43,109 nt of DNA from Bacillota bacterium (lineage in GTDB: Bacteria > Bacillota > Clostridia > Clostridiales > Clostridiaceae), in contig JAJXWJ010000026.1 of the NCBI GenBank assembly GCA_021781655.1, positions 1-43,109 of the forward strand, given 5' to 3'. The translations under genes and the position numbers were made by a program. Shown here piece after piece: positions 1 to 43,109 of this stretch (position 1 is the first letter of the stretch; the number at the start of each line of letters is the position of its first letter). The notes beneath the pieces were generated by a model, which was not told the origin of the DNA, did no database searches, and saw only the letters and a list, made by a program, of their open reading frames with translations.

Positions 1-761
1 TGAACAGAATAGGTTTTTTACCAAATAAAAATAGTGTAGAAGATGTATATAAAATAAGCAAATTGTCAAACCTTGAAGTAGAAGGATTGTTTTCTCACTT
101 TTCCACTGCAGACGAAGAAGATAAAAATTTTGCAAAGGAGCAATTTGAAAAGTACAATTGGTTTTACAGTAAGTTAAAGGAGTTAGACATAAGAGTTAGG
201 CTTAGACATATTGCCAATAGTGCTGCTATTATAGACCTTCCAAACACTCATCTAGATGCTGTAAGGCCAGGAATTATTATTTATGGTTATTATCCTTCAG
301 AAGAGGTAAGCAAGGATAAAATAAATTTAAAACCAGTTATGACTTTAAAAACAAATATTATACACATAAAAAACGTAAAAAAAGGGGAATGTATAAGTTA
401 TGGGAGAAAGTTTCAGTGTGAAAGAGCTTCTAAAATAGCTACATTGCCTGTAGGGTACGCTGATGGGTATACAAGGCTTTTGTTTGGAAAAGCTAAGGTT
501 ATTATAAACGGTAAATTTGCCCCTGTAGTTGGCAGGATTTGCATGGATCAGTGCATGGTGGATATTACAGATATTGACGGAGCTAAAGTAGGAGACGAAG
601 TTATTTTAATGGGTGAAGAAAACAATTTAAAGTTTAATGCAGATGACATAGCCGATTTGATTGGGACTATAAATTACGAAGTAGTATGCATGATTGGTAA
701 AAGGGTACCAAGGATATATATATCAAATGGTAACGTGATTAAAATAAGGAACTACGTGTAA
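1..761 (+). CDS. alr: Alanine racemase, 5'-truncated by window edge
   Basis: PLP-dependent racemase that converts L-alanine to D-alanine for peptidoglycan. Only the C-terminal two thirds lie in the window; the frame is open from base 3. The TIM-barrel part carries the typical NRIGF and LFSHFSTAD stretches and the C-terminal beta domain follows. The segment ECISYGRKF holds the second catalytic tyrosine of the family, and LPVGYADGY and GRICMDQCMVD are conserved alanine racemase signatures. It stands just upstream of mazEF, the same arrangement as alr-ndoAI in Bacillus and clostridia. A strong promoter follows it, so mazEF can be transcribed separately. The family assignment is secure; only the true start is unseen. 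Confidence 0.96.
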   Translation, partial: NRIGFLPNKNSVEDVYKISKLSNLEVEGLFSHFSTADEEDKNFAKEQFEKYNWFYSKLKELDIRVRLRHIANSAAIIDLPNTHLDAVRPGIIIYGYYPSEEVSKDKINLKPVMTLKTNIIHIKNVKKGECISYGRKFQCERASKIATLPVGYADGYTRLLFGKAKVIINGKFAPVVGRICMDQCMVDITDIDGAKVGDEVILMGEENNLKFNADDIADLIGTINYEVVCMIGKRVPRIYISNGNVIKIRNYV

Positions 762-802
762 TATTTTCTTCAAAAAATACTATTAGAAATTTTGCAAATC
801 CT

Positions 803-832
803 TTGACATATTGACGAATTTTAATTTATAAT
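803..832 (+). promoter_or_regulatory. Sigma-A promoter of mazEF
   Basis: A perfect -35 TTGACA (803-808) and a perfect -10 TATAAT (827-832) are separated by 18 bases, about 50 bases before the antitoxin start. A second TTGAC at 811 lies too close to this -10 to serve it. Read directly from sequence; the transcription start is not shown. Confidence 0.75.
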
Positions 833-881
833 TTATATATACATATTTTCGTTTTAGAATATAGGAGGTATAGATTGTCTT

Positions 882-1202
882 ATGTCAAGTTCAAGGAAAT
901 TAGTAGTAAATCTTTCAGATACATTATTTAATGAGTTTGATAAGGCATTAAGCCAAGATTGCAAAAAAAGAAGTGAATTTATTCGTGAAGCAATAATATT
1001 ATATATTGAAGAAAAGAAAAAACTTATTCTAATTGAGGAAATGAAAAAGGGTTATACAGAAATGGCAGAATTAAATTTAGAGTTATGCGAAATAGGATTC
1101 TGTAATGATGTATCTCAGTTAAAAGAATATGAAGTTAAGCTTTCGGAGAGTGATTTTCCAGATGACGATGGTGGTGAAAAGAGGAGATATATTTTATGCT
1201 GA
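882..1202 (+). CDS. mazE: MazE/EndoAI-type antitoxin, ribbon-helix-helix
   Basis: Antitoxin of a chromosomal type II toxin-antitoxin pair. It should bind and neutralise MazF and repress its own promoter. The 106-residue protein begins with a ribbon-helix-helix DNA-binding fold (residues about 5-45: a beta strand RKLVVNLSD, then helices with RSEFIREAI), as in Bacillus EndoAI. The acidic tail ([13 protein letters not shown]) fits a toxin-binding segment. AGGAGG stands at 861-866, 15 bases before the ATG, which is long spacing; a nearer TTG-type start is possible but ATG 882 opens the RHH strand correctly. The 3' end overlaps mazF by 35 bases, so the two are translationally linked. Confidence 0.88.
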
Positions 1203-1518
1203 TTTAAGTCCTGTTGTAGGATCAGAGCAAGGTGGAATAAGACCTGTAATTATTATACAAAATGATGTTGGAAACAAGTATAGTCCTACAGTAATTATAT
1301 CGGCAATTACGTCACAGATAAATAAGGCAAAGCTTCCTACTCATGTTGAGATTTCTTCTGAAGAGTATGGATTAAATAAAGACTCTGTAGTTTTGCTTGA
1401 ACAAATAAGGACATTAGATAAAAGAAGACTAAAAGAAAAAATTGGGCATATGACTGATACCGATATGGAAAAAGTAGATAGTGCTCTTTTAGTTAGTGTT
1501 GGATTAAGTTGTGAATAA
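1168..1518 (+). CDS. mazF: MazF/NdoA-type endoribonuclease toxin
   Basis: Sequence-specific mRNA interferase of the PemK/MazF family, 116 residues, the normal length. The start at 1168 (ATG GTG GTG) is chosen because it yields [20 protein letters not shown], aligning residue for residue with Bacillus NdoA. With this start the family catalytic residues fall at their usual numbers: Arg25 in GGIRPV and Thr48 in ISAITSQ. An upstream ATG at 1162 would add two residues and cannot be excluded. The start lies inside the mazE coding sequence, so translation is probably coupled. A terminator follows immediately, making this a two-gene operon. Confidence 0.93.
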
Positions 1519-1526
1519 TTTATATA

Positions 1527-1560
1527 AAATGGTGTCCGAGCCTAAGGATACCATTTTTGT
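1527..1560 (+). terminator. Rho-independent terminator after mazEF
   Basis: Stem AAATGGTGTCC (1527-1537) pairs with GGATACCATTT (1546-1556) with one G-T wobble. The loop is short and a T-rich tract follows. Confidence 0.85.
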
Positions 1561-1755
1561 GTGTTTTTTCATTTTATAATATTAATGCATATTTATTTTA
1601 AATAAATAAAAAAATATATATAAATATGAAAATAAATGTGTTATTATAATTACATAAATAAGCTACACTTTTTATATGAAATACAACCAAATAATACGAC
1701 TTAAAATTAAAAAGTAAAGCATATATAAAATTAATTTAAAGATGGAGGTAATAGT
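1561..1755. other. AT-rich spacer before the transketolase genes
   Basis: About 195 bases of very AT-rich DNA. A TATAAT lies at 1645-1650 and could be a -10 for the transketolase genes, but I see no convincing -35 at the right distance. A ribosome binding site (GGAGG, 1743-1747) precedes the next gene. No small ORF or RNA structure stands out. Confidence 0.4.
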
Positions 1756-2574
1756 ATGGAAAATAAAGTAGCACAATTGAAAGAAATTGCTTCAAGGGTT
1801 AGAAAAAATATTGTAAGTATGATAGCAGAATCAGGTTCAGGTCACCCAGGTGGTTCTCTTTCAGCAGTAGAAATATTAGTAACATTATATTTTAATGAAA
1901 TGAATGTAAATATTGAAGCACCAAAAGATGAAAATAGAGATAGATTCGTACTTTCTAAAGGACACGCTGCACCAGCTTTGTATAGCGTTTTAGCAGAAAA
2001 AGGATTTTTTGATAAAAGCGAGTTGAATAAACTTAGAAAGACTGGGGCTATGCTGCAAGGACATCCTAACATGACCTACACAAAGGGAGTAGATATGTCA
2101 ACTGGTTCTTTAGGTCAAGGTATTTCGGCTGCAGTTGGAATGGCTTTAGCAGGTAAAATAGATAAAAAAGCATATAAGGTTTTTGCATTATTAGGAGATG
2201 GCGAGCTCGAAGAAGGTCAAGTATGGGAAGCAGCTATGGCAGCAGCTCATTATAAACTAAATAACTTAATTGCTTTCGTAGATAATAATGGACTTCAAAT
2301 AGATGGAAAATGTGAAGATGTAATGAATCCTGCACCAATTAGCAACAAATTTGAAGCTTTTAACTGGAATGTTATTTGCGCTGATGGTCACGATTTTACA
2401 GCTTTAATGGATGCTATAAAGGAAGCTTATAAGGTAACTGATAAGCCTACAGTTATAGTATGCAAAACTGTAAAGGGTAAGGGCGTAAGCTTTATGGAAA
2501 ATGAAGCAGGCTGGCATGGAACTGCACCAAATAAAGAACAATGCGAAAAAGCTATTGAAGAACTTAGTATATAA
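1756..2574 (+). CDS. Transketolase, N-terminal (TPP-binding) subunit
   Basis: First half of a split transketolase, the two-carbon ketol transfer enzyme of the non-oxidative pentose phosphate pathway. The 272-residue protein has the N-terminal thiamine diphosphate domain: SGHPGGSLSAVEIL near residue 30, LSKGHAAPALY near 70, TGSLGQGIS near 115, and the TPP motif starting GDGELEEGQVWEA (about 150) and ending in the NN of VDNNGLQIDG. The pyrimidine-binding half is the next gene, 12 bases downstream, so the two form a heteromeric enzyme, common in clostridia, archaea and some other bacteria. AGGTAATAG with an upstream GGAGG gives a good ribosome site at the ATG. Confidence 0.95.
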   Translation: MENKVAQLKEIASRVRKNIVSMIAESGSGHPGGSLSAVEILVTLYFNEMNVNIEAPKDENRDRFVLSKGHAAPALYSVLAEKGFFDKSELNKLRKTGAMLQGHPNMTYTKGVDMSTGSLGQGISAAVGMALAGKIDKKAYKVFALLGDGELEEGQVWEAAMAAAHYKLNNLIAFVDNNGLQIDGKCEDVMNPAPISNKFEAFNWNVICADGHDFTALMDAIKEAYKVTDKPTVIVCKTVKGKGVSFMENEAGWHGTAPNKEQCEKAIEELSI

Positions 2575-2586
2575 GGGGGAGAGAAA

Positions 2587-3528
2587 ATGGGAAATAAGAT
2601 TGCAACAAGAGAAGCATATGGTAAAACTTTGGCAAAGATAGGACTAGAAAACGAACAAATTGTAGTTTTAGATGCAGATTTATCAAAATCCACTAAAACT
2701 GCTGATTTTAAAAATGTTTGTGCAGATAGATTTATAAATATGGGAATAGCAGAAGGAAATATGATGTCTGTTGCAGCTGGTCTTGCAGCAGCAGGGAAAA
2801 CCGTTTTTGCAAGTACCTTTGCTATTTTTGCAGCAGGCAGAGCTTTTGAGCAGATTAGAAACTCTATTTGCTATCCTAAATTAAATGTTAAGGTATGTGC
2901 AACGCATGCAGGTATAACTGTTGGTGAAGATGGTGCTTCCCATCAATCGGTAGAAGATTTAGCTTTAATGAGAAGTATTCCAAATATGACGGTTATTAGC
3001 CCAAGTGATGCAGTTGAAACTGAAGCAACTATAAAAGCTGTAGCACAGTATAACGGACCATGTTACGTGAGACTTGGAAGACTACCTGTTAATATTGTAA
3101 ATTCTAATTCAGATTATAAATTTGAAATAGGTAAGGGTGTAACTTTAAAAGAAGGAACTAAAGCAACTATAATTGCTACAGGAATAATGGTAGATGAGGC
3201 GATTTTAGCTAGTGACATTTTAAAAGCAGAAGGCATTGATGTTAGAGTTATAAATATTCATACTATAAAGCCTATTGATAAGGACATAATAATAAAAGCT
3301 GCTAAAGAAACTAAGGTTATTATTACAGCTGAAGAACATAGCGTTATTGGAGGCCTTGGCTCAGCGGTTTCAGAGGTTACTAGCGAAGAGTATCCTGTTC
3401 CAGTTTTAAAGGTAGGCTTAATGGATACCTTTGGTGAAAGCGGAAAACCAATGGAGCTTCTTAAAAAATATAATTTAACTGCAGAAGAAATAGCATGTAA
3501 AGTTAGAAAAGGAATTTCCATGCTATAA
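2587..3528 (+). CDS. Transketolase, C-terminal (pyrimidine-binding) subunit
   Basis: Second half of the split transketolase, 313 residues, containing the pyrimidine-binding domain (residues about 1-160: VLDADLSKSTKT, RFINMGIAEGNM with the conserved glutamate, HAGITVGEDGASHQ) and the transketolase C-terminal domain (about 185-310, EEHSVIGGLGSAV). It pairs with the preceding TPP-binding subunit to form the active site at their interface. GGGGGAG lies just before the ATG. A paralogous family member, DXP synthase, also has these domains but as one long chain with different motifs. Confidence 0.95.
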   Translation: MGNKIATREAYGKTLAKIGLENEQIVVLDADLSKSTKTADFKNVCADRFINMGIAEGNMMSVAAGLAAAGKTVFASTFAIFAAGRAFEQIRNSICYPKLNVKVCATHAGITVGEDGASHQSVEDLALMRSIPNMTVISPSDAVETEATIKAVAQYNGPCYVRLGRLPVNIVNSNSDYKFEIGKGVTLKEGTKATIIATGIMVDEAILASDILKAEGIDVRVINIHTIKPIDKDIIIKAAKETKVIITAEEHSVIGGLGSAVSEVTSEEYPVPVLKVGLMDTFGESGKPMELLKKYNLTAEEIACKVRKGISML

Positions 3529-3544
3529 AATAATGAGGTGTGCT

Positions 3545-4396
3545 ATGAAAATACTAAAAGAATATTTGATTATTACTTTAGGGTTTATAATAGTCGCAAT
3601 TGGAATTACATTGTTTTTAGAGCCAAATAAAATTGCTGGCGGAGGGGTAATGGGATTAGCTATTATTATCAATAGCTATTTTAAGTACCTCTCCGTAGGT
3701 CTTTTAATGACTATATTAAATACTTTATTATTTATAGTCGCTTTTTCTGTTATTGGAGGAAAATTTGGTGTTAAAACGGTATATTCTAGTTTTGGACTTT
3801 CCCTAGCCGTACTTGTAATAGATAAGTTTAAATTTACTCAGGCTATTACAACAAATTTGATGCTTGCAACAATTTTTGGAACTTTAATCAGTGGAATTGG
3901 CATGGGCATAGTATTTAATCGAAATGCATCTACTGGTGGAACAGATATACTAGCAAAAATAATCAATAAGTTTTTTCATATTGATATAGGTAAGGCTTTG
4001 CTTTTGGTAGATTTAGCTGTAACCTTGTGGGCAGGGTTTGCTCTTGGCCCAGATATAGGTATGTATTCGCTTCTTTCGGTAATAATAACTGGATTTACCA
4101 TTGATAATGTTATTGAAGGACTTAACAAGTGTAAGCAAATTATGATTATAAGCAGAAAAAACAATGCTATTTGTGAATATATTATTAAAGATTTAGATAG
4201 AGGATGCACTCTTTTAAACGGTGTAGGAGGATATACTTCAAAAGAAACTTTGATATTATATACTGTATTAAATAGGAACGAGTTTATTAAGCTAAAGCAA
4301 TATATAAAAGAAATTGACCCCAATGCATTTATTACTATAAGCGATGCTCATGAGGTTTTAGGTGAAGGCTTTAAAAATATTATTGGTGAAGATTAA
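3545..4396 (+). CDS. YitT-family membrane protein (DUF161/DUF2179)
   Basis: Integral membrane protein of unknown substrate. Five or so hydrophobic helices fill residues about 5-190 (DUF161/YitT fold, with GGGVMGLAI and the conserved ASTGGTDILAKI), followed by a soluble DUF2179 domain of about 80 residues (SRKNNAICEYIIKDLDRGCT onward) that is structurally PII-like. The ATG at 3545 is preferred over an ATG at 3533 because GAGGTG sits between them at the right spacing. It starts 16 bases after the transketolase genes and could be read through from them. The family is well defined; a transport or sensing role is only inferred. Confidence 0.9.
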   Translation: MKILKEYLIITLGFIIVAIGITLFLEPNKIAGGGVMGLAIIINSYFKYLSVGLLMTILNTLLFIVAFSVIGGKFGVKTVYSSFGLSLAVLVIDKFKFTQAITTNLMLATIFGTLISGIGMGIVFNRNASTGGTDILAKIINKFFHIDIGKALLLVDLAVTLWAGFALGPDIGMYSLLSVIITGFTIDNVIEGLNKCKQIMIISRKNNAICEYIIKDLDRGCTLLNGVGGYTSKETLILYTVLNRNEFIKLKQYIKEIDPNAFITISDAHEVLGEGFKNIIGED

Positions 4397-4536
4397 TTTA
4401 TTCGTATTGAAAGAAAACGATAGTCATGATAGAATTTACTTTATATGAATATTTTACAGCTAGTAAACTTTACGTTAATTTATTAGTATATAATGTGTAT
4501 AATATACTAAAATTAATTTTGTTATTTAAATTGTTG

Positions 4537-4545
4537 TGTTATAAT
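4537..4545 (+). promoter_or_regulatory. Extended -10 promoter of ftsEX
   Basis: TGTTATAAT (4537-4545) is a perfect extended -10 element about 57 bases before ftsE. No good -35 stands 17 bases upstream (a TTGTTA at 4519 gives only 15), which is tolerated with an extended -10. Confidence 0.55.
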
Positions 4546-4601
4546 AAAAAACATGCAAGAAAGAAATTTGTAGAAATTTTATTTGTTGGGGAGAAAAAAA
4601 T

Positions 4602-5288
4602 ATGATTGAATTTAGAAATGTCAGCAAAATATATGGAAATGATGTTGTTGCAATTTCCAATGTTAACTTAACTATCGATAAGGGCGAGTTCATTTTCCTT
4701 GTTGGACCAAGTGGAGCAGGAAAATCTACTATTATTAAGCTTCTTACAAAGGAAATTGAACCTACATCAGGAAGTATAGTAGTTAGCGATATCGATATAA
4801 CGCAATTAACAAGAAATAAAATTCCATATTACAGAAGAAAGATAGGAATGATTTTTCAGGACTATAAGCTTATACCTACCCTTAATATTTATGAAAATGT
4901 TGCCTTTGCTTTAAGGGTAATAGGTGCAAGTCATAAAGATATAAAAAAGAAGGTTCATCTCGTATTATCTTTGGTGGGACTATCAGATAAGTATAAGGAC
5001 TTTCCTACTCAGCTTTCTGGTGGAGAGCAGCAAAGAGTTGCAATTGCAAGAGCTATTGTAAATAACCCTACAGTTTTAATTGCGGACGAGCCTACTGGAA
5101 ATCTAGACCCAGATACAGCTCAAGAAATAATGAACATAATTAGTGACATTAATAGAGCTGGTACTACTGTTTTGATGGCTACCCATGCTAGGGACATAGT
5201 AAATGATATGAAAAAGAGAGTTATTGCTATAGAAAACGGAATGTTGGCAAGAGATGAAGAAAGGGGTAGCTACAATTATGAGGATTAG
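4602..5288 (+). CDS. ftsE: Cell-division ABC ATPase FtsE
   Basis: ATPase partner of FtsX. In Gram-positives FtsEX is not a transporter but transmits ATP hydrolysis across the membrane to activate peptidoglycan hydrolases during division or elongation. The 228-residue chain has Walker A GPSGAGKST (about 36-44), Q-loop in GMIFQDYKLIP, signature LSGGEQQRVAIARAI (about 136-150), Walker B VLIADEPTGNLD and the H-loop ATHARDIV. Length and motifs are typical. GGGGAG precedes the ATG. Its last 11 bases overlap ftsX, implying translational coupling. Confidence 0.97.
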   Translation: MIEFRNVSKIYGNDVVAISNVNLTIDKGEFIFLVGPSGAGKSTIIKLLTKEIEPTSGSIVVSDIDITQLTRNKIPYYRRKIGMIFQDYKLIPTLNIYENVAFALRVIGASHKDIKKKVHLVLSLVGLSDKYKDFPTQLSGGEQQRVAIARAIVNNPTVLIADEPTGNLDPDTAQEIMNIISDINRAGTTVLMATHARDIVNDMKKRVIAIENGMLARDEERGSYNYED

Positions 5289-6174
5289 TACATTAAACTT
5301 ATTTGTAAGAGATGCGTTAAAAAGCCTTAGACGTAATACTACTATAAGTATTGCCTCAGTTGCAACTGTTATGGCTACACTATTTGTTTTAGGTGCATTT
5401 CTTTTGTTCTTATTGGATGTTAAAATTGCAATTACTGGCGTTGATTCACAATTAGAAATAAACGTATATCTAACAAATAACATAAAAATTACCGATCAAC
5501 AAAATATATACAACAAAATTAAAAGTGCTAGCGGAGTAACTAGTGTAACCTTTAAAAGTAAAGCACAAGCTTTAGCTGATTGGAAAAAAGAGCTAGGAAG
5601 TAAAAATCAAAATTTAATAGCAGGAATGGAAAGCGACAATCCGCTTCCAGATGCTTATGTAATAAAAGTAAATGGACCTAATGATGTTCCTAAAATAGTT
5701 TCATATATTAAAGGTTTGCCTGGTATAGAACAAATTAGTGATGGGCAAAGTTATGCCCAAAAACTATCTATAATTACCGGTACAATTCAATGGATTGGAG
5801 TAGTGCTATTCATTATACTTATTGCTGTATCACTATTTTTAATTAGTAATACTATAAGGCTTACGGTGTATTCAAGACGTAGAGAAATAAGTATAATGAA
5901 GTATATAGGAGCTACAGATTGGTTTATTAGGTGGCCTTTCATTTTTGAAGGTATGATTATTGGCTTTATGGGAGCAGTTTTGGCTGTAATTGCAGTATAT
6001 CTTTTATATAATTTTGTTTACGACAAAATGACTTCTAACAGCCTTACTATGTTTATGACCTTTATTCAGCCTTCCTTTGTATTAACAACTATGTCCTGGG
6101 GATTTGTACTAGTGGGCATAGTAATAGGTGCTATTGGTAGTACCATAGTTATTAGAAAATTTTTATTGGTATAA
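5278..6174 (+). CDS. ftsX: Cell-division membrane protein FtsX
   Basis: Membrane subunit of the FtsEX complex, 298 residues. It has a short cytoplasmic N-terminus, one transmembrane helix (about residues 25-45), an extracellular loop of about 110 residues (containing SGVTSVTFKSKAQAL and LPDAYVIKV) that in other species binds the hydrolase partner, then three more helices with a conserved cytoplasmic loop RREISIMKYIGAT. The ATG at 5278 is preferred to an upstream in-frame start at 5254 because it gives the normal FtsX N-terminus and has AAGGGG 8-14 bases upstream. A terminator follows. Confidence 0.95.
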   Translation: MRISTLNLFVRDALKSLRRNTTISIASVATVMATLFVLGAFLLFLLDVKIAITGVDSQLEINVYLTNNIKITDQQNIYNKIKSASGVTSVTFKSKAQALADWKKELGSKNQNLIAGMESDNPLPDAYVIKVNGPNDVPKIVSYIKGLPGIEQISDGQSYAQKLSIITGTIQWIGVVLFIILIAVSLFLISNTIRLTVYSRRREISIMKYIGATDWFIRWPFIFEGMIIGFMGAVLAVIAVYLLYNFVYDKMTSNSLTMFMTFIQPSFVLTTMSWGFVLVGIVIGAIGSTIVIRKFLLV

Positions 6175-6180
6175 AAATAT

Positions 6181-6217
6181 GGCATGCAAGACAAAAGTTT
6201 TGTGTGCCGATTTTTTT
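6181..6217 (+). terminator. Rho-independent terminator after ftsEX
   Basis: Imperfect hairpin: GGCA, a two-base mismatch, CAA, a G-T wobble and AC close on an AAAA loop, with the complementary arm ending TGCC at 6208. A run of seven T follows at 6211-6217. Confidence 0.75.
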
Positions 6218-6256
6218 ACACAAAACAAAAAGAAATATGTTTTTTATTTTAACTAA

Positions 6257-6265
6257 TGTTATAAT
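6257..6265 (+). promoter_or_regulatory. Extended -10 promoter of ctpA
   Basis: TGTTATAAT (6257-6265), identical to the element before ftsE, lies 42 bases before the ctpA start. The -35 region is weak. Confidence 0.55.
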
Positions 6266-6306
6266 TAACTCATATTTACATAAAAATAAACAGAGAGGTG
6301 TAGACA

Positions 6307-7527
6307 TTGAATAAAAGCAAAAAAATTTGGATTGCAGTTACAGTAGCGTTAATAGTTGTTACGAACATAGGAACTTATTTTTTAGGACCGATAATTTCAG
6401 AGAATTTGCCTTTTGGTAACGTTATAATCGATAGAAATTTATATAATGAAGTTGCACAGTTTCAGAAGTTATTTTTAGTAAAAAGTGAGCTTGAAGCTTA
6501 TTATAGTGGAAAAATAAATGAAAATAATCTTGTTACTGATGCAATTAAAGGAATGACTAATAGTTTAAACGATCCTTATACGGTATTTATGGATCAAAGT
6601 GAAACTAAAGCCTTTAATTCTGAAATTCAAGGTCAGCAGTATGTTGGGATAGGAGCACAGGTTAGCACAAAAGGAAATAATATAATTATCGTAGCACCTT
6701 TTGATGGCTCACCAGCACAAAAAGCAGGTATTATGCCTTATGATGTATTATTAAAAATAGATGGCACAGCAGTTACTGCAAAGGATCTTGATAAAGCGGT
6801 AGCTATGATGAAGGGCAAAGCTGGAACTAAAGTTACTTTAACTATTGAAAGACAGGGAAAAGGAACCATTAATGTGGATGTAACTAGGGAAAATGTTGTT
6901 TATAACACAGTAAGCGGTAATATGGTTAATAATAATATAGGCTATATTCATATGAGTATGTTTGATGAAAATACTGGAGCTAATTTTGATAAAAAGCTAG
7001 AAGAACTTAAAAAGCAAGGAGCAAAAGGTCTAATAATAGATTTAAGAGATAATGGCGGTGGACTTTTAACAGATTGTATAGATGTTGCTTCAAATTTTGT
7101 GGATAAAAACAAAACTTTAGTATATACTGTGGATAAAAATAACTATAAGGACGTATCGTATTCTAGCGGAGGAGATTCTATTGGAATGCCTTTAGTTTTA
7201 CTTGTAAATGGCAATACTGCAAGTGCATCGGAAATATTTACTGGGGTAGTTAAAGATTATAAGCTTGGAACCATAGTTGGTGAAAAAACCTTTGGAAAAG
7301 GTATAGTTCAAAATACTTTTGATACTGGAGATAACACTCTTCTTAAGGTTACAATTGCAAAATGGTACACTCCACTTGGAGAAAATATAAATCATACTGG
7401 TTTTAAGCCTGATGTTGAAGTTGACTTCCCACAATATGAAACTGAACTTCAAAATAATACGTATTCTATAAACACAGACCAGCAATATAATAAGGCGCTA
7501 GAAATACTAAAAGCTAAAGTTAAGTAA
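6307..7527 (+). CDS. ctpA: C-terminal processing serine protease CtpA/CtpB type
   Basis: Membrane-anchored S41-family peptidase, 406 residues, acting outside the membrane. A short cytoplasmic N-terminus and one signal-anchor helix (residues about 6-28) are followed by a substrate-capping region, a PDZ domain (about 110-200: YVGIGAQV, SPAQKAGIMPYDVLLKIDG) and the S41 catalytic core. The Ser-Lys pair is visible: Ser306 in GNTASASEIF and Lys331 in GEKTFGKGIVQ, 25 residues apart as in Bacillus CtpB, with Gln335. The start is TTG with GAGAGGTG at 6293-6300. Its neighbours ftsEX and a MinJ-like PDZ protein repeat the Bacillus ftsEX-ctpB-minJ order. Substrate unknown. Confidence 0.94.
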   Translation: MNKSKKIWIAVTVALIVVTNIGTYFLGPIISENLPFGNVIIDRNLYNEVAQFQKLFLVKSELEAYYSGKINENNLVTDAIKGMTNSLNDPYTVFMDQSETKAFNSEIQGQQYVGIGAQVSTKGNNIIIVAPFDGSPAQKAGIMPYDVLLKIDGTAVTAKDLDKAVAMMKGKAGTKVTLTIERQGKGTINVDVTRENVVYNTVSGNMVNNNIGYIHMSMFDENTGANFDKKLEELKKQGAKGLIIDLRDNGGGLLTDCIDVASNFVDKNKTLVYTVDKNNYKDVSYSSGGDSIGMPLVLLVNGNTASASEIFTGVVKDYKLGTIVGEKTFGKGIVQNTFDTGDNTLLKVTIAKWYTPLGENINHTGFKPDVEVDFPQYETELQNNTYSINTDQQYNKALEILKAKVK

Positions 7528-7555
7528 TAGCATTGGAGAGGGGAATAGTATTTTC

Positions 7556-8854
7556 ATGGATATAGCAATATACACTATTAGAGCGGTTTCTCAGATGATT
7601 TTTTCACCTGAATATTTATTAATGTTAGTACTTCTCATAGCTATATTGTATTCAAGAAACAAAAAAACAGCTATGATGCAAAAAATGATAATAGGCGAAA
7701 GTTCAGTTTCGCCTTTTGAACTAACCATTTCTCAAGTTGTACTTGGTATAATAGCTGGTATTTTAGCTAGTGTAATATTAGCATACCTAGGAATTATTTT
7801 TACTGACTATCAAATGATACTTATATTATTTATGGTATCTATATTGTTAATGCTTGCTGGAGCTAAATACATTTGCTTTTCCTATTCTGGTGGAATAATA
7901 GCTGTAATTAGCGTGGCAATACAACTTTACGAAAAATATTTTAATGTCAAGCTGCCACAAATTGACTTTTTAAAGGTTGATGTTTTAATGCTTGTTTCAC
8001 TTATAGGTGTGCTTCACATTATAGAAGGTTTACTTGTAATTATAGATGGAAAGCAAGGTGCAATTCCTGTTTTTACAAATAGAAATAATGAAATAATAGG
8101 TGGCTTTGTGTTTAAAAGGTACTGGGTCTTACCTTTAGTAGTTTTATTTATGATACAAGGTGCAAATGTGGATGCTGGCAGTGTAACTCAAGTTGCCCAG
8201 CCTAGCTGGTGGCCTTTAATAAGGTCTGCCTCCTATGGCCTTTTAAGTACAGCAATTTTAAGTGCAGCCTGCTTTTTTGGAATGATAGGCTACAGTTCTG
8301 TTACCTTTACCAAAACAAAAAATCAAAAGGTATTATCCTCAGGGCTTTTTATTATGGGATACGGAATTATTATGGTTTTAATTGCACAGGCTGCAAAGGT
8401 TGACCTGTTAGCTCAGCTTTTAATAGGGGTGTTAATGCCATTATTTCATGAAATAATGCTTAGGCTGCAAACTTATTTAGAATTAAAAAGTTTACCAAAG
8501 TATGTTAGCAGTGATGATGGACTTATGGTGCTTGAAGTAGCTCCACAGTCTCCTGCCTTTGAAATGGGCATTAAACCGGGAGATGTTTTAGTGTCGCTAA
8601 ACGATAAAAAAATAACTAATGAAGAAGATATGCTTTCTGCCATGAGTGAAGTTTCAAATTTTATATGGTTAAAAATTAAAAATGTACAAGGTAAGTTAAA
8701 AGAAATTGATTACAATAAGATGAATAGAAGCAAAAGATTAGGAATAGTTTTTGTTCCAAGAGGAGTTCCTAAAGATAGAGTTGTTGTTAAGTATGAAAAA
8801 GAAGCCTTTAAGGACATTTTGGATAAAATAAAAAAAGATAATAGCAACAAATAA
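7556..8854 (+). CDS. Polytopic membrane protein with C-terminal PDZ domain (MinJ-like)
   Basis: 432 residues: about eight to ten hydrophobic segments over residues 10-305, then a PDZ domain (about 315-390, with VLEVAPQSPAFEMGIKPGD as its binding groove) facing the cytoplasm. The architecture and position after ftsEX-ctpA match MinJ/YvjD of Bacillus, the bridge between DivIVA and MinD in division-site selection. I call it MinJ-like on architecture and synteny, not on close sequence recognition; other topological or scaffold roles are possible. GGAGAGGGGAA precedes the ATG. A terminator closes the ctpA operon after it. Confidence 0.82.
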   Translation: MDIAIYTIRAVSQMIFSPEYLLMLVLLIAILYSRNKKTAMMQKMIIGESSVSPFELTISQVVLGIIAGILASVILAYLGIIFTDYQMILILFMVSILLMLAGAKYICFSYSGGIIAVISVAIQLYEKYFNVKLPQIDFLKVDVLMLVSLIGVLHIIEGLLVIIDGKQGAIPVFTNRNNEIIGGFVFKRYWVLPLVVLFMIQGANVDAGSVTQVAQPSWWPLIRSASYGLLSTAILSAACFFGMIGYSSVTFTKTKNQKVLSSGLFIMGYGIIMVLIAQAAKVDLLAQLLIGVLMPLFHEIMLRLQTYLELKSLPKYVSSDDGLMVLEVAPQSPAFEMGIKPGDVLVSLNDKKITNEEDMLSAMSEVSNFIWLKIKNVQGKLKEIDYNKMNRSKRLGIVFVPRGVPKDRVVVKYEKEAFKDILDKIKKDNSNK

Positions 8855-8861
8855 AATAATT

Positions 8862-8906
8862 GACCATGCTAAATTAGTATATTAAACTAAGGGCATGGTC
8901 TTTATT
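8862..8906 (+). terminator. Rho-independent terminator
   Basis: GACCATGC (8862-8869) pairs with GCATGGTC (8893-8900). The 23-base loop contains further AT pairing, and TTTATT follows. Confidence 0.7.
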
Positions 8907-8912
8907 ACTTTA

Positions 8913-8941
8913 TTGACAATTTCAAAATTAAAGTATAAAAT
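8913..8941 (+). promoter_or_regulatory. Sigma-A promoter of uvrBA
   Basis: Perfect -35 TTGACA (8913-8918) and -10 TAAAAT (8936-8941, five of six) with 17-base spacing. A LexA-type box lies seven bases downstream. Confidence 0.7.
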
Positions 8942-8948
8942 TATTATA

Positions 8949-8962
8949 CGAACAAATGTTCA
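8949..8962. promoter_or_regulatory. LexA (DinR-type) SOS box
   Basis: CGAACAAATGTTCA matches the Gram-positive SOS operator CGAAC-N4-GTTCG at all but its last base. It overlaps the expected transcription start of uvrB, so LexA bound here would block initiation. uvrBA is a classical member of the DNA-damage regulon. Confidence 0.8.
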
Positions 8963-8976
8963 ATGGAGATGATAAA

Positions 8977-10965
8977 ATGAGTGAATTTAAAATAAATTCT
9001 AACTATAAGCCTACAGGTGATCAGCCTCAAGCTATAAAAACCCTTGCAAGCGGCATTGAAAAAGGTGAGAAGGCACAAACCCTTTTAGGAGTTACTGGTT
9101 CAGGTAAAACTTTTACTATGGCTAATGTTATTGAAAAAGTTCAAAAGCCAACTTTGATATTGGCTCACAATAAAACCTTAGCAGCACAGCTATGCTCGGA
9201 GTTTAGAGAATTTTTCCCAGACAGCGCTGTAGAGTATTTTGTATCCTACTACGACTATTACCAGCCAGAAGCTTATGTAGCTCAGACAGATACATATATT
9301 GAAAAGGATGCTTCTATAAACGATGAAATAGATAAACTTAGACATTCGGCTACCTCAGCTCTTTTTGAAAGAAGAGATGTTATAATAGTAGCTTCTGTAT
9401 CCTGTATATATGGACTTGGTAATCCAGATGAATATAAAAAGCTTTCCATTTCCTTAAGAGAAGGTATGGAAAAAGATAGAGATAAACTTTTAAAGAAATT
9501 GGTAGAAATTCAATATGAAAGAAATGAAATAAACTTTATTAGAGGCACCTTTAGGGTAAGAGGTGATACTATAGATATTTTTCCTGCTTCAGCTTCATCA
9601 AAAGCTATTAGAGTGGAGTTTTTTGGAGATGAAATAGAAAGAATAAGGGAGTTTGATGTATTAACTGGTAACATAATAGGCTCCTTAAAGCACACGGTAA
9701 TATTTCCTGCTTCCCACTTTGCAACGTCATCAGATAAAATTGAAGATGCTATTAAGCAAATTGAAGGAGAACTAGAGGAAAGAGTAAAAGAACTTCTTTC
9801 AGAAGAAAAGCTGTTAGAGGCACAAAGAATTAAACAGAGAACAAATTTTGACATAGAAATGATTAGAGAGGTGGGCTACTGCACTGGAATAGAAAATTAT
9901 TCTAGAATTTTTGACGGAAGAAATGCTGGAGATCCTCCTAAAACGTTGATTGACTATTTTCCAAGTGACTTTTTAATGTTCATAGATGAAAGTCACGTAA
10001 CACTGCCTCAGGTTAGAGCTATGTATGGAGGAGACAGGTCTAGGAAAAATAATCTTGTAGAATATGGTTTTAGGCTTCCTTCAGCCTACGATAACAGACC
10101 CTTGAGATTTGAAGAATTTGAAAAAAAGATAAATCAAGTCGTATATGTTAGTGCAACCCCATCAAAGTATGAATTGGAAAACAGCCACATTGTAGCAGAG
10201 CAAATAATAAGACCAACGGGACTTTTAGACCCAGAAGTTGTAGTTTTGCCAGTAAAAGGTCAAATCGATGATTTATATAGTAAGATTAATGAAACCATTG
10301 CTAAAGGCTTTAGAATTTTAGTTACAACTTTAACAAAGAAGATGGCAGAAGATTTAACTAGCTATTTTAAAGATATGAATATAAAAACTAGATATATGCA
10401 TTCTGATATAGATACTATGGAAAGAATGAAAATAATACAAGGCTTAAGAAAAGGAGAATTTGACGTTTTAGTAGGTATTAATCTTTTAAGAGAAGGGCTA
10501 GACATTCCAGAAGTTGCATTAGTAGCAATTTTAGATGCAGATAAGGAAGGTTTTTTAAGATCTGAAACCTCGTTGATTCAAACTATAGGAAGAGCAGCTA
10601 GAAATTCTGAAAGTCAAGTTATTATGTATGCCGACAATATGACGGGCTCAATGGAGAGAGCAATAGGAGAAACTAACAGAAGACGTAAACTTCAAATGGA
10701 ATACAATGAAAAACATGGAATAACACCTACTACGGTTAAAAAGGAAATTAGAGATTTAATAGAAATTACAACGGTAGCAGAAGAAAATGCAGAATATAAC
10801 AGTTTAGAAGAAGCATTAAAGGCTAATAATGAAAATATAGAAAAAATTATTGCAAAATATGAAGAAGAAATGAAAGAGGCTGCTAAAAATCTTCAATTTG
10901 AAAGGGCAACGCAGCTTAGAGATATGATTTTTAAACTAAAAAAAGATTTAAAGAAAAGCAAATGA
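8977..10965 (+). CDS. uvrB: Excinuclease ABC subunit B
   Basis: Damage-verification helicase of nucleotide excision repair; receives DNA from UvrA and recruits UvrC. 662 residues, normal length. Motifs in order: Walker [11 protein letters not shown] (about 38-47), beta-hairpin region [15 protein letters not shown]-like box [11 protein letters not shown], helicase motifs [24 protein letters not shown] and QTIGRAARN, and a C-terminal UVR domain (about 622-660) that contacts UvrC. ATG 8977 is chosen because GGAGATGAT precedes it and the protein then begins [20 protein letters not shown]; an in-frame ATG at 8956 lies inside the SOS box. UvrA follows after 12 bases. Confidence 0.98.
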
Positions 10966-10977
10966 GGGGTGTAAACT

Positions 10978-13800
10978 TTGAGAGATAAAATAGTAATAAA
11001 AGGTGCAAAAGTACATAACTTAAAAAATGTAAGTTTAACTATACCGAGAGATAAACTTGTTGTCTTTACAGGACTTTCAGGCTCAGGAAAGTCATCCTTA
11101 GCCTTTGATACCCTTTATGCAGAAGGGCAAAGAAGGTATGTGGAATCTTTATCTTCCTATGCAAGACAATTTTTAGGGCAAATGGATAAACCGGATGTAG
11201 AATATATTGAAGGTCTATCGCCAGCTATTTCAATAGATCAAAAGACTACGGGAAGAAATCCTCGTTCTACAGTAGGAACAGTTACTGAAATTTATGATTA
11301 CTTAAGACTGTTATATGCCAGAATAGGAGTTCCTCACTGTCCTAAATGCGGAAAAGAAATAAAGCAACAAACCATAGATCAAATCGTAGAAAGAATACTT
11401 GAATTTCCAGAGAGAACTAAAATTCAAGTGCTTGCCCCAGTAATTAAAGATAGAAAAGGTGAGCATGTAAAGGTAATTGAAAATATAAAGAAGAACGGTT
11501 TTGTAAGAGCAAGGATAGATGGGGAAATATATGAACTGGAAGGAGAAGATATAAAATTAGAAAAAAATATTAAGCATAATATTGAAGCGGTAGTTGATAG
11601 ATTAGTAATCAAAGATGGAATAAAGAGCAGGCTTACCGATTCTGTAGAAACAGCTTTAAAGTTAACAGATGGAATTTTAAAGGTTAACGTTATTGATGGT
11701 GAAGATCACATTTTCAGCGAAAAATTTGCTTGCCCAGATTGCGGTATAAGTATAGAAGACTTAACTCCAAGGCTATTTTCCTTCAATGCCCCTTTTGGTA
11801 AATGCGATACTTGCGATGGACTTGGTACTTTAATGGAAATAGATGAAGATTTAATTATACCAGATAAAGATAAAAGCATTAGAGAAGGAGCCATTGCTGT
11901 TTGGGGAGATGGAAGACTTAAAGAAGATTCTTGGTCCTATAGTATTTTAACAGCTCTTCAGAAAAAATATAAATTTGATTTAGATACACCAATAAAGGCT
12001 TTAGACAAAAAAGTAGTTGATGTATTGCTTTATGGAATGAAGGGTGAAAAGATAAAGGTTACTTATACAAAGGAAGGCAGGACTATTGACTATAACCATA
12101 GTTATGAAGGTATAATTAATTCATTAAAAAGAAGATACATGGAAAGCGGCTCAGATGCAATAAAATCTGAAATCGAAAATTTTATGAGCGACAATCCTTG
12201 CCCAAAGTGTAAAGGAGCAAGGTTAAAGCCAGAAGTTCTTGCTGTTACAGTAGGTGAAAAAAATATTTATGAATTTTGTAGCCTTTCTATAAAAGATGAA
12301 CTGGATTACGTTAAAGGACTAATTTTAAGTGAAAAAAATAAAATTATAAGCAGTCAAATAGTAAATGAAATTGTGAGCAGATTGCAATTTTTAATAGATG
12401 TAGGCTTAGATTACTTAAATCTAACTAGAGCAGCAAAAACCCTTTCTGGAGGGGAGTCTCAAAGAATAAGGCTAGCTACTCAAATTGGTTCTAGCTTGGT
12501 AGGTGTTTTGTATATTTTAGATGAACCGAGCATAGGACTTCATCAAAGAGACAATGATAAGCTAATAGAAACCATGAAAAAACTAAGAGATATCGGAAAC
12601 ACCTTAGTTGTAGTAGAACATGACGAAGACACGATAAAAGAAGCAGATTTCATTGTAGATATTGGACCAGGGGCTGGAGAGCATGGAGGAGAAGTAGTTG
12701 CAGCAGGAACCCTTCAGGAGATTAAAGACTGTAAAGCTTCAATTACAGGTCAATATATAACAGGTGAAAAGAAAATAGAAGTTCCTAAAAAAAGAAGAGA
12801 GCTTTCCGAAAATAAAATAACTGTTTTAGGGGCTAGGGAAAACAATTTAAAAAATATTTCTGTAGATTTTCCTTTAGGAGTTTTAACCTGTGTAACTGGA
12901 GTTTCTGGCTCTGGTAAAAGTACTTTAGTTAATGAAATTTTATATAAAGGTGTAAATAAAAAATTAAATGGAAGCAGGCACAATCCAGGAAAACATAAAG
13001 AAATTTTAGGCATAGAAAGTATAGATAAAATTATAGATATAGACCAAAGTCCTATTGGAAGAACACCAAGATCAAATCCGGCAACTTATACAGGGGTTTT
13101 TGATATAATTAGAGAGCTATATGCTGCCACTAACGATGCTAAGCTTAGAGGTTACAAAGCTGGACGTTTTAGCTTTAATGTTAAAGGCGGAAGATGTGAG
13201 GCTTGCAGGGGTGATGGAATTATAAAAATAGAAATGCAATTTCTATCGGATGTATATGTTCCTTGTGAAATTTGTAAGGGAAAAAGATATAATAGCGAAA
13301 CTTTAGAGATAAAATATAAAAATAAAAATATCGATGACGTTTTAAATATGACTATCGAAGAAGCACTTTCATTTTTCGAAAATATACCTAGAATAAAAAA
13401 TAAACTTCAAACCTTAATGGACGTAGGAATGGGCTATGTTAGGCTTGGACAACCTTCCACTCAGCTTTCAGGAGGAGAAGCACAAAGAATAAAACTAGCA
13501 TATGAATTATCTAAAAGAAGTACAGGCAAAACCTTATATATTTTAGATGAACCAACTACAGGACTTCATGTAGATGATGTTAAAAAGCTTGTAGCTATAC
13601 TTCAAAAGCTAGTGGATTCTGGAAATACCGTAATAGTAATAGAGCATAATTTAGATGTTATTAAATGTGCAGATCACATTATAGATTTAGGGCCAGAGGG
13701 CGGAGAAAAAGGTGGAAATATACTATGTGTAGGTACTCCTGAAGCAATTTGTAAAAATAGTTCCTCTTATACAGGACAATACTTAAAAAAGATGTTATAA
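10978..13800 (+). CDS. uvrA: Excinuclease ABC subunit A
   Basis: Damage-recognition ATPase of nucleotide excision repair, 940 residues with two ABC modules. First module: Walker [12 protein letters not shown] (about 32-42), a zinc site at CPKCGKEI and CPDCG/CDTC, and signature [12 protein letters not shown]. Second module: Walker [12 protein letters not shown], zinc site [16 protein letters not shown], and signature [12 protein letters not shown] with Walker [12 protein letters not shown]. The start is TTG at 10978, with GAGGGGTG upstream, giving the usual N-terminus [18 protein letters not shown]. Co-transcribed with uvrB under the SOS box, with a terminator just after it. Confidence 0.98.
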
Positions 13801-13810
13801 TCTTAATAAG

Positions 13811-13838
13811 ACTAGCGTTATTATAACGCTAGTTTTTA
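13811..13838 (+). terminator. Rho-independent terminator after uvrBA
   Basis: ACTAGCGTTA (13811-13820) pairs perfectly with TAACGCTAGT (13823-13832) apart from the few loop bases; TTTTT follows. Confidence 0.85.
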
Positions 13839-13865
13839 CTATTATCGATAGAGGGTGGAATTTTA

Positions 13866-14339
13866 ATGTCTAAAAGCTATATTTTAGCTGCAGCTTTTGA
13901 TGCCAGCGGTTTAAATGGATTAAGCACCATTTTTAAAGTAATTATTATTGCAATAATATATATAATTATTTTTTATGCACTAAGATTGATGTATAAAGAT
14001 ATGAAAAATGGAGATAGAAAACAAGTGAAAAGGAAAAGACAATTTGGTCTAGAGGTTGTTGAATGTGGCTCAGAGGGTCTTTTAAGAATAGGCTCAGTAA
14101 TACCTTTAAATAGAGAAGTAACTATCGGAAGAAAAGATGACAATACAGTAGTTTTAAAGGAAGGATACGTATCAAGTCATCATGCTAAAATATTCTTAAA
14201 AAATACAAGTTACATATTGCAAGATTTAAATAGTACCAATGGAACGGTTTTAAATGGTGATAAAATTTTAGAAAAAGAAATTATAAAAAGTGGAGACGAA
14301 ATAAAGATTGGCACTTTGGTTTTTAAAGTAATAGGATAG
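13866..14339 (+). CDS. Membrane-anchored FHA-domain protein
   Basis: 157 residues with one N-terminal membrane helix (about 20-45) and a cytoplasmic forkhead-associated domain (about 75-155), which binds phosphothreonine. FHA signatures are clear: VTIGRKDDNTVVLKEGYVSSHHAKI and LQDLNSTNGTVLNG. It starts a small wall-synthesis operon with an ftsW/rodA-type gene and a class B PBP, the same arrangement as the FhaB-RodA-PbpA cluster of actinobacteria, so it probably links Ser/Thr kinase signalling to the elongation or division synthase. GAGGGTGG precedes the ATG. The partner kinase is not in the window. Confidence 0.9.
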   Translation: MSKSYILAAAFDASGLNGLSTIFKVIIIAIIYIIIFYALRLMYKDMKNGDRKQVKRKRQFGLEVVECGSEGLLRIGSVIPLNREVTIGRKDDNTVVLKEGYVSSHHAKIFLKNTSYILQDLNSTNGTVLNGDKILEKEIIKSGDEIKIGTLVFKVIG

Positions 14340-14348
14340 GAGTAAAAT

Positions 14349-15554
14349 ATGGATAGTGTAAGAGAAGAAAAAAGACTGCTTAGGGCAACGTATTTGTTTT
14401 GTCTCGTATGCTTTTTCAATTTATATATTATTAAAAGTCCCTTTGACTATAAAGCATTAATTATGGGGGCAGTAATTTGCGTTTTAATGGGTGTTTCTTA
14501 CTTTATCGTGAGAAGATTTTATCCTGATGGTGATAAGCATATTTTAATAATTGCTTGTATGCTTTCATCTATTGGTCTTGTTATGATTTATAGAATAAGC
14601 CCTTCAGAAGCTATAAAACAGTTGATGCTTTTTGCAGCAGGAATAGTTTCATACATATTAATAATTGTTTTAATGCCAAATTTAAAAAAGTATGATAAGT
14701 ACAAATATATATTTTTGGGAGGAACAATTTTGTTTGCAGCTATGGCAACCTTTGTCGGGTTAGATAAATTTGGCTCTCAAAACTGGGTAAGGTTAGGTGT
14801 GTTTAGCTTTCAGCCTTCAGAATTTTGCAAACTATTTTTAATTGCATACTTAGCTTCAGCCTTAAAAAATTATGAAGATGATTTTAAAACGCTTATAGAA
14901 CCAGCAATAGTTGTTATGATATGTCTAGCGTTTATGGTGCATCAAAAAGATTTAGGCTCCGCATTAATATTTTTTGCTATAGCAATAACAATGCTATATA
15001 TTGCAACTAGCAAGTTAAAATATGTACTAGTGGGTTTTGTACTTTTTGTAATCGGAGCTTTCATAAGCTATAAATTGTTTGCTCACGTAAGGCTTAGAGT
15101 TATGATATGGCAAAATCCTTGGCCTTATAGGTCTGATCAAAGCTATCAAGTAGTACAGTCTATGTATTCCATAGCTTCTGGTGGGCTTTTTGGTACAGGA
15201 CTAGGTCTAGGCTTTCCAGGATTTGTTCCGGTTAACACCAGCGATTTTATTTTTTCTGTTATTTGTGAAGAAATGGGAGTATTAATGGGTTTTGCCATAA
15301 TGCTGTTGTATTTTTTACTTTTTTACAGATGCATGAGAGCAGCACTTTTTACAGAAGATAAATTTTCTAGACTGCTTGCTGTTGGATATAGCGCTATGAT
15401 AGGTGCTCAAGTGCTAGTAATTGTGGGCGGCGTTACAAATATGATACCGCTGACAGGAATAACTATGCCTCTTGTAAGTCAAGGTGGAACGTCAATGCTA
15501 ATAACCTTCATGGCCTTAGGGGTATTACAAAAAATTTCTGAAGGAGGGAGATAG
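14349..15554 (+). CDS. SEDS-family peptidoglycan glycosyltransferase (FtsW/RodA)
   Basis: Polytopic membrane protein of the SEDS family, which polymerises lipid II together with a class B PBP. 401 residues with about ten transmembrane helices. Family motifs include NWVRLGVFSFQPSEFCKL (near 145), the periplasmic region IWQNPWPYRSDQSYQVVQS, and the C-terminal GGVTNMIPLTGITMPLVSQGGTS. It is followed after one base by the PBP gene, its expected enzymatic partner. FtsW (division) and RodA (elongation) cannot be separated safely from the sequence; the FHA-SEDS-PBP context is seen with both. TAGGAG lies before the ATG. Confidence 0.93.
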   Translation: MDSVREEKRLLRATYLFCLVCFFNLYIIKSPFDYKALIMGAVICVLMGVSYFIVRRFYPDGDKHILIIACMLSSIGLVMIYRISPSEAIKQLMLFAAGIVSYILIIVLMPNLKKYDKYKYIFLGGTILFAAMATFVGLDKFGSQNWVRLGVFSFQPSEFCKLFLIAYLASALKNYEDDFKTLIEPAIVVMICLAFMVHQKDLGSALIFFAIAITMLYIATSKLKYVLVGFVLFVIGAFISYKLFAHVRLRVMIWQNPWPYRSDQSYQVVQSMYSIASGGLFGTGLGLGFPGFVPVNTSDFIFSVICEEMGVLMGFAIMLLYFLLFYRCMRAALFTEDKFSRLLAVGYSAMIGAQVLVIVGGVTNMIPLTGITMPLVSQGGTSMLITFMALGVLQKISEGGR

Positions 15555-15555
15555 G

Positions 15556-17004
15556 GTGGATGATATTTCTAAAGGCATAAAAAGAGTAATGTTTATATTT
15601 TTATTGTTTTTTATTGCAGTAATATCTTATGTATCATACTTTGAAATATTTGTTGGACCTAAGATTGTAAATAATTCAGATAATCAAAGGCTTGCAGCAA
15701 AGCGAAATGAAGTTTTAAGAGGAACTATATACGATAGAAACAAAGTAGCTTTAGCAACTAGCAAAAGAGTTAATGCCTTGACACAAACACGTACCTATAC
15801 AGAAGGTGCAGTTTTTGCTCATGTTTTAGGATATGTAAGCCCTAAATATGGGATAACCGGCCTTGAAGCTAAATATGAAGCTTATCTTACAAAAGCAGCA
15901 GAAGAACCTTTTACTGAGTATTTGAAAGAACTTATTGCTTCAAAGGGTAATCCTAAACCTCAAAATAAAGTGGGAGATAGTGTAATTACTACTTTAGATA
16001 GTAATATTCAAAATACTGCATATAATTTATTGGGAAATAATAGGGGGGCTGTAGTAGCTTTAAATCCTCAAACTGGAGAAGTTTTAGCTATGGTTTCAAA
16101 GCCTTCCTTTGACCCAAATGAGAGTGCTTTAGAAGCAAACTGGAGTTCAATTAATTCAGATAAAAATATACCGCTTTTAAACAGAGCTGTATCAGGGTTA
16201 TATCCACCAGGCTCTACCTTTAAAACAGTAACGGCTATTAGTGCCTTTCAAAATATAAGTGGAATTTCAAGCAAAATATTTCAAGACAACGGTAAGCTAG
16301 TTTTTAATGCTACCCAGTCTTTAAGTAATTTTGACGGAGAGGTTAATGGACCAATAAGCTTTAAAGATGCATACATAAAGTCTAGTAACGTTGTTTTTGG
16401 AACTATAGGCTTAGAGCTTGGAAATGCAAAGTTAAAACAAACAGCTGAAAGCTTTTATTTTAATAGAAATATTCCGTCGGATGGGTTTGTAGTTGATAAT
16501 AGTAGGTTTCCAACTTTAAAAAGTTATCAGGTTGGAGATATAGCACAAAGTGCAATTGGGCAAACCTCAATACTTGCAACACCGATGCAAATGGCTTTAG
16601 TGGCAAGTACTATTGCAAATAGTGGAGTTATGATGGAGCCTCATTTAGTAAGTTCAGTAGTAGATAGTAGCGGTAATACGGTATTTACCTTTAACAATAA
16701 AAGCATAGGGACTATAGCACCACCAAATATAGCAAATCAAGTCAAGGAATTTATGAGAGGTGTTGTTACAGACGGTACTGGAGTAAATGCAAGTATTAGC
16801 GGTGTAACGGTATGTGGTAAAACAGGTACTGCCGACCATACAGTAAATGGTGCATACGCTCCGCCAGACGCCTGGTTTATAGGCTTTGCACCTATGGAAA
16901 ATCCTAAAATTGCTGTAGCGGTAGTTGTAGAAGATGGTGGTCAAGGAGGAATAGCAGCTGCTAAGGTTGCCAATGGAGTTATGAAAACAGCCCTTGGGAA
17001 ATAG
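15556..17004 (+). CDS. Class B penicillin-binding protein (transpeptidase)
   Basis: Membrane-anchored D,D-transpeptidase that crosslinks peptidoglycan; cognate partner of the preceding SEDS protein. 482 residues: one signal-anchor helix (about 10-32), a short dimerisation domain (RGTIYDRNKVALA), then the transpeptidase domain. Active-site motifs: SxxK at Ser220-Lys223 in PPGSTFKTV, the SxN element in KSSNVVFG, and KTGTAD near residue 422. The start is GTG at 15556, one base after the previous stop, with AAGGAGGG upstream. The short N-terminal region resembles the PbpA type of clostridia and actinobacteria rather than the longer FtsI type. Confidence 0.93.
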   Translation: MDDISKGIKRVMFIFLLFFIAVISYVSYFEIFVGPKIVNNSDNQRLAAKRNEVLRGTIYDRNKVALATSKRVNALTQTRTYTEGAVFAHVLGYVSPKYGITGLEAKYEAYLTKAAEEPFTEYLKELIASKGNPKPQNKVGDSVITTLDSNIQNTAYNLLGNNRGAVVALNPQTGEVLAMVSKPSFDPNESALEANWSSINSDKNIPLLNRAVSGLYPPGSTFKTVTAISAFQNISGISSKIFQDNGKLVFNATQSLSNFDGEVNGPISFKDAYIKSSNVVFGTIGLELGNAKLKQTAESFYFNRNIPSDGFVVDNSRFPTLKSYQVGDIAQSAIGQTSILATPMQMALVASTIANSGVMMEPHLVSSVVDSSGNTVFTFNNKSIGTIAPPNIANQVKEFMRGVVTDGTGVNASISGVTVCGKTGTADHTVNGAYAPPDAWFIGFAPMENPKIAVAVVVEDGGQGGIAAAKVANGVMKTALGK

Positions 17005-17019
17005 ATAAGGAGGCAAAAA

Positions 17020-18891
17020 ATGTTTGATTTTGAATATCAATTAAAGCTTTTGCCAGATAACCCTGGAGTGTATTTAATGAAAAATTCCTTGGGTGAAATA
17101 ATATACGTAGGAAAAGCAAAAATATTAAAAAACAGGGTAAGGCAGTATTTTCAAAGTTCTAAAAACCATTCTGAAAAAGTTAAAGCAATGGTAAGTAATA
17201 TAGCTGAATTCGAATATATAGTTACAGATTCAGAAATGGAAGCATTGATTCTTGAATGTAACCTAATAAAAAAATATAAACCAAGATACAATATTTTATT
17301 AAAAGACGATAAACACTATCCTTTTATAAAAATAACTGTAAATGAAGATTTTCCAAGGATATTTGTCACTAGGATGATTGCAAAGGATGGTGCAAAATAT
17401 TTTGGACCATATACTGATGTTTCTGCTGTTTATGAAACTATGGAACTAGTAAAAAAAATATTTCCTATAAGGACATGTAAAAGAACAATTGTGGAAGGTG
17501 GAGAAAAGACAAGACCTTGTCTAAATTATCACATTAATTTATGTAATGCACCTTGCAATGGATGTATATCAAAATTAGATTATGGTAAAATTGTTAAACA
17601 AATAATAGATATCTTAAATGGAAAAGATAATGGTATATTAAAAGATTTGAAAAATAAAATGGAAGAAGCCTCTGAAAATTTGCAGTTTGAAAAGGCTGCT
17701 CAATTTAGAGATAAACTGCTGGCAGTACAAAAGATAAGTGAAAAGCAAAAAATTATTTTGGGAAGATTTGAAGATGAAGATTATATAAATGTTGATAATG
17801 ATGAAAAAGACAGTTGCCTTCAAGTGTTTTTTGTGAGAGAAGGAAAAATAGTTGGAAGGGAACATTTTATAATTGAAAATACAGTAGGTGAAAAACCAGA
17901 AGTAGTTATTACCCAATTTATAAAAGAGTTTTATAGTGGTACAGCTTTTGTGCCAAAAAGCATTTACGTGCCATATGTTGAAGATTTAGAACTAATAGAA
18001 AGCTTTTTAAATATGAAAAAAGGAGCTAAGGTAACTCTAAAAATACCACAAAAAGGTGACAAAAAAAATCTTCTTGAAATGGTGAAAAATAATGCAAGGG
18101 CAACCCTTGACCAGTTTAAACTTAAGCTTATTTCAGATAAAGAGCTTGAACTAGAAACATTAAGACAATTAACTGAACTACTAGAATTAGACGATGTCCC
18201 TGAAAGGATGGAAGCTTACGATATTTCAAATATTCAAGGAGTAGATTCAGTTGGCTCAATGATAGTGTTTGAAAAAGGCAAAGCTAAAAACAGCGATTAC
18301 AGAAGATTTAAAATTAAAACTGTAAAAGGTGCTAATGATTATGACAGTATGCGTGAAATATTAACTAGAAGATTTCAGCATGGACTAGATGAGGTTAAAG
18401 CAATAGAAGAAAGAAATTTGGCATTAAGTGCAGGTAAATTTTGTGTGTTTCCTGATTTAATTTTAATGGATGGAGGCTTAGGACAGGTTAATATTGCATT
18501 AGAAGTATTAAAAAGCTTTAATATAGACATACCTGTATGCGGCATGGTTAAAGATGACAAGCACAATACGAGAGCTTTAATATATAATAATAGAGAGATA
18601 TATATTAAAGATAAAAAAAATGTAAAGCATCTTATTGAAAGAATTCAAGATGAAGTCCATAGATTTGCAATAACTTACCACAGAAGCCTTAGAGATAAAA
18701 GAGTGCTACATTCCATATTGGAAGAAATTCCTAGTGTAGGAGGAAAGCGGAGAAAAGAGCTTCTAAAAAAATTTGGAAGTATAGATAACATAAAAAAAGC
18801 AAGCTTTGAGGAGCTTATAGCTACAGCTTCAATTGATAATAAAGCTGCGCTGAGCATTATCGATTATTTTAACAATAATGAGAAAAAGTAA
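17020..18891 (+). CDS. uvrC: Excinuclease ABC subunit C
   Basis: Dual-incision nuclease of nucleotide excision repair, 623 residues, normal length. The N-terminal GIY-YIG nuclease makes the 3' cut (NPGVYLMKNSLGEIIYVGKA, residues about 14-33, with the catalytic arginine in LKNRVRQYF). A cysteine-rich stretch follows (RTCKRTI ... CLNYHINLCNAPC), then a UVR motif (about 205-240) for UvrB, the RNase H-like 5' nuclease domain (EAYDISNIQG, LILMDGGLGQVN, KDDKHNTRA), and a C-terminal helix-hairpin-helix (IPSVGGKRRKELLKKFGS). It sits 15 bases after the PBP gene with AAGGAGG at its start, so it belongs to that operon here, away from uvrBA. Confidence 0.97.
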   Translation: MFDFEYQLKLLPDNPGVYLMKNSLGEIIYVGKAKILKNRVRQYFQSSKNHSEKVKAMVSNIAEFEYIVTDSEMEALILECNLIKKYKPRYNILLKDDKHYPFIKITVNEDFPRIFVTRMIAKDGAKYFGPYTDVSAVYETMELVKKIFPIRTCKRTIVEGGEKTRPCLNYHINLCNAPCNGCISKLDYGKIVKQIIDILNGKDNGILKDLKNKMEEASENLQFEKAAQFRDKLLAVQKISEKQKIILGRFEDEDYINVDNDEKDSCLQVFFVREGKIVGREHFIIENTVGEKPEVVITQFIKEFYSGTAFVPKSIYVPYVEDLELIESFLNMKKGAKVTLKIPQKGDKKNLLEMVKNNARATLDQFKLKLISDKELELETLRQLTELLELDDVPERMEAYDISNIQGVDSVGSMIVFEKGKAKNSDYRRFKIKTVKGANDYDSMREILTRRFQHGLDEVKAIEERNLALSAGKFCVFPDLILMDGGLGQVNIALEVLKSFNIDIPVCGMVKDDKHNTRALIYNNREIYIKDKKNVKHLIERIQDEVHRFAITYHRSLRDKRVLHSILEEIPSVGGKRRKELLKKFGSIDNIKKASFEELIATASIDNKAALSIIDYFNNNEKK

Positions 18892-19021
18892 ATATTAGTT
18901 ATTGGAAAATAATGTATTCTAATATATAATAGTATCACAACTAGTTTTTTTATTAAGTTTACTATTATTTCATTAAAATATTAAAAATTTATAAAATGAA
19001 TGGATGAATACTGTTTGTAAC

Positions 19022-19050
19022 TTGATAACGTGGGTAGTTTACATTATACT
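19022..19050 (+). promoter_or_regulatory. Promoter of murB
   Basis: TTGATA (19022-19027) and TATACT (19045-19050, five of six) are separated by 17 bases and lie 35 bases before murB. The rest of the uvrC-murB spacer (18892-19021) is AT-rich with no clear feature. Confidence 0.6.
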
Positions 19051-19085
19051 AGACTTTGTATTAATAATTATTGAGGAGATGCAAG

Positions 19086-20018
19086 ATGGGGCATTATAAA
19101 GAATATTTGCTAAAATTAAAAAATGCAACTAAGGAAGAAAACATTCAACTAAATGTTGAAATGAAAAAACATACTTCATTTAGGGTTGGTGGACCTGTTG
19201 ATGTATTAGTAACACCAGAAAGTTATGAAGAAGTTATTAACATAATTAAAGTGTGTAAAGGTGAAAATATACCTTATTATATAATAGGAAATGGCTCCAA
19301 TCTTTTAATCAAGGACGGTGGATTAAGAGGTATAGCTATAAAACTTTCAAAGCTTAATAAAGTTACTGTGGATGGAGCTAAAATAATTGCTCAAAGTGGT
19401 GCATCCATAGGAAGTGTATCAATAGTAGCAAGGGAAGCTAAGCTTTCTGGGCTTGAGTTTGCCTGTGGCATTCCTGGAAGCGTAGGTGGAGCAATCGCCA
19501 TGAATGCAGGTGCTTATGATGGTGAAATGTCTTACATTACTGAAAGTGCTTTGATTATAGATGAAAATGGTGAGTTAAAAACACTTAGCAAAGAACAATT
19601 AAAATTAGGGTATAGAACAAGTGCAATTATAGTAAATAAATATATAGTTTTGGAAGTTACTTTTTCCCTCAGAAATTGGGAATATGAAAATATAAAAAAG
19701 AAAATGGACGAATTGATGCAAAGAAGAAGAGAAAAACAGCCCCTTGAGTATCCTTCAGCAGGCAGCACCTTTAAAAGGCCTGTTGGATATTTTGCAGGAA
19801 AATTAATTGAGGATAGTGGACTTAAAGGAACAAATGTAGGTGGAGCAGAAGTTTCAGATAAGCATTCAGGTTTTATTATTAATAAAGGAAATGCAACAGC
19901 AAAGGATATTTTAGACCTTATAGAGTTAGTTCAAAATACGGTTATGAAAAAATACAATGTTGAATTGCATCCGGAAATTAGGATTATCGGAGAAGATGGA
20001 AATACTGAACAAAATTAA
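19086..20018 (+). CDS. murB: UDP-N-acetylenolpyruvoylglucosamine reductase
   Basis: FAD- and NADPH-dependent reductase that makes UDP-N-acetylmuramate, the second committed step of peptidoglycan precursor synthesis. 310 residues, type II MurB length (lacking the extra loop of E. coli). Visible motifs: [11 protein letters not shown] (about 27-37), FAD-binding [38 protein letters not shown], the catalytic-serine region [11 protein letters not shown], and [10 protein letters not shown] with the catalytic glutamate. ATG 19086 is preferred to TTG 19071 because GAGGAG lies between them. A terminator follows. Confidence 0.97.
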
Positions 20019-20022
20019 TTTG

Positions 20023-20066
20023 AACTGTACTAAGCTTATTTTTCATACGTCTTAGTACAGTTTTTG
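20023..20066 (+). terminator. Rho-independent terminator after murB
   Basis: AACTGTACTAAG (20023-20034) pairs perfectly with CTTAGTACAGTT (20051-20062); TTTTT closes it. Confidence 0.9.
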
Positions 20067-20117
20067 ACTTATATAAATAGCCTTAATAAACTTACAATTT
20101 CAGTATAAGTTCAATTA

Positions 20118-20126
20118 TGATATAAT
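20118..20126 (+). promoter_or_regulatory. Extended -10 promoter of rapZ-yvcK-whiA
   Basis: TGATATAAT (20118-20126) is a perfect extended -10. The -35 (TTTCAG at 20098, 17-base spacing) is poor. Confidence 0.55.
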
Positions 20127-20191
20127 AAAATTGTATTATTACGAGATTAAGTAAGAAATATACATGTTGGATTTATTTTAGGAGGAGTTTT

Positions 20192-21079
20192 ATGAGGTTT
20201 GTAATAGTAACGGGGCTTTCAGGTGCTGGGAAAACACAGGCAATAAGAAATCTTGAAGACTTAGGATATTTTTGTGTAGACAATTTGCCTCCAACATTGA
20301 TACCACGATTTGCAGAATCCTGCATGCAGGTAGATGGAAAAATTGATAGAATAGCTATAGTTATTGATATTAGAGGTGGGGAATTTTTCGATGATTTATT
20401 TTCGAGCTTGGAGGCATTAAAAAAATCTGGATATAATTATGAAATATTGTTTTTAGATGCAAATGACGAGGTTTTAGTAAAAAGATATAAGGAATCTAGA
20501 AGAAAACATCCTTTATCACCTCAAGGAAGGGTGCTTAAAGGAATTAAGATGGAAAGGGCTAAACTTAAGGAAGTAAAGGAAAGAGCAGATAATATTATAG
20601 ATACTTCTAATATGGCGACAAGAGAACTAAGGGAAAAAATAAGTGAAATTTATCAAAAAGAAGGTCAACTTGAAACAAAACTAATGATAACAGTACTTTC
20701 CTTTGGTTTTAAATATGGAATTCCAGTAGACTCAGACTTGGTATTTGATGTAAGATTTTTGCCAAATCCATTTTATATTCAAGAATTAAAACATTTGTCT
20801 GGTGAGGACGAAGCTGTAAAAAGTTATGTATTTAGCTATGAAGAAACAAAGGTATTTATTGAAAAACTGTTAGATATGCTTCGATTTTTGATACCAAATT
20901 ACTTAAGTGAAGGAAAAAGACAACTTATAATTGCAATAGGTTGCACTGGAGGAAGGCATCGTTCTGTAGCAATAGCAAGATCTTTGCAGAGCAAATTGCT
21001 TGAAAGTGGTTACGAAGTAAATTTAGAGCATCGAGATATTGATGAAGATGTAAATAATAAAGGTGGTAAAAAATTATGA
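20192..21079 (+). CDS. rapZ: RapZ/YvcJ nucleotide-binding protein
   Basis: P-loop protein of the RapZ family, 295 residues. In E. coli RapZ is an RNase adapter that senses amino-sugar status; in Bacillus YvcJ is a nucleotide-binding protein affecting competence. Walker [11 protein letters not shown] (residues about 8-17), DNLPPTLIP, the RRKHPL motif, and the C-terminal domain signature [13 protein letters not shown] with HRDI are all present. GGAGG precedes the ATG. It overlaps yvcK by four bases (ATGA), and with whiA and the downstream CBS gene forms the conserved Firmicute operon. Confidence 0.96.
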
Positions 21080-22422
21080 AGCTAACAGCTTGGATACGTC
21101 CTGGTATAAAGGTTAAAAGGTGGATTACTTTTGGAATATTAGGTGTAACATTACTTACCTTCGGTTTGTCACAAATAATTGTAAATTCAAGGTATTACAG
21201 TTCATTGTGGAATAGTTTTTTTGCTCTTCTTGTTATAACAGGCGTATTTATATTATATTTGTCCATTCGTGAAGGAATGAAATCTATAATAGCTCTTATA
21301 AATAAAGGGTACTTAAACGTTAATTTAGACTCTAGGAAACTTGGAAACTTAATTTATGAAAAAAGATTATTAGTAAAAGGTCCTAAAATAGTAGCAATTG
21401 GCGGAGGTACGGGCCTTTCAACGATGCTTAGAGGATTGAAATATTATACTTCTAATATTACTGCCATCGTTACTGTTGCAGATGATGGAGGTGGCTCTGG
21501 AGACTTAAGAGAAGACCTTGGAATACTTCCTCCAGGAGATATAAGAAACTGTATTTTAGCTTTATCTGATACAGAGCCCCTAATGGAAGAGCTATTACAA
21601 TACAGATTTAAAGATGGCAGACTTAAAAATCAAAGCTTTGGCAATCTGTTTTTAGCAGCTATGGATGGAGTGTCAAGCAATTTTGAAGAAGCAGTGCAAA
21701 AAATGAGTTCTGTACTTGCGGTTACAGGTAAGGTTCTTCCAGTAACCCTTGATGATTTGACTCTTCATGCAGTACTTCAAAATGGAGTAGAGGTGGAAGG
21801 TGAGTCTAATATTCCAGAAGCAGTTATTCAATATGAAAGCCCTATAGATAAAATTTTTATAAATCCTAATGATGCAAGGGCACTAAAAGAAGCGGTAGAT
21901 GCTATTTGTGAAGCTGATGCTGTTATTCTTGGTCCTGGAAGCCTATATACTAGTGTAATTCCAAATCTTTTAGTTAAAGATATTAAAGCTGCAATAATAA
22001 AGTCAAAGGCACTAAAATTGTATGTTTCAAATATAATGACTCAACCAGGAGAAACAGATGGCTTCTCTGTATCGGATCATATAAAAACTATATTTAAGCA
22101 CGTTGCAAATGGAATAATCGATTATACTATTGTAAATACTGAAAAGATAGATAAAGATTTAAAAGGAAAGTATTTAGAAAAGACTTCAGAACTTGTTTAT
22201 ATAGACGAAGAAAAGGTTAAACAATTGAATGTAGATATAGTTAAAGGTGATTTCGTTCAAATTAAAAATGGTTTTGTAAGACATGATTCAGATAAGTTAG
22301 CAGCCATATTGATAGAAACAATTATGGATAAAAAATTATTCTACGATAGAAAGAAAATTATAGAATATTTCTATCTATCAGAAAGACTTAAAGAAAACAA
22401 AGGTAATGTAAACAGGGAGTAG
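21076..22422 (+). CDS. yvcK: YvcK/GlmR-type gluconeogenesis and cell-wall regulator
   Basis: 448 residues: two membrane helices at the N-terminus (about 18-60), then a CofD-like Rossmann domain with [16 protein letters not shown] (about 106-121), [14 protein letters not shown], and [15 protein letters not shown]. In Bacillus YvcK (GlmR) binds UDP-GlcNAc and supports growth on gluconeogenic carbon and wall precursor supply. The N-terminal membrane part is an addition common in clostridial homologues and absent from the Bacillus protein. It lies in the rapZ-yvcK-whiA operon, overlapping rapZ by four bases and ending six bases before whiA. Confidence 0.94.
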
Positions 22423-22428
22423 AAAAAG

Positions 22429-23379
22429 ATGTCATTTTCGTTAAAGGTAAAAAGTGAGATTTGCAGATTTAAAGATTTGTCAAAAAAAGAGGCGGTTGCG
22501 TTAATGTCAGCTATAATGAAGGCAAGCGGCACCCTTTCTTTATCTGGCAACAGGCAAATTGGGTTTAGTGTAGTAACTGAAAACGCAGCTATTGCAAGAG
22601 TTATTTTTAAATTGCTTAAAGAACATTTTGATATTCATACAAAGCTTATGGTAAAAAGGAGCAATTCACTTAAGAAGAACAACGTATATGTTGCCAACAT
22701 TACAGAGGAAATGGGGGTAAGAAAACTTTTAAAGGAAGTTGCTATTTTAAAAGATGAACAATTTATAGCATTAGAATACTCCATTCCAGAGAGCATTATT
22801 AATGATGAAGAATGCAAAAGGCTTTACATTAGAGGTGCATTTTTAGGGGGAGGCAGCATAAGTAACCCTGAAAAGACTTATCATTTAGAATTCGTTACTC
22901 ACAATGAAGATTATGCAATGGAACTAAGCAATTTAATAAATAGCTATGGTTTGTTATCAAAGGTAATACAAAGAAAAAATAGTTATGTAATTTATATAAA
23001 AGAGGGAGAACAAATTGTAGACCTTCTAAATATTATAGGTGCACATAGCAGCCTTTTGGAGCTTGAAAACATTAGAATAATGAAAGAGATGAGAAACAAT
23101 GTCAACAGGCTTGTAAATTGTGAAACGGCAAACCTTGGCAAAACCGTAAATGCAGCTGTAAGACAAGTAGAAAGCATAAGGTTAATCCAAAAGGAAATAG
23201 GTTTAAGTAGGCTCCCAGAAAATTTAAAACAAATAGCAGAAGCTAGGCTTAATTATCCAGATGAATCTTTAAAGGAACTAGGGCAGATGGTTAATCCCCC
23301 AGTAGGTAAATCTGGGGTTAATCATAGGTTAAGGAGAATTGAGAAAATTGCTATGGAATTAAGAAAAGATGAAAGGTAG
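22429..23379 (+). CDS. whiA: WhiA DNA-binding regulator
   Basis: 316 residues. WhiA has an N-terminal domain evolutionarily derived from a LAGLIDADG homing endonuclease (two half-sites, about residues 5-200, with FLGGGSISNPEKTYHLEF as one degenerate motif) and a C-terminal helix-turn-helix (about 225-310: LPENLKQIAEARLNYPDESLKELGQM). In Streptomyces it controls sporulation and division; in Bacillus it binds DNA and affects division and chromosome segregation. It is an intact domesticated gene, unrelated in function to the decayed endonucleases in dnaE 3 kb downstream. Confidence 0.95.
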   Translation: MSFSLKVKSEICRFKDLSKKEAVALMSAIMKASGTLSLSGNRQIGFSVVTENAAIARVIFKLLKEHFDIHTKLMVKRSNSLKKNNVYVANITEEMGVRKLLKEVAILKDEQFIALEYSIPESIINDEECKRLYIRGAFLGGGSISNPEKTYHLEFVTHNEDYAMELSNLINSYGLLSKVIQRKNSYVIYIKEGEQIVDLLNIIGAHSSLLELENIRIMKEMRNNVNRLVNCETANLGKTVNAAVRQVESIRLIQKEIGLSRLPENLKQIAEARLNYPDESLKELGQMVNPPVGKSGVNHRLRRIEKIAMELRKDER

Positions 23380-23385
23380 GAGGGT

Positions 23386-24693
23386 ATGTCAAAGCATGGA
23401 GAAATAATAAGGTATATAACCTCATTAGAAACTGGAACAAAAATATCCGTTAGAAGTATTGCAAATGCACTAAAGGTAAGTGATGGGACTGCTTATAGGG
23501 CAATAAAGGAATGTGATACTTTAGGAATTGTTACAACAGTTCCTAGAGTTGGAACGGTTAGAATAGACAAAGTCAAAAAAGAAAGCATCGAAGTTTTAAA
23601 TTATGAAGAAGTAGTAAAAATAGTTGACGGATTAGTTTTGGGGGGACAAAAAGGTATAACTAAAACCTTGAATAGATTTTTAATTGGAGCTATGACATCA
23701 GAAGCTGCAAATAGATATATAGACCCTAACTGCCTTTTAATTGTAGGAAACAGAGAAGATATTCAAAGACTTGCTCTTTTAAATGATTGTGCAGTGCTTA
23801 TTGCTGGCGGCTTTGAATGTAGCGAAGACATTAAAAATCTAGCTAATGAAAGAGGTCTTCCAGTAATATCATCTGCCTATGATACCTTTACCATTGCAAC
23901 AATGATTAACAAGGCTATTTCGGAGAGTTTAATAAAAAAAGATATAGTTTTAGTTGAAGATGTAATGGAAACTCACTTTAATAAGGTGTACATCAATGAT
24001 AGTGTAGAAAATTTGAGAAAGCTTATTAAGGAAACAGGCATAAGCAAATATACGGTTTTAGATGAAGAAGGAAAAGTGGTAGGAATAGTTCATATAAAAG
24101 ATATAGCTTCGGAAGTGAGCGGTTCAGAGTTAATAAAAGATTTTGTAAACAATAATATTAGTACCGTAGGACCTAAAACTACAATTGCTTATACAGCTCA
24201 TGTTATGGGCTGGGAAGATATAGACCTTTGTGCAGTTGTAGATGATGAAAGACTCATAGGCATTGTAGATAGGCAAACGGTTATAAAGGCATTGCAGTAT
24301 TCTTCAAAGCAGCCTCAAGTTGGAGAAAATTTAGAAGACATGGTGCTAAAAAACTTTGATTTTCATTACAATGAGGACGGAATACACTTTACAGGGAAAA
24401 TAGTTCCAGAAATGTTAGATAACATTGGAATAGCCTCTTGGAGTTCTATGAATATGCTCCTTTCCACTATGGGAATAATGACCTTAAGACAAAATAGAAG
24501 CATAAATGTGTCAGTAGATAGTATAATGACATATTTTATAAAGCCAGTTCAAATAGAAAGCGTAATAGATATATATGCAAAAATAGTAGATTTGGGAAGA
24601 AGCTTTAGCAAGGTTGAAGTAGACATGTACTCAGAAGAAAGAGAACTAATTGCAAAGCTTATGCTATCAGGAAAAATATTTAATAAAATCTAA
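23386..24693 (+). CDS. HTH-DRTGG-CBS-thioesterase-fold regulator (YtoI-like)
   Basis: 435-residue multidomain protein. An N-terminal winged helix (about 1-65: ISVRSIANALKVSDGTAYRAIKECDTLGIV) is followed by a DRTGG domain (about 75-185), a CBS pair (about 190-310: EDVMETHFNKVYINDSVE, YTVLDEEGKVVGIVHIKDIA, LCAVVDDERLIGIVDRQT), and a C-terminal hot-dog domain (about 330-435). The layout matches Bacillus YtoI, a putative transcription regulator sensing an adenine nucleotide through its CBS pair. The target is unknown. It starts six bases after whiA with AGGAGG and ends the operon at a strong terminator. Confidence 0.9.
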   Translation: MSKHGEIIRYITSLETGTKISVRSIANALKVSDGTAYRAIKECDTLGIVTTVPRVGTVRIDKVKKESIEVLNYEEVVKIVDGLVLGGQKGITKTLNRFLIGAMTSEAANRYIDPNCLLIVGNREDIQRLALLNDCAVLIAGGFECSEDIKNLANERGLPVISSAYDTFTIATMINKAISESLIKKDIVLVEDVMETHFNKVYINDSVENLRKLIKETGISKYTVLDEEGKVVGIVHIKDIASEVSGSELIKDFVNNNISTVGPKTTIAYTAHVMGWEDIDLCAVVDDERLIGIVDRQTVIKALQYSSKQPQVGENLEDMVLKNFDFHYNEDGIHFTGKIVPEMLDNIGIASWSSMNMLLSTMGIMTLRQNRSINVSVDSIMTYFIKPVQIESVIDIYAKIVDLGRSFSKVEVDMYSEERELIAKLMLSGKIFNKI

Positions 24694-24714
24694 ATTTTAC
24701 TTTATTGAAAGTTT

Positions 24715-24763
24715 AAAGGGGACAGTTTCACAATAATAATATTGTGAAACTGTCCCCTTTTTT
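24715..24763 (+). terminator. Strong terminator, 21-bp perfect stem
   Basis: AAAGGGGACAGTTTCACAAT (24715-24734) and one more base pair perfectly with 24740-24760; the loop is four bases and the 3' arm runs into six T. The A tract on the 5' side would make it bidirectional in form. The core GGGGACAGTTTCAC could be a dispersed palindromic repeat. Confidence 0.9.
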
Positions 24764-24782
24764 GCAAATATAAAATATATGC

Positions 24783-24811
24783 TTGAAAGTAATAAATTAT
24801 ATGTTCATAAT
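24783..24811 (+). promoter_or_regulatory. Promoter of dnaE
   Basis: TTGAAA (24783-24788) and CATAAT (24806-24811), 17-base spacing, each five of six to consensus, about 40 bases before the dnaE start. Confidence 0.6.
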
Positions 24812-24851
24812 ATAGTAGAGTACAAATTTCAAACTGAAAGAAGGTGAAAAT

Positions 24852-27800
24852 TTGACAGAAGAGACAAAAAAATTTGTTCATTTACATGTTCATACCGAAT
24901 ACAGTTTATTAGATGGTTCTGGTAAGGTAAGGAAGCTTTTAAAAAGGGCTAAGGAACTAGGAATGGACAGTCTTGCAATTACAGATCATGGCGCCATGTA
25001 TGGAGTAGTAGATTTTTATAAAGCGGCAAAGGAAGAAGGCATTAAGCCTATAATAGGCTGTGAAATTTATGTTTCAGAGAAGTCTATGGCTATTAAAGAA
25101 AAAAATAATGATATTTATCATCTTGTATTATTAGTTAAAAATGAAACAGGATATAAAAATCTTATGAAAATAGTTTCCACTGCCTCAATAGAAGGATATT
25201 ACTACAAGCCTAGAGTTGACCATGAATATCTCCTTAAACATAGCGAAGGATTAATCGCCTTAAGTGCTTGCCTTGGTGGAGAAGTTCAAAAAAATATTTT
25301 AAATGGCAATATTAAAGGGGCAGAAAATGCTGCGTTATTTTATAAAGAAACCTTTAAGGATGGTTTCTATTTAGAGCTTCAAGATCATAAATTGGAGGAG
25401 CAGCTTAGAGTTTCAGAAGAGCTCATAAAGATGTCTAAAAAACTTAATATTCCTTTAGTAGCTACCAATGATGTTCATTACGTAAAAAAAGAAGATTGGA
25501 AATCTCATGATGTACTCCTTTGTATTCAAACAGGAAAAACTCTAGATGAAGAAAATAGAATGAGATACCAGTCAGGAGAATTTTACTTAAGATCCCCTGA
25601 AGAGATGTATGAGAGGTTTAATTATGCTGAAGAAGCTCTTTTAAACACTGTTAAAATTGCAGAAGAGTGCAATTTTGATTATGAATTTCACGTGTCAAAG
25701 CTTCCAAATTTTCCGCTTCCCGAAGGGCAAGATCATTTTGAGTATTTGAAGCAATTATGCGAAAAAGGCTTAAAAAAACTATATAACCCTATTTTAGAAG
25801 AGCTTAGTGAAAGGCTAGACTATGAACTTGGCATAATAAAAGAAATGGGTTATGTAGATTATTTCTTAATAGTTTGGGATTTTATAAGATTTGCAAATGA
25901 AAATGAAATAATGACAGGTCCTGGAAGGGGAAGTGCAGCTGGCTCCATAGTTGCATATACTTTGGGAATAACAAAAATCGATCCAATAAGATATAATTTG
26001 ATTTTTGAGCGTGGAGATGCGCTCGTAAAACTGGGTGAATTGCTGGAAGGCTAAACTAACGAGTAATTAGCATGCTAATCAGCAGCCAAGTCTGGGAAAA
26101 GCAATAAAAATGTACCAGAAAGGTTCAGAGACTAGAGGGATGAATAGCTTGGTAATAATTTCCTCCAAGAGTGCCCAGATCATTAAATATCGAAATCATC
26201 ACACATAAAAATGTTTATTTGAGAGAAATTATAAATATAATATTTTTATAAAAGGTGATGAAATATGTATATTAAAATTTGCGAGAAATGTGGAAAAAAA
26301 TTTGAAACAGAAATTATTCATAGAAGATTTTGTTGTAAAAGTTGTTCAAATAGTTTCAATACGAGTTTAAGAATGGTACCAGATGAAAATATTTTTAAAA
26401 GTGGACTTAATGAAATCAATGCATATATACTTGGAATTATATATTCCGATGGATGTTTATTTTTTGATAAAAAGTCTATTGAAAAATTTTATTTTTGGAT
26501 GTATACAGACGCAAATTTATATTTAAGTAGAAAAAAACGAATATTTATTGATATGATATAGTCCAAACTGAATTGGAAATAACCAATTGATGAAAATGAG
26601 GGAAACCTCCAGAGCGTAGGATAAAGAACCTACGGATAATACTATTGTTCTTAAATCCTGAAAGAGTAAGTATGCCAGATATAGATTCAGATTTTTGTTA
26701 TGAAAGAAGACAGGAAGTAATTGACTATGTTGTAGAAAAGTACGGAAAAAGTAATGTATCTCAAATTGTAACCTTTGGAACGATGTCCGCTAGAGCGTGT
26801 ATTCGTGATGTTGGAAGAGCTATGAACTATTCTTATGCTGAAGTTGATAAAATAGCAAAGATGATACCAAGTTTGCAAAATAAAAACGTAACAATAGATA
26901 AAGCTCTAGAAATAAATGCAGAGTTAAAGCTTATATATGAAACAGATGAAAGGGTTAAACAACTTATAGATGTCTCACTTGAGCTAGAAGGACTGCCAAG
27001 ACATACGTCCACTCATGCAGCAGGAGTTGTTATTGCTTCCGAGCCACTTGTAAATTTTGTACCACTTTTAAGAAATGAAGAAGCTATAGTAAGCCAATTT
27101 ACAATGGGAACCTTGGAAGAACTTGGTCTTTTAAAAATGGATTTTCTTGGACTTAGAACCTTAACTGTATTAAGAGATGCAGTTAATATGATAAAAGCAA
27201 ACAAAGGTGTGGAAATCGATTTGGATACCTTAGGCTTTGATGACAAAGCTGTGTACAAAATGATAGGAGAAGGTAAAACTGTTGGCGTATTCCAGTTAGA
27301 ATCCCCTGGAATGACAAGCTTTATGAAGGAGCTTAAGCCAGAAAGTCTAGAAGATATCATAGCAGGAATTAGTCTTTATAGACCAGGTCCTATGGCGGAA
27401 ATACCTAGATATATTAAAAACAAAAATGATCCTTCTGGAGTAGAATATGTAACTCCGGAACTTTCGGATATTCTGTCTGTAACATATGGATGTATGGTGT
27501 ATCAAGGTGCGAAACGTTGCTAGAACAAATATACGCAGAAATGGTATTTAGAATCTAGCGGGATAATGCAATTTATTCTAACTTTCTATTTAATAGTTAG
27601 GGGAAGTTCCTAATTTGGATTTAAGCTGAGAATCTAACTCTAATACTCCGCCATGCAATATTAAATAGTCATAATATTGTATGAAGCGCGGTGAAGTCAG
27701 TGAAAATCAGATCTGTGAAGTGATTAGAAAAGTAACTGGGAGGTCATATTACACCATGCATACGAGAGGAATCTTTGTTTTACGGCTCATACCATACAAT

Positions 27801-30800
27801 GCTTAATAAGAAGGCATTAATTTCAGTAGCAAAGTTTGTATTCTTGGTTATGAATTTTGTGGTTAGTATCACTATTTAACCGTCTTTAGTTTTTCAGCTA
27901 AATAACGAAAAGATTGCTGATGAGTCATAGAAGGATGCTAAAGTGTAATTTAAGACTATAATAGAAGGAACGTTTGAACTTGAGGAGGTAATGTTAAGGG
28001 AGACTATTGCCCAATGTGCCTAATAAGTAGGAAATGACTTATGAATCTCAAGGGCAGCAGCTCGTAGTAGTTATGAAGTAAGGTAATTCTTATGGAGCGA
28101 AGGAGCATAGTTATTTATAAACAAATCATTTAGAGTATATTTTAGGGGATAAATCAAATACTAATATTATCTCTAGGAGGTAACATTAATGCCTAAAATA
28201 TATTCAGAAGAAATAAAGAAAGAAGCAGTAGAATTATATAAAAAAGGATTATCGGCACCTGAAGTTTCAAAAATGATAAGTGTCATTGGGAGTAATACCA
28301 AGGAAGACTGGTAAAGAGTCATTTCCAATAGAAATCTCAGCTAAGTTATTTCATCATTTTATAAGAGGTTTTTTCGATGGTGATGGTATAACGGATATTA
28401 AGAGAAGAAGAAGTGGGTTTATTAGTAGTAATGATATGCTTAAAGATATCTTAATAAAATTAGATAATCCAATATTAACAATTCATAAGGTAAAAAGAAG
28501 TGAAAATATTTATTACTTTTTGGGAGGAATAAAGTTTTCTAGAGTACTTTATGATTATATGTATTCTGATGCAAATGTATGGTTAACAAGAAAAAAAGAG
28601 AGATTAAAAATGATTTGTTTTAAATAATGGAACGCCGTATGCGGGGAAACTCGCACGTACGGTGTGAGGTGGGGGAAAAATATTACTGACCGTTAAGACG
28701 AAGATAATATTTACCTATCACTATAACAGGTAATGCAAATAGTTCGTGATTTAGCAGGATATTCCATGGGTCGAAGTGACCTTGTAAGACGTGCCATGTC
28801 AAAGAAAAAACATCATGTTATGGAAGAGGAGCGACATAATTTTATCCACGGTATTGTAGACGAAAGCGGTAACATTGAAGTTGAAGGTTGCTTAAGAAAA
28901 GGCATTTCTGAAGTAGCTGCTAATAAAATTTTTGATTCCATGATGGACTTTGCAAGTTACGCATTCTGAAAAGAATTTATTGTATAAAAATCATTTGTTT
29001 TCATAAACTAAATTTATTAAAATTTTGAGGTGCTTTTATGGAAATAAAGAAAAAACTTTCGTATAGAGAATTAAGTTTAAAAGATAAGGAAAAAATTATT
29101 ATTGAATATTACAAAAATTCACTTAGTTTTATCGAAATGTCTGAGGCATTAGCATATTCTGAAAGATCAATTTCAAGAGTTTTAAAAGAAGCAAATATAA
29201 ATACTAAAAGATTAAATAGATATTGTTTAAATGAAAGTTATTTCAAGGTAATAGATTCAGAACCAAAAGCTTATATATTAACAAAGCAAAATGTAATATT
29301 ATAAAGTATATTCATCCTTGTTATAGTTTTAATTTATTAGGTACTGAGACATTCTTGAAGAATATAGCAGTAGAAACAAAATTTGAATATGTTAAAATTC
29401 TTGATACAAAATGTGAAGATATAAAAGAATTAAGGATATGTGCAAAATGTGAATTTGATAAAATATTTAATTATTTATATGAAGGGTCAACGATTTTTTT
29501 AAATAGAAAATACAATAAATGGCTGGAAATAAAGAGTGCCTTTGCGATGTGAGTCGCAAAGAAAATAGGGTGAATTGCAGGAAAAACCTTAGAGTCTTAA
29601 ATACTAACTTATCCTAGAAATAGTGATAAGGGCAATGAGTAATTTCAAAGGTAAAGTAATAATTTTAAGAATTGGTTAACCCGCAGCCAAGCATCTAGAT
29701 AGGCATGAAAGTATAGATGAAGGTTCAGAGACTAGGGGAATGAACAGCCTAGGTAATAATTTCCTCCACGAGTGCCCTATATCTATTATATATAAATAGA
29801 TAATGAGATAGTCCGATACTTTATAGAAATATAAAGAGACAAGGGTAAACTCCTTGTTATAACATAAATGTCAATAAATCTCATGCTGCCAGCTACGCAG
29901 TAGTGGGGTACTTTACAGCATATTTAATGAAATACTATCCCACTGAATTTATAGCAGCAATGCTAAACAGTGTAATTGGAATCAATGAAAAGGTAGCGTA
30001 TTATATACGCTTTGCAAAGGAAATAGGAATAGAGCTTTTACCTCCAAATATTAATGAAGGCTATTCTAAGTTCACAGTTAAAGGTGACAATATTTATTTT
30101 GGTTTAGCTTCCGTTAAAAATGTTGGTGTAAATGTTATTGAAAACATTGTTAAAGCAAGAAACCAAAAAGGAAGCTTTACTAGCTTAGTTGATTTTTGTA
30201 ATAAGATCGAAGTAAAAGAAATAAATAAAAGAGCAGTGGAAAGTTTAATAAAAGCAGGTGCCTTCGACTCATTAAAAGTTTATAGGTCAAGACTTTTAGC
30301 AGTCCATGAAAAAATTCTTGATAGCGTGAGCTCGCAAAAAAAGAAAAATATAGAGGGACAGCTTAGTCTATTTGCAGATTTTTCAGAAGTGAAAAGTGAA
30401 GCTATGGAAATTAAATATCCAGAAATAAAAGAATTTGAAAAAAAATATTTGCTTTCAATGGAAAAGGAAATGACAGGAATATATATTTCGGGACATCCAT
30501 TAGATGAATATAAAGAAACTTTAGATTTAGCAGTTAATACTAAAATTTCAGATTTAATTGTTGAAGAAGCTTTAGAAGGTGAAGTAGCAGAAAGTTACAA
30601 GGTAGAAGATGGTGCAAGGGTAATAATTGGAGGTATAATTTCAGAAGTAAGTAAAAAAATAACAAGGAATAATGCTATGATGGCTTTTGTTAAGGTTGAA
30701 GATATGTATGGAAGTATAGAGGTGGTAATATTTCCAAAGGTACTAGAAAAATGCATAAGCTTTATTGCCGAAGATTCTTTAGTTATAGTAAGTGGAAGAG

Positions 30801-31099
30801 TAAGTGTAAAGGAAGACGAACAGCCCAAAATATTAGCAGAAGATATAAAACCTTTATTAAAGATAAACGAAGATAAGATTTATATTTTAATCGAAGAGCA
30901 AAATGAATTAAAAGCTGCTATGAAAAAAATAAGTACTGTAGCCATAAATTATAGAGGAGACTGTCCTATATACATTTGCACAAAAAAAGAAAGAAAAAAA
31001 TTTTTAATATCAAACGACTTAAGATTAGACAGCTCAATAGATAGCATATTAGAACTTAAAGGTATTTTTGGAGAAGAAAATATAAAGGTTCAAAAATAA
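24852..31099 (+). CDS. dnaE: DNA polymerase III alpha subunit, four exons split by three introns
   Basis: Exons 24852-26012, 26648-27506, 28725-28964 and 29871-31099 sum to 3489 bases, giving one uninterrupted frame of 1162 residues, the normal DnaE length. The start is TTG with GAAGGTG upstream. Domains: PHP (residues about 7-200, [14 protein letters not shown] and ITDHGAMYG), polymerase palm with [10 protein letters not shown] (356-365), the catalytic aspartates of PDIDSDF (Asp398, Asp400) and KMDFLGLRT (Asp552), fingers with GCMVYQEQVM and NKSHAASYA, a helix-hairpin-helix region, and an OB domain (about 970-1060). Each intron interrupts one of the most conserved segments: before [13 protein letters not shown], inside the Glu codon of YQEQVM, and inside the Phe codon of AFNKSH. 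Without splicing, translation stops 14 codons into intron 1. No intact second copy is in the window. Splicing is inferred, not observed. Confidence 0.95.
26013..26647 (+). mobile_element. Group I self-splicing intron 1 in dnaE
   Basis: 635 bases. The 5' exon ends in U (GAGCGU) and the intron in G, as the class requires. P1 is exact: exon GAGCGU (26007-26012) pairs with the internal guide GCGCUC (26019-26024), including the diagnostic U-G wobble at the splice site. Core elements: P AATTGCTGGAAGG (26038-26050), Q AATCAGCAGCCAAG (26077-26090), R GTTCAGAGACTAG (26123-26135) and S GATATAGTCC (26555-26564). A small endonuclease gene fills the loop between R and S (P8). Splicing restores IFER|FLNPERV in frame. 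Boundaries are certain to the base by frame, conservation and the U/G rule. Confidence 0.93.
26265..26561 (+). CDS. Internally deleted LAGLIDADG endonuclease in intron 1
   Basis: 98 residues, about half the usual length or less. It has an N-terminal zinc-finger-like segment (Cys6, Cys9, Cys24, Cys27), a linker, one LAGLIDADG-type motif in [15 protein letters not shown] (about 52-66), and then jumps to a family C-terminus ([16 protein letters not shown]). The middle of the nuclease domain is missing in frame, so cleavage activity is unlikely. AAAGGTG lies before the ATG. The stop codon falls inside the S element of the intron core, so the coding and ribozyme sequences overlap. It may still be translated; a maturase-like role is conceivable but unsupported. 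Confidence 0.8.
   Translation: MYIKICEKCGKKFETEIIHRRFCCKSCSNSFNTSLRMVPDENIFKSGLNEINAYILGIIYSDGCLFFDKKSIEKFYFWMYTDANLYLSRKKRIFIDMI
27507..28724 (+). mobile_element. Group II intron 2 in dnaE, without reverse transcriptase
   Basis: 1218 bases. It opens with GTGCG and ends in AT (GUGYG...AY). Exon pairings are visible: IBS2 ATGGTGT (27494-27500) is perfectly complementary to EBS2 ACACCAT (27751-27757), and IBS1 ATCAAG (27501-27506) pairs with EBS1 candidate CTTGGT (27843-27848) with one wobble. Domain V is clear at 28632-28663: stem strand CCGTATGCG, a GGAAAC cap and CGCACGTACGG, with a CGC catalytic triad. Domain VI follows with a candidate branch A at 28717, eight bases from the 3' end. Splicing restores MVYQ-E-QVMQIV, with the Glu codon split G|AA. 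Domain IV contains a damaged LAGLIDADG gene instead of the usual reverse transcriptase. Confidence 0.92.
28189..28627 (+). pseudogene. Broken LAGLIDADG endonuclease in group II intron domain IV
   Basis: Two pieces in different frames. The first, 28189-28314 (AGGAGG at 28175-28180), encodes a helix-turn-helix start ([20 protein letters not shown], then LSAPEVSKM). After about residue 30 the frame is lost, and homology resumes in the next frame from 28280 with [14 protein letters not shown], the second LAGLIDADG motif [12 protein letters not shown], and a family C-terminus [17 protein letters not shown] to 28627. The first LAGLIDADG motif and the region between are gone. The protein cannot be an active nuclease. 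Its stop codon lies four bases before domain V. Confidence 0.85.
28965..29870 (+). mobile_element. Group I self-splicing intron 3 in dnaE
   Basis: 906 bases. The two-base ambiguity (TC) at the joint is resolved by the U/G rule: exon ...GCAU, intron ...AAAUG, exon UCAAUAAA, restoring AFNKSH. Core elements: P AATTGCAGGAAAAACC (29573-29588), Q AACCCGCAGCCAAG (29678-29691), R GTTCAGAGACTAG (29723-29735), S GAGATAGTCC (29805-29814). The guide that aligns with that of intron 1 is GUGAGUCGC (about 29550-29558). It pairs with exon GUUACGCAU at seven of nine positions with a terminal U-G, so P1 is less certain. This places the endonuclease remnant in a giant P1 loop, 5' of the core. Confidence 0.88.
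29038..29552 (+). pseudogene. Broken LAGLIDADG endonuclease in intron 3
   Basis: Two pieces. 29038-29304 (GAGGTG before the ATG) encodes an N-terminal helix-turn-helix ([20 protein letters not shown]) and a linker ([14 protein letters not shown]) that stops exactly where a LAGLIDADG motif should begin. In another frame, from about 29280 to 29552, lies a family C-terminal half ([12 protein letters not shown], then [20 protein letters not shown]). The LAGLIDADG motif itself is deleted and the frame shifted, so there can be no nuclease. The C-terminal end overlaps the hairpin 29540-29561 and the candidate internal guide sequence. Confidence 0.85.
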
Positions 31100-31404
31100 G
31101 TTATGTATATAATATTACAAAAAATATGATACTAATATTGGTTCATAATCGGCAAGTAAATCGCATTCATTGTGTAAATAATTTTTAGCAAAAAATTAAC
31201 AATTATCAATGTTTAGCTAGTTTACTTGCCGAATTGTAGTTAAATTTATATTATATTTTGTATAAAGCATTGAAGTTTTCAATTATTTCTATTAGAATAT
31301 AGTTGTAGTGAGTTGTTAAATGTCTAATCGTAGATATTTAGAAGAGAAAATTATACAGTAAGTGGGACAACTTTTGTCCACGGTGGTTGTAGGAGGTATA
31401 TATA
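31100..31404. other. dnaE-pfkA intergenic region with long inverted repeat
   Basis: 305 bases. An 11-bp perfect inverted repeat, CGGCAAGTAAA (31150-31160) and TTTACTTGCCG (31221-31231), encloses 60 bases with partial further complementarity. Its right arm contains the pfkA -35. Near the gene, GTGGGACAA and TTGTCCAC (31360-31380 region) form a small hairpin in the leader, just before the ribosome site AGGAGG. No ORF or terminator with a T tract is evident right after dnaE. Confidence 0.6.
31226..31254 (+). promoter_or_regulatory. Promoter of pfkA-pyk
   Basis: TTGCCG (31226-31231) and TATTAT (31249-31254, five of six) with 17-base spacing. The leader would be about 145 bases. The -35 is the end of the right arm of the inverted repeat 31150-31231, so a protein bound to the palindrome would affect this promoter. 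Confidence 0.55.
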
Positions 31405-32364
31405 ATGAAAACAATAGCTGTGTTAACAAGCGGTGGAGATGCTCCAGGCATGAATGCTGCTATCAGAGCTGTAGTAAGGACTGCAATTGATAAGGGTCTA
31501 AGAGTAATGGGTGTTAAAAGAGGCTACAGCGGATTGATCAATGGAGAACTTTTTGAAATGAAAAAAGGAGATGTTTCTGACATTCTTCAAAGAGGTGGAA
31601 CTATATTAAGAACTGCAAGATGTGCTGAATTTCTTACTGAAGAAGGTAGAAAAAAAGCAGCAGGCGTGCTAAAAGTATTCGGAGTAGATGGATTAGTTGT
31701 AATCGGTGGAAATGGTTCTTTTATGGGAGCACAAAAACTTTCTAAGCTTGGAGTTTCAACAGTTGGAATTCCAGGAACAATAGATAATGACTTATCTTAT
31801 ACAGAATATACTTTAGGATTTGATACTACATTAAACACAGTATTAGATGCAATCAATAAGCTAAAAGATACATCAACTTCTCATGAAAGAGTAAGTATAG
31901 TTGAAGTTATGGGCAGAGATTGTGGTGACATTGCATTATATTCTGCAATTGCTGGAGGAGCAGAAAGTGTTCTTATCCCAGAAAAAGGTTTTGACTTTGA
32001 TGAATTATGCAAAACTGTTTTAGAAGGAAAGCTTTCTGGAAAAATGCATAACCTAATCATTGTTGCTGAAGGTATTGGAGGCTCTCAAGAATTAGCACAA
32101 AGAGTTGAAGAAGTTACTGGAATAGAGACAAGAGCAACAATTTTAGGACACATCCAAAGAGGTGGAAGCCCATCATCATTTGACAGAATGTTAGCATCAA
32201 GAATGGGTGTTAGAGCAGTTGAAGTATTATTAGAAGGAAAAACTTCAAGAGTTATAGGAATAAGAGAAAATAGAATAACAGATGATGATATAGATGAAGC
32301 ATTAGCAATGCCAAGAGAATTTGATGATAAATTGTTTGAAATAGCACAGATGTTATCAAGATAA
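31405..32364 (+). CDS. pfkA: ATP-dependent 6-phosphofructokinase
   Basis: Phosphorylates fructose 6-phosphate, the committed step of glycolysis. 319 residues, the size of Bacillus PfkA. Motifs: ATP-binding [19 protein letters not shown] (residues 7-25), GGNGSFMGA, the catalytic [18 protein letters not shown] with its aspartates, MGRDCGDIA, and [13 protein letters not shown] with the allosteric and substrate residues. GDAPG with glycine after the Asp indicates the ATP-dependent rather than pyrophosphate-dependent form. AGGAGG precedes the ATG. pyk follows 84 bases later with no terminator between, so the two glycolytic genes are co-transcribed. Confidence 0.98.
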
Positions 32365-32451
32365 ATCAAACCAGAAAAAATCAATAAAAAGGTATCAATA
32401 TAAAATTATCATATATAAAAAAAACCAGAAAATGTATAAGGAGAGTTAATG

Positions 32452-34209
32452 ATGCAAAAGACTAAAATGATTTTTACAATTGGACCTGCTAGTGAGACTG
32501 AAGAAACATTAAGTAAATTAATAGAAGCAGGTATGAGCGCTTCAAGGCATAATTTTTCTCATGGTGACCATGAAGAGCATGCACAAAGAATAAACATGGT
32601 GAAAAAATTAAGAGAAAAGTATAATAAGCCAATTGCTATTGTACTTGACACAAAAGGACCAGAAATTAGAACTCATAACTTTGATGGTGGAAAATTAGAA
32701 TTACAAAAAGGTGAAAAGTTCACTGTAGTTTGTGGAGAGGAAGTTCTTGGTGATAAAACAAAATGCTCTATCACTTATACTAACCTTTACAAAGATGTAG
32801 TAGCTGGAAACACTATATTAATCGATGATGGTTTAGTAGGTTTAACAGTTGAAAAGGTTGAAGGTACAGATATCATTTGTACAGTAGCAAATACTGGTAT
32901 GGTTGGAAGCCATAAAGGAATTAACGTTCCTAACGTTTCAATCAAATTACCAGCAATGACTGATAAAGATAAATCTGATTTAATATTCGGTTGTGAAATT
33001 GGTGTTGATGCTATAGCTGCTTCTTTCATCAGAAAAGCTGCTGACGTTCTTGCAATAAGAAAGATACTTGAAGAACATGGCGGAAGTCATATTCAAATCT
33101 TCTCAAAAATCGAAAATCAAGAAGGTGTTGATAACATCGATGAAATCATAACTTTCTCTGATGGAATAATGGTTGCTAGAGGAGACATGGGTGTTGAAAT
33201 TCCAATAGAAATGGTTCCATTAACTCAAAAGATGATAATAGACAAATGTAACAAAGCAGGTAAGCCAGTAATAACTGCAACACAAATGCTTGACTCTATG
33301 ATAAGAAATCCAAGACCAACAAGAGCAGAAGCTTCAGATATAGCAAATGCAATATTTGATGGTACTGATGCTATAATGCTTAGTGGTGAAAGTGCTAACG
33401 GTTCTTATCCAGTTGAAGCTGCTGAAACTATGGCTAAAATAGCTAAAGCTGCTGAAAACAGAATAAACTATAAAACTGCATTAAATAAGAGAAAAGAAAC
33501 AGCTCTTAAAAACATTGCTAATGCAATAAGCCTTGCAACAGTTGAAACTGCTGGAGAACTTAATGCTGCTGCAATAATCACAGCAACTCAAACAGGAAAT
33601 ACTGCAAAGATGGTTTCTAAATACAGACCACAATCTCCAGTAATCGCAGTTACTCCATATGATAAAGTAGCAAGATCTTTAGCATTATGTTGGGGAGTAT
33701 TCCCAGTAATTTCTGAACCAGTAGAAACTACTGACGAATTAATAGCTAAATCCGTTGAAAAAGCAAAAGAAAACAGCTATGTTAAAGATGGTGATTTAGT
33801 AGTTGTTGCTGCTGGTATTCCAGTACAATTATCTGGAACAACAAATATGTTAAAGGTTCATATAGTTGGTGAAGTTTTAGTACAAGGAAAAGGTGCTGGC
33901 TCAGTTCCTGGCTTTGGAAATGCTAAAGTAGTAAACAATTCAAAGGATGCAGAAAAATTAGTTGAAAAAGACGATATCTTAGTTGTTAAAAATTTAGATA
34001 AAGACTACATTGCTGTATTAGATAGAGTAGCTGGTATCATTTCAGAAGAAGGCGGATTAACTTCTCACCTTGCAATAGAAGCATTATCAAGAGGAATTCC
34101 TCTAATCGTTAATGCAGGTGGAGCTACTGACGTAATTAAAACAGGTTCATTTATAACTCTTGATGTATTAAGAGGAACAGTATACGCTGGAAAAGCTAAT
34201 ATAATCTAA
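32452..34209 (+). CDS. pyk: Pyruvate kinase with C-terminal phosphohistidine-type domain
   Basis: Last step of glycolysis: PEP plus ADP to pyruvate plus ATP. 585 residues. The catalytic barrel has KMIFTIGPAS, MSASRHNFSHGDHEEH, the KGPEIRTH element, the active-site lysine in FSKIENQEG and MVARGDMGVEIP; the allosteric domain follows (to about 470). The extra C-terminal about 100 residues match the PEP-utilising domain found on Bacillus-type pyruvate kinases (GGLTSHLAIEALSRGIPLIV) with the TSH motif. Two ATG codons are adjacent; 32452 has better spacing from AAGGAGAG. It forms an operon with pfkA and ends at a strong terminator. Confidence 0.98.
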   Translation: MQKTKMIFTIGPASETEETLSKLIEAGMSASRHNFSHGDHEEHAQRINMVKKLREKYNKPIAIVLDTKGPEIRTHNFDGGKLELQKGEKFTVVCGEEVLGDKTKCSITYTNLYKDVVAGNTILIDDGLVGLTVEKVEGTDIICTVANTGMVGSHKGINVPNVSIKLPAMTDKDKSDLIFGCEIGVDAIAASFIRKAADVLAIRKILEEHGGSHIQIFSKIENQEGVDNIDEIITFSDGIMVARGDMGVEIPIEMVPLTQKMIIDKCNKAGKPVITATQMLDSMIRNPRPTRAEASDIANAIFDGTDAIMLSGESANGSYPVEAAETMAKIAKAAENRINYKTALNKRKETALKNIANAISLATVETAGELNAAAIITATQTGNTAKMVSKYRPQSPVIAVTPYDKVARSLALCWGVFPVISEPVETTDELIAKSVEKAKENSYVKDGDLVVVAAGIPVQLSGTTNMLKVHIVGEVLVQGKGAGSVPGFGNAKVVNNSKDAEKLVEKDDILVVKNLDKDYIAVLDRVAGIISEEGGLTSHLAIEALSRGIPLIVNAGGATDVIKTGSFITLDVLRGTVYAGKANII

Positions 34210-34222
34210 TTTGTTTTTAAAG

Positions 34223-34265
34223 AAATCCCTTTTATGCAATATTTTGCATAAAAGGGATTTTTTTA
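34223..34265 (+). terminator. Rho-independent terminator after pfkA-pyk
   Basis: AAATCCCTTTTATGCAA (34223-34239) pairs perfectly with TTGCATAAAAGGGATTT (34244-34260), four-base loop, seven-T tract. Confidence 0.95.
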
Positions 34266-34347
34266 AATGATAAATAATTGTTAAGAATAAAATTGTATAT
34301 TGTGGTTAAAATGATAAAATGGTAGAATATACAGGAGTATTGAAAAA

Positions 34348-34416
34348 ATGGCAACTGATTCATTTTTGCACCCTAGTGGTGCACTTTTTTTATTTTTTGT
34401 TCACACAATTTTATGA
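34348..34416 (+). other. Possible 22-residue leader ORF spanning a terminator
   Basis: ATG at 34348, ten bases after AGGAG (34333-34337), opens a 22-codon frame beginning MATDSFLHPSGALFLFF that runs through the terminator hairpin at 34366-34397 and stops at 34414-34416, inside the rlmD extended -10. A weak promoter (TTGTAT 34293, TAAAAT 34315) may precede it. It may be a chance ORF; the hairpin itself could end a tiny transcript. Confidence 0.25.
34366..34397 (+). terminator. Terminator hairpin upstream of rlmD
   Basis: TTGCACC pairs with GGTGCA across a five-base loop (stem 34367-34372 with 34378-34383) and is followed by a long T-rich tract. It is the second terminator after pyk, separated from the first by about 100 bases, which suggests a short transcript of its own. 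Confidence 0.7.
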
Positions 34417-34422
34417 TATAAT
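34414..34422 (+). promoter_or_regulatory. Extended -10 promoter of rlmD
   Basis: TGATATAAT (34414-34422), same form as the rapZ promoter. The -35 is weak (TTGTTC at 34397, spacing 14). Transcription would start near 34430, just before the structured leader. Confidence 0.55.
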
Positions 34423-34439
34423 ATATTGAATTTGCTAAA

Positions 34440-34545
34440 GTGAACTCGTTCAGCATAGCTGAACATCGGGGCTTCAGATGGGGAGCCTACCACACCTGAA
34501 GTAAATCCGCCTATAAAGGCGTGGGGAGCTTAACCCCCAAATAAC
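34440..34545 (+). ncRNA. Hairpin-rich 5' leader of rlmD
   Basis: A G+C-rich stretch in an AT-rich spacer, able to form consecutive hairpins: GTTCAG/CTGAAC (34448-34464); CTTCAG plus TGG pairing with CCA plus CTGAAG (about 34472-34500); CGCC/GGCG (34508-34521); and TGGGG/CCCCA (34521-34540). GGGGCT at 34468 can alternatively pair with AGCC at 34483, so two folds compete. It ends about 20 bases before the rlmD start. I see no T-box sequence and no terminator T tract. It may be a cis-regulatory RNA of the methyltransferase gene, or the end of an IS200/IS605-type element; neither is proven. Confidence 0.5.
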
Positions 34546-34565
34546 AAGATAAAGGATGAAAAAAT

Positions 34566-35939
34566 ATGATTAATATAGAAAAAAACAAAGATTATATAAT
34601 TGACATAACAGCATTAGGAGTTAATGGTGAAGGCATAGGAAAACTCAATAACTTTACAGTATTTGTAAATGGAGCTTTAGAAGGAGAAAAAGTCGAAATT
34701 AAACTAATAAAGGTAAATAAAAGCTATGGTTTCGGAAAATTATTAAAAATAATTGAAGCTTCACCATATAGAGTGGAAAGCAAGTGTGCTATATATAATA
34801 AGTGCGGTGGCTGCAGTCTTCAACATCTATTGTATGATGAACAAATAAAATATAAAAAGAAAAAAGTAATTGACTGCCTTATAAGAATCGGAAAACTTAA
34901 TTTAAAGTCAGAAGGAATAATAGTACATGATACAATAGGAATGGACATTCCTTATAGGTATAGAAATAAAGTACAGCTTCCAGTTGGGGATAAGGCAATA
35001 GGATTCTATTCTGCAGGAAGCCATAACGTAATAGATGTAAAGGAATGTATTATTCAACACGAAGCGGGAGATAAAGTTATACATATATTTAAGGAATGGA
35101 TAAAAAAATATAATATCTCACATTACGATGAAAAAAAGGGCACTGGTTTAATTAGACACATAATGGTTAGAAAAGCTTTTAAAACAGGAGAAACTATGGT
35201 AGTAATAGTGACTTCTAGTAACAAGTTACCATTTGCAAAGGAGCTTATAGAGGAGCTGACCTTAAATATAGATGGAATAGCAAGTATTGTTCAAAATATA
35301 AATACCAAAAATACAAATGTTGTTCTAGGCAGTGAATGCAAAACCTTATGGGGAAAAGCTACCATAATAGATACTATTGGTGAATTTAAATTTAATATTT
35401 CACCTTTATCTTTTTTTCAAGTTAACCCAATTCAAACAGAAATATTATACAATAAAGTTCTTGAATATGCGAAACTACAAGGTGACGAGGTGGTTTTTGA
35501 TGCATATTGCGGTACTGGAACTATATCATTATTTTTATCTAAAAGAGCAAAGGAAGTTTACGGAGTAGAAATTATTGCCGAGGCAATAGAAAATGCCAAG
35601 GAAAATGCTTTGCAAAATGATGTTGAAAATGCTCATTTTTACACTGGTGAAGCAGAAAAGGTTATTCCAAAGCTTATAAGTGAGGGAAAAAAGGCGGATG
35701 TTGTAGTTGTAGATCCACCGAGAAAGGGTTGTGAAAAGTCACTTTTAGAGGCAATTGCGAAAATGAGCCCACAAAGGATAGTGTATGTTTCTTGTGATCC
35801 AGCAACCCTTGCAAGAGATTTAGGGATTTTAGAAGAGCTCAGCTATAGGACTGTTGAGGTTCAGCCGGTGGATATGTTCCCGATGACTGGACATGTTGAG
35901 GTCGTAACTTTGCTTACAAGGAGAGAAACGACGAAGTAA
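34566..35939 (+). CDS. rlmD: 23S rRNA (uracil-5-)-methyltransferase, RlmD/RlmCD type
   Basis: SAM-dependent RNA m5U methyltransferase, 457 residues. An N-terminal TRAM domain (about 5-60), a four-cysteine iron-sulfur motif (CAIYNKCGGCSLQHL, with a later CIIQH), and the Rossmann methyltransferase domain (FDAYCGTGTISLFLSKRAKEV, near 320). The catalytic cysteine lies in VYVSCDPATLARDL and the target-base motif in VDPPRKGCE. The C-terminus MFPMTGHVEVVTLLTRRETTK ends at a G+C-rich junction with the accessory region, so the last dozen residues may be non-native. AAAGGATG precedes the ATG. The gene could methylate U747 and/or U1939 of 23S rRNA; which one is not readable here. Confidence 0.94.
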   Translation: MINIEKNKDYIIDITALGVNGEGIGKLNNFTVFVNGALEGEKVEIKLIKVNKSYGFGKLLKIIEASPYRVESKCAIYNKCGGCSLQHLLYDEQIKYKKKKVIDCLIRIGKLNLKSEGIIVHDTIGMDIPYRYRNKVQLPVGDKAIGFYSAGSHNVIDVKECIIQHEAGDKVIHIFKEWIKKYNISHYDEKKGTGLIRHIMVRKAFKTGETMVVIVTSSNKLPFAKELIEELTLNIDGIASIVQNINTKNTNVVLGSECKTLWGKATIIDTIGEFKFNISPLSFFQVNPIQTEILYNKVLEYAKLQGDEVVFDAYCGTGTISLFLSKRAKEVYGVEIIAEAIENAKENALQNDVENAHFYTGEAEKVIPKLISEGKKADVVVVDPPRKGCEKSLLEAIAKMSPQRIVYVSCDPATLARDLGILEELSYRTVEVQPVDMFPMTGHVEVVTLLTRRETTK

Positions 35940-36038
35940 GGAATTAGTACGACCCATGCAAGGCATGCCCAAGAAGGCGAGTGAAGCGAAGGCTGATTGG
36001 CAGCAGGCTACTGCGGAGACCGAATTAAGCAGAAGAAA
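35940..36038. other. G+C-rich junction segment after rlmD
   Basis: Bases 35941-36000 contain 32 G or C in 60, far above the surrounding chromosome. The segment joins the rlmD stop to a truncated toxin gene and contains no recognisable gene. It looks like foreign DNA at the left edge of the accessory region. Confidence 0.5.
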
Positions 36039-36227
36039 TTGGGAGTATACGAATTAAGAATAAAATTAGGATCAGATGCATCAAGAATATTTTATTTCAC
36101 GTATCATAGAGATACTTTTGTATTGCTAAATGGATTCCTTAAAAAGACAGATAAAACGCCAAAGCTAGAACTTGAAAAAGCAAAAAGATATAAAGAAGAT
36201 CTTGAAAAGAGGTGTGAAGATGAGTAA
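35997..36227 (+). pseudogene. 5'-truncated RelE/HigB-type toxin
   Basis: A 76-codon frame whose last 60 or so residues read like the C-terminal two thirds of a phage-derived HigB/RelE toxin: LGVYELRIKLGSDASRIFYF, FVLLNGFLKKTDKTPKLELE, AKRYKEDLEKR. The first 14 residues come from the G+C-rich junction, and the normal N-terminal strand-helix region is missing, so this is probably not a working mRNA interferase. The stop overlaps the start of an HTH antitoxin remnant, the usual higB-higA order. Confidence 0.75.
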
Positions 36228-36428
36228 AGCAAGTGTTGATTTCTGAGGTAATAAGAGCAAGAAGAGAATTAAATTTAACACAACAAGAATTAGCTTCTAG
36301 AATGGGAACTCAAAAATCAAATATCAAATATTAGCAGGCTTGAAAGTGGAAACTATAATCCTTCTTTAGATTTTTTAAGTAAGCTTGCAAAAGGACTAGG
36401 AAAAGAAATTCATATTGAACTAAGATAA
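36220..36428 (+). pseudogene. Broken HigA-type HTH antitoxin
   Basis: Starts with ATGAGTAAAGC overlapping the toxin stop, but that frame ends after eight codons. A Xre-type helix-turn-helix then appears in another frame (VIRARRELNLTQQELASRMG) and is broken again by a tandem duplication of seven bases (TCAAATA twice, about 36317-36330), after which the expected C-terminus (SRLESGNYNPSLDFLSKLAK, then IHIELR) continues to 36428. At least two lesions, so it is a pseudogene. A strong terminator follows. Confidence 0.8.
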
Positions 36429-36442
36429 TATTATATAATTTT

Positions 36443-36483
36443 ACACGAAGTGCAGAGATAGAAAGATGCACTTCGTGTTTTTT
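36443..36483 (+). terminator. Rho-independent terminator after the TA remnant
   Basis: ACACGAAGTGCA (36443-36454) pairs perfectly with TGCACTTCGTGT (36467-36478); six T follow. Confidence 0.92.
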
Positions 36484-36496
36484 GCCAGGTGAAAAA

Positions 36497-36631
36497 ATGT
36501 TAACAATATTTTTTATATTTTCCTGTTTATTTTCCTTTGGAGTTTACATGATAGCAGCAGACAGATTAAAGTTTCCTAGTTTTAAGGCTTCAAAGGTAAT
36601 ATTAAGTTTTAGCAGGACTCGGAAAAAATAA
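36497..36631 (+). pseudogene. Fragment of a membrane protein
   Basis: 44 codons beginning MLTIFFIFSCLFSFGVYMIA, one hydrophobic helix followed by a basic stretch, then a stop. The start resembles the N-terminus of type II secretion F-like proteins carried by clostridial conjugative elements, but this is from memory of the family's form and is weak. More hydrophobic coding-like fragments (for example FIILYIFLFGFKLDFARL near 36700) follow in disrupted frames up to about 36830. Confidence 0.4.
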
Positions 36632-36898
36632 GCGAATTTGGTTATCATTCCATTCAAGTAACAAGGAGCATATTTGCATATTGAGTATGTTTTATAATTC
36701 TATATATATTTTTATTTGGTTTTAAGTTGGATTTTGCAAGATTAAGGAATGTTGTTAAGTTACTAAAAGTGTTATTATTGTCGATGAAAATTTACCAATA
36801 GGAGTAATTACAAATACAGCAGTTATTCCATTATTGCGTTAAAATCCTATTTTCTAGGGTGCTTCATTTGTAACACTATAAAGTTTCTAGAAATGAAA
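36632..36898. other. Degenerate DNA with scattered coding fragments
   Basis: No intact gene. Short hydrophobic translations occur in changing frames, consistent with decay of the membrane-protein gene that starts at 36497. Nothing else is seen. Confidence 0.4.
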
Positions 36899-37255
36899 TT
36901 ATGGCTGAGCAACCTCTTCTGGTCTCTCTTGTTGAGCCCAATGTCCACAATCATCAAGAAATATAGTTTTACGGATATTTGGAACAAGATTCATCATTTC
37001 AGAAATTATTTGATGCATTCCTGGAATACTTAACCCAACATCACGTCTTCCTACTATAAATAGGGCAGGAATTGTTACTTTCAATCCATTGAAACAACTT
37101 AATAGTTCTCTATTTCTATCCAAATTACGGTAATAATTTAATCCACCACGAAAACCTGTTTTAACTAATGCTTCCGTATAAACATCTAAGTCCTTTTCTT
37201 CAAGCCAAGATGTTGTTTTAGGTGTTGGTAATACTGAAAGTAGCCCTTTCTCTAT
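36899..37255 (-). pseudogene. C-terminal fragment of an alpha/beta hydrolase
   Basis: Open on the minus strand from 37255 to 36899, about 118 codons. It matches the C-terminal part of epoxide-hydrolase-like alpha/beta hydrolases: a cap-domain stretch (GFRGGLNYYRNLDRNRELL), the strand with the acid residue region (IPALFIVGRRDVGLSIPG), and the catalytic histidine in FLDDCGHWAQQERPEEV. The nucleophile elbow and N-terminal half are absent, and the end is also clipped. Opposite strand to its neighbours, so it arrived or survived independently. Confidence 0.8.
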
Positions 37256-37307
37256 TCATTCTATTTGTAATTAAATAGCATAATCGGTTGTTTATAAACG
37301 CTTGTTG

Positions 37308-37409
37308 TTAAAGTGATTTGTTCATGATACAATCTCCAAAGGCAGTAACCTTTGCTATTGTTGCTGAAACCTCTCTTTGAAATTCCTTCACATGCGTACG
37401 AATATCCAT
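37308..37409 (-). pseudogene. Short regulator-like fragment
   Basis: 34 codons on the minus strand beginning MDIRTHVKEFQREVSATIAK, an amphipathic helix that resembles the C-terminal dimerisation helix of MerR-type regulators. It has no DNA-binding part. MerR is a guess. It lies just upstream of the hydrolase fragment on the same strand, as a regulator would. Confidence 0.3.
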
Positions 37410-37698
37410 CAATTTGTCCTTTATATTAAAGAGTTACGAGATCTTATTGTAACCGTCAAAATTTAACGCCTATAATCTATGAAAATATTATAATAAAATT
37501 TGCAGGATAAAATAGAAATTGGAAGCTGGAATTTAGGTGCTAAAGTTCTGGGGCTTAGTTAATAAGATTGATGAACATCCTATTCAAATGTTATTATTAG
37601 GAATATAACAAAAAATATTAAATGTAGATTAGTTATAAAAACTTTGAAAGATTATTTTTGTATTTAATTAATATATGATAGCAATTTAGGGAGGATTG
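37410..37698. other. AT-rich spacer without a recognisable gene
   Basis: About 290 bases. Short open stretches (for example DKIEIGSWNLGAKVLGLS near 37510) have no start or known family. The ribosome binding site AGGGAGG (37688-37694) of the next gene is the only clear signal. Confidence 0.45.
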
Positions 37699-38388
37699 AT
37701 GAAAATGCAATATAATATATTGATTGTAGAAGATGAATCAGATATAAATGAATTGCTGGTTAAGATATTAGAAGAAGCACAATACAAGACTGTACAAGCT
37801 TTTTCTGGTACAGAAGCAAAATTATTATTAGAGAAAAAAATTCCAGACCTTATTTTACTTGATCTTATGCTTCCTGGAATATCAGGAGAGGAATTATTGT
37901 ATGATATTAGAGAAAATAAACATTCTAACGTTCCTGTTCTGGTACTATCAGCAAAAAATTCTTTAGGTGATAAAGTATCACTTCTGAAGGATGGTGCAGA
38001 TGATTACATAACTAAGCCTTTTGAACCAGAAGAAGTGATTGCAAGAGTTCAATCAGCCTTAAGACGTTTAGGGAAAGAAGATAATTGTAAAAAAATTCTA
38101 ACATATAAAGATTTACAGCTTAATCCTCAAGGAAGAATAGTAAAATTTGATGGAACAGAAATAGAATTAACTGCTCATGAGTACGATATTCTATATCTTT
38201 TAATCAAAAATCCAGAGAAAGTGTATTCCAGAGAAAGTTTGTATGAATTGGTGTGGCATGGTGGATATTACGGTGAAAATAATACTGTAAATGTCCATGT
38301 TAGCAATTTAAGAAAAAAATTGAAGGAAGCAGGTTCCAAAGAAGATTATATTCAGACCGTATATGGTATTGGATTTAAACTTCAATAA
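37699..38388 (+). CDS. OmpR-family response regulator
   Basis: 229 residues: receiver domain (about 1-120) with the acidic pair in IVEDESDI, the phosphorylated aspartate in LILLDLMLPG, the conserved threonine/serine in LVLSAK and the lysine in YITKPFEP; then a winged-helix DNA-binding domain (about 130-228: ELTAHEYDILYLLIKNPEKV, NTVNVHVSNLRKKLK). It heads a cassette with an ABC ATPase, permease and intramembrane-type sensor kinase, the organisation of bacitracin or lantibiotic resistance modules. ATG 37699 is taken as start; ATG 37705 is possible. A direct repeat just downstream is its likely binding site. Confidence 0.94.
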   Translation: MKMQYNILIVEDESDINELLVKILEEAQYKTVQAFSGTEAKLLLEKKIPDLILLDLMLPGISGEELLYDIRENKHSNVPVLVLSAKNSLGDKVSLLKDGADDYITKPFEPEEVIARVQSALRRLGKEDNCKKILTYKDLQLNPQGRIVKFDGTEIELTAHEYDILYLLIKNPEKVYSRESLYELVWHGGYYGENNTVNVHVSNLRKKLKEAGSKEDYIQTVYGIGFKLQ

Positions 38389-38392
38389 AGAA

Positions 38393-38431
38393 CTTTATGA
38401 CTTCTTTAAAAGTTCTTTATGACTTATTTAA
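38393..38431 (+). promoter_or_regulatory. Two 17-bp direct repeats, 22-bp period: likely operator
   Basis: CTTTATGACTTCTTTAA (38393-38409) and CTTTATGACTTATTTAA (38415-38431) differ at one base and are exactly 22 bases apart, two helical turns, as OmpR-type regulators bind. They lie between the regulator gene and the ABC genes, with a possible -10 TAAAAT at 38443-38448 downstream. Direct from sequence; regulator identity is inference. Confidence 0.65.
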
Positions 38432-38507
38432 GATTGAAATGTTAAAATATGTTTGTGAATAAAGAAATCTAAAAGTTGATAAATGTATTTTTATATGGAG
38501 GTAGAAA

Positions 38508-39434
38508 ATGAATGATTATGTCATAGAGACTAAACAAGCTACAAAGGCATACGGCTCGCTCCTTGCATTAGATAATGTAAATATTCATGTGAAAAGAGGA
38601 AGTATTTATGGACTAGTCGGCGATAATGGAGCAGGAAAAAGTACACTTTTAAAATTGCTAGCAGGACATAGTTATGTAACAAAAGGAGAAATACAGCTTT
38701 TTGGGAAACATGAAGAAAAAGAGTTGGAAAGTTCCCGAAAAAAAATAGGCTTCATGGTTGAACATACTGGCTTTTTCGCTGATTTAACTATAGAACAGAC
38801 ATTAAAGTATTATTGTATTCAAAAGGGTATCCCTGATAGGAAAAAAATTGGTGAGATGATAAAACTAACAGGTATTGAAGAAAAGCGAAACAGCAAATGC
38901 AAAAATCTTTCACTGGGGCAAAAACAGAGATTAGGTCTTGCCATTGCCATGCTTGGACAACCACAGGTTTTAGTTTTGGATGAACCTATCAACGGATTAG
39001 ACCCTAGCGGCATTATTGAACTCCGCAATTTGCTACACCATTTAAATGAGGAAAAGAAGATTACCATTTTACTCTCAAGCCACATATTATCTGAACTTGA
39101 ACAAATTGCTACAGCATATGGCTTTTTAAGCAAAGGAAATTTGATTGAGGAAATCTCGGCACATGAATTACATGAGAAATGTTCAGATTGTATTGAAATT
39201 AAAGTATCAGATGTAGAAAAGTATTCGGTTATTTTGGAAAGGAATGTTCCAAAAGAAACGTATAAAGTCCTTCCAAAGAATACTATTCGTATCCATAAAC
39301 CGCAGGCACAACCAGAAGTTTATAGCAAATTAGCCTCTGATAACCACATATATATAACAAGCATGAGAACAATTCAATCTTCTTTGGAAGATTATTATAT
39401 GGAGTTAAAGAAAAGAGGTGCTGGGAAATGTTAA
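38508..39434 (+). CDS. ABC transporter ATPase, bacitracin/lantibiotic-resistance (BcrA) type
   Basis: 308 residues with a full ABC domain: Walker A GDNGAGKSTLLK (about 42-53), Q-loop region MVEHTGFFADLT, signature LSLGQKQRLGLAIAML, Walker B VLVLDEPINGLDPSG, H-loop LLSSHILSELEQ, followed by a C-terminal extension of about 80 residues typical of the BcrA/CprA subfamily. The next gene, overlapping by seven bases, is its ABC-2-type permease. Together with the flanking regulator and kinase it probably protects against a cell-wall-active peptide; the substrate is not readable. GGAGG precedes the ATG. Confidence 0.93.
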   Translation: MNDYVIETKQATKAYGSLLALDNVNIHVKRGSIYGLVGDNGAGKSTLLKLLAGHSYVTKGEIQLFGKHEEKELESSRKKIGFMVEHTGFFADLTIEQTLKYYCIQKGIPDRKKIGEMIKLTGIEEKRNSKCKNLSLGQKQRLGLAIAMLGQPQVLVLDEPINGLDPSGIIELRNLLHHLNEEKKITILLSSHILSELEQIATAYGFLSKGNLIEEISAHELHEKCSDCIEIKVSDVEKYSVILERNVPKETYKVLPKNTIRIHKPQAQPEVYSKLASDNHIYITSMRTIQSSLEDYYMELKKRGAGKC

Positions 39435-40207
39435 ATTATATAAAGAGTGAATTTTATAGAGTATTTCACAGTAAAGGTATATATTATTTAACTGGAATTT
39501 TAGCAATTCTGTCATTTTTGCTGAATGCAGTATTAGCATGGTTTGGAAAAATGGATGGCTCAAGTTTTCCATATGATACAACTTCCTTTTCATATTCAAA
39601 TTTAGTAGCAAGCCCAATGCTTTTTTGTGTTATAGGTACTATTATTGGAATTGTTTTTTATGAGGGAAACAGAAAAAACGGCAATTTAAAAAATACCATT
39701 GCTTCTGGTATTTCAAGAACAAAAATCTTTGCCGGACAATGTATTGTAACCACTGTTTCAGCTATATTTTCTTTGATTATAGTTGTGAGTGTTTATATAG
39801 TAAGTGCAGTTGTTTTGTTGCAACATACAGGTCCCGTAAATCTGATGGATTTAGTTACAGAAATTCCAGCTGTATTTTTTATTTCTGTTGCTGCTTTGAT
39901 TTTGGGAATTATTTGTATAGAAGCATGTGAAAAAAATTCTATAGGAATTATCATTTGGATTGCAATTTGGTTTATTATTCCTAAAATATTTTTTTACTTA
40001 GGCCTTCGATTTGATAGAATTCATAGCATTGCCATGTGGATGCCCGATAATTTCTTAGGTACAGATGGAATGACTGTTAATATGTCAAAGTGCATCACTG
40101 CATGGAGTACAACAGAAGGAATGACTAAATGTTTCATTTCTGGTATAGTTGGAACCATTGTTTTTTTCATGTCTGGTATTGTATTATTAAAAAAAAGAGA
40201 ATTGTAA
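39428..40207 (+). CDS. ABC-2-type permease (BcrB/CprB-like)
   Basis: 259 residues with six hydrophobic segments (about 15-36, 57-75, 100-130, 145-170, 178-195, 232-252), a topology typical of ABC-2 permeases. MLNYIKSEFYRVFHSKGIYY is the characteristic amphipathic start of these subunits, and EGNRKNGNLKNTIASGISR is the conserved first cytoplasmic loop (coupling helix). It begins inside the last codons of the ATPase gene (ATGTTAA) and so is translationally coupled to it. Substrate unknown; peptide antibiotic by context. Confidence 0.9.
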   Translation: MLNYIKSEFYRVFHSKGIYYLTGILAILSFLLNAVLAWFGKMDGSSFPYDTTSFSYSNLVASPMLFCVIGTIIGIVFYEGNRKNGNLKNTIASGISRTKIFAGQCIVTTVSAIFSLIIVVSVYIVSAVVLLQHTGPVNLMDLVTEIPAVFFISVAALILGIICIEACEKNSIGIIIWIAIWFIIPKIFFYLGLRFDRIHSIAMWMPDNFLGTDGMTVNMSKCITAWSTTEGMTKCFISGIVGTIVFFMSGIVLLKKREL

Positions 40208-40240
40208 ATTAGATGTATTATTTTGAATAGGAGGTTAAAA

Positions 40241-41185
40241 ATGCTGTATATTATTTTATCTATCATAGGAGGTTATTTTGCATTTCGATACCTTTCTATT
40301 CTATATGCATTTGGTGAGATAACAAAAGAATTGCAGGAAATACAAAAGGACCTTACCCAAAACCAAAGTCTGCATTTACCAATACCCAATCGTAATTTAG
40401 AAAAAGTGTTGTGTACTTTAAATAATACTTTAGAGGAAATCAGAAAAGAACGGCAGAAATATGAAAAAAGAGAAAAAGAGTTTAGAAGGCAAATTGAAAA
40501 TATCAGTCATGATTTACGTACTCCGCTAACTGTAATCCTAGGTTATTTAAAATTTATGAAAAAAGCAGATAAAGAACCTGAAATGGATAAAAATCTAAGT
40601 GAAGCATTAGAAATTATTGAGCGTAAAGCAGAAATTATGAAAATATTAGTAACCCAGTTTTATGATTTTTCCCGTTTAAATGCAGGAGATTATAGTCTTA
40701 CGCTTAATAATGTAGATATTTCTAGAACTTTGAGGGAATCGCTTACTGGTAACTATCAAGTGCTGGATCAATCGAATTTAGCTATAGAGGTTGATATACC
40801 AGAACACCCGATATGGGTAATCGGGGACGATTCTGCACTAGAAAGAATTTTTTTTAACTTATTCCAAAATGCTGGCAGATATGCTGAAAGTTTCTTAACA
40901 ATTTCAATTAAAGAAGATATGGAAAATGTATCGATTTCATTCATCAACGATACAAATATGCTTTCTGAAGAGGATATACCACATTTGTTTGATAGATTTT
41001 ATATGCAGGATAGTTCACGAAATCAAGGTGGTACAGGCTTAGGATTGACAGTTGCAAAATCACTTGCAGAAGAAATGGAAGGAATATTGGATGTTACCAT
41101 TGTTAATAAAGAAGCGCTAAACTCTAAAAAGGATAAATTAACTATATGCTTTGATTTGTGCATGAAAGCAAGGAGATATACATAA
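40241..41185 (+). CDS. Sensor histidine kinase of the resistance cassette
   Basis: 314 residues. One N-terminal membrane helix (about 2-20) and almost no extracellular part, then a coiled linker, the HisKA dimerisation domain with the phosphorylated histidine in ENISHDLRTPLTVILGYL (about 90-107), and HATPase_c with N-box NLFQNAGRYAES, LFDRFYMQD and G-box GGTGLGLTVAKSLAEEM. The lack of a sensory domain suggests that the signal comes through the ABC permease, as in Bce-like systems. ATG 40241 is chosen over TTG 40223 because AATAGGAGG lies between them. Confidence 0.92.
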   Translation: MLYIILSIIGGYFAFRYLSILYAFGEITKELQEIQKDLTQNQSLHLPIPNRNLEKVLCTLNNTLEEIRKERQKYEKREKEFRRQIENISHDLRTPLTVILGYLKFMKKADKEPEMDKNLSEALEIIERKAEIMKILVTQFYDFSRLNAGDYSLTLNNVDISRTLRESLTGNYQVLDQSNLAIEVDIPEHPIWVIGDDSALERIFFNLFQNAGRYAESFLTISIKEDMENVSISFINDTNMLSEEDIPHLFDRFYMQDSSRNQGGTGLGLTVAKSLAEEMEGILDVTIVNKEALNSKKDKLTICFDLCMKARRYT

Positions 41186-41335
41186 ATGTTTCAGTTATCT
41201 AGATAAAAGGTTATTAACAAAGTGGAGATAATATCAAAAGCATAAGGGTTAAAGAAATCAATATAAGTACTTACTAAATTAATTCTATTATACTGCTATC
41301 TTTAAAAACATTACTATCAGGAGGAAAACATATAA

Positions 41336-42058
41336 TGCAATGTAGTCTTAGGCAATCAGTTTGCAACAGATATGGAGGTTAACGTAAATGATAAAATCCA
41401 AATTGGAATAAAAGGAAAGATTTTAAGTTTTAAAGTTATTGGTATAATGAACAAGAATATGCTTAATGATGATAATAAAATATATATAAGCTTAAATTGT
41501 ATGCAAAAGGCTGATTTGTTAAATGATGACAGTAGTAACTTGCAATATTTTATTAAATGTGATTCTAACGATGAAAAACAAATGATATATAACTTAAGTA
41601 AAAGATTAAAACAAGCACAAGTATTTAATTTGACAGATGCACTTAATGAATTAAGTGGATATATTCAAAATTTAGCATTTGTATTTATATTAATTTGTTG
41701 CATAAGTATATTTGCTGCAGTCTGCTTAATGGGTAATATATTTATGATTATAAACTATGAGAGGATTAAAGAATTTCTTGTGCTGAAAGTAGTTGGTGCT
41801 AAAAATAAAGATATAAGGGAAATTACAATTATTGAAGGGATTATAATAGGAGGACTATCTGGAGTTTTAGGTACGCTAATAAGTGAGATATTAGGCTGTA
41901 TTATAATGAATAGTATGTTTTATTCAAAATACTATCCAAATATTTTTATAATATGTGGTATGATTTTTATAGCTTTGATAATAGCAATTATTTCATCTTT
42001 AGTTGTTATTGCTAACATGAAAATTGAAAATTACAGTGATATGTTTAGAATGGAATAA
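41336..42058 (+). pseudogene. 5'-truncated MacB/FtsX-type ABC permease
   Basis: Frame open from 41336, beginning with VVLGNQFATDMEVNVNDKIQ, a stretch normally in the periplasmic domain of MacB-type permeases, then GKILSFKVIGIM and the three C-terminal transmembrane helices with the FtsX loop YERIKEFLVLKVVGAKNKDIR. The whole N-terminal half (first helix and most of the periplasmic domain) is absent. An ATG at 41372 could give a 228-residue product, but it would lack the essential first half. No ATPase gene adjoins it. Probably a leftover from a larger antimicrobial-peptide ABC gene. Confidence 0.78.
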
Positions 42059-42257
42059 TAGAAGTGTAGTGAAGAGATTAAATAATGTTATGCTAAAATT
42101 TATAGATTTCAAAGCAAATATATTTTATAGTATCTGAGAAAAATTTGTAAAAATTGTACAATTGCTAAAAAAGATATAAATTAAAAGAAGTTAGCATACT
42201 CCTTGAATTTGAGAGGGGGGACAATCTTTACGCAAAACAAATTTCTACGCGTATTAG
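42059..42257. other. Spacer, possible right boundary of accessory segment
   Basis: About 200 bases, AT-rich except for GAGAGGGGGGAC at 42210-42221, which resembles a ribosome site without a fitting start. No gene recognised. Confidence 0.35.
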
Positions 42258-42698
42258 TATCATTATATTATCACAACACATGTGGATACGGTAGTTCTTT
42301 TGTTCCAACAAAAGCCAAGTGATCGAATTGCAGTTGATTTGGATTTGGATGAGTTGGATGTTACGTCTGCTGAAACGAAAGCGACTTATGCTGAGATTAA
42401 GGATTATGTTTTGAAAGAGCATGGACTTAAGGTTTCTAATCTGTATATTTCACAGGTAAAAAGAAAATGTGGATTGGAAGTTGGGGAGAATTATAACCTG
42501 GCTAAGTCTGAAGATGCGAAGCAACCCAATTGTCCGGAAGAGAAGGAAAAGGCGAATGCGCAAGTTATATTTGATGAGCCAGAAGATGAAGGCTATCTTG
42601 TGAGATTGGCAAGAGAAGAGCCAGCAAATTATGTATCATATGCTTTGAAGCCGGATGGGTTGCAGGAGTATGTGGACGCGATGAATGTGTTTAATTAG
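42258..42698 (+). pseudogene. RlmD-like C-terminal extension fused to unknown sequence
   Basis: Frame open from 42258 (possible GTG start at 42282). It begins THVDTVVLLFQQKPSD, which corresponds to the GHVEVVTLL end of the rlmD methyltransferase domain, and continues with the conserved extension seen after some Firmicute RlmD proteins and in mobile elements (DLDLDELDVTSAETKATYAE, KVSNLYISQVKRKCGLEVGE, NYNLAKSEDAKQP). After EKEKA, near residue 92, the family end is lost and an unrelated acidic tail of about 45 residues follows. The catalytic part is missing, so it is a remnant or a chimera. Confidence 0.65.
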
Positions 42699-42704
42699 TT
42701 TGTG

Positions 42705-42736
42705 AAAGAGTCAGTTGATATCAGCTGGCTCTTTTT
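42705..42736 (+). terminator. Rho-independent terminator
   Basis: AAAGAGTCAG (42705-42714) pairs with CTGGCTCTTT (42725-42734) with one wobble, and a central TGATATCA adds a palindrome; T tract follows. Confidence 0.8.
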
Positions 42737-42826
42737 AAAATTATGGATGAAATATATGGTATTTTTTTATATAATTAAAATGTAGGAGTTTAACATTAAA
42801 TAGATCATAGATTGTGGGGGAAGTAT

Positions 42827-43018
42827 ATGATAAAAGTATTTTTAGTCCGACATGCAGAGCCTGAACATGATTGGGAAGATGATAGAACAAGACCATTAAC
42901 TGCGGAAGGAAAAATGGATTCTAAGTCTGTGAAGAGTTTTTTGAAGGATAAAAAAATAGACTGTTTTTATAGTAGTCCATATTGCAAAGTTTATAATAAG
43001 AATGTAGGAAAAATATGA
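42827..43018 (+). pseudogene. Histidine phosphatase gene, truncated after about 53 codons
   Basis: Begins MIKVFLVRHAEPEHDWED with the RHA catalytic signature of phosphoglycerate-mutase-like phosphatases, then TRPLTAEGKMDSKSV and the conserved IDCFYSSPY. Where the family continues (normally to about 180-200 residues with the second catalytic His), the frame runs into KVYNKNVGKI and stops, exactly at a 14-bp inverted repeat. The gene is cut by an insertion or rearrangement. ATG 42827 is chosen (GGGGGAAG upstream). Confidence 0.78.
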
Positions 43019-43050
43019 AATAAAAATGTCGTAAAACCTACATTCTTATT
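42995..43050. repeat. 14-bp perfect inverted repeat at the break in the phosphatase gene
   Basis: AATAAGAATGTAGG (42995-43008) and CCTACATTCTTATT (43037-43050) with a 28-base spacer. It sits where the phosphatase reading frame departs from its family, so it may be the end of an insertion element. No T tract of terminator type follows. Confidence 0.6.
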
Positions 43051-43099
43051 TTGTATTTATAGATATATATTGATACACTCTTTAAGGGGGTGAATCAGT

Positions 43100-43109
43100 A
43101 TGAACTGCA
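43100..43109 (+). CDS. Start of a gene cut by window end
   Basis: ATGAACTGC after AAGGGGG (43084-43090) with nine-base spacing is a credible gene start. Only three codons are visible. Its place just inside the inverted repeat would suit a transposase, but nothing in the codons shows that. Confidence 0.35.

Follow-up and report, generated by a model that had tools for sequence, protein, structure and literature searches.

The window examined in this study (the whole analysed stretch of 43,109 nucleotides from a clostridial bacterium) carries a dnaE gene that is interrupted three times, which raises the question of whether this gene still works and, if so, by what elements it has been colonised. 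According to the original prediction, a group I, a group II and another group I intron separate four exons (Table 1), and our analysis has confirmed that three RNA introns are present. The ribosome-site-like stretch AAGAAGGTG lies directly upstream of the start codon. When the exons are joined at 26012/26648, 27506/28725 and 28964/29871 (the predicted coordinates proved correct throughout), the frame is continuous over 1163 codons, the sole stop being the final one. The product is, as anticipated, a single DnaE of 1162 amino acids, which matches the NCBIfam model PRK06826 (DNA polymerase III subunit alpha) with 1901 bits over residues 5-1160. All three inserts sit, as had been claimed, inside conserved motifs of the protein, which we take to be the catalytic motifs of the polymerase.

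Table 1. Features of the interrupted dnaE gene, in window positions (LHE, LAGLIDADG homing endonuclease)
Feature	Position	Strand	Remarks
dnaE exon 1	24852-26012	+	387 codons, TTG start
Intron 1, group I	26013-26647	+	site 387; phase 0, after codon 387 (IFER/FLNPER)
Remnant ORF in intron 1	26265-26561	+	98 aa; in the loop of a P8-like helix
dnaE exon 2	26648-27506	+	
Intron 2, group II	27507-28724	+	site 674; after nt 1 of codon 674 (YQ/EQVM); ends GUGCG...AU
EBS1 CUUGGU of intron 2, putative	27843-27848	+	invariant in 7 introns
Broken LHE gene in intron 2	28189-28627	+	in domain IV
Domains V and VI of intron 2	28630-28724	+	bulged A eight bases from the 3' end
dnaE exon 3	28725-28964	+	240 nt
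Intron 3, group I	28965-29870	+	site 754; after nt 1 of codon 754 (SYAF/NKSHA)
Broken LHE gene in intron 3	29038-29552	+	in the P1 loop
dnaE exon 4	29871-31099	+	stop codon included

Such a gene might be a dying pseudogene, tolerated since PolC replicates the chromosome. The host assembly does encode PolC (a 1462-aa open frame on contig C135), and one related genome, G095 (a 96% complete draft), gave PolC-type matches only and no DnaE. The gene named in the original prediction as that of the replicative polymerase is thus better described as the gene of the DnaE-type polymerase; because PolC is also present, we can only infer how essential dnaE is in this host. A second, intact and intronless dnaE in the host was considered and rejected, as the search returned only the split gene and PolC, although in a draft of 168 contigs (97.7% complete) this absence is not final. 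Decay of the gene is, however, very unlikely. None of the four exons contains a frameshift or an internal stop, and comparison with seven loci whose dnaE is intact gives a low exon dN/dS (NG86) of about 0.07-0.14 (dS is near saturation, and two of the seven, with identical values, probably represent one genome). The splice elements of all three introns are kept, with covariation, and in 123 of 147 genomes compared one dnaE match spans residues 380-765 and hence the insertion sites; 11 of the 147 could not be judged, their dnaE being fragmentary, absent or frameshifted (G016, G036, G044, G095, G105, G108, G129, G134, G138, G139 and G140).

The classes assigned to the introns are backed by Rfam models and by covariation with relatives, and their exact boundaries are borne out by the continuous frame together with class-specific ends. 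A whole-window Rfam scan at the gathering threshold reported intron 2 alone. In intron 1, the exon bases GAGCGU (26007-26012) pair with GCGCTC (26019-26024) to form P1, with a U.G pair at the splice site, and the last base is G26647. Its RF00028 match (25969-26192; 36.5 bits, E = 7e-7) lies under the curated cutoff of 50, and seven site-matched relatives score 63.8-96.7 bits. When it is aligned with these group I introns, all from other genomes, two-sided changes appear in 28 of 70 pairs and 98.9% of cells can pair, values which none of 500 shuffles reaches; among the covariation measures only “further pair types” was reached by shuffles (3/500), the other four by none, and the signal also exceeds the slid controls. 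In intron 3, P1 is formed by exon GCAU (28961-28964) and GUGC (29536-29539), again with a U.G pair at the 5' splice site and a terminal G (G29870). This intron matches RF00028 at 29515-29836 with 75 bits (cutoff 50), and 41 of 79 pairs are changed on both sides among eight introns, shuffle controls having been run for introns 1 and 2.

The group II assignment of intron 2 is supported by RF02004 for domains I-IV (27577-27750; 51.9 bits, cutoff 34.5) and by RF00029 for domains V and VI (60.4 bits, cutoff 40). The intron shows the GUGYG start, the AY end and the bulged branch A of its class, and EBS1 is complementary to the exon sequence IBS1 (27501-27506), which reads AUCAAG in the window and ACCAAG in two relatives, the pairing having been read by eye. 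Among seven introns, 85 of 149 pairs are changed on both sides, above both shuffles and slid controls.

What the original prediction missed is that the introns contain LAGLIDADG remnants and that the group II intron is of the LHE type, in which a LAGLIDADG ORF takes the place of a reverse transcriptase (RT). No maturase is encoded in intron 2, and the sole RVT_1 match in the host assembly falls inside a different group II intron, on contig C50. The LHE gene of intron 2 consists of an N-terminal HTH-like piece (28189-28278) and a C-terminal piece of 115 aa (28280-28627) that retains the second LAGLIDADG motif; the first motif is deleted, the frame is broken, and the match to Pfam LAGLIDADG_3 (15.5 bits) stays below the cutoff of 22.5. 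In intron 3, an HTH half (29038-29304, with an HTH_38 match below its cutoff) is followed by a C-terminal half ending at 29552, and both LAGLIDADG motifs are deleted. The ORF of intron 1 is probably also an LHE remnant, judging from one LAGLIDADG-like motif (a short match) and a C-terminus that appears LHE-like by eye; it gave no Pfam LHE match, and no LHE was found in the seven other aligned site-387 introns.

The position of intron 3 calls to mind a different arrangement, in which the exon products would be separate, assembling polypeptides or the inserts would be inteins. The cyanobacterial split DnaE, with the extein junction AEY/CFN (PMC8484483), is interrupted in the FN-KSH motif at a junction that, judged by where the profile matches end, corresponds to this site, with intron 3 placed some 4 nt farther downstream. 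We consider this arrangement exceedingly improbable, since the exons start and end inside conserved motifs and the inserts have group I and group II structures with correct ends; inteins were rejected outright, every insert in the window having stops in all three frames. The cyanobacterial intein acts at the protein level and is unrelated to intron 3.

Three introns, or mixed classes, in one gene had been presented as rare. This was overstated, as other genomes of the family do likewise. At least 20 of 206 host-family genomes have Rfam-supported RNA introns in dnaE, confined to a few fixed sites, and seven, including that of the window, combine group I and group II introns in the gene. Three dnaE insertions, not all of them classified, are also found in G003, G010, G093, G153, G170 and Clostridium sp. 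SM-530-WT-3G. Among the 147 genomes, 13 (host included) carry one or more Rfam-supported introns in dnaE, and G056, one of the 123 with a single spanning match, bears an insert around codon 360 that keeps the frame. No group I match (E <= 0.01) was obtained at seven of nine further loci (L170, L180, L181, L182, L186, L188 and L189), all with an LHE at dnaE site 398 or 754, and Rfam gave none in the site-398 inserts of G057, G170 and G183, the site-754 insert of G010 or the 758/759 insert of G153. We refer to such Rfam-negative insertions as inserts rather than proven group I introns and keep them outside the Rfam-supported counts; the G010 insert nevertheless aligns with the group I set.

Relatives of intron 2 could be traced by an 18-mer of domain VI, which occurs once in each of eight of the 206 genomes, always at dnaE codon 674 and at the same nucleotide. 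These introns are 745-1709 nt long, and no RT ORF was seen in any of them. That of C. polynesiense encodes an intact 310-aa LHE (LAGLIDADG_3, 36.1 bits against the cutoff of 22.5), and in G153 the LHE is open throughout (31.1 bits); it has one stop in G254 and deletions in G183, G170 and the window, and is lacking in G003 and G196. The LHE is under purifying selection (dN/dS 0.08-0.32 over 15 pairs, fragments included). In a tree of 31 rows, from which the broken L069, L076, L189 and L191 and the duplicates L152 and L158 were left out, the enzymes of sites 674, 754 and 398 form separate clades (support 100/99, 100/100 and 100/99, respectively). The fold is assigned from Pfam and motifs, since AlphaFold2 gave no usable model for the intact LHE (mean pLDDT 42); a sequence comparison with the PDB gave no match at E <= 0.01. 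A scan of IMG/VR revealed no relatives, and a phage collection contained homologues in 127 of 50,697 records, the 20 listed of these 127 being 29.6-35.9% identical. The best among the matches listed, from Alicyclobacillus phage MMB025, is flanked by two pieces with a DNA polymerase annotation, a locus at which an Rfam search found no intron.

The intron of G254, which belongs to another genus, is 81-82% identical to those of G153, G183, G170 and G196, as against 73-75% for the 5' exon, and G196 differs similarly from G153, G183 and G170 (92-93% versus 85-86%). No such excess is seen in the remaining pairs: near ones show about the same similarity in intron and exon, and all distant ones, including those of the window, are less similar in the intron than in the exon. 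The excess similarity of the introns points to horizontal transfer, in two contrasts at most and with the exons compared by overall identity.

It might be argued that the site-674 intron is an ordinary RT-mobilised element which lost its RT and later gained an LHE as a passenger with no part in moving it. In C. algidicarnis the same nucleotide is indeed occupied by a group II intron of the RT type, whose domain V shares 92% identity with that of the window across 53 nt. Its RNA, however, clusters with the codon-402 RT introns (100/99) and not with the LHE lineage, though the LHE-type group itself reaches only 82/85 and the tree program warns of long branches. A recent in-place exchange of RT for LHE in the C. 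algidicarnis intron was rejected on the same grouping, under the same long-branch warning. Given also the lack of an RT ORF in LHE-type members, and an enzyme under purifying selection whose single clade is tied to site 674, we regard a passenger role as unlikely.

We thus hold with considerable confidence that dnaE is a working gene from which three self-splicing introns would be removed, that these presumably spread by means of LAGLIDADG enzymes, and that the window copies are now probably immobile. We infer from the sequence that all three are removed from the dnaE transcript in the cell. In introns 1 and 3, guanosine would attack P1 at its U.G pair, and joining of the exons would take place at the terminal G; in intron 2, the bulged A of domain VI would attack the 5' site, held by EBS1-IBS1 pairing. 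In-frame stops lie 42, 17 and 5 bases past the 5' splice sites of introns 1, 2 and 3, respectively; they would end translation of the unspliced message and should leave the RNA free to fold. Homing would begin with cleavage of an intronless dnaE by a LAGLIDADG enzyme, and repair of the cut would then bring in a copy of the intron, with one LHE clade serving each of sites 398, 674 and 754; for the group II intron this would mean endonuclease-driven homing at the DNA level instead of RT-driven retrohoming. The window copies may well splice but should no longer move, and are probably immobile because their LHEs have lost one or both active-site motifs.

Beyond the window, we lean towards the view that this group II lineage has swapped retrotransposition for endonuclease homing and moves between clostridial genera at one nucleotide of dnaE, the gene being a hotspot shared with group I introns, RT-type group II introns and intein-like inserts; at this one site a full homing cycle (empty, intact, decaying and ORF-less) is represented. 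A group I intron of dnaE itself may have supplied the LHE; here the homology is observed and the donor is conjectural.

Group II-LHE introns are described as nearly confined to mitochondria, and the available text of a 2026 survey of 753 such introns gives one bacterial family, rns-1396, in the 16S rRNA of Thiotrichaceae (PMC13190283). The site-674 introns share with it a group II ribozyme, a LAGLIDADG ORF in domain IV and the lack of an RT, and degenerate LHEs are common among known members too (PMC13190283). In contrast to the rRNA insertion of rns-1396, all eight members found here lie in a clostridial protein gene, at dnaE codon 674, and the LHE of this group, at about 310 aa, combines an HTH-like part at its N terminus with two LAGLIDADG motifs, whereas rns-1396 is described with a single motif and a IIC RNA (PMC13190283). 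In mitochondrial introns of fungi and green algae the endonuclease likewise replaces the RT (PMC13190283), and the fungal enzymes, as reviewed, cut intronless targets (PMC4424553); these introns, as described there, are organellar and occupy other genes and sites than dnaE 674. Bacterial group I introns are likewise known from protein genes, namely flagellin, recA and nrdE, some with homing endonuclease genes; dnaE does not figure in that review (PMC3984707), whereas here several sites of one gene are occupied, beside group II introns.

To conclude, the site-674 introns look like a second bacterial family of group II-LHE introns, in a protein gene of Bacillota. Over a span of about 400 codons, a single polymerase gene has gathered group II introns of two kinds, group I introns and intein-like inserts that keep the frame. 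The family, whose members at the same site have an intact ORF, a decaying one or none, offers a tractable bacterial setting in which to study how RNA-based mobility of a ribozyme gives way to DNA-based mobility.

We found that dnaE in the window is interrupted at the boundaries of the original prediction, which were exact to the base. The four exons join into a single frame of 1162 residues, and the product is matched as DnaE by the NCBIfam model PRK06826 over residues 5-1160 (1901 bits). The gene opens with a TTG codon, closely preceded by the ribosome-binding-like AAGAAGGTG. The stretch between the upstream gene and dnaE contains, by eye, a long hairpin with a T run behind it; this is likely a terminator, which would probably leave dnaE with a promoter of its own. 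No second dnaE was found in the host assembly, which comprises 3.7 Mb in 168 contigs and is 97.7% complete; its PolC is an open frame of 1462 aa. Exon dN/dS is about 0.07-0.14 against seven loci (two probably from one genome), with dS near saturation.

Window features (plus strand) and recurring insertion sites in dnaE, by codon of the joined DnaE (LHE, LAGLIDADG homing endonuclease; RT, reverse transcriptase)
Feature	Codon	Insertion type	Window position
Hairpin and T run			24715-24764
Exon 1			24852-26012
Site	near 360	in-frame intein-like insert	
Site, intron 1	387	group I	26013-26647
Exon 2			26648-27506
Site	about 398	group I	
Site	402	RT group II	
Site	about 668	group I, in genome G093	
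Site, intron 2	674	group II, LHE-type or RT-type	27507-28724
CUUGGU of intron 2			27843-27848
Exon 3			28725-28964
Site, intron 3	754	group I	28965-29870
GUGC of intron 3			29536-29539
Site	759	RT group II	
Exon 4			29871-31099

The classes proposed for two introns are supported by Rfam: group I for intron 3 (75 bits against a cutoff of 50) and group II for intron 2 (two matches, one of 60.4 bits against a cutoff of 40 and one of 51.9 against 34.5). The match of intron 1 to group I lies below cutoff (36.5 bits, E 7e-7), and its proposed class is supported by comparison: seven introns from other genomes at the same dnaE position score 63.8-96.7 bits and can be aligned with it. Since the structures were derived from the same alignments, absolute pairing percentages are biased upward and shuffles are a safer guide to covariation in introns 1 and 2: for intron 1, 98.9% of pair cells are paired and 28 of 70 pairs show both-side changes (neither reached in 500 shuffles; the measure "further pair types" was reached in 3 of 500), pairing dropping to 30-45% in slid controls; for intron 2 (seven introns), the values are 96.5% and 85 of 149; none of the five measures was reached in 500 shuffles, and slid controls gave 39-46% pairing. 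The figure for intron 3 (eight introns; both-side changes in 41 of 79 predicted pairs) stands without a shuffle control.

As read from the sequence, GCGCTC in P1 of intron 1 pairs with exon GAGCGU, with U.G at the splice site, and GUGC in P1 of intron 3 pairs with exon GCAU, which places the LHE remnant of intron 3 within the P1 loop; both introns end in G. Intron 2 starts with GUGCG and ends with AU, with a bulged A eight bases before the 3' end, and its CUUGGU, invariant among seven aligned members, complements the six exon bases 5' of the splice site (AUCAAG or ACCAAG).

Overlooked in the original prediction were LHE pieces in intron 2, which holds no RT pieces. At the same nucleotide, C. 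polynesiense carries an intact LHE of 310 aa that contains two motifs; flanked by the domain I-IV match on one side and domain V on the other, it sits in domain IV. G153 has an open LHE, with an N-terminus that scores above cutoff against HTH models; the LHE has one stop in G254, carries deletions in G183 and G170, and is absent from G003 and G196. An 18-base domain VI loop motif occurs once each in 8 of 206 family genomes, exactly these seven and the window's. Searching 225 genomes from the order with an LHE query (E <= 1e-25) recovered the site-674 clade in 6; the two ORF-less members escape such a query.

A survey from 2026 that covers 753 group II-LHE introns (PMC13190283) reports, in the relevant passages, only rns-1396 of Thiotrichaceae for bacteria, and its main text contains neither "dnae" nor "clostridi". 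For bacterial group I introns, the relevant part of a review from 2014 names flagellin, recA and nrdE among the protein genes, and not dnaE (PMC3984707). Our literature search found no report of these clostridial dnaE introns. On these grounds the site-674 intron looks like a new form of the already known group II-LHE introns, bacterial like rns-1396 but residing in clostridial dnaE.

Among phage matches to the site-674 enzyme, the best, in Alicyclobacillus phage MMB025 (locus L203), is flanked by two pieces annotated as DNA polymerase; no Rfam intron was found at this locus. In genome G247 (locus L190), an LHE homologue, possibly an intein, lies in frame inside a ThyX-like protein of 516 aa.

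Among 147 genomes searched with the joined DnaE, 13 (host included) have Rfam-supported dnaE introns, 123 gave a single match across all sites, and 11 were not judgeable. Such introns occur in at least 20 of 206 family genomes (10 of those 13, plus G153, G170, G183, G196, G254, G154, G180, G213, G223 and G253), a lower bound because genomes outside the 147-genome search were found only via the LHE or the domain VI motif. In 6 of 80 named clostridial loci fetched with exon 2, dnaE is in more than one piece. Three insertions are present in the window, G003, G010, G093, G153, G170 and Clostridium sp. SM-530-WT-3G, the counts for G010, G153 and G170 each including one insert unclassified by Rfam and that for SM-530-WT-3G the in-frame insert; both intron classes have Rfam support in seven genomes (the window's, G003, C. 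polynesiense, G153, G170, G196 and G254). The mixture of three introns, originally described as rare, is thus striking but not singular, given six other cases of three insertions and six other mixed-class genomes, and the triple-intron dnaE is a notable case within a recurrent pattern.

The split-DnaE junction of cyanobacteria falls at the site of intron 3: profile PRK09532 runs to residue 756 and PRK07373 starts at 749, the two presumably representing the halves of that protein. In-frame inserts of about 420 aa between PGRG and S of a DnaE motif (codon about 360), in G056 (L079) and SM-530-WT-3G (L152), are intein-like, with Cys at the start and HN at the end. RT-like long open frames were seen in relatives' dnaE group II introns at codons 402 (L068, L075), 759 (L073, L156) and 674 (L071), all with an ACCTATC-type domain VI at the end. 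G093, of another family, has three short group I introns (L077; codons 387, about 668 and 754), in which no ORF of at least 60 aa was found. LHE-bearing inserts at 398 and 754 (L170, L181, L188 and others) gave no Rfam group I match and may be group I introns that have diverged.

The LHE tree (31 rows) splits by insertion site, 674 (100/99), 754 (100/100) and 398 (100/99), as would be expected for site-specific homing; LHE dN/dS is 0.08-0.32 over 15 pairs including fragments, with dS >1 in most. Intron RNA of G254 is 81-82% identical to that of G153, G183, G170 and G196, of a different genus, versus 73-75% for the 5' exon, and G196 shows 92-93% versus 85-86% with G153, G183 and G170; these are two contrasts at most, with no synonymous-site control. 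Among G153, G183 and G170 the two identities are about equal, and the intron has the lower identity in every distant pair, including those with the window (56-66% versus 69-76%). Judged by these identities, transfer of the site-674 intron is supported for some members and not for the window's. The C. algidicarnis RT intron at the same nucleotide was rejected as parent, its RNA grouping with the codon-402 RT introns (100/99); LHE-type RNAs form a single group with support of only 82/85.

The sole RT of the host assembly (415 aa; the only RVT_1 match) lies within a separate group II intron (L080, positions 1-3000 of contig C50; domain I-IV match of 124.5 bits plus a domain V match). Intron 1 of dnaE holds what is probably the remnant of an LHE, in which a short match identifies one remaining motif and Pfam gave no match, and no LHE was found in the seven other aligned site-387 introns. 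The LHE of intron 2 has kept its second motif and lost the first, and neither motif is left in that of intron 3; the ribozymes and exons have been preserved. A late stage of the homing cycle would be expected to look like this, with the endonucleases gone and the introns retained through the host's need for the spliced gene.
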